Shown piece by piece: positions 1 to 64,000 of a DNA stretch of 64,000 nucleotides. Numbering within the stretch: position 1 is the first letter of the stretch; every line of letters starts with the position of its first letter. The translations under genes and the position numbers were made by a program. Source of the stretch: Halobacteriovorax sp. JY17 (GTDB taxonomy: Bacteria; Bdellovibrionota; Bacteriovoracia; Bacteriovoracales; Bacteriovoracaceae); contig NZ_NJER01000001.1 in assembly GCF_002753895.1 (NCBI RefSeq), forward strand, positions 1,364,910 to 1,428,909, read 5' to 3'. Below the pieces are notes generated by a model. That model was given only the letters and a program-made list of their open reading frames with translations. It had not been told where the DNA came from and did no database searches.

Positions 1-421
1 GAGAAAATTCTTTTAAAAGAAAGTGTCCAAGCTCTCTTTGCAAATCCATTGATCCATGAGGAAAAGTCTTATCCACTCTCTTACACTTAACTTTGAAAGT
101 AGTTATTCTCTCAGTAAGTTCTCCCCTAAGTTTTTCAACAATAGCAGGAAGAATTAATTCTTTCTCTCTAGCAATACTTATTGCAGGCTGAACAGTTGAG
201 ACCCCTGGAACCTTAACTAATGAATCGATACATTCTTTCGTAAAGCCAATTTCAGATTCTGCGACAAGGCGTTGTTGATCATTTTTCAAACGAACTTTCT
301 CTTCGGGTGCATGAGCTCTAATTACGAGATGAACGTGCTCTTGTAGAGATCTAAAGTAATGCTTTCTATTCTTACCTTTTAGCCATAGTTCATCAATATT
401 AATAATTAAATTCTTATACAT
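1..421 (-). CDS. thiI: tRNA 4-thiouridine synthase ThiI (partial, N-terminal part)
   Basis: This gene runs off the left edge; about 140 N-terminal residues are present. The start is the ATG at 421, with GGAAAG just upstream. The protein begins MYKNLIINIDELWLKGKNRK, matching the LKGKNR element at the start of ThiI, and continues as the ferredoxin-like plus THUMP RNA-binding region. ThiI inserts sulfur at U8 of tRNA and can also serve thiamine synthesis. The catalytic PP-loop part lies outside the window. The upstream gene, 11 bases away on the same strand, is a cysteine desulfurase, the expected sulfur donor. Identification rests on the N-terminus only. Confidence 0.85.
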   Translation of the reverse strand, partial: MYKNLIINIDELWLKGKNRKHYFRSLQEHVHLVIRAHAPEEKVRLKNDQQRLVAESEIGFTKECIDSLVKVPGVSTVQPAISIAREKELILPAIVEKLRGELTERITTFKVKCKRVDKTFPHGSMDLQRELGHFLLKEFS

Positions 422-432
422 ATGCTTTCCTA

Positions 433-1557
433 TTAGAGACTTTTTATTTCTCTTATTATTTTACTAAATTCTTCTACAAATTCTTGAACTTCTAAAACCG
501 TTGAATCTTTTGAAAAAGATGTTCTAAGAACAAACTTATGTTGAGACTCATGTATTTTCATAGCATCAAAGCCAGCATTATAACCCTTCGCTTTTGAAGA
601 ACATGCCGAAGAGCTCGCAACAAATATTTCTTTCATCTCTAAATGCCTTAGAACAATATCACTAGATATTGAAGGTAAGAGAAAGCTTAAAATATAAGGA
701 GAAGTCTCTTCAAAAGAGAAAGGAAATTCTATTCCTAACTCTCTCTTTGTTAATTCTTTTCTCATTAGAGAGTTGACTTCTTCAATATGAGAAAAAGCAC
801 TCTCTCTACTCTCAAAACCTATTCGAATGGCCTCAGCAAAAGAGAGAATCAAAGGAGTGTTTACTGTTGAAGATCTTACTCCAAACTCGTGCCCTCCACC
901 ATGAAGTTGAGTCCTAAGATCTACATCATTTCTTATAAATAATGCACCAATACCTTTAGGGGCCCCGATTTTATGGCCTGAGATTGTATAAGTATCAATA
1001 TGCGCTGAAAGATTCACCTCAACCTTAGTTAATGCCTGAACCCCATCGACATGAATATGAATCCCTGGAATTATTTCTTTTGCTCTCTTTGCAAGACTTA
1101 AAATATTGTAGAGATTTCCACTTTGATTATTCACATGACTTAGAACGATCAATTTAGAGTTTTCATTTAATGTTTTTAGAAAAGCCTCTTCATTTATTCC
1201 TCCTCCTACCTGAAGGGGAATTTCAACTTGTTCAGCCAGAAGACTTTTTACAGGTTCAACAGTAGAAGGATGATCCCCTAAAGAGAAATGTACTCTCGAG
1301 CCTTTCTCTAATGGAACTCCCTTAATTGCTAAATTATTTGCCTCTGTGGCAGAGGAGAGAAAAATCAATTGATCACTTTTCTTTGCTTTAAGTAGCTTCA
1401 AGACTTGAGTTCTCGCTCTCTCCACTTTCTTCATAGAGCTCTTTCCAAGCTTATGTGCAGCAGAGGGATTAGCAAAATCCTCAACAAGAGATTCGGTATA
1501 TATATTTAAAGAAGCTTCAACAATAGGAGTTGAAGCTGCATGATCAAAATAAATCAT
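433..1557 (-). CDS. Cysteine desulfurase (NifS/IscS-type, PLP-dependent)
   Basis: This enzyme removes sulfur from L-cysteine and passes it on as a persulfide. The sequence begins MIYFDHAASTP, as NifS-type desulfurases do. It has the PLP-lysine region (SGHKIGAPKG, about residue 196) and the catalytic-cysteine loop SSSACSS about 55 residues from the end. The length of 374 residues is normal. A TTG at 1560 also opens the frame, but the ATG at 1557 is better placed behind the AAGGA ribosome site. No iscU or other Fe-S assembly gene is nearby. The downstream gene is thiI, so sulfur supply to ThiI is the likely main role. Confidence 0.9.
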   Translation of the reverse strand: MIYFDHAASTPIVEASLNIYTESLVEDFANPSAAHKLGKSSMKKVERARTQVLKLLKAKKSDQLIFLSSATEANNLAIKGVPLEKGSRVHFSLGDHPSTVEPVKSLLAEQVEIPLQVGGGINEEAFLKTLNENSKLIVLSHVNNQSGNLYNILSLAKRAKEIIPGIHIHVDGVQALTKVEVNLSAHIDTYTISGHKIGAPKGIGALFIRNDVDLRTQLHGGGHEFGVRSSTVNTPLILSFAEAIRIGFESRESAFSHIEEVNSLMRKELTKRELGIEFPFSFEETSPYILSFLLPSISSDIVLRHLEMKEIFVASSSACSSKAKGYNAGFDAMKIHESQHKFVLRTSFSKDSTVLEVQEFVEEFSKIIREIKSL

Positions 1558-1711
1558 CAATATTCCTTACTTTTTTGATTGGCCATCATGCCCTAACTAA
1601 CACCCATTGTCAAAGGAGCTTGTTGACTAAATTCTCCTAATTAAGGTTTGGATTATTCGACTGTGTACGTCTACAATTAGATGATATTTTATTTAATTAA
1701 AGGAAGAACCC

Positions 1712-4700
1712 ATGTCACAAGTTGGATATTACAGCTCCCCAGAAATATATGAGAATAAGCTCTACTTCATATCCGATGATGATATTTGGTTACAAGACTT
1801 ATCCGACGTAAGTAGACCGGCCACAAGAGTTACTGCCGAAAAAGGAAATATTACAAGTCTTAAAATTTCTCCTGATGGAGAATATTTAGCATACACATCT
1901 ACCCTTTCAGGTGGAAGAGATATTTATCTTATGCCCAAAGACGGGGGTATCCCCACAAGGCTCACTTACTCTCAAGGAATGAAAGTCATTGGCTGGAAAG
2001 ATGACCAAACAATCCTGTGCACATCTTCTCACGAACACTTCACAAGAAGAGAAACACTTATCTATGAATTAGATATTCACTCAAAGAAATTATCTGCAAA
2101 GAACCTAGGTCCTGCAACATTCTTTGAAGAAAGTGTGAACACTCAGGTTCTTGGAAAGAATAATGGAGATCCTGCCAGATGGAAGAGATACCGCGGTGGA
2201 ACAGCGGGAACAATTTGGATAAAAAGTGGAGAGCGCCCATTTAAACAAATTCTTAAAAAGATTCCTACCAACTTAACTTGTCCAAAGATTATTGGAGAAA
2301 GAGTCTTCTTTGTCTCTGATCATGAAGGTATAGGAAATATATATTCAGTGAATATGAAGGGTACAAACCTTAAAAGGCACACACATCAAAGTGAATTCTA
2401 CGTAAGAAGCTTCTCTCACTTTCAAGGAATAATTGTCTTCACAGCAAATGCTAGAATTCACTCTCACAATTTGATGACCAATGAAACTTTCTCTCTAGAT
2501 ATAAAAATCAATTCTCAGTTCTTACAAGCGAGAGAGAGGTTTGTAAGCGCCGAAGACTATCTACAAGATTTTGATATATTTAAAGATGCGCAGAAATTAT
2601 CCATCTCTGCAAGAGGAAAGCTATTTGTAGTTCCACCATGGGGAGGAGCTCCAATAAGACTTGGAGATCAAGCGTCTCGCTATAAGCTTCCAAGAGTCGC
2701 TCTTCTAAAGGAAAAAGAAATTCTATGTTCATTAAAGCTTGATCATGAAAATGAAGAACATCTTATTTACTTTGACCTTGCCACTCAGAAAGAAACTTCT
2801 GTTCTAGAAAAACAGGACTGGGGAAAAGTTTTTGAGCTAGTTCCAAATCCAACTCAGCCTTTAATTGCACTTGCTAATAATAGAAATGAATTATTTATTA
2901 TCGATCTTGAAAAGAAGAATACTCAAAAAATTGACCAGAGTTCAGGAGATCATATTGGAGATCTCTCTTGGTCAAAAGATGGTCAGCTCTTATGCTATGT
3001 TAAGAAAGAATCTGAGTCAGAGCAATTAATTAAAGTCTATGACTCAAAATCAAAGAAGACCCATAGAACGATCAAGAATGTTCTCGCTGACACTTCCCCT
3101 ACTTTTAGTGATTGTGGAAAGTATTTATACTTTATTGGAAGTCGAGAGTTTAATCCATGCGGTTCTGAATTTATTTTTCAGTATGGCTTTCCTTTTCTAG
3201 CAAAAGTCTACGCCATAACTCTTGCTGAAAAAACTTCTTCACCACTTCAATTATTTAAAAACTTTGAGGTAGAAAAAGAAGAGGAAGATGAGAAATCGAA
3301 AAATAAAGAAGAAATCAAGATTGATTGGAATACGCTAGAGGACAGAATCGAATCTCTTCCTTTTTCACAGGGTGGCCATAGAAAACTATTCACCTATAAA
3401 GATCAAATAATTTCTTTAAAAGCGTTAGTTGGACCTAACGATCCGAACTCAACGAGATGGGATAACAGCAGCTATGAACTAGTTAGTTATTCTTTGAAGG
3501 AAAAGAAAGTCAAAACTCTCCTCACACAAGTCTCTCCTGAGAGAATTCAAGTAAGAGGAAAGTATCTCATTTGTGAAACAGAAGAAGAGCTAAGAATTAT
3601 CAATCTAGAAGTGAAGCCATCAGAAGAAGAGGATTATAATAAAACGGACGGCTGGGTAGACCTGACCAGATTAAAAGTAAAATTTAGTCCAAGACCAGAA
3701 TGGAAGCAAATGTACCGAGAAGCATGGATTCTTCAAAGAGAACATTTCTGGGTAAGCGATATGTCTAAGATAGACTGGGCCGATGTTTATTTAAAATACC
3801 TACCTCTTTTAGAGAGAATTAATACTCGTAGTGAATTTAGTGATCTCATCTGGGAAATGCAGGGAGAACTTGGAACGAGCCATGCTTATGAATTCGGAGG
3901 TGAATATCCAAACTTAGGTCACCCCTACTCTAGTGGACTTCTGGGGGCAACGTTCACATTTAACTCCAAGAACAAGAGCTTTATCATCGCTGAAATTCTC
4001 CGCGGAGATAGCTGGCTTGAAGGTCATCACTCTCCACTTGTAAAGCCGGGAGTCTCCTTAAATATTGGAGATCAAATCTATTCAGTTGACGGGGAAAGTT
4101 TCCAAGATGAAATATCTCTAAGCTTACACCTAGAGAATAAATGTAACACGAATATATCCCTTGAAATTCTCCGAAAGGGCGCCAAGAAAAAAGAAATTCT
4201 TGAAGTAAGAACGTCTGAAGATGATGTAACTATTCGTTACAGGCAATGGGTTAATTCAAATAGAGAATACGTAAAGAAGAAATCTAATGGAAAACTTGGT
4301 TACCTTCATATTCCAGATATGAGCTTAAAGGGAATGTCTGAATTTTGGAGGGCATACTCTCTTGAAAGCGAATGCGAAGGTCTTGTCATTGATGTCCGCT
4401 ATAACGGCGGTGGAAGTGTATCACAACTTCTTCTAAAAGAGTTACAACAGAAAGTATTGGCCTTTAACACAAGCCGGTGGTTTGGGGAAAGTCACTACCC
4501 TATCTATTCTGTAAATGGCCCTCTTGTTTGTATTACTAATGAGCACGCAGGAAGTGATGGAGATATTTTCTCTCACTCATTTAAAATGTTACACTTAGGA
4601 AAGCTCATTGGAAAGAGAACTTGGGGAGGAGTTATCGGAATTTGGCCTAGACATTCTCTAAGTGACTTCTCTTTAACAAGTCAGCCTGAATTTTCTTTTT

Positions 4701-4915
4701 GGTTTAACGATGTTGGTTTTGATGTTGAAAATTACGGAACTGATCCAGATATTGAAATCGATATAACACCAGATGATTGGGCCCATGGAAGAGATCCTCA
4801 ATTAGATAAAGCAATTGAAGTTGTTCTAAAAGAACACAAGCGAACTCCTTCTATAAAGCCTAACTTTAGTAAAAAACCAAACTTAAAAGCTCCAAAGCTG
4901 CCAAAGGGATATTAA
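1712..4915 (+). CDS. tri: Tricorn protease homologue
   Basis: This is a large peptidase of the tricorn family, which in archaea trims oligopeptides downstream of the proteasome. The 1067-residue protein has N-terminal beta-propeller repeats (about 1-660, e.g. LKISPDGEYLAYT), a PDZ region (about 765-850) and a C-terminal S41-type catalytic core. All four catalytic residues are visible: Ser723-His724 (GTSHAYE), Ser948 (HAGSDGD) and Glu1006 (DVENYGTDPD). No signal peptide is seen, so it is probably cytoplasmic. AGGAAG precedes the ATG. The stop overlaps the next start (TAATG), so it is the first gene of a coupled four-gene operon with rimB-like, rimK and aspA-like genes. Confidence 0.93.
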   Translation: MSQVGYYSSPEIYENKLYFISDDDIWLQDLSDVSRPATRVTAEKGNITSLKISPDGEYLAYTSTLSGGRDIYLMPKDGGIPTRLTYSQGMKVIGWKDDQTILCTSSHEHFTRRETLIYELDIHSKKLSAKNLGPATFFEESVNTQVLGKNNGDPARWKRYRGGTAGTIWIKSGERPFKQILKKIPTNLTCPKIIGERVFFVSDHEGIGNIYSVNMKGTNLKRHTHQSEFYVRSFSHFQGIIVFTANARIHSHNLMTNETFSLDIKINSQFLQARERFVSAEDYLQDFDIFKDAQKLSISARGKLFVVPPWGGAPIRLGDQASRYKLPRVALLKEKEILCSLKLDHENEEHLIYFDLATQKETSVLEKQDWGKVFELVPNPTQPLIALANNRNELFIIDLEKKNTQKIDQSSGDHIGDLSWSKDGQLLCYVKKESESEQLIKVYDSKSKKTHRTIKNVLADTSPTFSDCGKYLYFIGSREFNPCGSEFIFQYGFPFLAKVYAITLAEKTSSPLQLFKNFEVEKEEEDEKSKNKEEIKIDWNTLEDRIESLPFSQGGHRKLFTYKDQIISLKALVGPNDPNSTRWDNSSYELVSYSLKEKKVKTLLTQVSPERIQVRGKYLICETEEELRIINLEVKPSEEEDYNKTDGWVDLTRLKVKFSPRPEWKQMYREAWILQREHFWVSDMSKIDWADVYLKYLPLLERINTRSEFSDLIWEMQGELGTSHAYEFGGEYPNLGHPYSSGLLGATFTFNSKNKSFIIAEILRGDSWLEGHHSPLVKPGVSLNIGDQIYSVDGESFQDEISLSLHLENKCNTNISLEILRKGAKKKEILEVRTSEDDVTIRYRQWVNSNREYVKKKSNGKLGYLHIPDMSLKGMSEFWRAYSLESECEGLVIDVRYNGGGSVSQLLLKELQQKVLAFNTSRWFGESHYPIYSVNGPLVCITNEHAGSDGDIFSHSFKMLHLGKLIGKRTWGGVIGIWPRHSLSDFSLTSQPEFSFWFNDVGFDVENYGTDPDIEIDITPDDWAHGRDPQLDKAIEVVLKEHKRTPSIKPNFSKKPNLKAPKLPKGY

Positions 4916-5364
4916 TGAAGAAGAAAGAACTAAAGATAATTGGTTGGAGAGAAGAACTCTCTCTCCCCGATCTTGGAGGAACAGATATCAAAGTCAAGGT
5001 GGACTCAGGTGCTAAGACTTCCTCGCTACATGCTTTTGATTTAGAGTCCTATTCGCGCTTAGGAGTACACTTTGTGAAATTTAATATTCACACAGTGAAA
5101 AAGAAGAGAGAAGTCTCTATACCTTGTAAGGCAAAGGTTTTAGAATATAGAAATATTAAAAGTTCAAATGGACAAGTAGAAAGAAGACCAGTAATTGAAA
5201 CGAGAGTAAAGTTATTAGATGAGGTTTGGATAATTGAGCTGACTCTATCTAATCGTGATGAGATGGGATTTAAAATGTTACTTGGAAGAGAAGCTATCAA
5301 GAATCGCTTCCTAATAAACCCGGGTAAATCATTCTACTGTAACAAGAAAGGTGTGAAGAAATGA
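4915..5364 (+). CDS. RimB-like retropepsin-type protease (RimK-associated, Zn_protease/PF05618 family)
   Basis: This 149-residue protein belongs to the family once called ATP-dependent zinc protease (PF05618), now viewed as a retropepsin-like aspartic protease. It shows the family start IIGWREELSLPDLG, the active-site-like KVDSGAKTSSLHA (Asp near residue 29) and the C-terminal MLLGREAI. In Pseudomonas the relative RimB works with RimK on glutamate tails of ribosomal protein S6. The start overlaps the tricorn stop by one base and the gene ends in a four-base overlap with rimK. A tail-trimming or processing role opposite RimK is inferred from the family and the neighbourhood. Confidence 0.85.
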   Translation: MKKKELKIIGWREELSLPDLGGTDIKVKVDSGAKTSSLHAFDLESYSRLGVHFVKFNIHTVKKKREVSIPCKAKVLEYRNIKSSNGQVERRPVIETRVKLLDEVWIIELTLSNRDEMGFKMLLGREAIKNRFLINPGKSFYCNKKGVKK

Positions 5365-6578
5365 AATTAGCAATTCTATCTAGAGAAAAGAATAACTATA
5401 GTACGAGAAGACTTGTGGAAGCCTGTAAGATCAGAGGCCACGAAGTGAAAGTCTTAAATACTTTAAAGTTTGCCCTCGACTTAGAAGAAGGTGATCCAGA
5501 TCTCTATTACAATCAAAAGAGATTAGGTCACTTTGATGCCATTTTACCTCGAATCGGAGCATCTATAACTTACTTTGGAACTGCAGTTGTTAGACAATTT
5601 CAGGCCATGGATATCTACTCAGCGAATACTGCCGATGGAATCCTAAACTCAAGAGATAAACTTAGAAGTTTTCAAATACTAAGTAAACATCATGTAGGAC
5701 TTCCTTACACTACTTTTGTAAAAGATAAGAAAGATATTATTCCCGCCATCAACAGAATCGGAGGCGCTCCAGTTGTGATAAAACTCTTAGAGGGTACTCA
5801 AGGTGTTGGAGTTCTTCTTGCTCACACGATGGAGTCTGCAACATCAATCATTGAACTACTTCAAAGTCAGAAACAAAATATACTTGTTCAAAAATTCATT
5901 GCGGAAAGTAAGGGAAAAGATATTCGCGCAATCGTCGTTGGTGATCAAGTGATTGCAGCGATGAGAAGAGTTGCTCAAGGACAAGAATTTCGAAGCAATG
6001 TCCACCGTGGTGGAAAAACAGAAATGGTAGAACTCTCCGAAGAGTATAAAGAAGTTGCTATTAAGGCCGCAAAGATTATGGGCCTTGGTATTGCAGGAGT
6101 CGATATGCTTGAAGGAAAAGATGGCCCACAGATCATGGAGATAAATTCTTCACCAGGCCTAGAAGGAATTGAAGGTTGTACAAAGATAGATGTCGCTGGA
6201 GCTTTTATTGATTACATAGCAGGACAAGTAGACTTCCCAGAAATTGATATTCGTCAACAGCTCTCAGTGAGTAAAGGATTTGGTGTTTCAGAAATTTTTA
6301 TCCCAAAGGAATCTGAATTTGTTGGCAACTCAATTATTGAATCAGGCCTTCAAGAAAAAGATATCAATGTTCTAACTCTCCATAGAAATGGAAAAGTTAT
6401 CCCAAATCCTAAAGGCGAACGAGTTCTGGAAGCTGGAGATAAGCTCTTCTGTTTTGGGAGACTAGATACAATGAAGGACCTTATTCCTCTAAAAACAAGA
6501 AAGAAGAGAAAACCTAAGATTAAGAAGTTAAAAGTAAAAGATATTAAAAAAGCTAAAGAGCTAGAAGTACAAAAGTGA
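5361..6578 (+). CDS. rimK: RimK-type ATP-grasp glutamate ligase with C-terminal RCK_C (TrkA-C) domain
   Basis: RimK ligases add glutamates to a protein C-terminus, classically ribosomal protein S6. Residues 1-95 form the preATP-grasp part. Residues 100-290 form the ATP-grasp domain, with the glycine-rich loop LLEGTQGVG (142-150), the R-rich segment around 201-216 and the metal-binding EINSSPGLEGIE (260-271). Residues 305-374 (EIFIPKESEFVGNSI, then EAGDKLFCFG) match a TrkA_C/RCK_C ligand-binding domain, followed by a lysine-rich tail. Ordinary RimK ends near residue 300, so this is a fusion. It overlaps both neighbours by four bases (ATGA and GTGA). Ligand gating of the ligase is inference. 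Confidence 0.9.
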   Translation: MKLAILSREKNNYSTRRLVEACKIRGHEVKVLNTLKFALDLEEGDPDLYYNQKRLGHFDAILPRIGASITYFGTAVVRQFQAMDIYSANTADGILNSRDKLRSFQILSKHHVGLPYTTFVKDKKDIIPAINRIGGAPVVIKLLEGTQGVGVLLAHTMESATSIIELLQSQKQNILVQKFIAESKGKDIRAIVVGDQVIAAMRRVAQGQEFRSNVHRGGKTEMVELSEEYKEVAIKAAKIMGLGIAGVDMLEGKDGPQIMEINSSPGLEGIEGCTKIDVAGAFIDYIAGQVDFPEIDIRQQLSVSKGFGVSEIFIPKESEFVGNSIIESGLQEKDINVLTLHRNGKVIPNPKGERVLEAGDKLFCFGRLDTMKDLIPLKTRKKRKPKIKKLKVKDIKKAKELEVQK

Positions 6579-7603
6579 GTAAGGAAATAAATAAAGACCC
6601 AGAAATTCTAAAGATTGGCAAAACTTCTATAAAAAGAGGAAAGAGAGTAAATCTCTCTCTAGAAGTTGCCTCACTTTATGATCACACTCCCCTCTCAATT
6701 CCAATTGAGGTCATTAGAGGTAAAGTCGGCGGACCAACTCTATTTATTAGTGCAGCTGTTCACGGAGATGAGCTCAATGGCGTTGAGATCATTAGAAGAA
6801 TTTTAAAGAGAAAAGAGCTTACCCATATCAAAGGAACTCTCATACTTGTTCCAGTAGTAAATATTTTTGGATTTAATAATAAGTCTAGATATCTCCCAGA
6901 CAGAAGAGACCTTAATCGCTCATTCCCAGGGACTAGTGGTGGCTCCCTCGCCAGTAGAATGGCAAAGTTATTCATGAAAGAAGTCATCGATAAATGTACT
7001 CACGGGATTGACCTTCATACAGGTGCCATCCACAGAACAAATCTTCCACAAATTAGAGCATGCCTTGAAGATGAGAAAACAAGAGAGCTCGCAGAGAGTT
7101 TTGGAGTCCCTGTTATTATTGATTCTAAACTTAGAGATGGCTCCCTTAGAGAAGCAGCAAGAACGAAGAAAGTAACTACTCTTCTCTTTGAGGGGGGAGA
7201 GGCCCTACGTTTTAATGAAAGTGTTATTAGATCAGGAATAAAAGGTTGCTTCTCTGTCATGGAAAAAATTGGCATGATAAAGAAACCTGCCTCAAAGAAG
7301 CCAAAACTTCAAAAGAATGTCTTTATAGCAAACTCCAGTTACTGGATTCGCTCTCCTCATAGCGGAACAGTTCACTTTAATAAAATGATTGGTGATAGAG
7401 TTAAAAATGGTGATCTTCTAGCAAGCGTGTCCAACACTTTTGGTAGAGAATCAATTGATATTCATGCCAAAGAAGATGGTATTCTTGTCGGTCTCTCAGT
7501 TCTCCCTCTAGTAAATCAAGGAGACGCTCTATTCCACCTGGCCACCTTTAAAAACTCAACGAAAGTGAAAAAAGCTCTCGAACTTTATGGCGAGGATGAG
7601 TAA
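6575..7603 (+). CDS. AspA/AstE-type M14 metallohydrolase (succinylglutamate desuccinylase/aspartoacylase family)
   Basis: This 342-residue zinc hydrolase has the M14-type ligand set: His and Glu in AVHGDELNG (about residue 68), the DLNRSFPG loop and a second His in GIDLHTGA. A catalytic-type Glu lies in LLFEGGEA. The C-terminal part (from about 250) is a small beta domain typical of this subfamily. Known members cleave N-acyl amino acids. Genes of this group often accompany RimK, so removal or release of an amide-linked amino acid is plausible but unproven. The start is GTG overlapping the rimK stop (GTGA). It is the last gene of the tricorn operon. Confidence 0.85.
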   Translation: MSKEINKDPEILKIGKTSIKRGKRVNLSLEVASLYDHTPLSIPIEVIRGKVGGPTLFISAAVHGDELNGVEIIRRILKRKELTHIKGTLILVPVVNIFGFNNKSRYLPDRRDLNRSFPGTSGGSLASRMAKLFMKEVIDKCTHGIDLHTGAIHRTNLPQIRACLEDEKTRELAESFGVPVIIDSKLRDGSLREAARTKKVTTLLFEGGEALRFNESVIRSGIKGCFSVMEKIGMIKKPASKKPKLQKNVFIANSSYWIRSPHSGTVHFNKMIGDRVKNGDLLASVSNTFGRESIDIHAKEDGILVGLSVLPLVNQGDALFHLATFKNSTKVKKALELYGEDE

Positions 7604-7717
7604 GTTAATACTTTAAGTAACTTACAAGTCCTTTAGTTATAAGTAATAATTTCAATTTACCCCACGAGTATCTCTAAAAATGGTAAAAAAGCTCATCATT
7701 CTAGATGAGGAAAATAG

Positions 7718-9550
7718 ATGAAGAGGCACTTGCTTACTTTAACTACATTACTAATATGTGCATCAGTCTCGGCTGGAGATCTTACGGAGAACTTTATCTC
7801 TTCGGCGAAATCTCTACTTCCAAAGAAAATGGATGTATCCAATATCAAAGTAAGTTTTAAGAGAATGAATGAAAACCAACTAGGATCTCCTTGTGACCGA
7901 GAAGGTTTCATCTATGGAAAGTACTCAGATGGCGAGATTACTTTAAGTGAACAACTAAAGAAGTACTTAGCTCCAAACGAAGAGATAGAGTTTAGCTGTA
8001 AGCATAAGAACTATTATAAGACAGCCCTCTCAACTCTCTTACATGAGTACCTTCACGCTTATGAAGACACTCTTTCAAAAAATGAAAAGCTACATAAGCA
8101 AAATAATTTTCTAAGCCTCGGCTTCTGGAATCTAAAGAAATCGAAGAAAAATTTAAATACTTATGCAGAAAGATCACCAAATCTCTACGAGTATTCTTCT
8201 CCAAAGGAATTTCTGGCAGTTAACTTTGAATACTTTCTTCTAGACCCTGAATATAAGTGTAGAAGACCAAATCTCTACAGCGCATATCAAGAATCATTTG
8301 CTCATACTCCTTTTCAAAATATTGAGTGTAACTCTCTTTCTGAAATTTCAACTTCAGATACGCAGAGGATTGAATTAGTAAATCTAGATTTTAAAAATGT
8401 TAGAGAAATTCACTATCTCTTCGCCTCTAAAGGAAAAGCGATGATGAGTAGATGGGGACATAGTATGTATAAACTAGTTCTCTGCGATCAAAGTTGGTCA
8501 TTAGAAAAATGCAGACAAAGAGGAAAATTTCTTGTCGTTGGTTTTCTCGCTCAAGTTTCAGACGTTTCAATTAATGCAATCAAAGGAATTCTTGGTCAAT
8601 ACCCAAGTGATATGACTATCACAAGCTTAGATGCAATGAAGAGACAGTATAATCGAGCAGAACTTAGAGATCTTGAAAGTATCCCTCTCGCCTTAACTAA
8701 AGTTGAGAAAGAGCGTTTTCTAAATCATCTCATTCGAATCTATTGGGAATACTCCGGAAAGTACTACTTCTTTAGTAATAACTGTGCTGATGAAGCGTTC
8801 AAGTTAATTCAAATAGCGAAGAATAAAAGTGATATTTACAAAAAAGGTGTCTTAACACCAGTTGGTATCTACAAATACATTAAAGAGAATAACCTCTCCA
8901 AAGACTTCTCATTCACCAATAGAGAACTCAATATAGAAAACGGTCTTCTCTACAGCAGCTTTGCTCCTAATCTAGGCCTAAGTTTTGATAATTTAAAAAG
9001 TCAATTCAAGAAATCTTTTAGAGAGAAAATTAAAGCTCCAAATATTCAAAGAAGAGAGAGAAATTTCAAAAATGATTATAAGGCTGTAAGAGATATTCAG
9101 CAGTACTCAAAACTACCAACTTTAAAGAGAAGAGAGATCATCAAAGCGATAGTAAAAAAGAAAGATAGAAAGAACTTCTTAGATCTTTTTGCCATAGAGT
9201 CTCAAGCGAATTACGTAACTAACAATGAACTACTTTCCAAGATGCAGTCAATCTCTTCAAAACAAGATAGCGATGAGGAGACAAGAGAGATTTTCACAAA
9301 GATTGTAGAGCTAAAAAATATTATTATCTTTGGTACTAATTCAGAGAATAAAGGCTACGGTATTCCTCAAACTGGCGACTTAGAAAGTACGATTTCACCG
9401 GAAGTTTTTGCAGCAGAAGAGGAATTAAAGGAAGTGAAAAATCTTTTACAGGAAAAATATAAAACTGTTTTTCAAGAAGAATTTTTACAAATGGAAGAAG
9501 CAAACTATAACAAAACAATAATCAAAGAAGCACTTAAAAGTGTCTTATAA
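7718..9550 (+). CDS. Secreted protein: HEXXH metallopeptidase-like region plus DUF4105/Lnb-type domain
   Basis: A signal peptide covers about residues 1-19 (MKRHLLTLTTLLICASVSAG). The N-terminal half carries a zinc-peptidase motif HEYLH at 109-113 and a later acidic segment (EFLAVNFEYF, about 164-173) that could hold the third ligand. The middle carries a DUF4105-type papain-like core: GHS with His248, and SNNCADEA with Cys356. DUF4105 is the periplasmic domain seen in the Bacteroides lipoprotein acyltransferase Lnb and in many uncharacterised proteins. The C-terminal 200 residues are charged and helical. The ribosome site is GAGGAAAATAG. Substrate and reaction are unknown. Confidence 0.7.
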   Translation: MKRHLLTLTTLLICASVSAGDLTENFISSAKSLLPKKMDVSNIKVSFKRMNENQLGSPCDREGFIYGKYSDGEITLSEQLKKYLAPNEEIEFSCKHKNYYKTALSTLLHEYLHAYEDTLSKNEKLHKQNNFLSLGFWNLKKSKKNLNTYAERSPNLYEYSSPKEFLAVNFEYFLLDPEYKCRRPNLYSAYQESFAHTPFQNIECNSLSEISTSDTQRIELVNLDFKNVREIHYLFASKGKAMMSRWGHSMYKLVLCDQSWSLEKCRQRGKFLVVGFLAQVSDVSINAIKGILGQYPSDMTITSLDAMKRQYNRAELRDLESIPLALTKVEKERFLNHLIRIYWEYSGKYYFFSNNCADEAFKLIQIAKNKSDIYKKGVLTPVGIYKYIKENNLSKDFSFTNRELNIENGLLYSSFAPNLGLSFDNLKSQFKKSFREKIKAPNIQRRERNFKNDYKAVRDIQQYSKLPTLKRREIIKAIVKKKDRKNFLDLFAIESQANYVTNNELLSKMQSISSKQDSDEETREIFTKIVELKNIIIFGTNSENKGYGIPQTGDLESTISPEVFAAEEELKEVKNLLQEKYKTVFQEEFLQMEEANYNKTIIKEALKSVL

Positions 9551-9562
9551 AGGAGATTTTGA

Positions 9563-9967
9563 ATGAAAAAGTTATTACTAAGTACAATGGTTTTATTATT
9601 TGCATCACAACAAGTACTTGCTCACAGAGAGACAAGATGTAGAACAACAAGAAACCGTTATGGTGAAAGAGTTCAAACTTGTAGAACAGTTTCTCATACT
9701 CACAGAAATGGTTCTGATTATGGTGACGGATTCTTTGATGGTCTACTTGCTTCATCACTTATTCTTTTAACAAGTGCCGACGCTGACAATGATTACAATA
9801 GAGATTTCCTAGAGTCTGAAATTACTTTTACTTTAGCTACAGCTGAAGAAGGAAAGTTAGTTCTATCTAATGAACTTCAAGACCTTGTAGATGAGACAAG
9901 AGCTGTTAATGAAGGTACTGAGTTATCTGACGAAGAAATTCTTGAAGCTTACCTACTCGAAATGTAG
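9563..9967 (+). CDS. Small secreted protein of unknown function
   Basis: This 134-residue protein has a clear signal peptide (MKKLLLSTMVLLFASQQVLA). The following arginine-rich stretch contains two cysteines (RCRTTRNRYGERVQTCRT), then a Gly/Asp-rich turn, a hydrophobic segment (LLASSLILLTSA) and an acidic C-terminus. I do not recognise a family. AAGGAGATTTTG gives a strong ribosome site. It starts 12 bases after the DUF4105 gene and is followed by a hairpin terminator, so it is probably the last gene of a two-gene operon. Confidence 0.75.
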   Translation: MKKLLLSTMVLLFASQQVLAHRETRCRTTRNRYGERVQTCRTVSHTHRNGSDYGDGFFDGLLASSLILLTSADADNDYNRDFLESEITFTLATAEEGKLVLSNELQDLVDETRAVNEGTELSDEEILEAYLLEM

Positions 9968-9977
9968 ATTATATTTT

Positions 9978-10012
9978 AGCGTCACATATATCCTTATGTG
10001 GCGCTATTTTAT
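9978..10012 (+). terminator. Rho-independent terminator
   Basis: An 11-bp stem (AGCGTCACATA with TATGTGGCGCT, one G-T pair) encloses a six-base loop and is followed by ATTTTATT. It lies ten bases after the stop of the small secreted gene and suits termination of the plus-strand pair that begins at 7718. Confidence 0.75.
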
Positions 10013-10090
10013 TCACTGTCTAAGCCTTAGTCACCCTATCCTACTGAAACTGCGTTAAAATTCTGGCCTAAACTTTGCTTCATAAATAGT

Positions 10091-10669
10091 ATGAAAAAAG
10101 TTTTAACAACACTATTCATTGCTTTTTCTACACTTTCTTATGCGAGTGATGGTGAGTATCGATGTGACTCTATTCAGAATGTAAGCTATCAAGACCTCTC
10201 AAGTAGAGTCTTAGATATTAGTTACCACATTGATAAAGTAAAAGAATTAGAAAGAAATGGCCTTAGAAGTGCCGCTTTAAATATTGTGAGAGAAGGACTC
10301 TTCTCTATAGAATTAGCGACCAAGAAATATAAGAATGAGAAATTTTGCTACTCTCTTTCAAAACGCGCTAAATATCAAAAGAGCTTACTTATTAAACACC
10401 AAATAGAACTTAGTCTACTAGAGAGCGAATTAAAGAAATTCGATGACTGCTCTTACGCAATTATGAAATTAGAAGAAGAAACAACAGCTATTGCAAAGCA
10501 AGATGAGTTCTATGGTAAGTTTCTTGCGACTTCAAAAATTATAACCAAGGCCGACTTAATTAGAAAAGATCAGTCATGTGATATTTCTCAGCAAGAAAAA
10601 CTCACTCAAATCCTTACTCACCAAAATGGACTTCTTTCTAAGCTTTATAGTGTTCAAGAAAAGTCATAA
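10091..10669 (+). CDS. Secreted helical protein of unknown function
   Basis: The 192-residue protein starts with a signal peptide (MKKVLTTLFIAFSTLSYA). The mature part is mostly helical and charged, with four or five cysteines spread over its length (YRCDS, KFCYS, DDCSY, QSCDI), which would suit disulfides in the periplasm. I do not recognise a family. No convincing Shine-Dalgarno sequence precedes the ATG. It sits alone between a terminator and the dps promoter. Confidence 0.65.
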   Translation: MKKVLTTLFIAFSTLSYASDGEYRCDSIQNVSYQDLSSRVLDISYHIDKVKELERNGLRSAALNIVREGLFSIELATKKYKNEKFCYSLSKRAKYQKSLLIKHQIELSLLESELKKFDDCSYAIMKLEEETTAIAKQDEFYGKFLATSKIITKADLIRKDQSCDISQQEKLTQILTHQNGLLSKLYSVQEKS

Positions 10670-10702
10670 ATATTCCACACTTATCGATTCGTCTTTACCT
10701 AA

Positions 10703-10731
10703 TTGACCCTTCGGTAGATTCTCGTCATAAT
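10703..10731 (+). promoter_or_regulatory. Sigma-70-type promoter of dps
   Basis: TTGACC (10703-10708) and CATAAT (10726-10731) are separated by exactly 17 bases, about 39 bases upstream of the dps start. This is one of the best housekeeping-type promoters in the window. Confidence 0.65.
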
Positions 10732-10769
10732 AGACTTAATTTAATAATGAAACTTCAAAGGAGTTTACT

Positions 10770-11237
10770 ATGAGTATCAATATCGGAATTGAAGAAGGAA
10801 AGAGAATTGAAACAGCGAAAGGACTTAGTCACTTACTCGCGGATAGTTACACTCTTTACTTAAAAACACATAACTACCACTGGAATGTTACCGGTCCAAT
10901 GTTTACTACTCTACATTTAATGTTTGAAACACAGTATAACGAACTTGCTCTTGCTGTTGATGAGATCGCAGAGAGAATTAGAATTCTTGGAGTAAAAGCT
11001 CCAGGAACTTATAAAGAATTTGCTGAGCTATCTAGTATCAAAGAAGACGACACTTCTCCTGAAGCCAATCAAATGATTCAAGGACTTCTCTGTGGTCATG
11101 AACAAGTTGTTAATACTGCAAAGAATATTCTTCCAATTTTAGATGGTGGTAATGATGAAGGAACTCTCTCACTACTAAGTGCTAGAATTGAGTACCATGA
11201 AAAAACAGCTTGGATGTTAAGAAGTTTACTCGAATAA
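10770..11237 (+). CDS. dps: Dps family DNA-binding ferritin-like protein
   Basis: Dps forms a 12-subunit shell that oxidises and stores iron and protects DNA from peroxide. The 155-residue sequence shows the Dps signature: YLKTHNYHWNVTGPMF, then a helix with ETQYNELALAVDEIAERI, which contain the His, Asp and Glu ligands of the inter-subunit ferroxidase site. The N-terminal tail is short and not strongly basic, so DNA binding cannot be assumed. AAAGGAG lies before the ATG and a consensus-like promoter lies upstream. It is monocistronic and converges with the next gene two bases away. Confidence 0.92.
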   Translation: MSINIGIEEGKRIETAKGLSHLLADSYTLYLKTHNYHWNVTGPMFTTLHLMFETQYNELALAVDEIAERIRILGVKAPGTYKEFAELSSIKEDDTSPEANQMIQGLLCGHEQVVNTAKNILPILDGGNDEGTLSLLSARIEYHEKTAWMLRSLLE

Positions 11238-11239
11238 TT

Positions 11240-11839
11240 TTATCTACTAATCAACGACTGGAATCCTAGGGAGAAGAGATACTTTATCCCTAGTTGAACA
11301 GTCGTTGTTGTTCCTTCACTATCAAATTGATATCTGTCTAATGAAGCAAAGACATTAAGACCTCTATTTACTTTGAAAAAATCAAAGCCTAGGCCATATA
11401 TTAATCCACCATGACTCTCGCTTTTAAATCCATAAGTATTAGCAATTGCTTCTCTCGTGTAATCTGCAACATCTGTCTCTAAAGAATGATTTACTTTATA
11501 AACTCCGTAGCCAAATTTAAAATAGAGTCTTGGATTTAAGAAAACATTCATATTTAAAGTATATGATTTTTGATCGTGATTAATCGTATTAGAAAGACCA
11601 TCGTGAATAATCTCCCCTGTTGCACTCGTTCCGACATAAGAAAACTCTAGGCCTAGGAAGCCACTTCTAAAGCCGACTAAATAGCCAAGTCCCGCTCCAG
11701 CAGGCTTAACATTATACTGCTCCATTGGTTCGTAACTGACCTTAGAATAATTGCCTGCCACACCTATATAGGTCAAAGCACTTGCGTTTAGAGACAGAAT
11801 AAAGAATGTAATAATTTTTAAAATTTTAATATGAGTCAA
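11240..11839 (-). CDS. Outer-membrane beta-barrel protein
   Basis: The chosen start is the TTG at 11839, seven bases after a strong GAGGAG. It yields a classical signal peptide (MTHIKILKIITFFILSLNASA); an upstream ATG in frame lacks a ribosome site. The mature part of about 175 residues alternates polar and aromatic residues in amphipathic strands (e.g. YFKFGYGVYKV, GLEFSYVG) with many glycines, and ends in a strand IKYLFSLGFQ. This fits a small OmpA/OmpW-like eight-stranded barrel. The exact family and ligand are not recognisable. Confidence 0.65.
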   Translation of the reverse strand: MTHIKILKIITFFILSLNASALTYIGVAGNYSKVSYEPMEQYNVKPAGAGLGYLVGFRSGFLGLEFSYVGTSATGEIIHDGLSNTINHDQKSYTLNMNVFLNPRLYFKFGYGVYKVNHSLETDVADYTREAIANTYGFKSESHGGLIYGLGFDFFKVNRGLNVFASLDRYQFDSEGTTTTVQLGIKYLFSLGFQSLISR

Positions 11840-11971
11840 TACGAAACTCCTCAACTGTATTAATTGTATCAATTAATAAGTAAAGATTCCTTAAGGAAGA
11901 CTTTTCCGATACTACACATCAAATGTTTAGAATTGCTAGAATAGCTTAGGGAACTATCAAAAGGACGACTT

Positions 11972-12871
11972 ATGCCCAAGTTCAAAGCTCAACTACTTCT
12001 ACTCTTCACTCTTCTACTCTTCGCTTGTAAGGAAGAACCTATTCCTACTAGTTCAAACTTCATTGTTTCCCCTGGAGATATTGTCGTTACGAATATTACA
12101 AATGATTCCGTAGTTCTCTATTCGAGCAACGGTACATTTAAGAGAGTTCTCTACGATGTTGAAAATAATGCTGAAATTCCTTATGGAGTTGGCTGGAAGC
12201 ACGATACTCTTGAAGTCATGGTTGCTGTCGATGGATCAGATAGAGTTGTCGGAATTTCTGCAATTGATGGAACAGTTAGAACGATTATTCAAAATGCCAA
12301 CCTTACAGGAAATATAAGAGGAGTAACTCAACTTGTTGATGGGAGCATTCTTGTGGCAGAATCAAATAATGTTGAAAAATTCACAACAAACGGAACAAGA
12401 ATTACAGACGGCTTTCCCCTCTCAGGAGGAATTAATGGAGTTGAAAATGTCTTCGCAAAGGCCGATGGTGGTTTCATCGTATGCTCTAGAACAAATGATG
12501 TTGTAAGAACCTATGAAGCCGATGGTACAATGGAAAATACTCATGTCTCAGGAATTGGAGGGACAACTGACGGATACGGTTGTACAGAGCTAGCAGATGG
12601 AAGTATTGTTACAGCATGGTCTGGCACAACAGATACTATCTCAGTCTATGATTCTACTTTTGGAGACCTTGATATTGCTTACAATGATTCCGCGATTCTT
12701 CCCTCACCCAGAGGTGTTGCTCAACTCGCAAATGGAAATATTATTGCGGCGGATGCAACTTATCATCACTTAGTTGAAATTGATTCTACCACTGGAGAAT
12801 TTGTAGGAATTCTTGCAGGTTCAGGCCTTTCGACTCCAAATCAAATAATAGTTATCCCTAACTTCCTATAA
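11972..12871 (+). CDS. Lipoprotein with beta-propeller-like repeats
   Basis: The signal sequence ends in a lipobox (LLLFAC, Cys19), so the protein should be lipid-anchored. The remaining 280 residues contain repeats with DG/NG turns (VDGSILVAESN, ADGGFIVCSR, ADGSIVTAWS, ANGNIIAAD), like NHL or SMP-30-type six-bladed propellers. Function is unknown. Such proteins commonly mediate binding or act as lactonases, but no catalytic set could be assigned. AAAGGAC precedes the ATG. The gene converges with, and overlaps by 14 bases, the desaturase gene. Confidence 0.65.
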   Translation: MPKFKAQLLLLFTLLLFACKEEPIPTSSNFIVSPGDIVVTNITNDSVVLYSSNGTFKRVLYDVENNAEIPYGVGWKHDTLEVMVAVDGSDRVVGISAIDGTVRTIIQNANLTGNIRGVTQLVDGSILVAESNNVEKFTTNGTRITDGFPLSGGINGVENVFAKADGGFIVCSRTNDVVRTYEADGTMENTHVSGIGGTTDGYGCTELADGSIVTAWSGTTDTISVYDSTFGDLDIAYNDSAILPSPRGVAQLANGNIIAADATYHHLVEIDSTTGEFVGILAGSGLSTPNQIIVIPNFL

Positions 12872-13763
12872 GTTCAGCAGAACCACTTGCGGCAAATTTC
12901 TTTTGCTGCATTTTAATTCTTGCATTTCTAATTGTATGGTCTGGAACTCTCTTTAACTTTCCGGCCATTCCAATCTTTGAGAGTGTCCAAATTGTCCACT
13001 TACTTGGATCGAAATGGTACCACTTTACACCGTTTCTATAATCGGCCTGGAAAGTGTGGTGAAAATTATGGTAACCCTCTCCAAATGTAAAAAGCGCCAT
13101 AATAGGACTATCTTTTGCTGTATGCTCATCAGAGTAAGTTTTAGAACCTAGAACATGGCAAAGAGAGTTAATTAAGAATGTTGAGTGGTGAACAAAGACA
13201 ATTCTCGCAAAACCGATAACAGCAAAGCCACCCAGAGTACTTCCCATGAAGTAACCAATAATTCCAGGGAGTACAATTCCCACGAGTGCTGCTATTGGAA
13301 GGTAGTATCTATGTTGCCAGACTACCATCTTATCTTTTAATAAATCTTTGGACATTGGAAATTCGTCGGCAAATTTAGAAGGTTCTCTAAACATTACCCA
13401 CCCCATATGGGCCCAAAAAAATCCTCTATTGATATTATATGGATCTTTCTCCGTATCGCAGAACTTATGATGAACTCTATGATCACTCCCCCACTTTAAA
13501 AGAGAGTTTTGAAAAGCTGCAGCACCAAAAATTAATAAGAAGAACTTTACTGGCGCAGAGGCTTCAAAAGTTCTGTGAGAGAAAAGTCTATGATAGCCAA
13601 TTGTAATTGAGCTTCCACAAAAGCAAGCAAAGATCAGAGCCGCAATAAAAATAGAAGGCATAAATCCATCTCTATATATATGTAGTGCAGTTAAACCAAT
13701 TGCTGTAACGGGAGTGAGTATGAGAAATAGTGTATTTACCCAATCAATATTCTTTCTTTCCAT
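12858..13763 (-). CDS. Membrane fatty-acid desaturase (acyl-CoA delta-9 type)
   Basis: This integral membrane di-iron enzyme introduces a cis double bond into a fatty acyl chain. The three histidine boxes are present: HRLFSH, HRVHH and HNFHH. Hydrophobic segments near the N-terminus and in the middle fit the four-helix topology of the stearoyl-CoA desaturase (DesC/OLE1) class. The ATG at 13763 is used because GGAGG lies nine bases upstream; a TTG at 13772 overlaps that site. A role in membrane fluidity is expected. Whether the substrate is acyl-CoA or phospholipid-bound is not visible. Confidence 0.9.
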   Translation of the reverse strand: MERKNIDWVNTLFLILTPVTAIGLTALHIYRDGFMPSIFIAALIFACFCGSSITIGYHRLFSHRTFEASAPVKFFLLIFGAAAFQNSLLKWGSDHRVHHKFCDTEKDPYNINRGFFWAHMGWVMFREPSKFADEFPMSKDLLKDKMVVWQHRYYLPIAALVGIVLPGIIGYFMGSTLGGFAVIGFARIVFVHHSTFLINSLCHVLGSKTYSDEHTAKDSPIMALFTFGEGYHNFHHTFQADYRNGVKWYHFDPSKWTIWTLSKIGMAGKLKRVPDHTIRNARIKMQQKKFAASGSAELIGS

Positions 13764-13870
13764 GACGCCCAACCTCCGTGTGTGTTTAGGACAGCTTTAG
13801 GATAGCAAGAGTGGTGTCATTTGATTGTAAAAGGAGTGTAAAAGTGATCTAGATATTTGGAATTAGAGAA

Positions 13871-13894
13871 ATAAAAGGACCCTTTCGGGCCCTT
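13871..13894 (-). terminator. Terminator of acnA
   Basis: Read on the minus strand, an eight-bp stem (AAGGGCCC with GGGTCCTT) closes a GAAA tetraloop and is followed by TTTTATTT. It lies just after the aconitase stop. Confidence 0.8.
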
Positions 13895-13901
13895 CTACCA
13901 C

Positions 13902-16574
13902 TTATGAATTTAGATTTCTTAGAACGTATTGTAAGATTCCGCCATTTCTAAAGTAATTCAGTTCATCCAAAGTATCTACTCTTGAGTCAAGAGTTACACT
14001 TTCAGTTGTTCCATCTTCTCTAGCAATAGTCATCTCAAAGTTCTGCTTAGGAGAAAGAGTTCCATCAGGAGACTTAATCGAAATTTTCTCTGATCCAGTT
14101 AATCCAAGAGTCCTCCTTGTAACACCATCCGGGAATTGTAACGGAAGAACGCCCATACCGATTAAGTTTGATCTGTGAATTCTTTCAAAGGATTCTGTAA
14201 TAACGGCTTTTACACCTTGAAGATTTGTTCCTTTCGCGGCCCAATCCCTTGAAGATCCTGTCCCATATTCTTTACCTGCGATAATAACAAGTTCAGTTCC
14301 AGCATCTTTATACTTCATTGCTGTATCGTAAATCGACATCTGCTCACCAGTTGGAAGAAACTTCGAATATCCTCCTTCTACACCTGGAACAAGCTCATTC
14401 TTAATACGAATATTCGCAAACGTTCCTCTCATCATGACATGGTGATTACCACGACGTGACCCATAAGAGTTAAAGTCATATTGCTTAACTCCTCTATCCA
14501 TTAACCACTTACCAGCTGGAGAATCTTTTGTAATATTTCCAGCAGGAGAAATATGATCAGTAGTAACCGAGTCTCCTAGAAGAGCTAGGATCGTTGCATC
14601 TTTAACTTCGTAAGTATCAATTGTTCCATCTTTAATATTTTCAAAGAAAGTTGGATTAGCAATATAAGTTGATTTCTCATCCCAGTCGTATAACTCACCT
14701 TCAGGAGATTTTACTTTTTTCCAAAGCTCATCACCATCAAAGACATTTGAGTATCTAGCTTTATACATATCAGAAGTAATGTGCTTTAAAACAACCTCTT
14801 CAATTTCTTTATTTGATGGCCAAAGATCCTTTAAGAAAACATCGTTTCCATTCTTATCTTTTGCAAGCGCATCGGTGGCAACATTAATATTTAAGTTACC
14901 AGCAATTGCATATGCAACAACAAGTGGAGGAGAAGCAAGAAAGTTTGCTTTAACGTCTGGGGAGATTCTTCCTTCAAAGTTTCTATTACCAGAAAGTACA
15001 GAAGTAGCAAGAATATCATTCTCATTAATTGACTTTGAAATTGGAGCTGGAAGAGGACCTGTATTACCAATACAAGTAGTACATCCGTAACCAACTAGGT
15101 TAAATCCTAATGTATCAAGATGCTCTTGTAGACCTGACTCAATTAAGTAATCAGTTACTACTTTAGAACCTGGAGCAAGAGAAGTTTTCACCCATGGCTT
15201 AGATTGTAAACCAAGAGCTACAGCTTTCTTAGCAACAAGTCCTGCGGCAACGAGAACAGAAGGATTAGAAGTATTTGTACATGAAGTGATTGCAGCAACA
15301 ACTACGTTTCCATGCTTCATTTTAAACTCTTTCCCCTCAACATTAAATTCTTTATGTAAGTCTGATGGATTATAACCAAATACTTTTGGAAAAATCTCTT
15401 CCGTAAATTTTTTGTCTGCACCATCAAGAATAATTTTATCCTGTGGTCTCTTAGGTCCAGAGATGCATGGAGTTACTGTTGAAAGGTCTAATTCAACAAC
15501 ACTAGTAAACACAGGATCTGCTTCATTTTCGTAGGCCCAAAGTCCCTGCTCTTTTGCGTACGACTCAACCAGAGCGACAGTTTCTTCTTTTCTACCTGAG
15601 AGTTTCATATATTGAATAGTCTTCTCATCAATCGGGAAGAATCCACAAGTTGCTCCATACTCAGGTGCCATATTCGCTAGAGTTGCTCTGTCTGCAAGAG
15701 AGAGGTCTCTCATCCCCGGTCCGAAGAACTCTACAAATTTACCAACTACTCCGTGCTTACGAAGAGACTCAACAACATTTAGCACAAGATCAGTTGCAGT
15801 CATTCCCTCTTGTAACTTCCCCGTTAACTTAAATCCTACAACTTCTGGTATAAGCATTGTGACAGGCTGTCCAAGCATTGCCGCTTCAGCTTCAATACCA
15901 CCAACACCCCAACCAAGAACGGCAAGACCATTAATCATAGTTGTATGGGAATCTGTACCAACACAAGTATCTGGGTAAGCAACTACTTCCCCGTCTTTTT
16001 CATTTGTCCAAACAACATCGGCAAGGTACTCAAGATTTACTTGGTGAATAATTCCTGTACCAGGAGGAACAACTCTAAAGTTATTAAATGCCTTCTGTCC
16101 CCATTTAAGAAAATTATATCTTTCTGCATTTCTCTCATATTCAAGTTCGACATTTTGCTCAAACGCTTCCTTTGTTCCAAAGTGCTCAACTTGAACAGAG
16201 TGATCAATAACAAGATCAACTGGAACTAGAGGATTAATCTTCTGGGCATCTCCGCCAAGAACATTCATAGCATTTCTCATTGCAGCTAAATCAACAACAG
16301 CCGGAACACCTGTAAAGTCCTGCATAACAACACGAGCTGGATGATAAGCAATCTCATGATCAGACTTTTGAGAGTCGGCCCACTTATTCAATGCTTCAAT
16401 ATCACCCCAAGTAACACTTGTTCCATTCTCATTTCGAAGAAGGTTTTCAAGTAGAACTTTTAAAGACTTTGGAAGTTTATCAACATTTCCAAGACCTAGT
16501 GCCTTAGCTTCTTTAATTGAAAAGTAAGCGTAGTTCTTACCATTAACATTAAGGGATTTTTTAACCTTACTCAT
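13902..16574 (-). CDS. acnA: Aconitate hydratase
   Basis: Aconitase isomerises citrate and isocitrate in the TCA cycle using a 4Fe-4S cluster. The 890-residue length and the motif order are those of AcnA/IRP1-type enzymes: [36 protein letters not shown] (first cluster Cys), [13 protein letters not shown] (the other two) and the C-terminal swivel domain with [14 protein letters not shown] perfect AGGAGG lies six bases before the ATG, and a hairpin terminator follows the stop. The gene stands alone. Confidence 0.97.
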
Positions 16575-16687
16575 TTAGGACCTCCTCTTTCTATAAATCA
16601 ATTTAAGTGAATTATACTTTAAATGAGAGCAAACATCACCTAGACAAGGAGAATTAAAAATTTTAAAGGATGAAAAAACGCAATAGC

Positions 16688-17374
16688 CTAGGCATCTACT
16701 CGGTCGGACAATAAGGCCCAACGTCCACCGCCCTCAGAGCGAATCATATAACCCACCGTGTGAAGCTTTCTTCGAAGATTATACAGGTGAACATCAATAG
16801 TCTTTGGATGAACATTTGTCCTCCCCCAAACTTTTTCTAAAATATCATCTCTTGTTACAGTTCTATCTCTAGAATCTAGGAAGAGAGAAAGTAGCTGCTT
16901 CTGCTTAGAAGTGAGGTTATCAATATCGATCCCATCAATCTTAACTTTCTTGTGCCCTGAATTTGCGAGGCTAGGCCTTGCTGGACCAGAGACAACATTC
17001 TCTATCTTCACGAGCAATTCGTTCTTCTTAAATGGCTTCGTTAAATAATCGAGAGCACCTTCTTTAAAACAGAATCTAAGAGCATCGATATCATCGATAG
17101 AAGAAACAATAATAAAAGGGATATTTAAAATATTTGAGTCTTTAGAATTTGTAAGGAAGTTTAGAAAGTTTCCATCCCCTAACATTAGATCAGCAATAAT
17201 CATCTGAGGAAGTTCATCAGTCGAAGTGTTTTCAAGCGCAATTGTGAACTCATCTAATCTTTCAAAGTACTTTGTTGAGTAACGATGATCAAGAGTCTGC
17301 TCATAAACAAATTGACAGCCTTTATCATCTTCCAAAATCCAAATTGATTTATTTGTCGCTATTGTATCACTCAT
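16688..17374 (-). CDS. OmpR-type response regulator (receiver plus winged helix)
   Basis: Residues 1-120 form a receiver domain with the acidic pair (LEDD), the phospho-acceptor Asp in IIADLMLGDG and the lysine in LTKPFKKNEL. Residues 145-225 form a winged-helix DNA-binding domain (RTVTRDDILEKVWG, then KTIDVHLYNLRRKL). The GAAGG ribosome site lies inside the end of the upstream sensor-like gene, and the two overlap by eight bases, so they are co-translated partners. Target genes are not evident. Confidence 0.9.
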   Translation of the reverse strand: MSDTIATNKSIWILEDDKGCQFVYEQTLDHRYSTKYFERLDEFTIALENTSTDELPQMIIADLMLGDGNFLNFLTNSKDSNILNIPFIIVSSIDDIDALRFCFKEGALDYLTKPFKKNELLVKIENVVSGPARPSLANSGHKKVKIDGIDIDNLTSKQKQLLSLFLDSRDRTVTRDDILEKVWGRTNVHPKTIDVHLYNLRRKLHTVGYMIRSEGGGRWALLSDRVDA

Positions 17375-18053
17375 TTAATACCTTCAAATTCAATGAAACT
17401 TTAAAGTTACTCTTAGTTGAAGTAACTTCCATTTTGTAGAGAGGAGAATTTAATAAGATCTCATGACCTAGATTCTTTCTCACTACTTTTGCACCCGGAG
17501 ATGAACTCTCGTCCAATATTTCAAATATTTGTTTTTCCACAGGCTTGCTACTAACTAGTGTAAACTGACAGTGTTGAGAGTCAAGTTTTTTTAGTGTCAA
17601 ACCCACCTCAAACTCGTCTATTTGCCCTTTCTTGAGCTCTTCTAAATATATGGCCAACACAGAGAAGATCACACTGTGAACTTCTGCACATGAGACGCTT
17701 AACTTCCAGTCTTCGCTACCGACATCCGTTTTAAAAGAAACCTTCTTAAATTCATTCCAGAAATTTATTCTCACTGATGCAAGGATCTTCTCGATCAGAT
17801 CAAAGGCATTTACTTCTTCACCAGTAAGCTCTGCCTTTTTAATATAACTTCTGTAAAATGTTATAATGTCTGTAAGTTCATCTAAACTACTCTGCAAACG
17901 ATCGAGATATTTTCTTCCATCATCTGAAGTGTGCTCTTCCAACTCTTCTACACAAAATTGCATCACGTGCACTTGACCTGAGATATCATGAGCAGCAACC
18001 GAGGAAGTTTCAAGCAGTGCATCAACATAAGTTTTCAATTCAAGATTCGACAT
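17367..18053 (-). CDS. Histidine-kinase-like sensor protein, degenerate
   Basis: The protein has an HisKA-like segment with a candidate phospho-accepting His (VAAHDISGQ), a long helix pair, and then a region in the place of a kinase ATPase domain. That region lacks the conserved N-box Asn (VHSVIFSVLAIYLEEL) and a clear G1 box; only a GAKVVRKNLG segment recalls the G2 region. No transmembrane or input domain is seen. An in-frame ATG at 18152 exists, but a TATAAT at 18081-18086 and the AT-rich leader argue for a start at 18053 (or 18065). It may act as a phosphotransfer or allosteric partner of the downstream regulator. Confidence 0.6.
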   Translation of the reverse strand: MSNLELKTYVDALLETSSVAAHDISGQVHVMQFCVEELEEHTSDDGRKYLDRLQSSLDELTDIITFYRSYIKKAELTGEEVNAFDLIEKILASVRINFWNEFKKVSFKTDVGSEDWKLSVSCAEVHSVIFSVLAIYLEELKKGQIDEFEVGLTLKKLDSQHCQFTLVSSKPVEKQIFEILDESSSPGAKVVRKNLGHEILLNSPLYKMEVTSTKSNFKVSLNLKVLNE

Positions 18054-18180
18054 AAGTACATCCATGTTGTTGTAATTTAAATTATAAGCGAAAACCTTCA
18101 TTGCATCTAGGCAAAATAAATTTTTTCTTAAGAGTTTATTAAGAAAAGACAAATCTATTAGTACATGCTAGTAGAAAGTT

Positions 18181-18909
18181 ATGAAAAAAGATAAATTCTT
18201 CGCTAAAGAAATGGGTTCAATCAAGAGCTTCGAGTTTAACCATGATGTCGCAGAGGTTTTTGACGACATGGTGAGTCGTTCGGTTCCTTTCTATGATGAA
18301 ATTCATAGAATCATTTTAGACTTAGTTGATAGAAAATACGAAGGCGGAGCAATTTATGATCTTGGTTGCTCCACTGCTACAACAATTTCAATTCTAGATA
18401 AGCATTTTAAAAAGCGTGACATTAAAACTCCAGACTATATTGGAATTGATAACTCAGCACCAATGCTTGAAAAAGCTTCTGAAAAAATAAAGAAAAATAA
18501 AGTCACTAATGCTGAATTAATTTGTAACGATATTGCAGACGTCAACTTTAGAAAGTCCGGCATGATCATAATGAATTACACTTTACAATTTATCAAACCA
18601 ACAGAGAGGCCTGACCTTTTGAAGAAGATTTATAAATCTTTAGACAAAGGGGGAATGTTCATTCTCTCTGAAAAGATTAAGTCCTCTGGTCACACAGTTA
18701 ACGACCTTCTAATAGAGCTCTACTACGACTTTAAAAGAAGAAATGGATATTCAGAATTAGAAATTTCTCAAAAAAGAGAAGCTCTTGAAAATGTCCTAAT
18801 TCCAATAACTCCAGAAAAGCAAATTGAGCTTCTAAAGAAAGCTGGATTCAAGAAAGTTGAAATGATTTTTAGATGGTATAACTTTGCCTGCTATCTTGGG
18901 GTGAAGTAA
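18181..18909 (+). CDS. cmoA: Carboxy-S-adenosyl-L-methionine synthase CmoA
   Basis: CmoA converts S-adenosylmethionine and prephenate into carboxy-SAM, the donor for the wobble uridine modification cmo5U34. The 242-residue class I methyltransferase fold shows motif I (IYDLGCSTATT), the acidic end of beta-2 (IGIDNSAPML) and the arginine-bearing N-terminal region (FDDMVSRSVPFYDEI) typical of CmoA. It overlaps cmoB by one base. No Shine-Dalgarno is obvious; a possible extended -10 (TGCTAGTAG) ends six bases before the ATG. Confidence 0.93.
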   Translation: MKKDKFFAKEMGSIKSFEFNHDVAEVFDDMVSRSVPFYDEIHRIILDLVDRKYEGGAIYDLGCSTATTISILDKHFKKRDIKTPDYIGIDNSAPMLEKASEKIKKNKVTNAELICNDIADVNFRKSGMIIMNYTLQFIKPTERPDLLKKIYKSLDKGGMFILSEKIKSSGHTVNDLLIELYYDFKRRNGYSELEISQKREALENVLIPITPEKQIELLKKAGFKKVEMIFRWYNFACYLGVK

Positions 18910-19889
18910 TGACTCTTAACTACCTTTCTCCCTACAGGGATAATCTTGACTTTGAATTTCTCCAAGAATTAAAGAAAGAGCGCGATACTTGGATTGATAG
19001 AAAGTCTAATAAAGAGTTAAAAGATATTTTAAACCGACTACCAAAACTTGAAACTCATCACACAGACCTATCAACCGATGCCGTAACAATAGGGATTAAA
19101 GAGAATGTCCATCCAACATACATCGAACTCGCCAAAGAATTAATTCCATGGCGAAAAGGACCTTTTAATTTCTACGGTGAATTAATAGATGCAGAATGGA
19201 GGAGTGACTTTAAATGGAATCGTTTAAAAGATCATGTTGACCACTTAGAGGGAAAGACTGTTCTAGATATCGGTTGCAATAACGGCTACTTTCTCTTTCG
19301 AATGGCTGAGCAACAACCAGAACTACTCTTAGGGATTGATCCTGTTATTCAATGTGAAACTCAGTTTAAATTTCTACAACACTTTGCCAATATTCCCAAT
19401 CTTCACTTTGAAATGTTTGGAGTTGAACACTTAAATTCATTCAAAGAAATGTTCGACGTGATTTTTTCGATGGGAATAATCTATCATCATCGTCACCCTT
19501 TAGAGCAACTTATTCAAATAAGAGATGCCCTAAAGCCTGGAGGGCAAGCAATCATAGAGACGATAGGAATACCAGGAGAAGAGAGCTACGCACTCTTTCC
19601 AGAGGATAGATATGCTAAGATGAGAAATGTCTTCTTTGTTCCTACACTTAGCTGTTTTATTAATTGGTGCAAGAAAGCGAAGCTTATTGATGTAGAGGTC
19701 ATCTCTGCGACACCTCTGACATTTGAAGAACAAAGGCTTACTGACTGGTGTCCACCTCCTAGTCAATCTCTTGAGGATTTTCTCGATCCAAATGACAATA
19801 CGAGAACAATTGAAGGGCATCCCGCTCCGATGAGATTTTGCTTAAAAGCAAGAAAGAAGCCAGCGCAAAATGCTCTCAAAAACATCTAA
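18909..19889 (+). CDS. cmoB: tRNA U34 carboxymethyltransferase CmoB
   Basis: CmoB transfers the carboxymethyl group of carboxy-SAM to 5-hydroxyuridine-34 of tRNAs, widening codon reading. The 326-residue protein has the CmoB-specific N-terminal domain with WRKGPFNFYGELIDAEWRSD, then the SAM-binding VLDIGCNNGYFLFRM and FDVIFSMGIIYHHRHPLEQL. The start overlaps the cmoA stop (TAATG), the usual arrangement. The 3' end overlaps the next gene by 20 bases. Confidence 0.95.
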   Translation: MTLNYLSPYRDNLDFEFLQELKKERDTWIDRKSNKELKDILNRLPKLETHHTDLSTDAVTIGIKENVHPTYIELAKELIPWRKGPFNFYGELIDAEWRSDFKWNRLKDHVDHLEGKTVLDIGCNNGYFLFRMAEQQPELLLGIDPVIQCETQFKFLQHFANIPNLHFEMFGVEHLNSFKEMFDVIFSMGIIYHHRHPLEQLIQIRDALKPGGQAIIETIGIPGEESYALFPEDRYAKMRNVFFVPTLSCFINWCKKAKLIDVEVISATPLTFEEQRLTDWCPPPSQSLEDFLDPNDNTRTIEGHPAPMRFCLKARKKPAQNALKNI

Positions 19890-20241
19890 TGCTCTATTTA
19901 TTTTCTTCGGTTTCATCTCTCTTGCGCTTGGGATCGTCGGAATATTTCTCCCACTTTTACCAACAACACCGCTCTTAATATTGAGTGCCTATTGCTTCTC
20001 AAAAGGAAGTGAAAAACTTCATCACTGGCTACTCACGAGACCAAAAATTGGACCAATGATTAGAGACTGGGAAGAAAATAAAATCATTCGTCCAAAGGCC
20101 AAACTACTTTCTACAACAATGATCATTCTTCTCTTTGGCTACACTCTTCTCTTCGTTCAAGTGCATATCATTTTCAAGATTATAAGCACAATCATAGGAA
20201 CTTCTGTTCTAATCTTTATTCTCACAAGAAAATCGCATTAA
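19870..20241 (+). CDS. YbaN family inner-membrane protein (DUF454)
   Basis: This 123-residue protein has three hydrophobic segments and the DUF454 signature GIFLPLLPTTPLLILSAYCF followed by SEKLHHWLL and RPKIGP. The molecular function of the family is unknown. It is coupled to cmoB by a 20-base overlap, so it is transcribed with the tRNA modification genes, but no functional link is known to me. Confidence 0.85.
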   Translation: MLSKTSNALFIFFGFISLALGIVGIFLPLLPTTPLLILSAYCFSKGSEKLHHWLLTRPKIGPMIRDWEENKIIRPKAKLLSTTMIILLFGYTLLFVQVHIIFKIISTIIGTSVLIFILTRKSH

Positions 20242-20248
20242 GAAAGAA

Positions 20249-20875
20249 TTACTTCTTCCTAGCAATACAGGCAAGCCATGGTTGCTGCTCTCTCGGTAAA
20301 CCGCTAGGGCGATAATAATGACTCTCTAAGGCTAATCCTACTGACTCTAAGTGAGCTTGATACTCTTCAAGCTCCATATAATAGGCCCAACGCTGACCAT
20401 TCCAACCTTCTGCAGTTCCTCTTGGATTTGATGAAAAGAGAACACCTCCCATTTTCAATGAATCGACAAGGTCCTGTAGAACTCTTTTAAACTCACTTCT
20501 TGGTATATGAAAGAGACTGGCATTTGCAAAAATTCCATCAAAGTTCTCCTTAGGTAAATTAAGCTCTAAGAAATTTTGATGAAGAACGTCACATCCTGAA
20601 TACTCTCTCGCCATCTTAGAAAAGTTTTCACACCCATCTAGCCCTACAGGATTGTGACCAAGCTCTTTAAAATTTAAGATGTCTCTTCCTGGGCCACAAC
20701 CAAAATCTAAAACTGAAAAAGGAGGTTTCCCCGAAATAGCGCTTAACAAAGCCTCTATATTTTGTGAAACATCATGATCTCTAGTACCATTCCAAAAATC
20801 GATAGATCTTCCATTATAATGACCAAGAGTAGTCTCTGTGATAGACTTTAATTTATCTGAGAGCTTTGAATCCAT
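20249..20875 (-). CDS. Class I SAM-dependent methyltransferase
   Basis: The 208-residue protein has motif I (VLDFGCGPGRDILNF), the acidic tip of beta-2 (VGLDGCENF) and the later FDGIFANASLFHIP, all typical of small-molecule class I methyltransferases. The substrate cannot be told. The ATG follows GAGG by five bases. Its start region overlaps the 5' region of the divergent FemAB-like gene, so both promoters must lie within the other's coding sequence or in a very short shared segment. Confidence 0.8.
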   Translation of the reverse strand: MDSKLSDKLKSITETTLGHYNGRSIDFWNGTRDHDVSQNIEALLSAISGKPPFSVLDFGCGPGRDILNFKELGHNPVGLDGCENFSKMAREYSGCDVLHQNFLELNLPKENFDGIFANASLFHIPRSEFKRVLQDLVDSLKMGGVLFSSNPRGTAEGWNGQRWAYYMELEEYQAHLESVGLALESHYYRPSGLPREQQPWLACIARKK

Positions 20876-20885
20876 GGGAACCTCT

Positions 20886-21989
20886 ATGCAAGTTGAAATT
20901 TTTTCTTCAATAGATCATATCAAAGAAAGTGATTGGAACCAACTTATACATCCTGATGATATCTTTAACAACTATCACTTCCATAGAGCTCTAGAGGCTG
21001 CAAATTGTATTGGAGAAGAGCGTGGGCAAATTCCCTTCTACATAACGATTAGTGAACACCAAGAATTAAAATCTGCTTGCGTGATCTACCTTAAAAGTCA
21101 TAGTTACGGTGAATATATTTTTGATTGGTCTTGGGCAAACCTCTATGAAAGATATGGATATAACTACTACCCAAAACTCATAGCTCAAAATCCTTTTACT
21201 CCTGCAACAAATAGAACTCTTCTTTATAGTGATAAAAAGCATATTCCCTATCTCTTTGAAGAAATATGCAAAATATCCAATTTACATAATTGTACTTCAA
21301 AGCACCTCCTCTTTCTCGAAGAAGATGAGTTAGAGCTAATTCCAAATGACTATAAGAAGAGAACTTCCTTTCAATATCACTGGAAGAACTATAATTATAA
21401 AAACTTTGAAGAGTTCCTCTTTAAATTAAAGAGTAAGAAGGCAAAACAAATAAGAAGAGAACGTCTTACTGACTTAGAAATTAGAGAAATAAAACCTGAA
21501 CTCTTAAAAGAATATGCCACTATTTTCTATAAGCTCTATGCCTCTACAATTGTAAAGAAACAGTCCTATGCCTATCTAAATTTGGACTTCTTTATTTATA
21601 TTTTTACAAATATGAGCGACTCTACACGTTTAATCGGCGCCTTTGACCAAGAAAATTTGGTTGCTGCCTCACTTTTCTTTATAGGAAGAGATAAATTATA
21701 TGGAAGATACTGGGGAGCAGTTGAAGAGTATAAGAACCTTCACTTTGAGCTATGCTACTATCAAGGAATAGAGCTCTGTATAAGAAATAATATAGCCGTT
21801 TTTGAAGCAGGCGCCCAAGGTGAACATAAAATAGCCCGAGGTTTTGAACCCACAAAGACTCATAGTGCTCATCAAATTCATGATCATAACTTTCAAGACC
21901 CTATCTATAATTTTATTGATGAAGAAGACAAACAGATTAAAGATCTTTTTCCAGAGCTAAAGAGAAAGCTTCCTTTTAAGAAAATTTAA
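20886..21989 (+). CDS. FemAB-like GNAT acyltransferase (DUF482 family)
   Basis: The protein matches the DUF482/FemAB_like family, with the characteristic block EAGAQGEHKIARGFEP followed by AHQIHD near the C-terminus and the N-terminal NNYHFHRALE. FemAB relatives transfer amino acids from aminoacyl-tRNA or acyl groups, but DUF482 itself has no firmly known reaction. Three in-frame starts exist. The ATG at 20886 is preferred because the conserved region begins directly after it and earlier starts run into the divergent methyltransferase gene; the choice is uncertain. Confidence 0.8.
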   Translation: MQVEIFSSIDHIKESDWNQLIHPDDIFNNYHFHRALEAANCIGEERGQIPFYITISEHQELKSACVIYLKSHSYGEYIFDWSWANLYERYGYNYYPKLIAQNPFTPATNRTLLYSDKKHIPYLFEEICKISNLHNCTSKHLLFLEEDELELIPNDYKKRTSFQYHWKNYNYKNFEEFLFKLKSKKAKQIRRERLTDLEIREIKPELLKEYATIFYKLYASTIVKKQSYAYLNLDFFIYIFTNMSDSTRLIGAFDQENLVAASLFFIGRDKLYGRYWGAVEEYKNLHFELCYYQGIELCIRNNIAVFEAGAQGEHKIARGFEPTKTHSAHQIHDHNFQDPIYNFIDEEDKQIKDLFPELKRKLPFKKI

Positions 21990-22692
21990 ATCCATTTTCA
22001 AATGCTGAGTACTTTTTTAAAGGTAGTCTAGAGTTAATGATCATCTTCTTTCCTTGAAAGAAGCAGTAGCAAGGTCCATGAAATTTAATACTGTGATCTT
22101 CTATGATTATCCCACTCCCATCAGGAAGGGCGTAGAGAGGTATTGAGATACCTTGGGAATACTTTATGAGATCATCGTCATATCTCTTTGAATTACGATA
22201 GTGTGGAAAGAACTCGAAGCGAACAAGATTCATTGCTTTAAAGTTTGAAATTCTCACATCATTATCATCTCTATCAAATTCAGGAAAACTAGCGGTAAGA
22301 ATACGAGGGGTCATAATTATTCCACCAGCACTTAGCCCAGTTAGAACACCTCCGCGAGCAACAAACTCCCTTAAGTGCTTCATCATTCCACTCTTCCTAA
22401 GGTACTTTAGAAAGTAAAATGTATTTCCGCCATCGAGATGAATGATATCGCTCTTTAATACTTCTTTTAAGAGTGTTTCATCAAAGGGAATATCAATTGG
22501 AAAATGAAGGAATTGACTAACACCATGACGTGCGTACTGATTTACAAATTCTTTAAAGTCATATTCTGACTCATAAGACCAAGAAGGTATGAACGCCATA
22601 ACAGGCCGTCTCTTCCCTGTTAAATTTAAAGTGATTTCATCGAGTTCAAAGTTATCGTCCTTATCGCCACCAGAGTAGAAAACTAACTTCAC
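21976..22692 (-). CDS. Peptidase E-like protein (S51 family, class I glutamine amidotransferase fold)
   Basis: S51 peptidases such as PepE cleave Asp-X dipeptides, and cyanophycinase belongs to the same family. The 238-residue protein has the nucleophile elbow GLSAGG with catalytic Ser and the preceding HLDGGNTFYF segment. It lacks a signal peptide. Its start overlaps the stop of the upstream SelO-like gene by four bases (ATGA), indicating co-translation, and its 3' end overlaps the convergent FemAB-like gene by 14 bases. The true substrate is unknown. Confidence 0.8.
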   Translation of the reverse strand: MKLVFYSGGDKDDNFELDEITLNLTGKRRPVMAFIPSWSYESEYDFKEFVNQYARHGVSQFLHFPIDIPFDETLLKEVLKSDIIHLDGGNTFYFLKYLRKSGMMKHLREFVARGGVLTGLSAGGIIMTPRILTASFPEFDRDDNDVRISNFKAMNLVRFEFFPHYRNSKRYDDDLIKYSQGISIPLYALPDGSGIIIEDHSIKFHGPCYCFFQGKKMIINSRLPLKKYSAFENGFKFS

Positions 22693-24524
22693 AGACCCTC
22701 TCTAAAGTCTCGAACAATTTGCAACATATTCTTTACAAACTTAGTTTGAACTCTCTTCTCTCGGTGCTCTTCAATAGATTTATTTGGATCAAAATTTTGA
22801 TAAATACAGAACTCTTCAACAAGGTCAAATAACTGTTCAGGCTTAACTTTTGGTTTTTTGCTTAAAACTTTATTAACAATTGTTGAAATGGAATCTCCTG
22901 TCACTCGGTCATATTTATTTATAATACTAGACCTCATTGTCAATTCCAGAAGCATTTGATTCAGAGTTAAATCTTTCTTTGCTGCAAGCTTTACACAAAG
23001 TAGCTCATAGTTTTTTTGAAAGCTCGTTATCATTTTTCGTCTATTGGTTGTCATGACAAGGTCTTCTTCTGTTGCATAAGATGACTTAACAACTTCAATA
23101 AAGCTCTCATAACTTAGATGCTTCCCTCCTCTAACAAGAAGGAGTTGAGGTAATTCTCTAAGAAGATCTCTCATACAGAAAATTGCTGACCAATTGATCC
23201 CGTCTGCAACTTCGTGAATCCCCTCTTTCGATTTTGATCTCTCAAAGTATGAAAAAGCCTTTAAATATTTCTCTACTGTCTTATGTTCATTTTCAATTAA
23301 GTAAGCAACGTCAGCTCTTCTAAATCCTGTTTTAAAGAGAAGATTTTCTAACTTCTTTTCTAAGAAAATTTTATCAAAGTTCTTCACTGCCGAACTCTTT
23401 GCAAAGCTCTTGATAGACTTTCTATTTCCAGTCTTTAGAAAGTCTACTAGCTGTGCAAATGTTTGAACTGTATAGCGGGCCTTATTCTTTTGTTCTAAAA
23501 TACTTGTCGAATATCTCTCAACGTCATCATAGCGGTATTCACTATGGAAGAGACCAAATTGTCTAATAGAACCATAATCTATAATTCCACCATTCATTAA
23601 AATATTATCTCCATCCCAGTCTAACCAACAGAATATATACTCGTCTTCTAATCTTGCTGCCATATGTGCAAATATATCAGTCTGCTTATCTAGGAAGTAA
23701 TCTAATTTCTTAACTCTTGATTTTGGAACATCTTTAAAGATTCCATTACTCTCTTCTCTTGAAATATAGTAATTAACCATTCTCTCAAGATTTTCAAAAT
23801 CGCCCTGTTTTAAATAATTAAACATATGAGAGGGTCTTAGAAGGTTTTTCTGCGCACGAATATTAATCGCGATACCTTTTTGAAATTCTATTATTCCTAG
23901 AACTCTTTCTGTTTCAATATGATTCTTATGGAAAATCTCACTAAAGAAAAGTGTTCCCATTCCTTCATCTATTTCTGAATATCCACAACCATAGGAAATA
24001 GTTGGATCACCTGTCTCCCAGTATTTACCATAAATATGAGTAGCAGGACTTAGACAAGTTGCCCCTGTTCCAGAGCTTGAAATATCCCAACGCACTCCTT
24101 TATTCGTGACAGATCCATTCCAGATACTTCTTCCATCCCCAGAAGTCTTTCCCTGTTTATTAGGATGTTGTAATTGAAGATACCTCGTTGCCATATACTT
24201 ATGGTCCTTAATCTCTTCTTCTGGATATTCAATTTCATTTATAATGTCGTATTCATTTATAATAACGAGACTGAAAGTTTCTAAGATTTTCTCTTGAAGT
24301 TCGTCTGTCATTTCGGCCGGATGGTTCTTTGGGATTAGACCCATTTCCTTTGCGAGATTAAAATTAAAGAAAGAAACTTTCCCGCCCTTTCGACTTCTCA
24401 CTTGATAATTCACTGTTGAGTCAGGAACTTCTTTTTGTAGAGGGTGTCTTCCATCAATTTGTTGGAATTTCTTGTAATTAAATACAGTTTGTTCATTCTT
24501 TTTAATTTTTTTAATACTTGTCAT
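22689..24524 (-). CDS. Divergent SelO-like pseudokinase-fold protein
   Basis: I place this 611-residue protein in the SelO/YdiU family, which transfers AMP to Ser, Thr or Tyr of proteins, from the order of motifs. These are GDGRS (129-133), a SSSGTGATC segment where SelO has LQLKGSG (about 149-157), a SEIFH helix (195-199), IRPSH-like LLRPSHMFNYLKQGD (228-242), the GDN triad with Asn307 and the DYG triad with Asp316. The nucleotide-binding Lys expected near residue 149 is a Ser here. The C-terminal 270 residues are helical and unassigned. No signal peptide is visible. It is co-translated with a peptidase E-like gene. Confidence 0.65.
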   Translation of the reverse strand: MTSIKKIKKNEQTVFNYKKFQQIDGRHPLQKEVPDSTVNYQVRSRKGGKVSFFNFNLAKEMGLIPKNHPAEMTDELQEKILETFSLVIINEYDIINEIEYPEEEIKDHKYMATRYLQLQHPNKQGKTSGDGRSIWNGSVTNKGVRWDISSSGTGATCLSPATHIYGKYWETGDPTISYGCGYSEIDEGMGTLFFSEIFHKNHIETERVLGIIEFQKGIAINIRAQKNLLRPSHMFNYLKQGDFENLERMVNYYISREESNGIFKDVPKSRVKKLDYFLDKQTDIFAHMAARLEDEYIFCWLDWDGDNILMNGGIIDYGSIRQFGLFHSEYRYDDVERYSTSILEQKNKARYTVQTFAQLVDFLKTGNRKSIKSFAKSSAVKNFDKIFLEKKLENLLFKTGFRRADVAYLIENEHKTVEKYLKAFSYFERSKSKEGIHEVADGINWSAIFCMRDLLRELPQLLLVRGGKHLSYESFIEVVKSSYATEEDLVMTTNRRKMITSFQKNYELLCVKLAAKKDLTLNQMLLELTMRSSIINKYDRVTGDSISTIVNKVLSKKPKVKPEQLFDLVEEFCIYQNFDPNKSIEEHREKRVQTKFVKNMLQIVRDFREGL

Positions 24525-24701
24525 TTATTCGCCTAGATTGTCGCACTTTGACAAAAACTTTGTTGACTAAATTATATCAAACTAGGGTAAGCTCTCATTT
24601 TTAAAGGACAATTTTTCCGATGAGGACTTTTAAAGTAAGGGACAAGTACTTAATTTCAGAGTAAACTCGACAAGAACAATCAACTTAAAGTGAGAGAGAA
24701 A

Positions 24702-25730
24702 ATGGCCACACAAATATGGGGAGATAAAGAAACTCAATTCTTCTATGAACTCAGCCCCGAAAAAGTACTCTCTTGTGTAGATGAGCTAGGATTTAAAACA
24801 ACAGGTAGGGCCATGGTTTTGAACTCTATGGAAAATAGAGTTTATGAAATTGAAATTTACTCAGACTCACCTAATCCATCAGAACACTTTGTTATTACAA
24901 AATTCTATCGTCCCGGTAGATGGTCAAAAGAACAAATCCAGGACGAACACGACTTCCTTCTAGAATTGGCCGAAAGTGAAATTCCAGTGATTGCTCCACA
25001 CGTCATCAATGGCGAGTCAGTATTTCTTGATGAGAACTCTGGTCTCTTCTACTGTCTCTTTCCAAAGAAAGGTGGAAGAGCACCAGATGAAATGAATATT
25101 GATGACCTAGAAATTCTTGGAAGAACCTTAGCGCGTATGCATACAATTGGTGCTTCAAAGAAGGCCAAACATAGACTGAAGATCACCCCTGAAGTTTATG
25201 GAAGGCAAAACCTAAACTATCTACTCTCTTCTAAAGTAATCCCTCCCTACCTTGAAGGAACCTATAAAGATCTTGTAAATGAAGTGTGTAATTTAAGTGA
25301 ACCATTCTTTAATGAAGAGAAATTTATTAGAATTCATGGTGACTGTCACTTAGGAAATATTATCAGAAGAGGTGATGCCTCTTTTCATTTGATTGATTTA
25401 GATGACATGGTTATGGGACCAGAGGTTCAAGATATTTGGTTAGCTATTCCTGGTATTGATCAATATGCAATTCAAGACAGAGCAATACTACTTGAAGCTT
25501 ATGAAACGATGAGACCTTTTCCTAGAGAACAATTAAAGCTCATTGAACCACTTAGAACCTTAAGATTTATTCACTTCAGCGCTTGGATATCTAAGAGATG
25601 GGAAGATCCTTCATTCAAACTGCACTTCCCACAATTTGCTGAACACCACTACTGGGAAATTCAAATTCAAGACTTAAGAACACAATTGAATTTAATAAAG
25701 AATGCTTTAAACCCTGAAGTCTATTATTGA
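24702..25730 (+). CDS. srkA: Stress response serine/threonine protein kinase SrkA (YihE/RdoA)
   Basis: SrkA is an aminoglycoside-phosphotransferase-fold kinase that protects against envelope and oxidative stress in enterobacteria. This protein shows the N-terminal ENRVYEIEI, the catalytic loop HGDCHLGNII and the metal-binding LIDLDDMVMGPEVQDIW. The ATG at 24702 follows GAGAG by four bases and is preferred to a GTG at 24690. A sequence TGTTGACTAAATT 130 bases upstream recurs upstream of the tricorn operon. The 3' end overlaps the convergent L,D-transpeptidase gene by seven bases. Confidence 0.9.
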   Translation: MATQIWGDKETQFFYELSPEKVLSCVDELGFKTTGRAMVLNSMENRVYEIEIYSDSPNPSEHFVITKFYRPGRWSKEQIQDEHDFLLELAESEIPVIAPHVINGESVFLDENSGLFYCLFPKKGGRAPDEMNIDDLEILGRTLARMHTIGASKKAKHRLKITPEVYGRQNLNYLLSSKVIPPYLEGTYKDLVNEVCNLSEPFFNEEKFIRIHGDCHLGNIIRRGDASFHLIDLDDMVMGPEVQDIWLAIPGIDQYAIQDRAILLEAYETMRPFPREQLKLIEPLRTLRFIHFSAWISKRWEDPSFKLHFPQFAEHHYWEIQIQDLRTQLNLIKNALNPEVYY

Positions 25731-26749
25731 TCTAGCTCGACAATATCTTTTAGTGTCACTTTAGAGCTCTTATCATCTAATTCAATGACACAGAGATGAC
25801 CATGGATTTCGACTTCATTATCAATAGACGGAGAAAGTTTTAAACTCTCCATTAATTTATCCAAGAGAATTCTCTGTCCTTCTATAGAGCGATCCTCTCT
25901 CATAGAAATACAGCCTGAAGTAGTCACAAAAGGATAGTACTTACTATAGATTTTTCTATTCTTGAGACCCGTTCCATGAATTCTAAGAAGTGACCTCGAG
26001 AGCTCTGAAGCAATCACTCCACTTCTCCACCAAGAATGCTCTAGAAGAATTTCTGAAAAATTCTCTTCAATTTCTTTTCTTTCTACAAAATCAATCTTAA
26101 GTCTTCTATGTTTACCGAAGAGTTTTTGCTGATCTGCCTCAGGCATAACTGAGTCGATAGAATAAAAACCTGTGGGAGTATCTCCATTTGGAAGAAAGAA
26201 CTTCTTATTAACTCTTCCCTTTGCTAAGGCCTCAACCGACCAGATTTTCTTATTCTCACAAACTAACTCACCCGAATCATTTAAGAGAACAAGTCTTCCC
26301 TTAAACTTCCTATCTCTTCTCACAAGAAGAATGGCCTTAACTCCTTGGAAGTGACTCAGGCATTTCTTAAGTTCTCCCCAATGGTTTTTGGAAAAGCTTG
26401 AAAAGTTCTTACTTAGTTCTGCAAATTTCCACTTATTGGATAATTCAGAATTAATAGATGCATCTAAAAGTTCTAGAAATTTATCTGAGAAAAATTCTTT
26501 GAAGTAGCATACAAGATATAGTTCCTTTTCCTTAAACTCTCCTTGCTGAAAAGCAGTAAGAAGGTTTTTCTCAGAATAAAGCAATTCGGAAGTAGAGAGA
26601 TTGTAAATATGAGCAAGAATAAAGTATTTTAGAAGATCAGTGTTAGTGGAGATCTTAGGAAATAATTCTTTCAAAAGATATCTTCTCCTTGAAGACTCGA
26701 TCACTCCAGTTTTCCAATTGTCTTCCCACATTTCATTTAACTCATTCAT
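25724..26749 (-). CDS. L,D-transpeptidase (YkuD family), no signal peptide seen
   Basis: The C-terminal half carries the YkuD catalytic elements: NGDTPTGFYSID, RIHGTG with the conserved His, and TSGCISM with the nucleophilic Cys. Such enzymes form 3-3 peptidoglycan cross-links or attach proteins to the wall. The N-terminal 120 residues are charged and helical with no signal sequence or membrane segment, which is unusual for a periplasmic enzyme. The start has only a weak ribosome site, so a further upstream or alternative start cannot be excluded, but no hydrophobic leader is visible upstream. Confidence 0.8.
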   Translation of the reverse strand: MNELNEMWEDNWKTGVIESSRRRYLLKELFPKISTNTDLLKYFILAHIYNLSTSELLYSEKNLLTAFQQGEFKEKELYLVCYFKEFFSDKFLELLDASINSELSNKWKFAELSKNFSSFSKNHWGELKKCLSHFQGVKAILLVRRDRKFKGRLVLLNDSGELVCENKKIWSVEALAKGRVNKKFFLPNGDTPTGFYSIDSVMPEADQQKLFGKHRRLKIDFVERKEIEENFSEILLEHSWWRSGVIASELSRSLLRIHGTGLKNRKIYSKYYPFVTTSGCISMREDRSIEGQRILLDKLMESLKLSPSIDNEVEIHGHLCVIELDDKSSKVTLKDIVELDQ

Positions 26750-26837
26750 TCTTTACCGCTCTCTGCCTTAACAAATACTAACTCCATCAATTATACTAGA
26801 CTCTAGCTAGTATACAAGTTTCAGATAGGAAAAATAC

Positions 26838-27290
26838 ATGAATGTTGAACAAGCAAATAAAGACGATCATTTAAATACTATTGCCAAATTCCAGGTAGCA
26901 ATGGCCCGAGAAACTGAGGAATTAGAATTAGATCTAGACATTGTCTTAAAAGGGGTGGCCTCAGTATTTGATGATTCAAGTAAAGGAAAGTACTTTGTTG
27001 CGCTTAATGATAAGAGAGAGTGTATCGCCTCTCTATTAACAGTTAATGAGTGGAGTGATTGGCGATGCAAGAATGTTCTCTGGATTCACTCAGTCTTCGT
27101 AATTAAAGAAATGAGAGGAAAGAAAATTTTTAAAGAGATGTATCAATACTTACAAGAACACGTAAGAGATGATGAAAACTTAGCAGGGCTTCGCCTCTAT
27201 GTAGACAAAAGAAATCTCAGTGCTCAGGAAGTTTATAAGAAAATTGGCATGACAAAAGAACATTATGACTTATTCGAATGGCTAGAATAG
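26838..27290 (+). CDS. GNAT family N-acetyltransferase
   Basis: The 150-residue protein has the GNAT core: the strand VLWIHSVFV, the acetyl-CoA pyrophosphate loop variant EMRGKKIFKEMY and the C-terminal NLSAQEVYKKIGM. These enzymes acetylate amines of small molecules or proteins; the substrate here cannot be inferred. GGAAAAA precedes the ATG. A short hairpin overlaps the stop codon. Confidence 0.8.
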   Translation: MNVEQANKDDHLNTIAKFQVAMARETEELELDLDIVLKGVASVFDDSSKGKYFVALNDKRECIASLLTVNEWSDWRCKNVLWIHSVFVIKEMRGKKIFKEMYQYLQEHVRDDENLAGLRLYVDKRNLSAQEVYKKIGMTKEHYDLFEWLE

Positions 27291-27304
27291 GCCCAATAGG
27301 GCCT
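27289..27304. terminator. Short hairpin between convergent genes
   Basis: A six-bp stem (AGGCCC with GGGCCT) with an AATA loop sits exactly between the convergent acetyltransferase and cyclophilin genes. The plus-strand side continues into a T/C-rich stretch, so it may terminate the acetyltransferase transcript. The U-tract is imperfect. Confidence 0.45.
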
Positions 27305-27308
27305 AACT

Positions 27309-27872
27309 CTATTCTTTCTTTCTATAGACTTTCTTAATAAGAATATTTTCTACAGGCACATCACTTAAATTACCATTTCTTCCTGTTTGAACTTTCTTCA
27401 TCTTATTAACGATGCTCATTCCTTTACTTATACTACCAAATACGGCGTAACCAAATTCACTCCCACCTGTTCCTCTATGATCTAAGAAAGCATTATCATT
27501 AACATTGATAAAGAACTGTGCTGTCGCTGAGTCCACTACACTTGTTCTCGCCATGGCGATAGTTCCTGTTGTATTAGAAATTCTATTAGTTGCTTCATTC
27601 TTAATAGGCGCATGTGTCTTCTTCTTTTTTAAATTTATATCAAAGCCACCACCTTGAACCATAAAGTTATCAATCACTCGGTGAAAAACTGTCCCCTCAT
27701 AGAATTTTTCATCAACATAAGTAAGGAAGTTTTTAACTGAAATCGGTGCAGACTCATCAAATAATTTAATTTCAATATTTCCCATTGATGTTTCCATCAC
27801 AACAAAAGTATTCTTCTTAGCAAATGTATTCAAGCTAAGCATTGTAAGTAATGTAATTAGAATATATTTCAT
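27309..27872 (-). CDS. Periplasmic peptidyl-prolyl cis-trans isomerase (cyclophilin)
   Basis: Cyclophilins speed proline isomerisation during protein folding. A signal peptide (MKYILITLLTMLSLNTFA) directs this 187-residue protein to the periplasm. The fold signature includes TSMGNIEIKLF, FYEGTVFHRVIDNFMVQGG with the catalytic Arg, and FFINVNDNAFLDHR. It resembles PpiA-type enzymes. The upstream gene on the same strand, ten bases away, is a DsbA-fold isomerase, so the two are probably co-transcribed. Confidence 0.93.
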   Translation of the reverse strand: MKYILITLLTMLSLNTFAKKNTFVVMETSMGNIEIKLFDESAPISVKNFLTYVDEKFYEGTVFHRVIDNFMVQGGGFDINLKKKKTHAPIKNEATNRISNTTGTIAMARTSVVDSATAQFFINVNDNAFLDHRGTGGSEFGYAVFGSISKGMSIVNKMKKVQTGRNGNLSDVPVENILIKKVYRKKE

Positions 27873-27882
27873 AATTCCTCTT

Positions 27883-28518
27883 CTAGTTAAATGGGTGGCT
27901 TTTTAAAAAATTCTCATATTTATTCTGATCTATTGGATCTTTATTAGCAATAAATAACTCTAGATACTTCGTGGAATCATTCCCCCAAAATAGCTCATCT
28001 TTATAAATAAATGTAGGAAGCCCGAAGACTCCTCTATTTATCCCGTTACTAAGTACCTGTTTTAATTCCTTACGAATTTCTTTTGAAGTTGTCTCTTCCA
28101 TTAAAGATTCAGGAAGATCATTCTCTTTCAAAGTTTCAAAAAGCTCTTCTTCCTCTCCTATTTCTTCCCCTCTTCCCCATCCTTTAGTGAAAATTGAATC
28201 GATTAAATCAAACTTCTTATTTTTAGGACAAGCTAGAACTAGTCTAAGGGCGTAGAGAGAATTAAAAGGTAAAGTCTTAGGCGTGTTAAATGGAATTTTA
28301 TTTAAAGAAGAGAACCTCAGGCAATCCTTGAAGAGATAATTTCTCTTACTTTCTATTTCTGCAGGTCCCTTTGTTTCGTAGCTATGAATTAACTTACTCA
28401 AAATAGTGGGATGAAAGTTAATCTCAATACTAAGACTGTCTAAAAGTGATCTATTCTTCTTAAGCCACTGAAAAGCTAAGTAAGAATAAGGTGATAAGAA
28501 ATCAAAGTAAAAATCCAT
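27883..28518 (-). CDS. 2-hydroxychromene-2-carboxylate isomerase-like (DsbA-fold, GST kappa-like) protein
   Basis: The N-terminus DFYFDFLSPYSYLAFQWL is the signature of the HCCA isomerase/GST kappa group. Later parts GVFGLPTFIYKDELFWGND match the cis-Pro and substrate loop of the family. Members isomerise aromatic intermediates with glutathione, although many bacterial homologues have unknown substrates. No signal peptide is present, so it is cytoplasmic. No aromatic degradation genes lie nearby. Confidence 0.85.
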   Translation of the reverse strand: MDFYFDFLSPYSYLAFQWLKKNRSLLDSLSIEINFHPTILSKLIHSYETKGPAEIESKRNYLFKDCLRFSSLNKIPFNTPKTLPFNSLYALRLVLACPKNKKFDLIDSIFTKGWGRGEEIGEEEELFETLKENDLPESLMEETTSKEIRKELKQVLSNGINRGVFGLPTFIYKDELFWGNDSTKYLELFIANKDPIDQNKYENFLKSHPFN

Positions 28519-28676
28519 ATTTAACCTAAACTGTTTATTTTTAAATTACTTTATCAAAGATATTCCACAAGGAGAACTATTTTACTCAGCTATCTAAAAA
28601 CAGGAACTAAAAAAAAAGGATGCAATTTATCAAAATCATTCATAAAATATAGGTAATTCAACCTATCAGGAAAAAT

Positions 28677-29621
28677 ATGGCCTATACACCTCTTCGCATA
28701 AGTACAGTGAAACCAAATCGTGAGCTTACTTTCGATCTCTTTATTTTCTTTAAGGAACAATATATTCCTTATGCATCAAAAGGTTCCAAAATTGAGGAAG
28801 AAAAATATAAGAAATTAAAAAAACAAAAGATCGCAAAATTCTATATAGATGAGTCCGATGAATTAAATTACCAGAAATTTTTAGATAATCTGCTCATGGA
28901 AACCATGAATTCGGAAACTGCGACAGTTGATGAAAAAGTGAATCTCGTAGAAGGAGCTTGTGGTTCAGCTCTAGAGAGAATGCAGGAAGACCCAGAGAGC
29001 GAGTCGTCATATAAGATGACTGAAAATGCAGCAAGAACACTAAGGCAATGTATCTCATCAAACCCTGAGGCCATGAAGGCGATCTTTGGAAAGCCTGTTG
29101 AAAAAAATGAGCAGATAGTTAAGCACTCTCTGAACGTAAGTGCCTTGGCCACTAAGCTTGGTCAAAAAATGAAACTCACAGAAGATCAATTAGATGAAAT
29201 TGCGGTAGCTGGACTACTTCATGATATTGGTCTTATGCAATTGAGTGAAGAAACAAGAGAATTATTTAATAAGAATAAGAAAGAACTTACACCTGAAGAA
29301 AAGCTCGCCTATGGCGCACATGTAAAAGATTGTATTTCTGTTCTAAAAGATAAACCTTACGTCAATCAAGCCTCGATGGAGCTTATAACAAATCACGAGG
29401 AAGTAAAGTCAGGAGAAGGTCCTAATAAGAAAGTCAAATTGAGCCAGAGCGAGTATATCCTCTCTCTTGTAAATATCTATGATAAAATCGTTATTACAAC
29501 AGAGTTAACTCCTAAAGAAGCCATTAAAGAAATATTAATAGATGAACTTGGAAACTTTGAGTTAGACTTATTAAATAAATTCAAAGAAGTGTTAACAGAA
29601 GAGGGAATTCTTGATCTATAA
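28677..29621 (+). CDS. Degenerate HD-GYP-like signalling protein
   Basis: Residues 1-75 resemble an N-terminal accessory domain found before HD-GYP domains. Residues 140-310 form an HD domain: KHSLNVSALATKLG, the metal-binding LLHDIG, a conserved GAHVKDC and NHEE. HD-GYP proteins hydrolyse cyclic-di-GMP, but the GYP loop is replaced by GEGPNKK, so activity toward c-di-GMP is doubtful. AGGAAAAA precedes the ATG, and a six-bp inverted repeat (ATAGGT/ACCTAT, 28649-28666) lies just before it. The gene overlaps the next by 11 bases. Confidence 0.75.
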   Translation: MAYTPLRISTVKPNRELTFDLFIFFKEQYIPYASKGSKIEEEKYKKLKKQKIAKFYIDESDELNYQKFLDNLLMETMNSETATVDEKVNLVEGACGSALERMQEDPESESSYKMTENAARTLRQCISSNPEAMKAIFGKPVEKNEQIVKHSLNVSALATKLGQKMKLTEDQLDEIAVAGLLHDIGLMQLSEETRELFNKNKKELTPEEKLAYGAHVKDCISVLKDKPYVNQASMELITNHEEVKSGEGPNKKVKLSQSEYILSLVNIYDKIVITTELTPKEAIKEILIDELGNFELDLLNKFKEVLTEEGILDL

Positions 29622-29913
29622 AATACTCTTAATTCTTTCTCTTACTCTGCTTTCTTGTAGTAAGACAGATTTTACAAAAAATGAATGCGAAATACTCTCT
29701 ATGAAGAAATTCAAAGGCTTTCATACGGAATCAAATCAATTTGATAACTACTGTACTAAATATGATCTTCATTATACCGGAGCTCTATGTAAGAAGGCCC
29801 TCAATCAACTGATCTTGGGCGCTCGCTTAGATAAATTAGAAAAAGAGCATGGAGCAAGTATTAGTGAGTGTTTTACTAAGAATGACCTTAAAAAGTTTAC
29901 TACTAAAGAATAA
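29611..29913 (+). CDS. Small Cys-containing lipoprotein of unknown function
   Basis: The protein starts at a TTG with GAGGG five bases upstream, inside the end of the HD gene. The 100 residues include a lipoprotein signal (LTLLSC, Cys16) and four further cysteines (NECEIL, NYCTKY, ALCKKA, SECFTK) that could form two disulfides. I do not recognise a family. The 11-base overlap with the HD gene suggests coupled expression. The 3' end overlaps the convergent rapA gene. Confidence 0.65.
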   Translation: MIYKILLILSLTLLSCSKTDFTKNECEILSMKKFKGFHTESNQFDNYCTKYDLHYTGALCKKALNQLILGARLDKLEKEHGASISECFTKNDLKKFTTKE

Positions 29914-32608
29914 CTCTAAAACTATCTAATCTTACATTACACTGGTCTAGAATTATGAGTAACTCATTCTTCTTCATTCCTAGCCACTGAAGCTCTTCAT
30001 CTTTTACAGAAGTATTAATTTTCTTAAGATAATTTAACCTTTCCTCGTCTTGAGTAATAGATCTTATTAAATTCTCTTTAAAGCTTTCCTTTTCCATCGC
30101 TGCAACCTTTGCTGCAATTTCATTGGCAGAATTAATAACTTTAGCAACTCCGGCCTTTGGGAACTTCGATACTTTAATAATATCTTCTTTTGAAGCTCCA
30201 CCTACTTTTGAATCTAGGAAGCCCTTATCCCACTTATCAGAAAAATTTTCTCCTGTATTATCTAGGAGAACTCTAATAATTTTTGGTGGAAAATATTTAC
30301 TAGATTCCAATTCTTGATTATGAATGGTCTCAAAAATAAAGAAGAACTCAAAGAATATCTTATTTCCCTTTGACTCTCTTCTCTTAGCAACACTATATGA
30401 ACCAAGTCCTTCACTAATGATCAAGTCACTAATTCCTTGAACCATTGGGTGATCCCAAGTAAGAAAACCAAATTCTTCTCTCTCTAGCGCCATCAGTCTA
30501 TTAAAGGTGTACGTCTTTCCATCTCTATCAAGCTCTGGAAAATGAGGTAGGAGCATATTCTCAGTTGGTCTTAAAAAAAGAGTATCTTGATTGATATCAT
30601 CTGAATCAACTCCTAGATGATGAAAGACGGAGTCTAAATAATTTCTTAGCTCACTTGAATTATCAATTTCTCTAATTGCAGATCTAATTTTTAATGCAAT
30701 ATTTTCTTTATAAGAGTTCTTCTCAATAAGAACATCGCGTCCCTCTTCAAGCTCTTTGGTCACGAGTTTGTACTCTTGTCTCGTTTCAGAGATGAGTTGT
30801 TCAATATCAATATTTTGAATATCTTCTACTCTATCTTTGAACTTTCTAAAAAGTATTCCTCCGCACTTCGCAGAGTCAGTGAAGGCATTAAATCCTTCTT
30901 GATACCATCTAAAAAGTAAGTGCTCACTCGAATCCTTAACCAGAGGAACATGAATTTGAATGTCTCTCTTTTGACCGATACGATCAAGTCTTCCGATTCT
31001 CTGTTCTAAATAATCAGGGTTTGAAGGAAGATCGAAGAGAATTAGATTTGATGCAAATTCAAAGTTTCTCCCCTCTGAACCAATTTCTGTACACAGAAGA
31101 ATTTGAGCACCATCTGGCTCTGCGAAGTAAGCTGCTTGTCTATCTCTTGCCATTAACGATAAGTCCGAATGAAAGACTGCCGTATTGGTACTCGCCGCAT
31201 TTTCTCTAATAAATTTTTCAAGAGCTAGAACTTTACTTTTTGACTTACAAATAAGGAGAGCTTTCTCACCTTTTAAGTCTTCCAACTTCTCTAAGAGCCA
31301 GAAGGCCTTAGACCTAAATATATTTACATCTAAATTATCCGTTTTTTCATCTAAATCTATAATCGCTTCATTTAGAATTCTCTCCGGAAAGAAATCAAAG
31401 ACTTCTCTCATCCTCTCCCTAGTATTTCTAATATAGATTCTTCCCGTACCATGCCTATCTAATAAGTCAGATATAATTTCTTCCTTACCTTTTGTTGCAT
31501 CAATATCTACAGATGCTAGAAGCTCTTTTTCTTCAACATCAAGTTCAACTGAGCCTTCAATTTTTCGAACAATTCCAGCAAAGTGTTCAAAGCTCTCATG
31601 CTCTTTTACAAAATCTTCATAAGAAAAGAACCTGTCTGGATCAAGAATCTTTAAACGACTAAAGTGTCCCTCTAGACCTAATTGTTCAGGAGTTGCAGTG
31701 AGAAGTAATACACCATTAATTCTTGCAGACAAGTTCTGAACGAGATCATACTCGAGAGATGACTTCTCCTGTGACCACTTTAGGTGATGAGCTTCATCCA
31801 CAACAAGCATATCGTAATCAGCTTGGTCTAGAAGTTCTCTGGCCTTCTCAGCTCCCCTCAGGAGTCCTAAGGATACAATTGCATTTTCATTCTCTAAGAA
31901 AGGATTACTTCCTTCCATTAATTCTGTTTCTTGATTTATAACAGTGAAAGATAGGGAAAACTTTCTATGAAGCTCAATAAACCACTGGAAGACAAGAGAG
32001 TCGGGAACAACAATTAAAACTCGCTGCGCTCTCTTAGTTATAAGCATTTGATGAATAATCATCGCTGCTTCAATTGTTTTTCCAAGTCCTACTTCATCCG
32101 CAAGAAGAACTCTTGGAATTGGTCTATTAAAGACTTCTTTAGCAACATAGAGTTGATGTGGGATGAGACTTACTCTAGGACCTAACAATCCCTTAACTTC
32201 AAGCCCGCTATATTCATTCTTATATTTTAATGTTTCATATCTTAGCTGAAAGTGATCATGAGGATCGCAGAGGCCATTAAAGAGTTTATCCTCAGGTTTA
32301 TTAAATGACATAAGATCACTTAAATCTAATTCCGAAATAATTCTCTCACCACATAAGTAGAAAGCAAGTCCTTCTTCTTCAGTGACTTTATCGACGACGA
32401 GCTTCTCCCCTTCTTCGATGATGATTTCATCGCCCTCAGCAAAGAGAACTCTCTTAATTGGACAAGTTTTAATTCCGTAATTTCTCTCAACACCACTGGC
32501 GGAGAAAACAATCGAGACTGTCTTATCCGTAAGGTTGTTCAAAATCCCTAAACCTAACTCTGGTTCTGCTTCACTGATCCATCTTTGACCAATCGTAAAT
32601 TTCTTCAT
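29903..32608 (-). CDS. rapA: RNA polymerase-associated SWI2/SNF2 ATPase RapA
   Basis: RapA recycles RNA polymerase stuck after transcription. The 901-residue protein has the N-terminal beta-rich region typical of RapA (IGQRWISEAEPELGLGI), helicase motif I (DEVGLGKTIEAAM), motif II (VVDEAHHL) and motif VI (QRIGRLDRIGQ). The C-terminal third holds RapA-type spacer segments. AGGGATATATT precedes the ATG. It lies 18 bases after a membrane miniprotein gene and is the last gene of a minus-strand run that starts with a ParA-like ATPase. Confidence 0.93.
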   Translation of the reverse strand: MKKFTIGQRWISEAEPELGLGILNNLTDKTVSIVFSASGVERNYGIKTCPIKRVLFAEGDEIIIEEGEKLVVDKVTEEEGLAFYLCGERIISELDLSDLMSFNKPEDKLFNGLCDPHDHFQLRYETLKYKNEYSGLEVKGLLGPRVSLIPHQLYVAKEVFNRPIPRVLLADEVGLGKTIEAAMIIHQMLITKRAQRVLIVVPDSLVFQWFIELHRKFSLSFTVINQETELMEGSNPFLENENAIVSLGLLRGAEKARELLDQADYDMLVVDEAHHLKWSQEKSSLEYDLVQNLSARINGVLLLTATPEQLGLEGHFSRLKILDPDRFFSYEDFVKEHESFEHFAGIVRKIEGSVELDVEEKELLASVDIDATKGKEEIISDLLDRHGTGRIYIRNTRERMREVFDFFPERILNEAIIDLDEKTDNLDVNIFRSKAFWLLEKLEDLKGEKALLICKSKSKVLALEKFIRENAASTNTAVFHSDLSLMARDRQAAYFAEPDGAQILLCTEIGSEGRNFEFASNLILFDLPSNPDYLEQRIGRLDRIGQKRDIQIHVPLVKDSSEHLLFRWYQEGFNAFTDSAKCGGILFRKFKDRVEDIQNIDIEQLISETRQEYKLVTKELEEGRDVLIEKNSYKENIALKIRSAIREIDNSSELRNYLDSVFHHLGVDSDDINQDTLFLRPTENMLLPHFPELDRDGKTYTFNRLMALEREEFGFLTWDHPMVQGISDLIISEGLGSYSVAKRRESKGNKIFFEFFFIFETIHNQELESSKYFPPKIIRVLLDNTGENFSDKWDKGFLDSKVGGASKEDIIKVSKFPKAGVAKVINSANEIAAKVAAMEKESFKENLIRSITQDEERLNYLKKINTSVKDEELQWLGMKKNELLIILDQCNVRLDSFRVIL

Positions 32609-32626
32609 TTAATATATCCCTAGGAT

Positions 32627-32785
32627 TTAATTTCCGAGACCATAGAACAGTAATCCACATGCGACAAGAATCATTACATAGAGAATGTAAAGATTGGTCT
32701 TTCCTCTCTTAAGGTCTTGCGCTGTAACTTTTGGATTTAGAGGTTTTTTATTTGTCTTAGGCTTTCTTACCTTATTCTTTCCCAT
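32627..32785 (-). CDS. 52-residue single-span membrane miniprotein
   Basis: This short frame starts with ATG three bases after a strong GAGGAG. The first 30 residues are very basic (MGKNKVRKPKTNKKPLNPK), followed by one hydrophobic span (NLYILYVMILVACGLLFYGL) and a two-residue tail, which predicts an N-in membrane anchor. It fills the gap between the coiled-coil gene (15 bases upstream) and rapA (18 bases downstream), so it is part of the operon. I do not recognise a family. Confidence 0.7.
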   Translation of the reverse strand: MGKNKVRKPKTNKKPLNPKVTAQDLKRGKTNLYILYVMILVACGLLFYGLGN

Positions 32786-32800
32786 AATCTCCTCTTATAT

Positions 32801-33169
32801 TTATTGGGCCTTAAACATTTCTTTAAAAAAAGAAATTACGCCGGGTTTAGTATTAATCTTCTTCATTTCAGATGAGAGCTCCTTGATCTCTTGATCCAAC
32901 TTCATCTGCTTACTATCTACAAAATTATCCCAATCTCTCGCTTTTTCAATCTCAACAAAGCCTTCTCGCAGCTTATTTACCAGTTCATTATTCTCTTGAA
33001 CCTTCTTCCTAGCATTCTTAACCGCTTCTCGAGCTGAAATTGTTCGCGTCTGCGCTCCCAACTTATCAAATGTTTCCCAAGGTCTAAGAACTCTCTGCTC
33101 TTCTAATTCAGTAGCTTTTACTTTCGTTGCTTTATTCTTTGCAGTAACATCATTTAATCTTATCGCCAT
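32801..33169 (-). CDS. Coiled-coil protein of unknown function downstream of parA-like gene
   Basis: The 122-residue protein is almost entirely charged helix (e.g. AREAVKNARKKVQENNELV, then QEIKELSSEMKK), which predicts coiled coil, with a short C-terminal hydrophobic patch (VISFFKEMF). AGGAAAATGT precedes the ATG. It overlaps the end of the ParA-like gene by ten bases, the place normally held by parB, yet it shows no ParB domains. It may act as the ATPase partner; that is inference from position. Confidence 0.7.
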   Translation of the reverse strand: MAIRLNDVTAKNKATKVKATELEEQRVLRPWETFDKLGAQTRTISAREAVKNARKKVQENNELVNKLREGFVEIEKARDWDNFVDSKQMKLDQEIKELSSEMKKINTKPGVISFFKEMFKAQ

Positions 33170-34257
33170 ACATTTTCCTGACTTTCAGTCGAAGTGCCAT
33201 AGTTATAGCTATCAGTATTTTGACTCTCAAAATCTCTCTGCTCAATTAAGGCCTCAACTCTTCCATGAACTTCCATTAAAACAGACATCATTTCGTCAGA
33301 GACAACTTTTCCCGGACAATGCTCTATCAGAGATTTATTCATCGCCGTAGCTTCTTCTCCAGAGACACTTTCTCTAATTGCTCCGGCAATGCAGCCTTCT
33401 ACATTTCCACGGTACCATTCCAAAATATCCTGACTGAGCTTTCTGTTTAGACTATACTTAGTTGGAACAAAGATAGACTCAAAGTTCATTCTCATCTCTG
33501 CTTTAAATTCCTCTAAGAAAGTAGAAAAAACCTTAAAGTTTCTAAAATTATTAATCTTACATTCAAGTGGAGAAACTAAGGCATCACAGGCCACTAGAGC
33601 ATTCGTAGTCAATTTATTCCAATTAGGAGAGCAGTCCATGATAATAAGATCAAAGTGCTGCTTCAAAGGATCAATAACCTTTTCTTTTAACCAAAACTCT
33701 CTTCTATTAATATTACTTAGAGAATCGTTTAAGGCCACGAGTTCAGGTGTTTCGGGAATGAGAAAGAGATTTTCATTATCAGTAGAAACAATTGTTTCAT
33801 TTAATCTAACAGAGTTAGAGAAAACATCAGACAAACCTTTAGTTCTATTTAATTTCTCTAAAATATAATTAAGATCACCAGAGTCTTCAATCCCGTCATC
33901 AAAACCTAGAGCGGTCGTGACATCACCCTGAATATCGAGTCCAACAACACAGGTCTTAAGTCCATGTAGCGCTCCTGTCCTTGCAAGGTTGAGCGCAAGA
34001 GTACTTTTTAGAACTCCACCCTTTGTTGTAAATACGCAAAGGCTTACTGGAGAAGAGAATTTTCTAAAAAATCCCACTTTCTCCCCTATCAATGGGAGGT
34101 CAGATTCTTTAAAACCTTTACGGTATAAAGCACCAGATCTATATTTTACTTGAGAAGGAATAACACCAGACTCTTCTAGCCTAGTAATCTCTTCCTTGAG
34201 TTCTGGACCACCAAAAATAGCCGCCACTTTCTTTAGAGGGTAGTAAGTCTCATTCAC
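33160..34257 (-). CDS. ParA-like ATPase with N-terminal MerR-like helix-turn-helix
   Basis: ParA ATPases position DNA or protein cargo. Residues 1-65 (YYPLKKVAAIFGG, then YRKGFKESDLPLIGEK) look like a MerR-type DNA-binding region, as in plasmid-type ParA. The ATPase core begins with a deviant Walker A, TKGGVLKST, in which the usual Gly before Lys is Leu. Other motifs are present: GLDIQGD and IIMDCSPNW. The start is GTG. No parB or parS-like site is near; instead a coiled-coil gene overlaps its end. The cargo is unknown. Confidence 0.85.
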   Translation of the reverse strand: MNETYYPLKKVAAIFGGPELKEEITRLEESGVIPSQVKYRSGALYRKGFKESDLPLIGEKVGFFRKFSSPVSLCVFTTKGGVLKSTLALNLARTGALHGLKTCVVGLDIQGDVTTALGFDDGIEDSGDLNYILEKLNRTKGLSDVFSNSVRLNETIVSTDNENLFLIPETPELVALNDSLSNINRREFWLKEKVIDPLKQHFDLIIMDCSPNWNKLTTNALVACDALVSPLECKINNFRNFKVFSTFLEEFKAEMRMNFESIFVPTKYSLNRKLSQDILEWYRGNVEGCIAGAIRESVSGEEATAMNKSLIEHCPGKVVSDEMMSVLMEVHGRVEALIEQRDFESQNTDSYNYGTSTESQENVWR

Positions 34258-34426
34258 TCTTATCTTCCTGTTTTGAGTATCCTTAAATTATAGAAAACAA
34301 AGGGATAGAGTGTCAAAGTTTGTTCAGACTAAAGTACTCATATAATCAGACACTACATGTCAAAGAGAAGAAATTCTCCCTAGAATAAAAAAGAATTGTT
34401 ATTATCGTCTCTAACTAGGAATAACC

Positions 34427-35032
34427 ATGCACGCATCAATTATTATTGGCTCTATAATCTGTTTAGCGATTCTCTTTCTAATCTCTAAAATTCTATTTAA
34501 TCTCTTCTCTAATTCTCATATTCTAAAGTATGAAATGCCTTCCGGATGGAGTCAGAAAATTTCCAAAAGATATTCTTTATTTCAAAAATTAAATAAAAGG
34601 GAACAAATTCAAGTCAGTAAGAAGACTCAAATACTCGTCGCCCAAAAGAAAATTAAAGGCCTCGAAAGTCTAGAAGTAAATATTGATTTAAGGCTTGCTC
34701 TTAGCTTTGAAATGTCTCTTTTAAATCAACAAAGGGCCACATCAAATCTCTATAAGAAAATAAGTCCTATCACAGTTCTTCCCTACACAAAGTGGGAAGA
34801 ATTTAAAAATAGAAACTCCTTCACTCTTTATTGGGATAATGAAAGAAAGAAGCTCTTCATTGAAACCCCTGAGAATACCTTACTCGAAAATACTTACTAC
34901 TTATGGCTTAAGGCAGATAAGAGATTTTCAAAATTTGAAGACTCAGACCTTCTGAGAATTCATCAAGAATTGAGCGAAGGAATCTGGCCAATTTCAAATA
35001 GCGAAGCTAAAGAATTTTTAATGATAAAATAA
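34427..35032 (+). CDS. Membrane-anchored MtfA-like protein lacking the zinc motif
   Basis: An N-terminal hydrophobic span (residues 3-28) anchors the protein. The middle resembles the start of the MtfA peptidase family: LFQKLNKREQIQVSKKTQIL, then GLESLEVNIDLRLALSFEMSLL. MtfA normally continues with a HEFAH zinc motif, but no HExxH is found here and the protein stops at 201 residues. If the assignment is right it cannot be a working peptidase of that type. AGGAATAACC precedes the ATG. Confidence 0.5.
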   Translation: MHASIIIGSIICLAILFLISKILFNLFSNSHILKYEMPSGWSQKISKRYSLFQKLNKREQIQVSKKTQILVAQKKIKGLESLEVNIDLRLALSFEMSLLNQQRATSNLYKKISPITVLPYTKWEEFKNRNSFTLYWDNERKKLFIETPENTLLENTYYLWLKADKRFSKFEDSDLLRIHQELSEGIWPISNSEAKEFLMIK

Positions 35033-35068
35033 ATATGACCTAACCTCGCTGCGTGGTATATTAGAGCC

Positions 35069-35581
35069 GTGATAAAGCTAAAGTCCAAAGATGGAAAAAA
35101 CTATATTCTAAGACCTCTGAGAGCTGATGATAAGATCAACTTAGTTGAAGGTCTTAAGAAAATGTCCCCAGAGTCAATCTACAACCGCTTCCACGGTTTC
35201 AAAAAAGAATTCAACGATAAAGAACTTTCAAGCCTAACGGAGCTAGATGGTGTCGATAGATTCGCTTTTGCCCTAGGAGAAGTTAATGAATCAGGCGATG
35301 CTGAAGGCGTAGGAATCGCAAGATATCACAGGTCTGCCGATCCAGAGAGGGCCGAATTTGCGATAACACTCATCGATAGAATTCAAGGTCAGGGGCTCGC
35401 TAAACAAGTCACACTAGAGCTTATAAAAGTTGCAAAAAGTAATGGTATTAAATTTTTAGATGGAACGCTTGAGAGCACTAACACTAAAATGATAAACTTC
35501 ATCCACTCACTTGAAGGGTTTTCCATAAAACATGCAGGTGGAGGTCTATTAAAAATGGAGGCCGACTTATCTTTCTACTAG
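35069..35581 (+). CDS. GNAT family N-acetyltransferase
   Basis: The 170-residue protein starts LRPLRADDKINLVEGLKKMS, a common start of GNATs related to the acetyltransferase domain of protein acetylases, and has the acetyl-CoA loop DRIQGQGLAKQVTLEL. The start is a GTG at 35069. There is no Shine-Dalgarno; a TATATT box ends six bases before it with ATGACC 16 bases further up, so the transcript may be leaderless. The substrate is unknown. The 3' end overlaps an M23 peptidase reading frame. Confidence 0.8.
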   Translation: MIKLKSKDGKNYILRPLRADDKINLVEGLKKMSPESIYNRFHGFKKEFNDKELSSLTELDGVDRFAFALGEVNESGDAEGVGIARYHRSADPERAEFAITLIDRIQGQGLAKQVTLELIKVAKSNGIKFLDGTLESTNTKMINFIHSLEGFSIKHAGGGLLKMEADLSFY

Positions 35582-36123
35582 TCTTCCTCTTTACCAATTT
35601 ATCACTCGCTAATTGCCAATACTCACTTCCCTATAAAAAAGGTGCATCCTATAGACTTCTTCAAGTTTGGAATGGAAAGCATAGTCATCAAGCTCCTCTA
35701 GAGTATGGTTTAGACTTTGATTTAAAAGTTGGAACTCCTGTCTATGCCGCAAGATCCGGAACTATTTTAAAAATAAAGAACGATTCAAAGAAAGTAGGAA
35801 CATCAAAGAAATTTATAAAAGATGCAAACTTTATTCACATCAAACATAGCGATAATACTTTTGCTCTCTACGCTCACTTAAAGTTTAATGGAGTGAAAGT
35901 AAAAAAAGGACAAATAATTAGAGAAGGTGAATTGATTGGATACTCTGGAAACACCGGCTTTAGTGACTCCCCTCATTTACACTTTGAAGTTTATCGAAAA
36001 GACAAAAATCAGTATAAAAGAAGGTCACTTCCTGTGACCATAGCGACACAGTACGGGCCGCTTCTTGGCCTAGAACTTGGAAAAAGCTATAGGGCCGTTA
36101 AAAATGATAAGCCTTGCCCATGA
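35548..36123 (+). CDS. Secreted M23 family metallopeptidase with non-canonical start
   Basis: M23 enzymes cleave peptidoglycan cross-links. The frame has the zinc motif HxxxxxYGLDFD followed by VGTPVYAARSG, the segment IKHSDNTFALYAHL and the C-terminal HLHFEV. All ligands of an active enzyme appear present. No ATG, GTG or TTG occurs in frame before the domain. The ATT at 35548, three bases after AGGTGGAGG, would give a proper signal peptide (MKNGGRLIFLLVFLFTNLSLA). The next GTG, at 35893, would delete half the domain. An ATT start, frameshifting from the overlapping acetyltransferase gene, or a sequence error are the possibilities. Confidence 0.75.
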   Translation: MKNGGRLIFLLVFLFTNLSLANCQYSLPYKKGASYRLLQVWNGKHSHQAPLEYGLDFDLKVGTPVYAARSGTILKIKNDSKKVGTSKKFIKDANFIHIKHSDNTFALYAHLKFNGVKVKKGQIIREGELIGYSGNTGFSDSPHLHFEVYRKDKNQYKRRSLPVTIATQYGPLLGLELGKSYRAVKNDKPCP

Positions 36124-36248
36124 ACTACAACATTGAGTAACCCAAAAGGCAGAGCTATTGAAAATGTCACAGGAATAAAAATTCCCATGCCAATCCCAAC
36201 TGCAAACGCCATCCATAGCATCTTCAAAAAATGAAGAATTGACTTCAT
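36087..36248 (-). CDS. 53-residue hydrophobic membrane miniprotein
   Basis: This frame begins with an ATG six bases after GGAG and ends with TAG inside the convergent M23 gene (37-base overlap). The product is short and very hydrophobic (WMAFAVGIGMGIFIPVTFSI, then LPFGLLNVVVHG), enough for one long or two short membrane spans. A longer frame over the same bases has no ribosome site and an improbable composition. No family is recognised, and expression is unproven. Confidence 0.5.
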   Translation of the reverse strand: MKSILHFLKMLWMAFAVGIGMGIFIPVTFSIALPFGLLNVVVHGQGLSFLTAL

Positions 36249-36380
36249 TAACGACTCCATCCATTAACTAATTTGTTCTATATATTTATGCTAATGAATT
36301 TACAGATAGTTGTCATTAATACCTTTCTAAAATTGTATGACATCTGTTGATATAAATTCTATTGATAATTCAAGAAGATT

Positions 36381-37034
36381 TTATTTTAACTTAATCATCT
36401 TCTGGTCGTTGGCGTAGTCCTCTTTAGAAATAGAGGTTTCCTGCGAGACATGCTTAATTTTTTCTACGATATCAGCTATTCTATCAAGTGCGACATGAAC
36501 TTTATCTAAGCCTTCTAAGCTTCCCGTCATCTCACACTTTTCAATATACCCAAGAGCAATTGCTAAAGGATTATTTATTTCATGATGATAAGTCACAATC
36601 ATAGCATTAGCAGTTTCTAGCTCGCTCTTTTTCATATTTTCTATATTCATCTCTTTAATTGAGAGATGAGTCTTCATTCTAGCTTCTAAAATCTCCATAT
36701 TTATTGGCTTCATCACGTAATCATTTGCGCCAAGCTTAAGGGCAGAAACAATGTCTGAGGTTTCACTCATTGAAGTTGTCATAATGATAGGAAGTTCAAC
36801 TTGAGAAAAGGATTTTCTAATTTCCTCCATGACCTCAAGCCCTGTCATATCCGGCATCATAATATCTAGGAGTATCAAATCAAAGTAATGGGGACTCTGC
36901 TTTAGTAGATGTAAGCAATCCACTCCACCATTGACAATAGAAGTATGAAAGCCTCTTTTCTTGAGTCTCTTTTCAATTAATTTTGAAGTAATTTCATCAT
37001 CATCAACAATTAGGATATTCAAGATCTTCTCCAT
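36381..37034 (-). CDS. Receiver domain fused to an HisKA dimerisation domain, no kinase domain
   Basis: Residues 1-125 form a receiver: IVDDDE, phospho-acceptor Asp in LILLDIMMPDMTG and MKPINME with the Lys. After a helical linker comes an HisKA-like element with a candidate phospho-His (TYHHEINNPLAIALGY). The protein ends after this four-helix part, and no ATPase domain follows. It may be a phosphorelay or phosphatase-type protein. A TTG four codons in (37022) lies five bases after GGAGA and would give MNILIVDDDE; it may be the true start. Confidence 0.8.
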   Translation of the reverse strand: MEKILNILIVDDDEITSKLIEKRLKKRGFHTSIVNGGVDCLHLLKQSPHYFDLILLDIMMPDMTGLEVMEEIRKSFSQVELPIIMTTSMSETSDIVSALKLGANDYVMKPINMEILEARMKTHLSIKEMNIENMKKSELETANAMIVTYHHEINNPLAIALGYIEKCEMTGSLEGLDKVHVALDRIADIVEKIKHVSQETSISKEDYANDQKMIKLK

Positions 37035-37073
37035 TTAGAACATGAAGATTATCTCAAATTAAGATTTCTTAAG

Positions 37074-37096
37074 AAAGGGGGAAAGAATCCCCCTTT
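37074..37096 (-). terminator. Terminator of serS
   Basis: An eight-bp perfect stem (AAAGGGGG with CCCCCTTT) with a seven-base loop lies 11 bases after the serS stop on the minus strand. The following tract (CTTAAG) is only weakly T-rich. Confidence 0.65.
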
Positions 37097-37106
37097 AAGT
37101 AACTGA

Positions 37107-38375
37107 CTACTTCCCTAGGTACTCTTGTCCACCAAGGTAAGGTCTTAGTTTCGCTGGAACTTTAATTCTACCATCTGCTTGTTGATGGCACTCCAAGAAA
37201 GGAACAAGCGTTCTTGGAGTTGCTACTGCTGTATTATTCAAAGTGTGCACAAATTGTACTTTCCCATCACTATCTCTATATCTTGTATTAGTTCTTCTTG
37301 ATTGCCAGTCATGCAACTGAGAACAACTATGTGTCTCTCTGTATTTTTCTTCTGAAGGCACCCAACATTCAATATCATACATACGAACTTTTCCAGTTCC
37401 CATATCTCCTGTACAACATTCCACAATTCGATATGGAAGCTCAAAGTCTTGAACAATTTCTTCAGAAGTTTCTAAGAGGATTTTATGCCACTTATCTGAT
37501 TCTTCAGCAGAGTTCTTACAAATTACATACTGCTCAACTTTCATGAATTGATGAACTCTGATTAATCCTCTTACATCTCGACCATAGCTTCCCGCCTCTC
37601 TTCTAAAGCAAGGAGAATAGCCTGCGTAGAGAATTGGTAACTTGTCTTCTGTTAAAATATCTTTTGCGTGCAGAGAGTTTAATTGAACCTCTGCTGTTCC
37701 CGATAAATAAAGGTCGTCGTCAGGAAGATAGTAAACTTGATCTTTTCCTGTAGGAAAGTGACCAGTTCCAACAAGTGCTTCCTCTCTAGCTAGAGAAGGA
37801 GTTGAAACAAGAGTAAAACCTTTTGCTTGAAGCTTTTCAAGAGCATATCTATGCATCGCCATTTCTAAAAGAACCATATCATTTCTTAGAGAGTAACTTC
37901 TAGACCCACTTACAGAAGCGATCTTTTCAAACTCGGCCCAACCTTGTTTCTCTAAAATTTCAACATGATCGAGAGGCTTGAAATCAAAGTTTGGCAATTC
38001 ACCAAATTTCTTAACCTCAACGTTATCATTCTCATCGTTACCTATTGGCGCGAGAGGAGATGGAACCATTGGAGTCGTTAAAAGTAGATTTCTAAACTCA
38101 GCTTCTTTATCTGTAAGCGAAGGCTTCATAGCGTCTAGCTCTGTACCAATAACTCTTCCCTCTTCTATAAGAGCTGGTCTCTCTTCTGCCGAGGCCTTTG
38201 GGATCTTCTTTGAGTGACTATTTCTCTTTTCTTGAAGTTCTTGAACTTTTCCCTTTAGGTCGGATATTTCTTTGTCTAAAGACAGTAATTGGTCAAAATC
38301 GAATGCAATATTCTTAACTTTTGCAGCCGTTTTAACAGCGTCTAGATTTTCTCTGATGAACTTAATATCTAACAT
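37107..38375 (-). CDS. serS: Seryl-tRNA synthetase
   Basis: SerS charges tRNA-Ser. The 422-residue protein has the N-terminal coiled-coil arm that grips the tRNA (about 30-100, DLKGKVQELQEKRNSHSKK). Its class II core has GTAEVQL (serine binding), motif 2 FRREAGSYGRDVRG and motif 3 near LNNTAVATPRTLVPFLE. GAGGTACCTAA precedes the ATG and a hairpin follows the stop. The gene is monocistronic. Confidence 0.97.
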   Translation of the reverse strand: MLDIKFIRENLDAVKTAAKVKNIAFDFDQLLSLDKEISDLKGKVQELQEKRNSHSKKIPKASAEERPALIEEGRVIGTELDAMKPSLTDKEAEFRNLLLTTPMVPSPLAPIGNDENDNVEVKKFGELPNFDFKPLDHVEILEKQGWAEFEKIASVSGSRSYSLRNDMVLLEMAMHRYALEKLQAKGFTLVSTPSLAREEALVGTGHFPTGKDQVYYLPDDDLYLSGTAEVQLNSLHAKDILTEDKLPILYAGYSPCFRREAGSYGRDVRGLIRVHQFMKVEQYVICKNSAEESDKWHKILLETSEEIVQDFELPYRIVECCTGDMGTGKVRMYDIECWVPSEEKYRETHSCSQLHDWQSRRTNTRYRDSDGKVQFVHTLNNTAVATPRTLVPFLECHQQADGRIKVPAKLRPYLGGQEYLGK

Positions 38376-38507
38376 TTAGGTACCTCAATATTGGGAAAAA
38401 ATTATATTGACCAATTTATTACAAAAGTCTCTAATAATCAAAGGCTGACACAGTACGCACACAGTCAAACTTGTTGCAAATAACCAAACTCGTGTAATAA
38501 TAAATTT

Positions 38508-38855
38508 ATGAAAAAAATACTAATTGTTGACGACGAAAAAATCTTAGCAGACTGTCTTAGAGAAGAATTTGAATTCCTAGGTCACGAAGTAGTCGTAGTT
38601 AATGAATCTAGTGATGCCCCGGCACAACTATTTTCCAATAACTTCGATATCATTCTGCTCGACATAAAAATGCCAAAGATCAATGGGGTTGAGCTTTTTG
38701 AGCAAATTAGACCTCACACTGATGCCAAAATAGTCTTTCTCTCTGCCATAAGCGACATGATGAGTCATGACCCTGTTCTTCAGAAGGCAGATATGATACT
38801 AGAGAAGCCATTCTCAGTAGAAGACATTAAGAAAATTGTAGATTTAGCAAAGTAG
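38508..38855 (+). CDS. Single-domain response regulator
   Basis: The 115-residue protein is a lone receiver: ILIVDDEKIL, phospho-acceptor Asp in IILLDIKMPKING and LEKPFSVEDI with the Lys. It has no output domain, so it probably acts by protein-protein contact, as CheY does. No Shine-Dalgarno precedes the ATG. A TAATAA box ends seven bases before it and TTGTTG lies 18 bases further up, which suggests a leaderless mRNA. It is followed nine bases later by a small Cys-containing gene. Confidence 0.9.
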   Translation: MKKILIVDDEKILADCLREEFEFLGHEVVVVNESSDAPAQLFSNNFDIILLDIKMPKINGVELFEQIRPHTDAKIVFLSAISDMMSHDPVLQKADMILEKPFSVEDIKKIVDLAK

Positions 38856-38863
38856 GAAAAATA

Positions 38864-39067
38864 ATGGCAAAGTGTAAATTTTGTAGCAAAGATATTTCAT
38901 GGCTCAAGGAAGGAAGAAAGTTCACTCCAGTTGAGGGAGATGGAACCGTCCACAAATGTGATGAAATGATGAATTCCATGAAGAGCATCAAGAGTATGGA
39001 GCGCTCTTCCCTATCTCCAGAAGAAATCAAGAAATACGAAGAAGCGATCAATAAAAAGAAGAAATAG
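38864..39067 (+). CDS. Small putative zinc-binding protein
   Basis: The 67-residue protein begins MAKCKFCSKDISW, has a later HKCDE and ends in a basic helix. CxxC together with His and Cys could hold one zinc ion. AGGAAAAATA precedes the ATG. It lies nine bases after the lone receiver gene and is probably co-transcribed with it. Similar short proteins exist in Proteobacteria, but I cannot name a function. Confidence 0.7.
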   Translation: MAKCKFCSKDISWLKEGRKFTPVEGDGTVHKCDEMMNSMKSIKSMERSSLSPEEIKKYEEAINKKKK

Positions 39068-39145
39068 ACCTCCTAACCCACCATTAATAGGCTCATTCCA
39101 CTTTTTTGCCCTCTAGAAGCCTTTGTTCATGGTACGATATAGTAT

Positions 39146-39817
39146 ATGAGCAAGCAGGAGGCGCCTATTTATCGCTATTCTCATCTCATCATTCTCTTTT
39201 TCTTGAGCTTGAGTACGTTCTCAAAAGATATATCTGACTATCAAGAAACTAAATCCCTTCAATTTCAATGTATTCAGAAAATCTTAAATCACCCCTTCAC
39301 TAAAGCTCACTACCCTAATCTTACGACTGATCAAACCTCTAGTATGTATTATGAATTTCTCACCCAAATTGATCAATTCTGTAATTGCCAGAGCAGTATT
39401 CAAAAGAGTGAAAATAAAGAAAAGAATGCTGACTTCTTTAACTGGAGCTTTAAAGATAAGAGGATTACTTTTGAAAAAGAAGACCAGTGTATTTTAAAGA
39501 ATTTCTCAGATCATGCGATACACACTATATATACAATCGCTTTAGATACGAAATTAAGGAAGCATTTAAACCTTAGAATAAAACATAGACTTCCAAACTC
39601 TGCTTATCACTTGGCCACAGAGAGTTCTGCAGAGATGAAGTTCAATTGTATTGAAGAAAAAATTCTTAGAAGTTGTTCTAAAATAAAGAGCTTAAGAACA
39701 ACTTATAATTGCATTCAAAGCTCGACTGACAATTTCAAAGAATTCGACACTTTTGAGCGCCAATGCCCACAATTTCAAAATGAGCAAAGGCTAGCACAAA
39801 CAGTTGACCTGATCTAG
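39146..39817 (+). CDS. Exported protein of unknown function with several cysteines
   Basis: The first 30 residues contain a signal-like hydrophobic stretch (HLIILFFLSLSTFSKD). The rest of the 223 residues is polar and holds about nine cysteines, including CNCQS and three Cys near the C-terminus, consistent with a periplasmic disulfide protein. I do not recognise a family. No ribosome site precedes the ATG; TACGAT ends seven bases before it. The 3' end overlaps the convergent permease gene by four bases. Confidence 0.6.
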   Translation: MSKQEAPIYRYSHLIILFFLSLSTFSKDISDYQETKSLQFQCIQKILNHPFTKAHYPNLTTDQTSSMYYEFLTQIDQFCNCQSSIQKSENKEKNADFFNWSFKDKRITFEKEDQCILKNFSDHAIHTIYTIALDTKLRKHLNLRIKHRLPNSAYHLATESSAEMKFNCIEEKILRSCSKIKSLRTTYNCIQSSTDNFKEFDTFERQCPQFQNEQRLAQTVDLI

Positions 39818-40821
39818 AGATTGGTAGGTAACTTCCCACCAAGTAATTCCGCCAAAGTCTTCGTCGTTTCGATTTTAGAAAGAACAATCTTCATTACAGC
39901 GGTCATAGGAACAGCAAGGAACATTCCAGGAATTCCCCAGACAAGCCCCCAAAAGAGTAGAAAGAGAAGTATTACAATTGGGTGTAACCCAAGGTTCTCT
40001 CCCATAATCTTTGGCTCTACAACGTTTCCAATACTAAATTGAATTGCACTTGATATACTCATTACAGTTACAAGTTCAAAACCTGGTCCAAATTGTAGAA
40101 ATAGAACAGGAAGAGGAATCAGTACAGCAATGATTGAGCCAATACTTGGAATAAAATTTAGTAGAAAAGTTAAAATCACAAACATAAAAGCTAAATCTAC
40201 TTTTAAACTAAATAGTAGAATTCCTACAAGTAATGCTGTTATAAAAGACATGAAAAACTTTGTTGCGACATATTTAGAAATTTTATAGTGAACTTGTTTG
40301 ACCATATCATTATTAATCTTTGTTACGCCTTCTCCCGCAATGAGAAAGAGCACCATGATCACTATTAAAATAGTATTTGAGATAAACATCATTAGACTAC
40401 CAGAGAACTTTTTAAAAATAGAAAGAACTGGAAGTTCTTGAATTGTACTCTTAATTACATCAGGGTTAATTTCAATATTATAAGAATTTAAAAAAGCGAT
40501 GACAGAGTCAACAGCAAGAGTGAAACGAATATGGTAATCCCCTATTCCATCTATAAATGTATTTAAACTTTTTACAATGAAGATACTTACTAAAACTGAA
40601 CAGAAAATAAATATTCCCATTGTAAGAACCACCGCAATAAAACGTGGAGCTTTCAACCTTGTCTCAAACCAATCGATTGAAGGGCCAGAAACAGAGAAAA
40701 TAAAAAGAGAAATTACAAATGGAATCAAAATCGATTTGGTATAAATGAGTGCTCCTGTAAAAGCGATAAATGTTAAAATCACTAAGCACACATTATTTAT
40801 ACGATCGTATGTATCTTTCAA
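39814..40821 (-). CDS. AI-2E family transporter (PerM/YdiK-like permease)
   Basis: The protein has about eight hydrophobic spans and the family's C-terminal signature: FLLNFIPSIGSIIAVLIPLP and IGNVVEPKIMGENLGLHPIVILLF. Members export or exchange small molecules or ions; the AI-2 role applies to one member only. The TTG at 40821 follows GGAGG by five bases and is the likely start; an upstream in-frame GTG overlaps the ribosome site. It is transcribed alone. Confidence 0.9.
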   Translation of the reverse strand: MKDTYDRINNVCLVILTFIAFTGALIYTKSILIPFVISLFIFSVSGPSIDWFETRLKAPRFIAVVLTMGIFIFCSVLVSIFIVKSLNTFIDGIGDYHIRFTLAVDSVIAFLNSYNIEINPDVIKSTIQELPVLSIFKKFSGSLMMFISNTILIVIMVLFLIAGEGVTKINNDMVKQVHYKISKYVATKFFMSFITALLVGILLFSLKVDLAFMFVILTFLLNFIPSIGSIIAVLIPLPVLFLQFGPGFELVTVMSISSAIQFSIGNVVEPKIMGENLGLHPIVILLFLLFWGLVWGIPGMFLAVPMTAVMKIVLSKIETTKTLAELLGGKLPTNL

Positions 40822-40946
40822 GAAAACCTCCACTTATTAAGTAGTTAATAGTAGCCACATTAGTTGAATTGTACAATATCCCTAAAAATCAATACGTTAC
40901 GAAGAAATAGTAAAGTTCTTCTGTCAAGTATCCGATGAGATGAACT

Positions 40947-42662
40947 ATGACTAAGTATATCTATATATTCTCAATTGCCCTGCTCTTCTCTTGCTCAAGC
41001 GTGTTGACCCCAACATCCTCACGAACTCCCGCAAGTATAGAAGACGATCCAAATTGCGCCAATGTCGTTAGAAAGTTTATTACTAACGATTATAATGAAA
41101 GTCTTTTAAAAGAGATTGAAAATAAAGATCTTATTAAAAGGTCTACTAATACTATGCAAATAAAATTACCAAAGAAGAGCTGGTGGAATAAATTTAAAGA
41201 CTCTTGGACTCATACATTTAAAAACTGGAATGATAATAAGTATGTGTCTTTCTATATGTACGATGAAGAAGAAACTGTTGCCAGCGCTGCTGCTTATGCA
41301 AAGTTTCTCAGAAAGACAGTAGATCAAGTAGAAGTCAATAAAGATGAAGAGTCAGTTTTAAAAACAATTGATACATGGTTCACTAAGTACACTCACTACG
41401 AGAAAGAGCTAAACGATCTCATCAATGAAAGGGTCTCTCTTGCCTATAATAGAGATATTTTAAAGAAGTATAATTTCGAAGGAAATAGGGCCGAAGTTGA
41501 TCTCATCTTTGTAAAGAATGGAGAAGAAGTCCATGAGAAGATGATCTTCTACAAGGACGATAAGAACCTTCAATACTATATTAAACAACTGGATAAGAGA
41601 ATTACAGAACTTGACGGTGGAATGTTCGACTGGTGGTTTGATGAAGGCGTTATCAAGCAGAGAATCATTCAACAAGCAATGCTACAAGATAAGCTCATCA
41701 TTACTCACCGAGAGCTTGAGTACTACATCAATAATACAGAAGGAATTACAGCGGGCACTCTTCAAACACTAAAACTAAAGTTGAAGCAATTTGAAGAGGC
41801 CATTGATAATCTAAACTTCACTCCTTCAAAGTATGGAATAAATAAAATAGCGAATAGATCCATCAGAAAAGAAATTGCAGCTCTTCCTAAAACAGTGAAA
41901 ACCTTCAAAAAAGTTCAAGATGGAAAGAAGGTGATGAACGAGCTTTTGACAGATCAAGACAAAGATCGATTAAAGTTCTTCACCAATGGATATGCCAGAG
42001 TCTTCCAAGGAACTGCTCTAGGAGCCTTTGCGACTGGTTCAGGAACTTCAATCTGGATTGGTTTAAAAGAATACTTTATGTGGGGAGAAAATAAGAAGTA
42101 TGCCTGTGTAAAGCTTCCAGAAGAAAAAGAATTCTTAAATTGTATTCAAGAATATATTGAAAAGAGATACCCAGTTCTCTTTCAAGCTGCAATTTTAAGT
42201 GGAGACTTCAATCCATTTGATTACGAGAATATTCCAGAAGATCAAAAAGAAAGCTATATGGAAGAACTTGAACATATCAAAAGGTTAAGAGTTACTTTTA
42301 AGATCCTTGAGGCAAGGAAGAAGAAAACAAGAGAAGATCTTTCAGAGTCAATTAAAACGATGTATGACTCTATTGTTATCAATGAAGACGAACTTCATTC
42401 CTGTGCAAGGCTCACTCTAGAACTATTCCCAGGATGTATGATTGACTACTTAATGCAGAAATTTCCGGGAGTCTTTTCCGCTTGGACGACTCAAAATGGC
42501 GATCTAAAAGGAGGAGAAGTTGATATTTATGATTTCAAATCGATTCCTGACAATTACAGAGAGCTCTACAAAGTTGAAGTAGAAAAGATTAGTGCTCAAA
42601 GGGCCACCTACGAAGATTTTTATAGTGATTTTTCTAAAGATGCCGTTTTTCTTTTAGAGTGA
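40947..42662 (+). CDS. Large lipoprotein of unknown function
   Basis: The signal sequence ends in a lipobox (IALLFSC, Cys16). The 555 mature residues are mainly charged helices with probable coiled coils (e.g. 140-180 and 240-300). A small Gly/Ala-rich hydrophobic patch lies near residue 355 (GTALGAFATGSGTSIW). Two C-terminal segments share similar patterns: LNCIQEYIEKRYPVLFQAA with later FDYENIPEDQKESYMEELE, and PGCMIDYLMQKFPGVFSAW with later YDFKSIPDNYRELYKVEVE. They look like an internal duplication. No family is recognised. Confidence 0.7.
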   Translation: MTKYIYIFSIALLFSCSSVLTPTSSRTPASIEDDPNCANVVRKFITNDYNESLLKEIENKDLIKRSTNTMQIKLPKKSWWNKFKDSWTHTFKNWNDNKYVSFYMYDEEETVASAAAYAKFLRKTVDQVEVNKDEESVLKTIDTWFTKYTHYEKELNDLINERVSLAYNRDILKKYNFEGNRAEVDLIFVKNGEEVHEKMIFYKDDKNLQYYIKQLDKRITELDGGMFDWWFDEGVIKQRIIQQAMLQDKLIITHRELEYYINNTEGITAGTLQTLKLKLKQFEEAIDNLNFTPSKYGINKIANRSIRKEIAALPKTVKTFKKVQDGKKVMNELLTDQDKDRLKFFTNGYARVFQGTALGAFATGSGTSIWIGLKEYFMWGENKKYACVKLPEEKEFLNCIQEYIEKRYPVLFQAAILSGDFNPFDYENIPEDQKESYMEELEHIKRLRVTFKILEARKKKTREDLSESIKTMYDSIVINEDELHSCARLTLELFPGCMIDYLMQKFPGVFSAWTTQNGDLKGGEVDIYDFKSIPDNYRELYKVEVEKISAQRATYEDFYSDFSKDAVFLLE

Positions 42663-43448
42663 TGATACTTCTTCGTCACTCTTTAGAATAATTATTACCC
42701 CTATGATAATCATTACTCCGCAGAGAAATTGTCCCATGGTAAAAATCCCAAAGTAGAGACCAATCTGAGGGTCTGGACTTCTAAAGAATTCAATGACAAA
42801 CCTAAAGAATCCATAGAAAGAAACAAAGAGTCCGGTACAAAAGCCTCGTCTATTTAGCTTATTTCTTCCAAAGAAAAATAAAATAAGAAAGAGAGTCAAC
42901 CCTTCTAATAACGCTTCATAAATTTGCGAAGGATGCCTAGGCTCTCCATTATAAAACTTAGGAAAGATTACGGCCCATGGAACATCCGTCACTCTCCCTG
43001 CAAGTTCTCCATTTATAAAATTTGAAATTCTTCCAAAGAAAATACCTATTGGAGCAAAGATGCTGATAGCGTCAGTGAAGGTTAAAAATGGTACTTTATA
43101 CTTTCTTGATTGATAGAAAGTATAAAGACCAATTCCAATAATTGCCCCATGAAAACTCATCCCTCCTTCCCAGAGAGCGAATACTTTCATTGGTTCTTTT
43201 AGATAGTAGCCTAAATTATATATAAGAATGTAGCCTATTCTTCCCCCAAGGACGAGAGAGAGAAAGCCGATTGAGAGATAGTCATGAATCAACTTCTTTG
43301 AGAGAGTGATTTTCTTCTTAGAAGATAAACTCATCACTCCAAAATAAACAATGAAAAAACCTGCTATATAAGAAAGCCAATACCAAGGAAGGATAAACCA
43401 TCCCCATTCAACCGCCATTGGAGATAAGTCATGTACGTAGTAATTCAT
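42654..43448 (-). CDS. lgt: Prolipoprotein diacylglyceryl transferase
   Basis: Lgt transfers diacylglycerol to the lipobox cysteine, the first step of lipoprotein maturation. The 264-residue membrane protein has seven hydrophobic spans and the Lgt signatures GGMSFHGAIIGIG and FFGRISNFINGELAGR, with the catalytic His and Arg residues. It follows a DUF2489 gene by 28 bases on the same strand. The ATG lacks a clear ribosome site. Several lipoproteins in this window would be its substrates. Confidence 0.96.
   Translation of the reverse strand: MNYYVHDLSPMAVEWGWFILPWYWLSYIAGFFIVYFGVMSLSSKKKITLSKKLIHDYLSIGFLSLVLGGRIGYILIYNLGYYLKEPMKVFALWEGGMSFHGAIIGIGLYTFYQSRKYKVPFLTFTDAISIFAPIGIFFGRISNFINGELAGRVTDVPWAVIFPKFYNGEPRHPSQIYEALLEGLTLFLILFFFGRNKLNRRGFCTGLFVSFYGFFRFVIEFFRSPDPQIGLYFGIFTMGQFLCGVMIIIGVIIILKSDEEVSSL
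42656..42682. terminator. Possible bidirectional hairpin at convergent gene ends
   Basis: A seven-bp inverted repeat (AGAGTGA/TCACTCT) with a 13-base loop spans the overlapping stop codons of the large lipoprotein gene and lgt. Both flanks are only moderately T-rich, so terminator function is tentative. Confidence 0.3.
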
Positions 43449-43476
43449 TTAAATATGATAGCATAGAAATTTGTGA

Positions 43477-43941
43477 CTAAAGAAGCTCTTTTACATCTGC
43501 GTGGAGAATTTGAACCGCCTCTAAGAATTTAGCCTGATACTTTTCTTCTACTTTAAATCGATCTATATCTTCTTTCATTATTTCTTGTTTGCTTAACTCA
43601 TTTCTCTTTTCATGAGTTTTAAAGTTTTTTAACTCTTGGTACATATTAAAGAAGACTTCATAATCTTTCTTTGAGGAGTCTAACATCTTTGACTTATCAA
43701 CTAACATTCGGATTCTAATACATCCCTCTGAAACCTCACATTGCTCTTGGATGAGGGCCTTAGAGATAATATCAAGACTTTCTAAAATAAACTTTTCCTT
43801 CTCTCTCGTATTCTTTAAACTCTCTTTTGCAAAGCTACTCTGTTGCTGAATTCTCTTCGCCAAGAAGAAAATAAGAGTACTTAATAAGGAGATCAAAAAA
43901 ATAAGGCCTACTAGAATTTCAAAAAAGTACTTCTCTAACAA
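43477..43941 (-). CDS. DUF2489 family membrane-anchored protein
   Basis: A single N-terminal membrane span (residues 7-27) is followed by a helical cytoplasmic or periplasmic domain. The core ISKALIQEQCEVSEGCIRIRMLVD carries the DUF2489 signature (SEGCIRI). The function of the family is unknown. The start is TTG with AGAGG eight bases upstream. It lies between the radical SAM gene (12 bases) and lgt (28 bases), so the three may form an operon. Confidence 0.8.
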   Translation of the reverse strand: MLEKYFFEILVGLIFLISLLSTLIFFLAKRIQQQSSFAKESLKNTREKEKFILESLDIISKALIQEQCEVSEGCIRIRMLVDKSKMLDSSKKDYEVFFNMYQELKNFKTHEKRNELSKQEIMKEDIDRFKVEEKYQAKFLEAVQILHADVKELL

Positions 43942-43953
43942 AATTATATCCTC

Positions 43954-44862
43954 TTACAACATATGCTGTGGTGTCTTTGGATAAACTCCTTCAGGAATTT
44001 CTAAGATCCAAGCATTTAGCGTTTCTACCAAACTAGCTGTATCACGATTTAATCGACCACCCAAAGGAAATTGATTAGACACATGATTTGCTCTGAATAA
44101 AATCTCTCGATTGGAAGGCTTAATTAATTTTAAAATATCTCGCATTTCAGTAGTTAACTCTCTTGAAGTTAGCATATCAAAATTTCCCTTCTCCACCATT
44201 CGCTTAAGAGGAGTTCCAGAGACAGCAACAGTCGTTAACAATGAGAAGAACTTTGGTGAAATTTTACTAATAAGCGCGGCCGTCTCACTCACGTGCTCCT
44301 GACTAAATTTACGCCCACCAATTCCTAACATTCCTATTATTGAGATATCCCACCCAGAAAGATGAAGCTTTTCACAGCCAGAAACCATGTCCGCAGCAGT
44401 ATTTCCTTTAACAATACGGTGAAGAACCTGATCAGAGCCACTCTCCATTCCTAAATAAGCAATACTTAGCTTATTTTGCTTCAAGAGCTCTAACTCTTCC
44501 CTACTCTTATCTAACATATTCTGGGCCGTGGCATAGACACCAACTCTTTCTACGCTTGGAAAGTAGTGATTAACAAGCTTCAAAGCACCTAAGAGAAGTT
44601 CAGTACTCGCCCCCAAAGCATCACCATCACAAAAGAAGACTTTCCGAGGAGTATAGTTAAGCCTCTGAAAATACTCATGAGTGTTCTTAATTTCTAACTC
44701 AATTTCCTCTAAACTTCTTTCTCGGTACTTCTTTGAGCGATACATATTGCAGTAAGTGCACAGATTGTGAGAACAGCCGATAGTCACCTGTAGTAGAAAA
44801 CTACGCCCTTCTGATGGCGGTCTAAATACTGGTTCTTCGTACTCTATAGGAAAGTCATACAT
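43954..44862 (-). CDS. Radical SAM protein with CX4CX2C cluster motif
   Basis: The cluster motif is VTIGCSHNLCTYCNMYRSKK, with four rather than three residues between the first two cysteines, as in a known subset of radical SAM proteins with GCSHN. Later features include FFCDGDALG and YLGMESGSDQVLHRI of the partial TIM barrel. These proteins resemble coproporphyrinogen oxidase-like enzymes in layout, but this subgroup has no assigned substrate. The 302-residue length indicates no large accessory domain. Confidence 0.85.
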   Translation of the reverse strand: MYDFPIEYEEPVFRPPSEGRSFLLQVTIGCSHNLCTYCNMYRSKKYRERSLEEIELEIKNTHEYFQRLNYTPRKVFFCDGDALGASTELLLGALKLVNHYFPSVERVGVYATAQNMLDKSREELELLKQNKLSIAYLGMESGSDQVLHRIVKGNTAADMVSGCEKLHLSGWDISIIGMLGIGGRKFSQEHVSETAALISKISPKFFSLLTTVAVSGTPLKRMVEKGNFDMLTSRELTTEMRDILKLIKPSNREILFRANHVSNQFPLGGRLNRDTASLVETLNAWILEIPEGVYPKTPQHML

Positions 44863-44899
44863 AGTTTAATCTCTTTCAATAATATGATATGTAGACCTG

Positions 44900-45208
44900 A
44901 TGAATACCATAAACATGAATTTTATTACAGATGAAAAAGAGTACTGGATTACTTCTATAAGTAATGAGAAGCACGTTATTGTATTCAAGGATAAAGAAAC
45001 TGCTCATCAATTTAAGCTCTCACTTCTTCTTGGAACTGTTGATGCTCCTTGGGAGTCACCAATGGACTACACTTTTCTTCAAGACCGAGATGGAAAGTCG
45101 TTCTATGAAGTGAACGAAAATATTAATAAAAAAGATGACTGGAAAGCGGAAGCTTGCTGTCAATCAGGTTGTCCCGGATGTCCGTGGACAATCTCACAAG
45201 GAATATAA
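44900..45208 (+). CDS. Small protein with C-terminal CC-x3-C-x2-C motif
   Basis: The 102-residue protein has no signal peptide and ends with ACCQSGCPGCPW, four clustered cysteines that could bind a metal or Fe-S cluster. Similar cysteine-rich tails occur in small uncharacterised bacterial proteins. Its stop overlaps the start of the pseudouridine synthase by one base (TAATG), so the two are translationally coupled. No ribosome site is obvious at its own start. Confidence 0.65.
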   Translation: MNTINMNFITDEKEYWITSISNEKHVIVFKDKETAHQFKLSLLLGTVDAPWESPMDYTFLQDRDGKSFYEVNENINKKDDWKAEACCQSGCPGCPWTISQGI

Positions 45209-46035
45209 TGGAAATTCATAAATTCTCTTTTAGAGGAAAAGTTAAAGGAAAAGAAGGTATTACACTTCTAGACTTTCTAGCAGAAGTGACTCCTCTCTCG
45301 AAGTCACTCATAAAGAAACATGCAAGCAATGGTGGGATTTGGATAAAGAAAAAAGGCGTTGGCCCACTCAATAGAATTAGAAGAGTAAAAACAGAATTAA
45401 CCTCTGAAGACTATATAGAATGTCACTATGACCCAAATCTTCCAGAAGTAGATATGTCTCTAGTCAAACAAGTTTATAAAACAAAGTCTTGGGGTGTTTG
45501 GTATAAGCCAGCGGGTGTCCTTTCACAGGGAACAAAGTTTGGCGATCAGGCCTCAATTATTCGACATATTGAAAAAACAAAACCTCATGTCTACCTCATT
45601 CAAAGACTTGACCGTGAAACTTCAGGATTAATGATTATTGCTTACAGAGATAAAGTGGCACGAATTTTTACAAACGCCATGAAGAATAGACTTATTCGAA
45701 AATTCTATCAAGCAGAAGTACTTGGTACACTTAGAACTCCTGAAGGAGAAATTGATTTCGAACTAGAAGGAAAGAGTGCAAAAACGATTTATAAAGTTCA
45801 CGAGGAACTAGAGCATAGCTCACTTGTTGAACTTGAAATTATAACAGGAAGATATCATCAGATTCGCCAACACTTTGAAAAAATCAAGCACCCAGTAATT
45901 GGCGACCCAAAGTATGGACGTCATAATAAGAATGATGATGGGCTGAAGTTAGTTGCCCATAAACTTGAACTTAAAGATCCGATCTCAAAAGAGGATCATA
46001 TGTTTATTCTACCTGAAGAGTTAAGACTTTTTTAA
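45208..46035 (+). CDS. RluA-family pseudouridine synthase
   Basis: RluA-type enzymes isomerise uridines in rRNA or tRNA. The 275-residue protein has the catalytic motif IQRLDRETSGLMIIA with the Asp, and the C-terminal ITGRYHQIRQHF. An N-terminal S4-like segment (LLDFLAEVTPLSKSLIKK) may bind RNA. The ATG at 45208 follows AAGGAA and overlaps the previous stop. A frame opening at 45154 lies inside the upstream gene and is rejected as start. The target uridine is not predictable. Confidence 0.9.
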   Translation: MEIHKFSFRGKVKGKEGITLLDFLAEVTPLSKSLIKKHASNGGIWIKKKGVGPLNRIRRVKTELTSEDYIECHYDPNLPEVDMSLVKQVYKTKSWGVWYKPAGVLSQGTKFGDQASIIRHIEKTKPHVYLIQRLDRETSGLMIIAYRDKVARIFTNAMKNRLIRKFYQAEVLGTLRTPEGEIDFELEGKSAKTIYKVHEELEHSSLVELEIITGRYHQIRQHFEKIKHPVIGDPKYGRHNKNDDGLKLVAHKLELKDPISKEDHMFILPEELRLF

Positions 46036-46221
46036 CTTCTTCTTGAGACCTGTTACTCTAATTTTCTTTGAAGTCGGCTTTAAAGGGCCGACCTTTAGGA
46101 TACCTTTTTGAACTGGATATAAAATTCCCTGTCCTACTAGAAATGCTCTACCAATTTTTGCTATATGTGCCAATGCTACTCCAATATTTAACTGACTACT
46201 TTGTAGGCCTATAGCTTCCAT
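46021..46221 (-). CDS. Possible small basic protein
   Basis: A 66-codon frame fills most of the space between mgsA and the pseudouridine synthase gene. It has a hydrophobic N-terminal half (LNIGVALAHIAKIGRAFLVG) and a very basic tail (GLKKKLKKS). The ribosome site is weak (GGAT close to the ATG). It contains a GTCGGC/GCCGAC hairpin at 46073-46092, which could instead be regulatory RNA structure. I keep it as a low-confidence gene downstream of mgsA. Confidence 0.35.
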   Translation of the reverse strand: MEAIGLQSSQLNIGVALAHIAKIGRAFLVGQGILYPVQKGILKVGPLKPTSKKIRVTGLKKKLKKS

Positions 46222-46246
46222 TTATCCATACGCCCCACATCAATGT

Positions 46247-46702
46247 CTAAGACTTTGAAGTGAGTACTTTTCTATCCTTCTTGTAGCGGTCTAGATGCTC
46301 TAAATCTCTCTGATACTCCTTTCCCATCAACGGGGAAGAAATTAAGAAGTCTGCGCTTGTTTGATTACAGGCGAGAGGAATATTCCACACAGTGGCCAAA
46401 CGCAATAAAGCTTTTACATCTGGATCATGGGGCATACTTTCTAATGGGTCCCAAAAAAATATAAGAAGATCTATTTTTCCCTCTGAGATTTTTGCACCTA
46501 TCTGCTGATCTCCACCCAAAGGACCCGAAATAAATTTAGTCACACTCAGGCCCAACTCTTGCTCGATTAAGGTACCAGTTGTTCCCGTCGTGAAGAGTTT
46601 ATGCTTCTTAAGAATTTCAATATTCTCTTGGCACCACTTAATTAGCTTTGGCTTCTTTGAGTCGTGGGCCACAAGGGCAATATTCTTTGATACCTTAATC
46701 AT
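46247..46702 (-). CDS. mgsA: Methylglyoxal synthase
   Basis: MgsA converts dihydroxyacetone phosphate to methylglyoxal and phosphate, a bypass that relieves sugar-phosphate stress. The sequence has ALVAHDSKK, the phosphate-binding [25 protein letters not shown] with the catalytic Asp, and [15 protein letters not shown] with the catalytic His. The ATG at 46702 follows GGAG by six bases and is preferred to the ATG at 46714. It is divergent from the reductase-like gene, with an inverted repeat in between. Confidence 0.95.
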
Positions 46703-46778
46703 CTCTGTCTCCATTAGTGCATATTCACTTATTTTATCAAATATTCAATAATTTAACTAATCTATTTACTGATAGAGA

Positions 46779-46810
46779 ATATCAATTAGATAGCATCGAA
46801 GCATTGATAT
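46779..46810. promoter_or_regulatory. Inverted repeat between divergent mgsA and reductase-like gene
   Basis: ATATCAAT (46779-46786) and ATTGATAT (46803-46810) are perfect 8-bp arms, 24 bases centre to centre. They lie close to where both divergent promoters should be, so this could be an operator; no known regulator consensus was matched with confidence. Confidence 0.35.
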
Positions 46811-46832
46811 AAACTATACAAAAGGAGTTAAT

Positions 46833-47849
46833 ATGAATGAAAAAATATATGAAACAACAGTCATTGGAGGAGGTTCAGCTGGAATTATGGCCGCACTTCG
46901 CTCGGTTTTAAATAACGACGAAACACTCTTCTTTCCTGGCAACCAAAAGAATAAGAAAAAATCACGCGCGATGTGGGTACGAAAAGTTGAAAATATTCCA
47001 GGTTTTCTAGATTTCAAACAAGGTATAAATAACCCTAACAAACAGGCCTATGACTACCTCTCAGATGAAAAGTATGCAGATGTTTTCATTCCACAAAAAA
47101 ACACAGGGATCAAGAGTATAAAAAAAGAAAGTGATGGGATATTTACTCTTATAGATTCTAATGAAAAGAAATGGAGAACTAAATACGTTATTCTCACGAC
47201 AGGAATGATGGATGTTCAACCTTTTATCGAAAATGATATTCGAGCAATTTTTCCTTTTGCAAACAGTCAAGCAATAGAGTACTGCGTTCGATGTGATGGT
47301 CACCACACTAAGGATAATGAAATCGCTGTCATTGGTCATACCACTTCTGCGGCCTGGGTCTCAATTATGATTAATGAGAGATATAATATTCCAAATTTAA
47401 CAATCATGACGAATGGAAAATCACCAGAGTTTGACGATGAAACAAAAGAGCTTATAGAACTCTACGGTATTAACGTAGAAGAAGGTGAAATTGTAGATTT
47501 CTTAGGAGACAAGAAAGAAGGTATACTTGAAGGATTTATTCTTGATGATGGAAGTATTATTCATGCACAGAACGCCTTTGTCTCACTTGGGGTTATCGTC
47601 TACAACGAGCTTGCACTAGAGCTTGGTGCGAAAGTCGATCAAAGAGGCTTTGTCACTACCGACGAAAAAGGTCAATCATCTATTGAAAACTTCTACATAG
47701 CAGGAGATTTAAGGGCGGGTATCAAGAAGCAAATTTACACCGCTTGGGATTCCGCCGTTGATAGTGCAGATGATATAAATGCTAAAATAAGAAGAGAGAG
47801 AAGGCAAAAACAACTTCTAGAGTTTAGAGCAAAAAAAGGAGATAATTAA
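46833..47849 (+). CDS. Thioredoxin reductase-like FAD-dependent oxidoreductase
   Basis: The protein has the FAD site GGGSAGIMAAL at the N-terminus, a redox pair CVRCDGHH (about residue 152) in the position of the thioredoxin reductase CxxC, a variant NAD(P) loop (AVIGHTTSAAW) and the C-terminal FAD motif FYIAGDLRAG. The altered loop and the HH after the cysteines set it apart from true TrxB, so the electron acceptor is uncertain. AAAGGAG precedes the ATG. It heads a run with a TerB-like gene and a HAD phosphatase gene. Confidence 0.75.
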   Translation: MNEKIYETTVIGGGSAGIMAALRSVLNNDETLFFPGNQKNKKKSRAMWVRKVENIPGFLDFKQGINNPNKQAYDYLSDEKYADVFIPQKNTGIKSIKKESDGIFTLIDSNEKKWRTKYVILTTGMMDVQPFIENDIRAIFPFANSQAIEYCVRCDGHHTKDNEIAVIGHTTSAAWVSIMINERYNIPNLTIMTNGKSPEFDDETKELIELYGINVEEGEIVDFLGDKKEGILEGFILDDGSIIHAQNAFVSLGVIVYNELALELGAKVDQRGFVTTDEKGQSSIENFYIAGDLRAGIKKQIYTAWDSAVDSADDINAKIRRERRQKQLLEFRAKKGDN

Positions 47850-47864
47850 AAAAAAGGAAGGTTT

Positions 47865-48293
47865 ATGATAAGTGAAAGTAAGTTTCAAATGTGGAGAGGA
47901 ACAATCGCTCTCGTTCAAGTTGATAATAAAGTTTCTAACGAAGAGAAATTATGGCTTGATGAGCACTTGAAGAAGATTCCATTTACAAAAGAGCAAAAAG
48001 AAATACTACTTAATGACTTTAGAAATGGAATCAAGCTCGACGATGTTCTATTGGCCTCTCTAGATCCAAGAGAGAGAGGAATGCTTGTAAGCTTCGCCAA
48101 TACGATCTTCAAGAGGGATGGACTAGTACCAGAGGAAGAAGTCATACTTAATCAGTTAACAGAGAAAATTCTGGGTGATTTAAATATGAGTGATCTCACA
48201 AAAGAAGTTGAAGATTTAGAAGACTCAATGGAAGTTGAAGCAGAAGGAAATATCTTCAAGAAATTAATTACAATTGTTACCTCTTTCTTGTAA
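47865..48293 (+). CDS. TerB-like protein
   Basis: The 142-residue helical protein resembles TerB/DjlA-type domains: MWRGTIALVQVDNKVSNEEK at the start and a second acidic EF-like repeat FKRDGLVPEEEVIL. TerB domains bind metals and occur in stress and membrane-associated systems. AGGAAGGTTT precedes the ATG. The gene is 15 bases after the reductase-like gene and its stop overlaps the next start by one base, so the three genes are one operon. Confidence 0.65.
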   Translation: MISESKFQMWRGTIALVQVDNKVSNEEKLWLDEHLKKIPFTKEQKEILLNDFRNGIKLDDVLLASLDPRERGMLVSFANTIFKRDGLVPEEEVILNQLTEKILGDLNMSDLTKEVEDLEDSMEVEAEGNIFKKLITIVTSFL

Positions 48294-48913
48294 TGGAATC
48301 TCTTAAGAATATTCCGACATTTGAAGAGCTACGCAAGATCACTAAGGTAAAGTCTATTTTCTTTGACATGGATGGAACTCTTGTCAATACTGAACCTCTC
48401 CATGCAAGAGCATTACAAGAAACACTGAAACAATTATCTTCTTCTAAGAAATTCACAAAAGAAGAACTTCTTAAAAGATATCATGGTCTTGCAGATCATT
48501 TTGTCTACGCAGATTTGAAAGTATATATCAACGCAAGTCTTCCAAATTTCCTAGAAATAAAAAATAGTATTTTCCTAAAATTACTAGATGAATCTGAAAT
48601 ATTGATTGATGACCGAATAATGGAGCTTCTTAGAGATCTTAAGAGCAACGGCTATCAACTCGCTCTGATAACAGCATCAGAAAAAGTTCCCGCGTTAATG
48701 CTTCTAAAGAAAGAAGGTATTGAAAAGTTCTTTGATTTAATACTAACCAGAGATGATTGCCAAAGGACAAAGCCAGACCCTCTTCCCTACCTAGAAGCCC
48801 TAAGACTTCTAGACATCACTAAAGAGGAAGCTTTTATTTTTGAAGACAGTGAGGCAGGCATTCAAGCTGCTAAGAATAGTGGAATTCCCTTTAAGGCCGT
48901 AAATTGGTTCTAA
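48293..48913 (+). CDS. HAD-superfamily phosphatase (beta-phosphoglucomutase-like)
   Basis: The 206-residue protein has HAD motif I (FFDMDGTLVNTEPLH), motif II near LITAS, motif III Lys in TKPDPLPYLEAL and motif IV FEDSEAGIQAAK. The helical cap inserted after motif I is of the beta-PGM/phosphoglycolate phosphatase type. The substrate is a small phosphate ester that cannot be specified. It is translationally coupled to the TerB-like gene (TAATG). Confidence 0.85.
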   Translation: MESLKNIPTFEELRKITKVKSIFFDMDGTLVNTEPLHARALQETLKQLSSSKKFTKEELLKRYHGLADHFVYADLKVYINASLPNFLEIKNSIFLKLLDESEILIDDRIMELLRDLKSNGYQLALITASEKVPALMLLKKEGIEKFFDLILTRDDCQRTKPDPLPYLEALRLLDITKEEAFIFEDSEAGIQAAKNSGIPFKAVNWF

Positions 48914-49813
48914 TTAATTATGTCTAAAGTAATAAATATTATCTTTCACTTTATAGACACCATCTCTCTTATTTAAATATGGACTACGCCCTTTAAACAT
49001 TCTTGTAAAGATACTTTTAAGTTCAGCAAACTTCTTCTTATCTTCCACTAAGTAATGCCGATGCCCCCTAGAGGCTAACTTAGAAATATTTAAATATTTT
49101 GCATTACTAGATCTATCACTCTTATTCTTTTTAACCGCTTTATCAAGGTTTCTCCCTAGTCTTGTTCCTTCATAATCTTCATAGTCATTACTGAATTTAT
49201 CTAAGAGTTCACTGCCAAAGAGGACAATATCGTTATCATTATATGTAATATAATTCTCTTTTGAGAAGTCAATTCTATCTACCCAACCGGCATGGTCACG
49301 AGCAGGAACATCTGCGGCATTTATTAAGAGATTAGAGAATAAATTCGCTTTAAAGTCTCCCGGATGGTAATAATTTTCAACCATTTCTTTAAAGACAATA
49401 TTTCCCATACTATGAACAAGTAAGTTCAGCTTTACTCCAAACATCTTTAATGGATGTCTTCTAACATAGGCATTTAATTCAGAGAGAAACTTTGAAAGAT
49501 CTTCGGCCGAAGAAATTGCATTTCCAACAGGTCTTTCAACAGCCGATTTCCACGACGGCCAATGAAACATGATTGTTTTAACACCAAAACTTTCCTCAAT
49601 TTCAGAGATAACACCAAGACCTTTCTCTGGATGCTTTCCTCTTCCATGAATAAAGATATTTATATAACGAGCTCTGCTTCCATCAAGAACTTCTTTCATC
49701 GCTCCCTCTACATCTGTCACATCAAAACGTTTACCAGATGATATATAAAGCCCTGTCTCCGCCATTGAAGAGAGACTTAATAGTAAAAGAGTCAATGTTA
49801 AGAACATCTTCAC
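48914..49813 (-). CDS. Secreted alpha/beta hydrolase (DUF900-like)
   Basis: A signal peptide (MKMFLTLTLLLLSLSSMA) precedes a hydrolase domain with NIFIHGRGKH (oxyanion strand), FHWPSWKSA and the nucleophile elbow LVHSMGN. The layout resembles DUF900-type alpha/beta hydrolases. The substrate may be a lipid or ester, but this is not known. The GTG at 49813 is five bases from GGAGG and is the preferred start; an upstream TTG overlaps the ribosome site. Confidence 0.75.
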   Translation of the reverse strand: MKMFLTLTLLLLSLSSMAETGLYISSGKRFDVTDVEGAMKEVLDGSRARYINIFIHGRGKHPEKGLGVISEIEESFGVKTIMFHWPSWKSAVERPVGNAISSAEDLSKFLSELNAYVRRHPLKMFGVKLNLLVHSMGNIVFKEMVENYYHPGDFKANLFSNLLINAADVPARDHAGWVDRIDFSKENYITYNDNDIVLFGSELLDKFSNDYEDYEGTRLGRNLDKAVKKNKSDRSSNAKYLNISKLASRGHRHYLVEDKKKFAELKSIFTRMFKGRSPYLNKRDGVYKVKDNIYYFRHN

Positions 49814-50024
49814 AGACGCCTCCAAATTAAAGTTATAGAGGCTTTCTCGACCTAAATTCTTTCCAACTTTATAAATGAGCGGCAGTTTTTTTCAGTTAAA
49901 AATTAAAAGTTGAGAAGTTCTGACAAGTTAAGCTCCTTAGTTGACTAAAAAGGTTTTCAACTATTTTTAAAATATCCCTCTTATCTTCCGAGAAGAGGTT
50001 GTGAACATTTTGAAAGAGGATAGT

Positions 50025-51239
50025 ATGCGCTTGTTTTTAGTTTTCTTGATTTTTATTAATACAATTCATGCAGGATATAACCTTGACGAAAAAATTGGTC
50101 AAATGATCCTTGTAGGTTTTAGAGGAAGCGAAATAGATGTAAACCATCAAGTAGTCAAAGATATTAAGCAGTCTAAAATTGGGTCAATCATCTTATTCGA
50201 CTATGATGTAAAACTTGAATCGAGAAAGAGAAATGTCATTGATAAAGATCAATTAATTGATCTAACAAAGAGAGTTCAAAGAGAAAGTGAAATTCCTCTT
50301 TTGATTACAGTAGATCAAGAAGGTGGACTAGTTCAAAGACTCAAACAAAGACACGGCTTCCATAAAGTCCTCTCCCCTGAAGAAATTGGAAAGAAAAATA
50401 ATTTAAATTTCACTTATAGTGAAAGTAAGAAACTCGCCAAAGACCTAGAGTCCGTCGGCATCAATTTAAACTTTGCCCCAAGTGCTGATGTCAATACGAA
50501 TCCAAACAATCCTGTAATTGGAAAGATTGAAAGAAGTTACTCTTCAGATCCAAAGAAAGTAAGTCAACATGTTGCCGCTTTTATCAAGTCTCACCATGAA
50601 CAAAATATTGGAACGACCATAAAGCACTTTCCAGGACATGGGTCATCTAAAGGCGATTCACACAAGGGCTTTGTAGATGTAACTGAAACGTGGAGAGATC
50701 TTGAGCTCATTCCGTTTACTGACATGATTAAGCAGAATCAAGTAGATATTCTCATGTCTGCCCATATTTTCAATGGCTCTCTTGATCCATACTATCCAGC
50801 AACTCTCTCCAAGAAAGTTCTTCAAGACCTCCTTAGAGGGGAATTAAAGTATGATGGTGTTATCATAAGTGACGATATGAATATGAGTGCGATCACCGAT
50901 CATTACGGTTTCGAAAGAGCAATAGAATTAGCAATAAATGCAGGTGTTGATATTCTTCTTTTTGGAAATAACCTTATCTATGAGAAAGAGATCGCTTTTA
51001 AAGTCCACAAAGCTATTCATAAGCTTTTAGACGAGGATAGAATCACAATAGATCAAATCAATTCATCATTTAATAGAATAATGAGTCTCAAAAAGAAGTT
51101 AAAACTTATTAAGAATTTTGATATTGCCCAAGTCTCTACTCTCAAAAGAGGGATTGCCAACAAGAAGTCAGTCCTCGACAAAATTCTTATGAAGAAAAAT
51201 TATGAGGTATTTAAAAAACTAAAGAAAATGGAGAATTAA
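50025..51239 (+). CDS. Secreted glycoside hydrolase family 3 (NagZ-like beta-N-acetylhexosaminidase)
   Basis: NagZ removes N-acetylglucosamine from peptidoglycan fragments. The protein has KHFPGHGSSKGDSHKG, with the NagZ His/Asp dyad loop, and GVIISDDMNMSAI with the nucleophile Asp. Unlike cytoplasmic NagZ it has a signal peptide (MRLFLVFLIFINTIHA), so it should act in the periplasm or outside. The ATG at 50025 follows GAGG; an in-frame GTG at 50001 lacks a site. The C-terminal 40 residues are a basic extension. Confidence 0.88.
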   Translation: MRLFLVFLIFINTIHAGYNLDEKIGQMILVGFRGSEIDVNHQVVKDIKQSKIGSIILFDYDVKLESRKRNVIDKDQLIDLTKRVQRESEIPLLITVDQEGGLVQRLKQRHGFHKVLSPEEIGKKNNLNFTYSESKKLAKDLESVGINLNFAPSADVNTNPNNPVIGKIERSYSSDPKKVSQHVAAFIKSHHEQNIGTTIKHFPGHGSSKGDSHKGFVDVTETWRDLELIPFTDMIKQNQVDILMSAHIFNGSLDPYYPATLSKKVLQDLLRGELKYDGVIISDDMNMSAITDHYGFERAIELAINAGVDILLFGNNLIYEKEIAFKVHKAIHKLLDEDRITIDQINSSFNRIMSLKKKLKLIKNFDIAQVSTLKRGIANKKSVLDKILMKKNYEVFKKLKKMEN

Positions 51240-51937
51240 GCAGCGACTTCTTTTCTCAAGAAGTTTTCTAATTTGGCTTGATTCTCTAAGTTCAAATCAA
51301 AGAACTCTATTTTAAAATTTTTTTCACTAGCACCAAGCAAGCGCTTAACTCTCCCTTTAGTCTTTACTCTATTCTTACTTGGTAATGTAATTATACAATC
51401 AACCACTTCGTCTTTTTCACATTCAAAAATTAAGTGAGGATCATGTACGGTAACACTTCGAATATCTAATTCCATAGCATGAACAATATCTACAAATTTC
51501 TTGCCAATAATATCGACTCTAACATTTCTTAAATAAGTATCTTCGTCCCCTTCAAACTCATCTAAAGATTCTGCGAGGTCACTAATAATATGAACCAGAT
51601 CAGAATAGTAATCATCCTTAGGAAGAAACTTTACGAACTCTAAATCCTTGGTCGGAGTTCCCGACTCCAAATAAGCAGATAGAACAACAACTTCTTTAGG
51701 TCTAAAAGCCTCATCCAAAGTCTTCAATGACTTTATTAATTCAACACCATTAATGACTGGCATATAGAAATCAGTTATAAGAAGCTGAACTCTTTCATTT
51801 CGAAGAAAGTTCAGTGCTTCATAGCCATTCTTAGCGTACATGAAATTTACATCATAACGAAGAACTCCAATACGCTCTTTTAATAAAGAGAAGAAGTCTT
51901 CACTATCATCTGCAACTAAAACTCTAAGTTCTTGCAT
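51236..51937 (-). CDS. Response regulator with C-terminal PilZ-like domain
   Basis: Residues 1-125 form a receiver: VLVADDSEDFF, phospho-acceptor Asp in LLITDFYMPVING and the lysine in FLPKDDYY. Residues 135-225 form a beta-rich domain (VTVHDPHLIFECEKDE, then RVKTKGRVKRLLG) that resembles PilZ-type folds but lacks the RxxxR c-di-GMP motif. GAGGATTTT precedes the ATG. It lies 20 bases after a CBS-domain gene and may be co-transcribed with it. Confidence 0.75.
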   Translation of the reverse strand: MQELRVLVADDSEDFFSLLKERIGVLRYDVNFMYAKNGYEALNFLRNERVQLLITDFYMPVINGVELIKSLKTLDEAFRPKEVVVLSAYLESGTPTKDLEFVKFLPKDDYYSDLVHIISDLAESLDEFEGDEDTYLRNVRVDIIGKKFVDIVHAMELDIRSVTVHDPHLIFECEKDEVVDCIITLPSKNRVKTKGRVKRLLGASEKNFKIEFFDLNLENQAKLENFLRKEVAA

Positions 51938-51957
51938 AAAATCCTCACGATACTAAA

Positions 51958-52416
51958 TCACCAGGATGCTTCATTTAAGTCAGAAACTGCTTTTAATATA
52001 GTTTTTCGGGAAACCGTTCCAATAACTCTTCCCTCCTCTAATACAGGATAAATTTGATAATTATTTCTAAGAAAGAGCTCCACCACATGAGTCAAGTTAT
52101 CATTAGGGCTAATGGACATCACCTGCGTAGACATATAATGAGTAACACTCGAAGGAGCGTGATTATAGTACTTGGCATCCAGAACATATTTCAAACAATC
52201 TTTTTCTGACAAGAACCCGATCATTGCGCCATGTTCATCAACAACAGGGGCACCTGTAAGATCTAGATCAATAAGCATTTCTGACGCTCCCAAAATGGTT
52301 TGATTCCTAGAGATTGTTTGAAAGTTAAGAGTCATGAATTCACGAACTCTATGACCAGAATTAGACTGAGAACTGCTTTCAGACTTTCCCATAACAGCTG
52401 GAGTATAATTAACCAT
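51958..52416 (-). CDS. CBS-domain pair protein
   Basis: The 152-residue protein consists of two CBS motifs (VREFMTLNFQTISRNQTI and ILGASEMLIDLDLTGAPVVD; then YMSTQVMSISPNDNLTHVVE and YQIYPVLEEGRVIGTVSR) after a 25-residue polar lead. CBS pairs bind adenosine nucleotides and regulate partners. The partner here may be the PilZ-like response regulator encoded just downstream. AAGGAGG precedes the ATG. Confidence 0.9.
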   Translation of the reverse strand: MVNYTPAVMGKSESSSQSNSGHRVREFMTLNFQTISRNQTILGASEMLIDLDLTGAPVVDEHGAMIGFLSEKDCLKYVLDAKYYNHAPSSVTHYMSTQVMSISPNDNLTHVVELFLRNNYQIYPVLEEGRVIGTVSRKTILKAVSDLNEASW

Positions 52417-52528
52417 TGAAACCTCCTTATAAGGTATGGAAATTATAGCGAACTACTATAAATATAATAACGAAATTTGAAAGTTCTTATTAACAATTTC
52501 TTCACACTTGCCCCCTATAATAAAGTGC

Positions 52529-52921
52529 ATGAGTAGAATATTTCACCACGACAATATTCTTGTACTATCAATGAATGAGCAAGCTCAGACAAGGCTTTCT
52601 TACGAACTCTCAAGTAATGATTGTGAAGTCAGACAAGTCTACAATCTCACAGAATTAGAAGAGGTCGTCGGAGAATCCCCTACGCTATGTTTAGTGATTT
52701 ACCTAGACAGTCTCTCCCCTGCGCTCTTTGACACTGATCTCTATAAGGAATTTGCAGATCAATTCTTCCTTATTGTTATCGACGATCTCGGAGAAGATCT
52801 TCCCCGAGAACAGCTAGAGGAAATTCCTTTTACAACAATTATCAATAAAGAAGACGAAGCCTCTCTCTACGATATTGGAGCTTTTATTGATGAATTTTAC
52901 GGGGAGGAAGAAGCCGCCTAA
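52529..52921 (+). CDS. Degenerate receiver-like (pseudoreceiver) protein
   Basis: The fold pattern is receiver-like: NILVLSMNEQAQTRLSYEL, LVIYLDSLSP and FTTIINKEDEASLYDI. The first acidic pair is missing, so normal phosphorylation is unlikely. The chosen ATG at 52529 has no Shine-Dalgarno. A perfect TATAAT (52516-52521) ends seven bases before it, so the mRNA is probably leaderless and a longer frame from 52508 would start before the transcript does. The role is unknown. Confidence 0.6.
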   Translation: MSRIFHHDNILVLSMNEQAQTRLSYELSSNDCEVRQVYNLTELEEVVGESPTLCLVIYLDSLSPALFDTDLYKEFADQFFLIVIDDLGEDLPREQLEEIPFTTIINKEDEASLYDIGAFIDEFYGEEEAA

Positions 52922-52923
52922 TC

Positions 52924-53187
52924 TCAATTATGATCAATACTAAAAGAACATCTATACCAGCAAACATCTACTAGATTTTGAAGTTCCTCAATACTCTTAT
53001 AACTCTTTTCTTCCTCAAGATTTTCACTTGAAGGCCGTCTACTATCTTCTTCGATTTTTTCAATTTCATCTATATTCATCACTGGCCAATAGAGTTCAGC
53101 CGCCTCTTCATAGACAAACGAATTCCCATGAGAAAAACTAATCGTGAGAATGAAAAGAATAAAGATTAAGTTTACTTGAGCTTTCAT
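52924..53187 (-). CDS. Small secreted acidic protein
   Basis: The 87-residue product starts with a signal peptide (MKAQVNLIFILFILTISFSHG). The mature part is strongly acidic (DEIEKIEEDSRR, NLEEEKSYKSIEE) and ends with two cysteines close together (DVCWYRCSF). No family is recognised. It converges with the pseudoreceiver gene two bases away. Confidence 0.55.
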   Translation of the reverse strand: MKAQVNLIFILFILTISFSHGNSFVYEEAAELYWPVMNIDEIEKIEEDSRRPSSENLEEEKSYKSIEELQNLVDVCWYRCSFSIDHN

Positions 53188-53346
53188 AATACTTTCATTC
53201 TATTCCCTAAGTATTAATAAAGTTTTAATCTTATAACCCTTTGTTTTCTCGTTCAAATAAAATTACTTTTACTTACTTTTTTTCACATTTATTGCTGTGA
53301 ATTTTAAATAGGTGTAAATTTCTATATCTCTAGAAAAAGGTCATTT

Positions 53347-54696
53347 ATGAAAAAAATCATTCTGCTATCACTACTTGTCTCTGCAATTTCAGTACAGGCA
53401 AATTCCAGGAATGTTGTTCAAGAAGGGTTCTTCGTAAATGACGGATCTAGGGAGCTTCTAAAGAAAATTCACCAACAAGGAATATTCACAGTAGATCATC
53501 CAACGAGTAAGGGGTATGAAGTCTATGGTCCAAAAGGATTAAGAAGCTGGTTAACAAAGAACTCTCCCTTCTCATACTACTCACTCAATCTAGGGCAAAA
53601 AGAAAAAGCTCTTTCAACGTATCCAAGTCCTGAACAAATTGGAAAGAAATTAAAAGATCTAGCAAAGAAATATCCAAGTATTTTTAAACTTTTTAGTATT
53701 GGAAAGACGGAGCAAAATAGAGAACTTTGGGTGATGAAAATTTCTGATAATGTTCAAGTAGATGAAGTAGAGCCAGAATTTAAATATGTCGCAAATATGC
53801 ACGGTGATGAAATAGTTGGAAGAGAGATGATGGTTTCTCTTCTTGAAGAAATCGCTCACAATTACACCGCTGGCGATCCTGAAACATCAGCTCTCGTAAA
53901 TAATACTGAGATTTTCATTATGCCTTCTCTAAACCCAGATGGAGCAGCAGGAAGAAGAAGAGGAAATGGAAATTGGAGAGATCTCAACAGAGACTTTCCA
54001 GACGTAGATAGAGATGCCAAGAATAACTTCTTTGAAGTGAGTATCTTTGACAATATTGAAAGGGATCACCAAAAAGAAACAGTCGCCATGATGAAGTTTC
54101 AATCAGAGAGGCACTTTGCTCTTTCAGCAAATTTTCACGGCGGAACAGAAGTAGTAAACTACCCTTGGGACACTAAGAGAGACGACTTTCCTTACAAGAA
54201 TCTTGTTGTGGATCTCTCTAAAGAATATGCTAGAAAAATTCCTTCAATGAGAGATAACAGAGAATTTGTTGATGGTATTGTTAATGGCTACGAATGGTAT
54301 GAGATTAACGGAGGAATGCAGGACTGGAGTTACTTCTGGCATCAGGACCTTCAGGTAACAATCGAGCTATCGCACTCAAAATGGCCAACTTATGACCTAG
54401 TTCAATCTTACTACGATAAGAATAGAGACTCTCTCTTTGATTATATGAAAAGTATTCATCAAGGTTTTGGAGTAAAGCTTAAAGAAGCTAGAAACTTTAA
54501 TGTTGTTATTGATAAAATAGAGAACGAAAAACTAAGAAGGATAGAGTCAATCCCTGTAAATGGGAAAGAGTTCTACAAAGTGCTCTCACCTGGAAAATAT
54601 AGAATTCAGATAATCTCAAATGGACTAAATAAAGAAATAGAAGTTGACATTAATGACCATAGTATTTCAACTAATGGGAATTTTTACTCGATCTAA
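53347..54696 (+). CDS. Secreted M14 zinc carboxypeptidase
   Basis: The M14 fold removes C-terminal residues from peptides. Zinc ligands are His152 and Glu155 (NMHGDEIVGRE) and His264 (NFHGGTEVVN). Substrate-binding residues are in RDLNRDFPD (about 211-219), and the catalytic Glu is in VTIELSHSKWP. A signal peptide (MKKIILLSLLVSAISVQA) exports it. The C-terminal 75 residues form a carboxypeptidase D-like beta domain. It is directly upstream of a RimK-like gene on the same strand, with a 17-bp inverted repeat between. Confidence 0.92.
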   Translation: MKKIILLSLLVSAISVQANSRNVVQEGFFVNDGSRELLKKIHQQGIFTVDHPTSKGYEVYGPKGLRSWLTKNSPFSYYSLNLGQKEKALSTYPSPEQIGKKLKDLAKKYPSIFKLFSIGKTEQNRELWVMKISDNVQVDEVEPEFKYVANMHGDEIVGREMMVSLLEEIAHNYTAGDPETSALVNNTEIFIMPSLNPDGAAGRRRGNGNWRDLNRDFPDVDRDAKNNFFEVSIFDNIERDHQKETVAMMKFQSERHFALSANFHGGTEVVNYPWDTKRDDFPYKNLVVDLSKEYARKIPSMRDNREFVDGIVNGYEWYEINGGMQDWSYFWHQDLQVTIELSHSKWPTYDLVQSYYDKNRDSLFDYMKSIHQGFGVKLKEARNFNVVIDKIENEKLRRIESIPVNGKEFYKVLSPGKYRIQIISNGLNKEIEVDINDHSISTNGNFYSI

Positions 54697-54707
54697 TTCG
54701 AGTCTTA

Positions 54708-54751
54708 TTAATCAATAATCTTAAATAAATGAGCTTAAGATTATTGATTAA
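54708..54751. repeat. Perfect 17-bp inverted repeat
   Basis: TTAATCAATAATCTTAA (54708-54724) is repeated in reverse complement at 54735-54751 with a ten-base spacer. It lies 12 bases after the carboxypeptidase stop and 45 bases before the RimK-like start. No T-tract follows, so it may be an operator or an RNA processing site rather than a standard terminator. Confidence 0.7.
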
Positions 54752-54795
54752 ATCTCCGATCAGATTCATAAACTATAATTCACTAGGTGGTATAA

Positions 54796-55707
54796 ATGGA
54801 AGGTTGGCTTCTCTACAAGGAAGACTCAAAATTCTTAAAGAAATCTTATGCTGTTGCAAGATTAATGGAAACAGCTAAGACTGAAGGTATTCATTTAAAA
54901 ATTGTCAGTCCAAAAGATATAGATATCACTGTCACTTGGGAAAATAGAAAATCAATTCACTTAAAAGGTGAACTCGTTCCCCTCCCCGACTTTATCATTC
55001 CAAGAATGGGTGCTTATACCACCTATTTTGATCTGGCGGTCATACGTCACTTAGAGAGACTCGGTGTAAGATCATTCAATACGTCTGAAAGTATCGAGAT
55101 AGTAAAAGACAAATTGTACTCTCATCAAATTCTTGCTGAGTATAATATGCCTGTGCCAAAAACGATGCTCGTGAAATTTCCTGTTGATGTTGACTTCATT
55201 GAAAAGAACTTAGGTTTTCCTGTCATTGTAAAAACACTTAGCGGTTCACAAGGTGTTGGAGTCTTTCTCTGTGAAACAAAGAGAAACTTAGCTGACATGA
55301 TGCAACTTGTAGAATCTACAAATATTAATGCCAATATTATTCTACAAGAATTTATAAAATCAAGTAAAGGTAGAGACCTTCGTGTCTTCACTCTTGGAGG
55401 AAGGGTTCTAGGTTGCGTAGAACGAGTGGCAAAAGAGGGAGACTTCAAGGCCAACTACTCACAAGGCGGAGAAGTGCGTGCTTTTGAACTTACTCCAGAA
55501 ATTGAATGGCTCGCCCTAGAGGTTTCGAGGGCCTTCAATTTAGATATTGCAGGGATTGACTTACTCTTTGACGGTTCTCACTTTAAAGTCTGTGAAGCAA
55601 ATTCGGCACCAGGGTTTGAAACAATTGAAAAATGTCTAGATATGGATGTTGCGAAGGAAATCTTTCATTTCCTCCGCGTTAGACTTGGAAATTTCCGCAA
55701 GAAGTAA
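54796..55707 (+). CDS. RimK-like ATP-grasp ligase (second paralogue)
   Basis: This 303-residue protein keeps the RimK architecture without an RCK_C domain. It has IPRMGAYTTYFDLAVIRHLE, the ATP loop TLSGSQGVGVF (about 153), the R-rich RDLRVFTLGGRVLG and the metal-binding site CEANSAPGFETIE, where RimK normally has EINSSPGLEGIE. The changed metal-site sequence and the distinct N-terminus (DIDITVTWENRKSIHL) suggest another substrate, perhaps closer to N-acetylaspartylglutamate or tetrahydromethanopterin ligases. AGGTGG precedes the ATG. Confidence 0.85.
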   Translation: MEGWLLYKEDSKFLKKSYAVARLMETAKTEGIHLKIVSPKDIDITVTWENRKSIHLKGELVPLPDFIIPRMGAYTTYFDLAVIRHLERLGVRSFNTSESIEIVKDKLYSHQILAEYNMPVPKTMLVKFPVDVDFIEKNLGFPVIVKTLSGSQGVGVFLCETKRNLADMMQLVESTNINANIILQEFIKSSKGRDLRVFTLGGRVLGCVERVAKEGDFKANYSQGGEVRAFELTPEIEWLALEVSRAFNLDIAGIDLLFDGSHFKVCEANSAPGFETIEKCLDMDVAKEIFHFLRVRLGNFRKK

Positions 55708-55708
55708 A

Positions 55709-56248
55709 TTACTTACAAGAAGTGAAAGTTGCATCAATACTTATAGCAACGTCACTCCAAGTCTTCCCCTCGTGAAGGGCTGCACAAGCTTTATTCAATG
55801 CGCTTAATTCGTCATTCATTGCAAAATCAAAAACATCTATCACACCTTTAGCACTTAGCTTTTGATTCTTATAAGTGTAGCTAAGTGGAATATCTAAAGT
55901 TTTACCATTCATTGTAATAGCAACTGTAAGAACCTTGTTCGTCACCTTTTTTACAACTCCTGTAATTTCGCTTCCGCCTTCAAGAGTAGAAAAAAAGAAT
56001 TTTGCAATTTTAAAGTCTCTTCCCTTGTCCTTAGTAGAAACAGTTGAAGCATCAATTTTAAAAGTTGCTCCCGTTAATATCTCACTCGCCTTCTCTCCTT
56101 TATTGTTTGTAAAACTCACTCCTTTAAAAGTTCCTCCGACGGCTGCTTTAGCAGGTGTTTTATAAGCACTCCAATTGATACTAGCGTCTTTAAAACAAGC
56201 CCCATAAGTGAGTGAAGAAAAAAGAAAGAAGGATAAAATAAATTTCAT
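55709..56248 (-). CDS. YceI-like periplasmic protein
   Basis: A signal peptide (MKFILSFFLFSSLTYG) precedes a lipocalin-like beta domain with the YceI pattern: INWSAYKTP and VGGTFKGVSF at the start, FKIAKFFFSTLEGGSEITGVV in the middle and FDFAMNDELSALN near the end. YceI proteins bind isoprenoid lipids. Two Cys (ACFKD and TSCK) at the ends could pair. GAGGTTACT precedes the ATG. It stands alone. Confidence 0.8.
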   Translation of the reverse strand: MKFILSFFLFSSLTYGACFKDASINWSAYKTPAKAAVGGTFKGVSFTNNKGEKASEILTGATFKIDASTVSTKDKGRDFKIAKFFFSTLEGGSEITGVVKKVTNKVLTVAITMNGKTLDIPLSYTYKNQKLSAKGVIDVFDFAMNDELSALNKACAALHEGKTWSDVAISIDATFTSCK

Positions 56249-56430
56249 AGTAACCTCATTGTTAAGTTTTAAATATGTTAGATCAAGATTAGTGGGAATT
56301 ACAGTTATTCAGTCTTAATTTATCTAGGCAATAGTAAACAAAGAGCGACCCCACGCAGCATCCCACTTTAGGTTTGAATATTTACTACTTTGAAGCTATC
56401 TTCTATATACAATTTTAAAAAGGAAGAATT

Positions 56431-57924
56431 TTGATTTTCAAATTAATCTCTAAATCTAGAGAAACAATAAAGAATGACCTCTTATCTGGACTAACTGTCT
56501 CTCTTGCACTTGTCCCTGAAGCTGTTGCTTTTTCATTTGTGGCAGGAGTTGATCCTCTCGTTGGATTATATGCTGCATTCATGGTTGGACTTATTACTTC
56601 TATTTTTGGTGGAAGACCGGGAATGATATCAGGAGCAACTGGAGCTCTTGCTGTTGTGATGGTTAGCCTCGTCGCAGATCACGGGGTTGAATACCTCTTT
56701 GCAACAGTTGTTCTCATGGGAATTATTCAAATGCTTGCGGGAGTTTTAAAGCTTGGAAAGTTTGTAAGGCTTATTCCTCATTCGGTTATGCTTGGTTTTG
56801 TAAATGGCCTGGCCATCATCATCTTCATGGCCCAATTATCTCAATTCAAATTTACAGATGCAGCTGGAATTTCTCATTGGCTTCACACAAATGATCTTAT
56901 GATAATGTTAGGACTTGTTTTCTTAACTATGTTCATTATTCACTTCCTACCAAAAGTGACAAGAATAATTCCTTCATCTCTTGCCGCGATTTTAACAGTA
57001 ACAGGTATTGTCCACTTAATGGGCCTAGATACTAGAACCGTTCTCGATATGGCATCAGTAGGTGGAGGATTTCCTTCTCTTCACATACCTGAGGTTCCTT
57101 TCAGTATGGAGACGTTAAAAATTATCTTACCATACTCATGTATCTTAGCAGCGATTGGACTCATCGAATCTTTAATGACTCTTCAATTAGTTGATGAAGT
57201 AACAGAAACTCGCGGAAGCACTAATAGAGAGTGCCTTGGGCAGGGTTTAGCTAATATCTTCACGGGTTTCTTTGGCGGAATGGGTGGTTGTGCAATGATT
57301 GGTCAAAGTATGATCAACGTAAACTCAGGTGGACGTGGGCGTGCATCAGGAGTTAGTGCTGCATTATTTCTCTTATTTTTTATAGTAGTAGGATCAAAGC
57401 TTATTGAACTTATTCCATTAGCAGCACTCGTAGGTGTCATGTTCATGGTAGTTATTGGAACTTTTGAGTGGTCAAGCTTTAGAGTTCTAGGAAAGATTCC
57501 TAAGTCTGACGCTTTTGTCATTATTCTAGTTTCAACAGTTACAGTTTTCACAGATCTAGCAATAGCTGTTTTCTGTGGTGTAGTTGTATCGGCCCTTGTC
57601 TTTGCTTGGAAGAAGTCAGAGAGAATAAAAGCAAATATCTATACAGATGAAAAAGGTGGAAAGCATTATCAACTAAGTGGTCCACTCTTCTTTGGTTCAG
57701 TACAAAGTTTTCAAAACCTCTTCGACGCAAAAGAGGATCCTGATAATATCTATCTCGATTTTGAAAACTCAAGAGTATGTGACTTTTCAAGTATTGAAGT
57801 AATTAACGGTATTGTAGAGAAATATAGCCGATTAAATAAAGATGTTTTCATCACAAACCTTAGTCCAGACTGTGCTAGTGTAATCAATAAAGCAGGGCAT
57901 ATTTCAAAGGCCAAGAGAATATAG
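56431..57924 (+). CDS. SulP family inorganic anion transporter with STAS domain
   Basis: SulP carriers move sulfate, bicarbonate or other anions. The 497-residue protein starts KNDLLSGLTVSLALVPEAVAFSFVAGVDP, the SulP signature, and has ten or more membrane spans. A C-terminal STAS domain (from about 415, GPLFFGSVQSFQNLF, then VCDFSSIEVI) follows. The start codon is TTG behind AAGGAAG. A strong terminator follows. The transported ion cannot be told. Confidence 0.92.
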   Translation: MIFKLISKSRETIKNDLLSGLTVSLALVPEAVAFSFVAGVDPLVGLYAAFMVGLITSIFGGRPGMISGATGALAVVMVSLVADHGVEYLFATVVLMGIIQMLAGVLKLGKFVRLIPHSVMLGFVNGLAIIIFMAQLSQFKFTDAAGISHWLHTNDLMIMLGLVFLTMFIIHFLPKVTRIIPSSLAAILTVTGIVHLMGLDTRTVLDMASVGGGFPSLHIPEVPFSMETLKIILPYSCILAAIGLIESLMTLQLVDEVTETRGSTNRECLGQGLANIFTGFFGGMGGCAMIGQSMINVNSGGRGRASGVSAALFLLFFIVVGSKLIELIPLAALVGVMFMVVIGTFEWSSFRVLGKIPKSDAFVIILVSTVTVFTDLAIAVFCGVVVSALVFAWKKSERIKANIYTDEKGGKHYQLSGPLFFGSVQSFQNLFDAKEDPDNIYLDFENSRVCDFSSIEVINGIVEKYSRLNKDVFITNLSPDCASVINKAGHISKAKRI

Positions 57925-57931
57925 CTTTTTT

Positions 57932-57958
57932 AGGGGACTTTTCAAGAAGTCCCCTTTT
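57932..57958 (+). terminator. Terminator of the SulP gene
   Basis: A nine-bp perfect stem (AGGGGACTT/AAGTCCCCT) with a six-base loop leads into TTTT, eight bases after the stop codon. Confidence 0.9.
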
Positions 57959-58091
57959 CACAGAACTTCTGATTCCTTCTATTTCTTTTCACAATCTTAG
58001 TATTTATTTCAATTCTCCCAAAGAGGCAAAACTCTTTTATTGACTACTATTTCTAAAATTGAGAATAAAGAAGAAAACCACTGGAGCTAAA

Positions 58092-58391
58092 ATGAAACTT
58101 ATAATCTCAATACTCTTTGCTATTTCTCTAACTCTTTCTTCAACGTACGCTGACGAATGTAGAAATGCTGTAGAATACCAAGCGATGGATATACTCTCTC
58201 AGGAACTTAATGTTTCATTTGAAGAGGTTGAAATTGAATATCAAATCACTCTTACAAAAACTCAGGTACTTACTAATAGTATTGAAAAGTATGAAGCGCT
58301 CTTCAACACTTATAGTGGTATCTACTTGTTAAAAATGGATATTAACTATAGCTGTGATGTTATAGGTTATTCCAATACACTTAAATACTAA
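58092..58391 (+). CDS. Small secreted protein of unknown function
   Basis: The ATG at 58092 has GGAG five bases upstream and gives a signal peptide (MKLIISILFAISLTLSSTYA); the longer frame from 58059 adds a basic stretch without a ribosome site. The mature 80 residues contain two cysteines (DECRNA and YSCDV). A TTGACT lies at 58039. No family is recognised. Confidence 0.65.
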   Translation: MKLIISILFAISLTLSSTYADECRNAVEYQAMDILSQELNVSFEEVEIEYQITLTKTQVLTNSIEKYEALFNTYSGIYLLKMDINYSCDVIGYSNTLKY

Positions 58392-58397
58392 TATCAA

Positions 58398-58415
58398 AGG
58401 GCCTAATTAGGCCCT
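58398..58415. terminator. Bidirectional terminator between convergent genes
   Basis: AGGGCC and GGCCCT flank TAATTA, giving an 18-base palindrome midway between the small secreted gene and the AspA-like gene. T/C-rich sequence follows on the plus strand and TTTGATATT on the minus strand. Confidence 0.7.
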
Positions 58416-58417
58416 CT

Positions 58418-59380
58418 CTAAATACCTAGGTGTAGAACTCTAGTTCCTGCATCACAATTAGGTCTGATATTTTTTCCAATGACAATACCCGAGTGCGTAC
58501 TAAAGATTTCTTCTCGAACCTGTCCAAATACGTCATAAACTTTTGCAACTAGTTGACCTTTTTCAACCTTTTCTGCAATTACGGGGAAGACATCAACAAG
58601 TCCACCTTTGGAAGAATATAACCAAAAAGAGTGATCACAAATTGTTGTGGTCTTAACCATATTTCTAACTTTTCCTTCAATAATCTTTAAATACTTCATC
58701 GTATTTAAAATTCCGAGTAAGGTCTCATCAATAAGCTTATGCTGAAACCCATTTGGATTTCCAATTTCAATAGTAATAGCATTAATACCATTGTCATTTG
58801 CCCAGCCCCTAAGAGTTCCACTCTCATCGCTCTTTTGAACAATAATCTGTGGATTTTGAAGATAAGCTAAATTGCGACATTCAGGTTTATCAAGGTCCGC
58901 GCGAATATAGAGACTATTCACTCTTCCCATACTCGCCGTATGAAGGTCTAGAAGATAATCAAACTTCTTAATAACTTTATTTATCAAGTGATGTGTATAG
59001 ATACTACTGGCTGCCCCCTTGGACTTACCTGGCATAATTCTATTTAAATCAACATTATCTATGAAGTATCTTTGATTTTTTAAATAACCTGGAACATTAC
59101 TAATAGGAATAAGAATCAACGTTCCACTCATCTTCATTGGGTCTACTTCTTGAATAAGCTTATATATTGTAGATATACCATTGAGCTCATTTCCATGAAT
59201 TGCAGCAGTTATACCTAGAACTTTTCCTTTCCTCTTCCCTTGAATAATAATAACGGGAAGCTTCCATGGAACACCAAGAGAATTGTCAGATAAGTGAACT
59301 TGAAATCTATGAACGACACCTCTCTTAAGTCTAGAAAGCTGTATAGAGTCTTTAACCTTAACGTAGACAGTTTTTTCCAT
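58418..59380 (-). CDS. AspA/AstE-type M14 metallohydrolase (second paralogue)
   Basis: This 320-residue enzyme is a paralogue of the one at 6575. It keeps the zinc ligands in AIHGNELNG and DLHTASMGR, the loop VDLNRIMPGK and the catalytic-type Glu in TIEIGNPNGF, plus the C-terminal beta domain. It lies nine bases downstream of rimK-3 on the same strand, repeating the RimK-then-AspA order of the first operon, but without tricorn or rimB. Removal of an amide-linked group is inferred from family and context. Confidence 0.85.
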   Translation of the reverse strand: MEKTVYVKVKDSIQLSRLKRGVVHRFQVHLSDNSLGVPWKLPVIIIQGKRKGKVLGITAAIHGNELNGISTIYKLIQEVDPMKMSGTLILIPISNVPGYLKNQRYFIDNVDLNRIMPGKSKGAASSIYTHHLINKVIKKFDYLLDLHTASMGRVNSLYIRADLDKPECRNLAYLQNPQIIVQKSDESGTLRGWANDNGINAITIEIGNPNGFQHKLIDETLLGILNTMKYLKIIEGKVRNMVKTTTICDHSFWLYSSKGGLVDVFPVIAEKVEKGQLVAKVYDVFGQVREEIFSTHSGIVIGKNIRPNCDAGTRVLHLGI

Positions 59381-59389
59381 ACTTAATCC

Positions 59390-60307
59390 TTATAAGTGAG
59401 TTCTCTTATGATATGAGGGTTTTGATTTAACTTTTTCAACTTCTGACACCACAAATTCAAGTATGAGTCTTGCGATATTCTTATCCATCGCCTTTTCAAT
59501 CCCCTCTAGCCCCGGGCATGAATTTACCTCAAGAATCAAAGACCCATTATCACTTCGTAAAATATCAATTCCAGCTACATTTAACTTAAATTCCTTCGCT
59601 GCCTTTACTGCAATTTCTCTCTCTCTTGGAGTCAGTTTTACTTTCTTGGCCTCTCCTCCTAGATGAAGATTTGATCTAAAGTCTTCGCCATTAGAAGAGC
59701 GGATCATGGAGCCAATAACTTTTCCATTGAGAATAAATACTCTCACGTCAGTTCCTATCGACTCTTTAATAAATTCTTGTAAAATTAAACTTGTATTCGT
59801 TAATCCAAAGGCTTCAATAATAGATTTTGCAGACTGCTTTGTCTCAGCAAGAACAGTTCCCTTCCCCTGAAGCCCCTCAGTTAATTTAATAATGACAGGA
59901 GTTCCTCCCACTTTATCCAAAAGTTTTGATGCATTTAATGAATCATTTGAAATAGCAGAATTTGGAAAAGGTAAATTCTTTTTAGAGAGAATCTGTAAGG
60001 TTCTTAGTTTATCTCTCGCTCTAGCAATTCCAAGAGAAGAATTTAATGAGTAGACGTGCATGGCCTCAAAGTGCCTTAGCACCGCCATTCCATATATACT
60101 CTTATAAATTCCTACTCTAGGAATAACTGCATCAAGCCCACTAAGAGATTGTCCATTATAAAGAATGTCAGGCTTTTCATTATTTAAAATAAGATCACAA
60201 TTCGTGTAATCAATATGAATTATATCTAAACCTAAATTCTGCGCTTCTTCTAAAATTCTTGAATTTGAATAATTCTCAGAACTTTTACTTAATAGACCTA
60301 TCTTCAT
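59390..60307 (-). CDS. RimK-type ATP-grasp ligase (third paralogue)
   Basis: The protein is a standard-length RimK (305 residues): MKIGLLSKSSENYSNSRI, AVIPRVGIYKSIYGMAVLRHFE, the ATP loop LTEGLQGKGTVL and the metal site EVNSCPGLEGIE. It is closer in motif to the RCK_C-fused RimK than to the one at 54796. The ATG at 60307 follows GAGG by five bases; longer frames exist. It heads a two-gene operon with an AspA-like hydrolase and is divergent from two SET-domain genes. Confidence 0.88.
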   Translation of the reverse strand: MKIGLLSKSSENYSNSRILEEAQNLGLDIIHIDYTNCDLILNNEKPDILYNGQSLSGLDAVIPRVGIYKSIYGMAVLRHFEAMHVYSLNSSLGIARARDKLRTLQILSKKNLPFPNSAISNDSLNASKLLDKVGGTPVIIKLTEGLQGKGTVLAETKQSAKSIIEAFGLTNTSLILQEFIKESIGTDVRVFILNGKVIGSMIRSSNGEDFRSNLHLGGEAKKVKLTPREREIAVKAAKEFKLNVAGIDILRSDNGSLILEVNSCPGLEGIEKAMDKNIARLILEFVVSEVEKVKSKPSYHKRTHL

Positions 60308-60524
60308 CATTCCCTCAAAACTAATACTCAAGCAAGATTATCCTCCCCTGAATAAATTATTAAAACTCGTTTTTTCCCTCAATTTAATTCACTTTTTCCT
60401 AAGCGTTAAAATGGAAACCTAAGTAAATGAAATTTTAATTAATTTAAAACTAATCTATACGGATAAAAAAACGATTTTTCTTAACCTCATTCTTGGCCTT
60501 ACAATCATCCTTAGAGGAGTTTCA

Positions 60525-60980
60525 ATGTTGCTAGTCAAAACATTTATAAAGGAATCGCCTATTCACGGGAAAGGCCTTTTTGCAGATGAAGATATTTCTG
60601 AAGGAACACCTATCTGGAAATATAGTGCAGATACAACTTCCTTAATTGCAGCTTATGACTTTATAAATCTCTGTAAACAGCTCAGCTTCAAAGAGATTCT
60701 CACTTACCTAACTTACTCCTACCTTAGAAATGACCAAGTATGGCACGTTCTAGATAATAGTAAGTATATTAATCATGGTGAAAATTCCAACATTGCCTTT
60801 CTAGATAATTTCCAAGAAATTGCAATTAGAGATATAAAAAAAGGAGAGGAGCTTATAGAGAATTACCACAATTGCTATGATCATAATGACTTCTTCAACT
60901 GGGATTTCTGCAATATTGAAACAAAAGAGAATGCTCTAGAGCTACTCTACAAGAATTGGAAGGTTCCCCACTATGCTTAA
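60525..60980 (+). CDS. SET-domain protein (first of a tandem pair)
   Basis: SET domains methylate lysine side chains with SAM. The 151-residue protein shows the SET start SPIHGKGLFADEDISEGTPI, the SAM/target segment YINHGENSNIAF and the end IKKGEELIENYHN with the catalytic-type Tyr. No signal peptide or other domain is present. AGAGGAG precedes the ATG. It overlaps the second SET gene by eight bases. The target protein is unknown. Confidence 0.85.
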   Translation: MLLVKTFIKESPIHGKGLFADEDISEGTPIWKYSADTTSLIAAYDFINLCKQLSFKEILTYLTYSYLRNDQVWHVLDNSKYINHGENSNIAFLDNFQEIAIRDIKKGEELIENYHNCYDHNDFFNWDFCNIETKENALELLYKNWKVPHYA

Positions 60981-61365
60981 CGTAGAAACTTATGTCTCCG
61001 ATTCAATATTTCATGGACTCGGTCTCTTTGCAAAGAATGATATTCAACAAGGAGAAATCATTTGGACTTACAATCAAAAGATTGACCACTCCTATACCAT
61101 TAAAGAGTGGAATGATTTAAAAGAAACTCTTAGCAGTCCCTCCTTTAAAACACTTCAAAACTTTGCCTATAAAGAAAGAGATAAGTACTTTATTTGTTCA
61201 GATAATGCCCAATATATGAATCATCACGCCCACGATTACAATGTTAAGAACTCAAAAGATCTAAACACAATGTATGCCTTAAGAAATATATCTAAAGATG
61301 AAGAACTTCTTTATAATTACTTTGAAAGTTCTGACAAAGATGATTTCCACCTAAAGTTCTTATAA
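60973..61365 (+). CDS. SET-domain protein (second of a tandem pair)
   Basis: The 130-residue protein is a divergent copy of the preceding one: DSIFHGLGLFAKNDIQQGEIIWTY aligns with the first protein's SPIHGKGLFADEDI region, YMNHHAHDYNV replaces YINHGENSNI, and SKDEELLYNYF carries the terminal Tyr. In the second copy the NHxxxxN cluster is altered, so its activity is less certain. It starts inside the end of the first SET gene (eight-base overlap) behind AAGG, indicating coupled translation. Confidence 0.8.
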   Translation: MLNVETYVSDSIFHGLGLFAKNDIQQGEIIWTYNQKIDHSYTIKEWNDLKETLSSPSFKTLQNFAYKERDKYFICSDNAQYMNHHAHDYNVKNSKDLNTMYALRNISKDEELLYNYFESSDKDDFHLKFL

Positions 61366-61366
61366 T

Positions 61367-62014
61367 CTATTTTCTTTCGGAATATCTATCGACCAAGAAA
61401 TTTGATTGATCGCGAGTTAAATAAGTAAAACGCATTAGCTCTTCCATGACATCGACAACTCTATCTCTAAAGGCAGAGGCCTTCATATCCCCACTTTCTT
61501 CAAACTCTTGATAGGCCTTTGCAACACTTGATTGATTGGGAATTGTAATCATTCTCATCCAACGACCAAGTATTCGCATATTATTTACAGCATTAAAGCT
61601 CTGAGACCCACCACTAACTTGCATTAGAGCAAGGGTTCTTCCTTGAGTTGGCCTAACAGCTCCAAGAGTAAGAGGAATCCAATCAATTTGAGTTTTAAGC
61701 AATCCAGACATATTACCGTGAAGCTCTGGAGAAGACCAAACATGGGCCTCTGACCACAGACTTAGATCTCTAAGCTCTTTTACCTTTGGGTGATCCACAG
61801 ACTCTTCATTATCAAATAAAGGAAGCCCTCTTGGATCAAAGAATTTCACTTCTGCTCCCATAAAGGTTAAGATTCGTCCCGCTTCTTCGGCCAAAAGACG
61901 TGAATATGAGCGCTCTCTAAGAGATCCATAGAGAATTAAAATCCTTGGTCTGTGCTCCGAAGAAGTTACTTCATTAATTTTTAAATTAAATTTTTCATTT
62001 TCTAGATACTTCAT
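61367..62014 (-). CDS. arsH: ArsH NADPH-dependent FMN reductase
   Basis: ArsH is a flavoprotein of arsenic operons that oxidises trivalent organoarsenicals. The protein shows [20 protein letters not shown] (FMN phosphate loop), [20 protein letters not shown] and [16 protein letters not shown], all typical of ArsH. The ATG at 62014 overlaps the acr3 stop (TAATG), preferred over the earlier in-frame ATG at 62026. It is the last gene of the arsenic operon. Confidence 0.92.
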
Positions 62015-63054
62015 TAGTATTTCCATTTATTTGATATTTTAACGAGACTTAACATAATAGGAACTTCGATAAGAACTCCTACAACAGTTACAAGAGCAGC
62101 TCCAGAGTTAATCCCAAACAAAACGATTGCAACAGCAACTGCAAGCTCGAAGAAGTTACTGGCCCCAATCATTGACCCTGGAGAAAGAATACAATGCGGA
62201 AGATTCATTCTCTTTCCAATGAACCATGCGCAAAAGAAAATAAAGTAAGTCTGTATGGCTAAAGGTATCGCAATGAGAAGAATATCCACAGGATTTGAGA
62301 TAATTTTATCACCTTGAAAAGCAAATAATAAAACAAGAGTTGTTAAAAGAGATGTGATGGAAAGTGGTCTCAGCTTCTTTAAGAAAACTTCATTGAACCA
62401 CTCTTTACCAAAAGTCTTGTTCAGTACCTTATTTACAATAACTCCAAAAAATAGCGGAACAACGATGAAAATAATAACTGAAGCCGACAAAGTATCAAAT
62501 GGAATGGCTATATTAGTTACTCCAAGAAGTAGTTTTACAATAGGAATAAAAGCGACAAGAAGAACTAAGTCATTAATTGAAACCTGAACTAAAGTGTACT
62601 CAGGGTCTCCATCAGTTAAGTATGACCATACAAAAACCATAGCTGTACATGGAGCGGCACCTAGTAGTATGGCCCCCGCAATATATTCTTTGGCCATCGC
62701 TGGAGAGATAAGTCCCATATACAATTTCTCAAAGAATATCCATGCAAAGAATGCCATAGTAAAAGGCTTAACGAGCCAATTTATAAATAAAGTAAGAAGA
62801 AGACCTTTAGGGTTCTTTCCCACATTCTTAACAGAAGTAAAGTCAATTTGAACCATCATTGGAAAAATCATAAACCAAATCAGAATAGCGATAGGAATAT
62901 TTACACTTGCAATACTCATTAGACTCAAGGACTCAACTGCCCCCTGAAAATTTCTACCGATAAGTATTCCTAAGACAATGCAAAGAATCACCCAAGTAGT
63001 AAGATGCTTTTCAAAGAAGTTGATACTTTTTTTATTTTCAATTTGATTATCCAT
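62014..63054 (-). CDS. acr3: ACR3 family arsenite efflux transporter
   Basis: Acr3 expels arsenite from the cytoplasm. The protein has ten hydrophobic segments and the family residues in [21 protein letters not shown], including the conserved Cys, and [20 protein letters not shown]. The ATG at 63054 lies behind GAGGG and overlaps the arsC stop by eight bases. An upstream frame from 63081 lies inside arsC and is rejected. Confidence 0.93.
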
Positions 63055-63469
63055 TAATATATCCCTCAATTCCTTCAACAAAACTCTTTATCTCATCTCT
63101 AACTCTTCTATATACAGAAAGAATCTCTTCCTCATCAGTTATCTCTTTTGTCAGGCGAGGGGGATCATCAAAACCAAAGTGAATAATTTTCCCTCCAGGA
63201 AAGTAGGGACAATTCTCATTTGCATCAGAACAAACAGTGAAGACGATATCCATTTTTACATCTTCAAATTCATCAACAGTATTTGAAATATGTCCTGAAA
63301 TATCAACTCCAGCTTCCTTCATGACACTAACGGCTCTAGGATTTAATCCATGCTTAACTGTTCCTGCGGAATAAAAATTAAATTTTTCTTTAGAAAATAA
63401 AGACTTCCCCCAACCTTCGGCCATTTGAGAACGACACGAATTACCAGTACATAGAAATAATATATTCAC
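63047..63469 (-). CDS. arsC: Arsenate reductase (thioredoxin-type, low-molecular-weight phosphatase fold)
   Basis: This enzyme reduces arsenate to arsenite for export by Acr3. The P-loop LFLCTGNSCRSQMAEG holds the nucleophilic Cys7, and the redox cysteines lie in TVCSDANENCPYFPG, the Cys spacing of the thioredoxin-coupled ArsC class. The start is GTG after AGGAG. It lies 13 bases after the regulator gene. Confidence 0.93.
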   Translation of the reverse strand: MNILFLCTGNSCRSQMAEGWGKSLFSKEKFNFYSAGTVKHGLNPRAVSVMKEAGVDISGHISNTVDEFEDVKMDIVFTVCSDANENCPYFPGGKIIHFGFDDPPRLTKEITDEEEILSVYRRVRDEIKSFVEGIEGYING

Positions 63470-63482
63470 TTCTCTTCTCCTA

Positions 63483-63878
63483 TTAAAAGCAATCTAAAAT
63501 TGGACACTCGCTAAGTGGAAGACTAGTATCTTCACAGCAGTCAGCGAGTCCCTTCAGGGATTTCTTCATCCTTTTTAAGTCTTTAATTTTTAAATCTATT
63601 TCTGCTATTTTTTGTTCAGCTCTCTCTAGAACATCGCTACACTTTGAAGCTTTTTTAATTCTAAGTGCGAGTAATTCTCCAATTTCAGCAAGAGAGAATC
63701 CCAACTCCTGTGCTCTCCTTATGAAGATCACTCTCTGAACATAGTCATCAGAATAAGTGCGAAAACTTCCAGTCTTTTGAGGTTGTTTAATGAGCTCTTT
63801 TCTCTCATAAAAGCGAATTGTCTCGATATTGACATTAGCCGCTTCAGCGAGTTTTCCAATAGTAAGTTTTTCTTTCAT
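63483..63878 (-). CDS. MerR-family regulator of the arsenic operon
   Basis: The protein begins with a MerR winged helix-turn-helix (LTIGKLAEAANVNIETIRFY) and continues into the dimer helix. Cysteines occur in KCSDVLE, ADCCEDT and SECPILDCF, close to the Hg(II)-binding Cys82, Cys117 and Cys126 pattern of mercury MerR. It is the first gene of an operon with arsC, acr3 and arsH; no ArsR repressor is seen. The likely start is the ATG at 63878, six bases after the -10 box, which implies a leaderless transcript. Confidence 0.85.
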   Translation of the reverse strand: MKEKLTIGKLAEAANVNIETIRFYERKELIKQPQKTGSFRTYSDDYVQRVIFIRRAQELGFSLAEIGELLALRIKKASKCSDVLERAEQKIAEIDLKIKDLKRMKKSLKGLADCCEDTSLPLSECPILDCF

Positions 63879-63884
63879 AGACAT

Positions 63885-63916
63885 AGTATACACTCCGTAC
63901 CATAGTACGGAGTCAA
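63885..63916 (-). promoter_or_regulatory. MerR-type promoter/operator of the arsenic operon
   Basis: On the minus strand, TTGACT (63911-63916) and TATACT (63885-63890) are 20 bases apart, the over-long spacing typical of MerR-activated promoters. The spacer holds a palindrome with nine-bp arms (ACTCCGTAC/GTACGGAGT, 63892-63913), nearly the same as the mercury mer operator half-sites CCGTAC/GTACGG. Confidence 0.9.
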
Positions 63917-63943
63917 GTCTACATTATTTCTTTAGAATTGGGA

Positions 63944-64000
63944 CTATTTTCTTCTATTCCCCATGAGGCGAAGAATAGACAAGAAGAGGTTAATAAAGTC
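63944..64000 (-). CDS. C-terminus of a probable Bax inhibitor-1 (YbhL/YccA) family membrane protein (partial)
   Basis: Eighteen residues and a stop codon (DFINLFLSILRLMGNRRK) enter from the right edge. The pattern DFINLFLxxLRLxG closes most YbhL/YccA-type BI-1 proteins. Only the tail is visible, so the call rests on this short match. Its end lies 27 bases upstream of the arsenic operon promoter, on the same strand. Confidence 0.6.
   Translation of the reverse strand, partial: DFINLFLSILRLMGNRRK

Follow-up and report, generated by a model that had tools for sequence, protein, structure and literature searches.

Overlapping genes for two single-domain SET proteins, retained as a pair in Bacteriovoracia and Desulfobacterota-labelled genomes

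Introduction

The Chlorella-virus protein vSET (PDB 3kma) is known as a homodimer. It and other small SET proteins of phages and giant viruses consist of the SET domain alone and have about 105-140 aa. Bacterial SET proteins have mostly been read as effectors aimed at host chromatin. The earlier note on the locus described here likewise held bacterial SET proteins to be uncommon and best known from pathogens; however, bacteria carry one to four SET genes per genome, free-living species included, and the family is less bound to pathogens than was claimed (PMC3980110).

We analysed a 64-kb stretch of DNA, called the window throughout, from a Halobacteriovorax-like genome. It contains two adjacent SET genes, SET1 and SET2. 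On sequence grounds we read them as a putative protein-lysine methyltransferase that works with two subunits (or in two steps), is made by coupled translation and acts on an endogenous target. In this reading, which we hold to be evenly poised, both the heteromer and its substrate are inferred. It includes the view that the two genes form one coupled unit and encode old paralogs, each a minimal SET methyltransferase of a single domain.

Results

Two SET genes with an overlapping junction

The two genes and their junction are located as follows.

60525..60980, + strand: SET1, single-domain SET protein of 151 aa
60973..61365, + strand: SET2, single-domain SET protein of 130 aa, paralog of SET1
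60973..60980, + strand: 8-base stop-start overlap ATGCTTAA, read from the sequence, joining SET1 to SET2

Both products had been called SET proteins, with an HMM search proposed as the check. Against PF00856, SET1 scored 40.4 bits (E 4e-10) and SET2 47.3 bits (E 3e-12), both above the Pfam gathering cut-off of 22.4, and a profile search of the PDB also identified both as SET. The Pfam search found no second domain in either protein, and no SET match beyond these two was found in the 3.47-Mb genome. The folds of the AlphaFold models agreed with the assignment (pLDDT 92.3 for SET1 and 93.7 for SET2). The best PDB matches listed were SET-domain proteins, at Z 10-11 for the SET1 model and Z 11-12.5 for the SET2 model; COMPASS Set1, EZH2, MLL, SETD8 and vSET were among them (Z 10-12.5). 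SET1 has a short C-terminal helix that SET2 lacks. SET1 and SET2 are genuine SET domains. No signal peptide was apparent by eye at the N-terminus of SET1 (MLLVKTFIKE) or SET2 (MLNVETYVSD), in agreement with the earlier statement that neither has one.

Distribution and history of the pair

An intact SET1-SET2 pair was found in 13 genomes, four of Bacteriovoracia and nine Desulfobacterota-labelled MAGs (labels Desulfobulbaceae, Desulfobacteraceae, Desulfosudis or Deltaproteobacteria). The Bacteriovoracia carriers are the window genome (G000), its sister species G001, and G024 (L123) and G108 (L124), which are labelled 'Bacteriovoracia bacterium' and belong to other genera of the same family. SET1 was present in all 13 genomes with SET2, and SET2 in 13 of the 14 with SET1; the sole SET1 without SET2 among the searched groups was that of G097. 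The order was invariable, SET1 lying directly upstream of and overlapping every SET2 (13/13). When 84,980 species genomes were scanned with SET2 alone, so that a lone SET1 outside the searched groups could escape, 11 strong loci were obtained, namely G024, G108 and the nine MAGs, and all 11 carried SET1 immediately upstream. No further pairs were found in 369 genomes of the phylum or in 258 and 389 genomes of two Desulfobacterota classes. On plasmids and phages we found no SET1-SET2 pair, only single distant SET genes. Three of five genomes of the same genus were without SET1 and SET2, and the function is therefore dispensable. Between the window genome and G001 the SET proteins were 58-61% identical, as against 79-93% for their neighbours, and dS between these two sister species was saturated for the SET genes.

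The overlap of eight bases stated in the earlier note was confirmed in the window. Its length was 8, 26 or 41 bases in 12 genomes (41 in G024; 8, 26 or 41 in the nine MAGs) and 7 bases in G108. Overlaps of 8, 26 and 41 bases keep one reading-frame register, which is thus common to 12 of the 13 pairs, and an identical 8-base junction, ATGCTTA(A/G), was found in six of them (window, G001, L127, L128, L132 and L133). The overlap probably serves translational coupling of SET1 and SET2.

In the phylogenetic tree, SET1 proteins formed one clade (14 rows, support 99/98) and SET2 proteins another (13 rows, support 98/97). Each clade held both phyla, and their inner subclades matched. The duplication therefore predates the spread of the pair, and the two genes travelled together. 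A recent tandem duplication was ruled out, since the clades had separated before the copies of the two phyla diverged. As few genomes of either phylum have the pair, its horizontal transfer as a two-gene unit would be the simplest account, with repeated loss as the alternative. The SET1 and SET2 distance matrices were correlated (r 0.77; 0 of 10000 permutations as high, Mantel), as is expected in such a mirror-tree comparison for any linked genes, so that the value cannot tell interaction from common descent. In the tree the orphan SET1 from G097 has a long branch, and both the Asn of NH and the switch Glu are missing from it, as if it had decayed without its partner. This gene (L087:4520-4996) has a degenerate NH motif (KH), adjoins a DksA-like gene and lies between two RimK-AspA loci.

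Two independent enzymes of one pathway would also account for the co-inheritance and the overlap. SET1 and SET2 would then be monomeric or homodimeric, like vSET, and would act sequentially or on two sites with no complex between them. In favour of this, both paralogs keep all catalytic residues while differing at other active-site residues, and SET-only vSET is among the structural matches of both models (3kma, Z 10.3 and 11.1). The strict one-to-one presence of the two genes in both phyla, with overlapping frames, and the decay of the orphan in G097 fit a complex somewhat better. We consider independent enzymes possible, if on the unlikely side.

Active sites of the two paralogs

SET1 has the SAM-binding GxG motif at G15/G17, the pair N83-H84, Glu112 at the switch position and Tyr114 at the catalytic position. 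SET2 has an NH-x5-N motif, Tyr114 at the switch position and Tyr116 at the catalytic position. By the established SET literature and the HMM alignments, the position two residues ahead of the catalytic Tyr corresponds to the Phe/Tyr switch of characterized SET enzymes. In the alignment columns GxG, the His (His84) and the catalytic Tyr were invariant in all 27 pair-clade proteins, and the Asn of NH was kept in every member except SET1 of G097. The switch position was occupied by Glu in 13 of 14 SET1 proteins and by Cys or Tyr in all 13 SET2 proteins.

A changed NHxxxxN motif in SET2 had been taken as the mark of an active/inactive pair. The change itself is real, as SET2 has NH-x5-N rather than NH-x4-N; however, all SET2 proteins share this variant, as do the nine SET1 proteins from the Desulfobacterota-labelled MAGs, and it is therefore ordinary for the subfamily and no sign of inactivity. 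Neither paralog is without its catalytic residues, GxG, NH and the catalytic Tyr being kept in both. The proposed split into an active and an inactive partner was thus not upheld, and inactivation of SET2 through its NH motif was ruled out.

The switch Glu was also ruled out as a unique mark of SET1, because Asp or Glu also occupies this position in SET proteins of phages and bacteria that are encoded without a partner, a sample partly biased by a viral scan whose pattern ended in E. The acidic residue is therefore a difference between paralogs and not new chemistry. With Glu in SET1 and Cys or Tyr in SET2, the two sites would be expected to differ in their specificity for substrate or product.

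These residues also bear on a pairing of one catalytic subunit with a pseudoenzyme, in which SET2 would carry out the catalysis and SET1 would regulate it, or the other way round. In other methyltransferase families such partners are common, and a charged Glu in 13 of 14 SET1 proteins stands where an aromatic lysine channel is expected. The invariant GxG, His and catalytic Tyr of both paralogs argue against such a division, as do the ordinary nature of the NH-x5-N motif once cited for it and the acidic switch residues of unpaired SET proteins, and we regard it as improbable.

The RimK-AspA neighbourhood

Upstream of SET1 the following features lie between positions 58418 and 60524.

58418..59380, - strand: AspA/AstE-type deacylase (AspA2), PF24827 115.6 bits, adjoining rimK
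59390..60313 (5' end approximate), - strand: RimK-family ATP-grasp ligase (RimK3), PF08443 194 bits, above the TIGR00768 cut-off
60314..60524, no strand: divergent spacer between rimK and SET1, 211 bases from the RimK ATG, aligned with G001

RimK3 did not reach the equivalog cut-off of the S6--L-glutamate ligase model. The interval 59390-61365 spans RimK and the SET pair, with AspA outside it. A control region of 217 bases shared with rimK-aspA had been claimed; the divergent spacer is present, but its length is 211 bases when counted from the RimK ATG. The spacer is partly conserved in G001, for example at TTTAAAACTCGTTTTT in the alignment. A pattern scan found no sigma-70-like promoter pattern within it, and the scan for promoters and terminators gave matches at chance level only.

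The SET genes and RimK had been proposed to form a small protein-modification island. In its full form SET1/SET2 and RimK-AspA would modify one target, for example a ribosomal protein that receives both lysine methylation and C-terminal glutamylation. G001 has the whole block in synteny, with RimK-AspA likewise divergent from the pair. In G377 (Desulfobulbaceae) the SET pair diverges from a RimB-RimK-AspA operon of another kind; the orphan SET1 of G097 has two RimK-AspA loci within 3 kb. RimK proximity in 3 of about ten lineages is above what we would expect by chance, but it was noticed post hoc, and the RimK/AspA subtypes differ among the recurrent cases. The arrangement seen in the window was kept in the sister species G001 only. 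The pair lies in unrelated places in G024 and G108, and the AspA ortholog of G024 is on another contig. In the remaining lineages the flanks examined (8-10 kb on each side, less on short contigs) contained neither RimK nor AspA, and five pair-carrying genomes had no AspA-type match. Relatives with the genes in unrelated places had been named in the earlier note as grounds for refutation, and for the RimK part of its proposal these results amount to that. The window genome itself has nine AspA-type matches, and three RimK/AspA-type pairs fall within the window, an unusual expansion of such chemistry in this genome.

4915-7603: RimB-RimK-AspA
53347-55707: weak AspA-like ORF with RimK
58418-60313, - strand: AspA-RimK, the pair adjoining the SET genes

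With three such pairs in one 64-kb window, chance adjacency is therefore not negligible. We reject an obligate partnership with RimK-AspA in view of the unlinked pair in G024, the lack of both genes from the other flanks examined and the genomes with no AspA-type match. RimK-AspA recurs beside the pair in some lineages but is probably not a component that the pair requires, and a joint island is decidedly improbable.

Several Bacteriovoracia also share a gene order LysR / unknown / (RimK) / AspA, in which the unknown member is the following protein.

L087:6494-7918, L091:4489-5919 and L092:4403-5827: 474-aa protein without a Pfam match

Other neighbours

Apart from the partner SET, no gene was conserved near the pair across the carriers. 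Neighbourhoods differ by lineage, and the constant partner of each SET gene is therefore the other SET. In the window, arsH faces SET2 from downstream, and a single base separates their stop codons. It belongs to an arsenic-resistance cluster (61367-63893, - strand; MerR-like regulator, ArsC-like, ACR3-like and ArsH) that lies right against SET2. In G001, SET2 is followed by BAX-inhibitor and YebC genes, with an arsH homolog about 7 kb further on. An MgtC-family gene lies directly 3' of SET2 in two Desulfobacterota-labelled MAGs (L133:3834-4313, with a 4-base overlap, and L130:6414-6902). Carboxyspermidine-type polyamine synthesis genes occur near the pair in G376 (L132) and G377 (L133) only, where a small ORF with a possible zinc ribbon lies between them and the SET genes. 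A distant homolog of one polyamine gene was found near the pair in G369/G373. A polyamine connection is a weak lead.

The window genome is that of a marine and probably predatory bacterium; going by its named relatives, its lineage includes predatory bacteria, and SET1 and SET2 could in principle be secreted effectors that methylate prey or other host proteins, like those of Legionella and Chlamydia. Although bacterial SET proteins are best studied in that role (PMC3980110), such use here is unlikely, and very much so, given no export signal visible by eye, no ankyrin or other extra Pfam domain, a score of 18.7 bits against the NCBIfam AnkI/LegAS4 equivalog cut-off of 550, nine Desulfobacterota-labelled MAGs among the carriers and no conserved gene beside the pair.

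Discussion

The earlier note had proposed that the two SET proteins work as a pair. Both the tandem overlapping order, kept by 13 genomes from two phyla, and the separate clades fit an obligate two-protein unit; the active/inactive form given to that proposal did not survive. In the mechanism that we favour, the overlap would couple translation so that SET1 and SET2 subunits are made in fixed proportion, and the two would act together as a heteromeric protein-lysine methyltransferase. The heteromer may have two complementary active sites, or one subunit may mainly methylate while the other shapes substrate choice. SAM would be used to methylate an endogenous cytosolic protein, and the switch residues, Glu in SET1 and Cys or Tyr in SET2, may set different site specificities.

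A bolder form of this proposal is that the pair is an obligate heteromeric bacterial SET methyltransferase, built from two minimal SET domains, carried as a two-gene unit by Bdellovibrionota and Desulfobacterota and directed at a conserved endogenous target. We advance it tentatively, as falling somewhat short of an even chance. No description of an obligate coupled SET pair was found in the open-access literature. A tandem pair without visible export signals that is kept across two phyla points to a home use for bacterial SET methylation. Two proteins of about 130-150 aa also make a minimal system for asking whether SET domains work as heteromers, and the effect of a charged residue at the Phe/Tyr switch on specificity may be examined in the same pair.

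Comparison with known SET systems

SET1 and SET2 share with eukaryotic MLL/KMT2, EZH2 and SETD8 the SET fold (Z 10-12.5), the GxG and NH motifs and a catalytic Tyr, which lies in a GEEL..Y motif. In contrast to these enzymes they are bacterial, have no pre-SET, post-SET or partner domains and occur as a coupled paralog pair, and their switch residue is Glu in SET1 and Cys or Tyr in SET2. A search of 38 genomes for a possible histone substrate, with the histone-fold model PF00808, gave no match; divergent bacterial histones have been reported in Bdellovibrio (PMC10627809) and may escape this model.

The proteins AnkI/LegAS4/RomA of Legionella and NUE of Chlamydia are also bacterial SET proteins. 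The AnkI/LegAS4 profile matched weakly, and structure 5czy matched the SET2 model at Z 10.9. Unlike these effectors, SET1 and SET2 have no ankyrin repeats or visible export signal, and their carriers are not host-cell pathogens.

In size and in having the SET domain alone, SET1 and SET2 resemble vSET and the other small viral SET proteins. Those are encoded singly, whereas SET1 and SET2 are two diverged paralogs encoded together. The nearest homologs outside the pair clades are single SET proteins of about 130 aa, found for example in genus g24 of the same family, Chitinophagaceae, Alphaproteobacteria and phages, whose best scores against the pair profiles were about 90-100 bits, as against 180-214 bits for members of the pair.

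A second kind of tandem SET pair was found in Desulfobacteria.

L214:824-2058 (G714) and L213:1243-2306 (G796): second tandem SET pair

There too two SET genes lie together with their stop and start codons overlapping or abutting. These proteins belong to other SET subfamilies with cysteine-rich post-SET tails and are not orthologous to SET1 and SET2. Tandem SET pairs may thus be a recurring bacterial arrangement.
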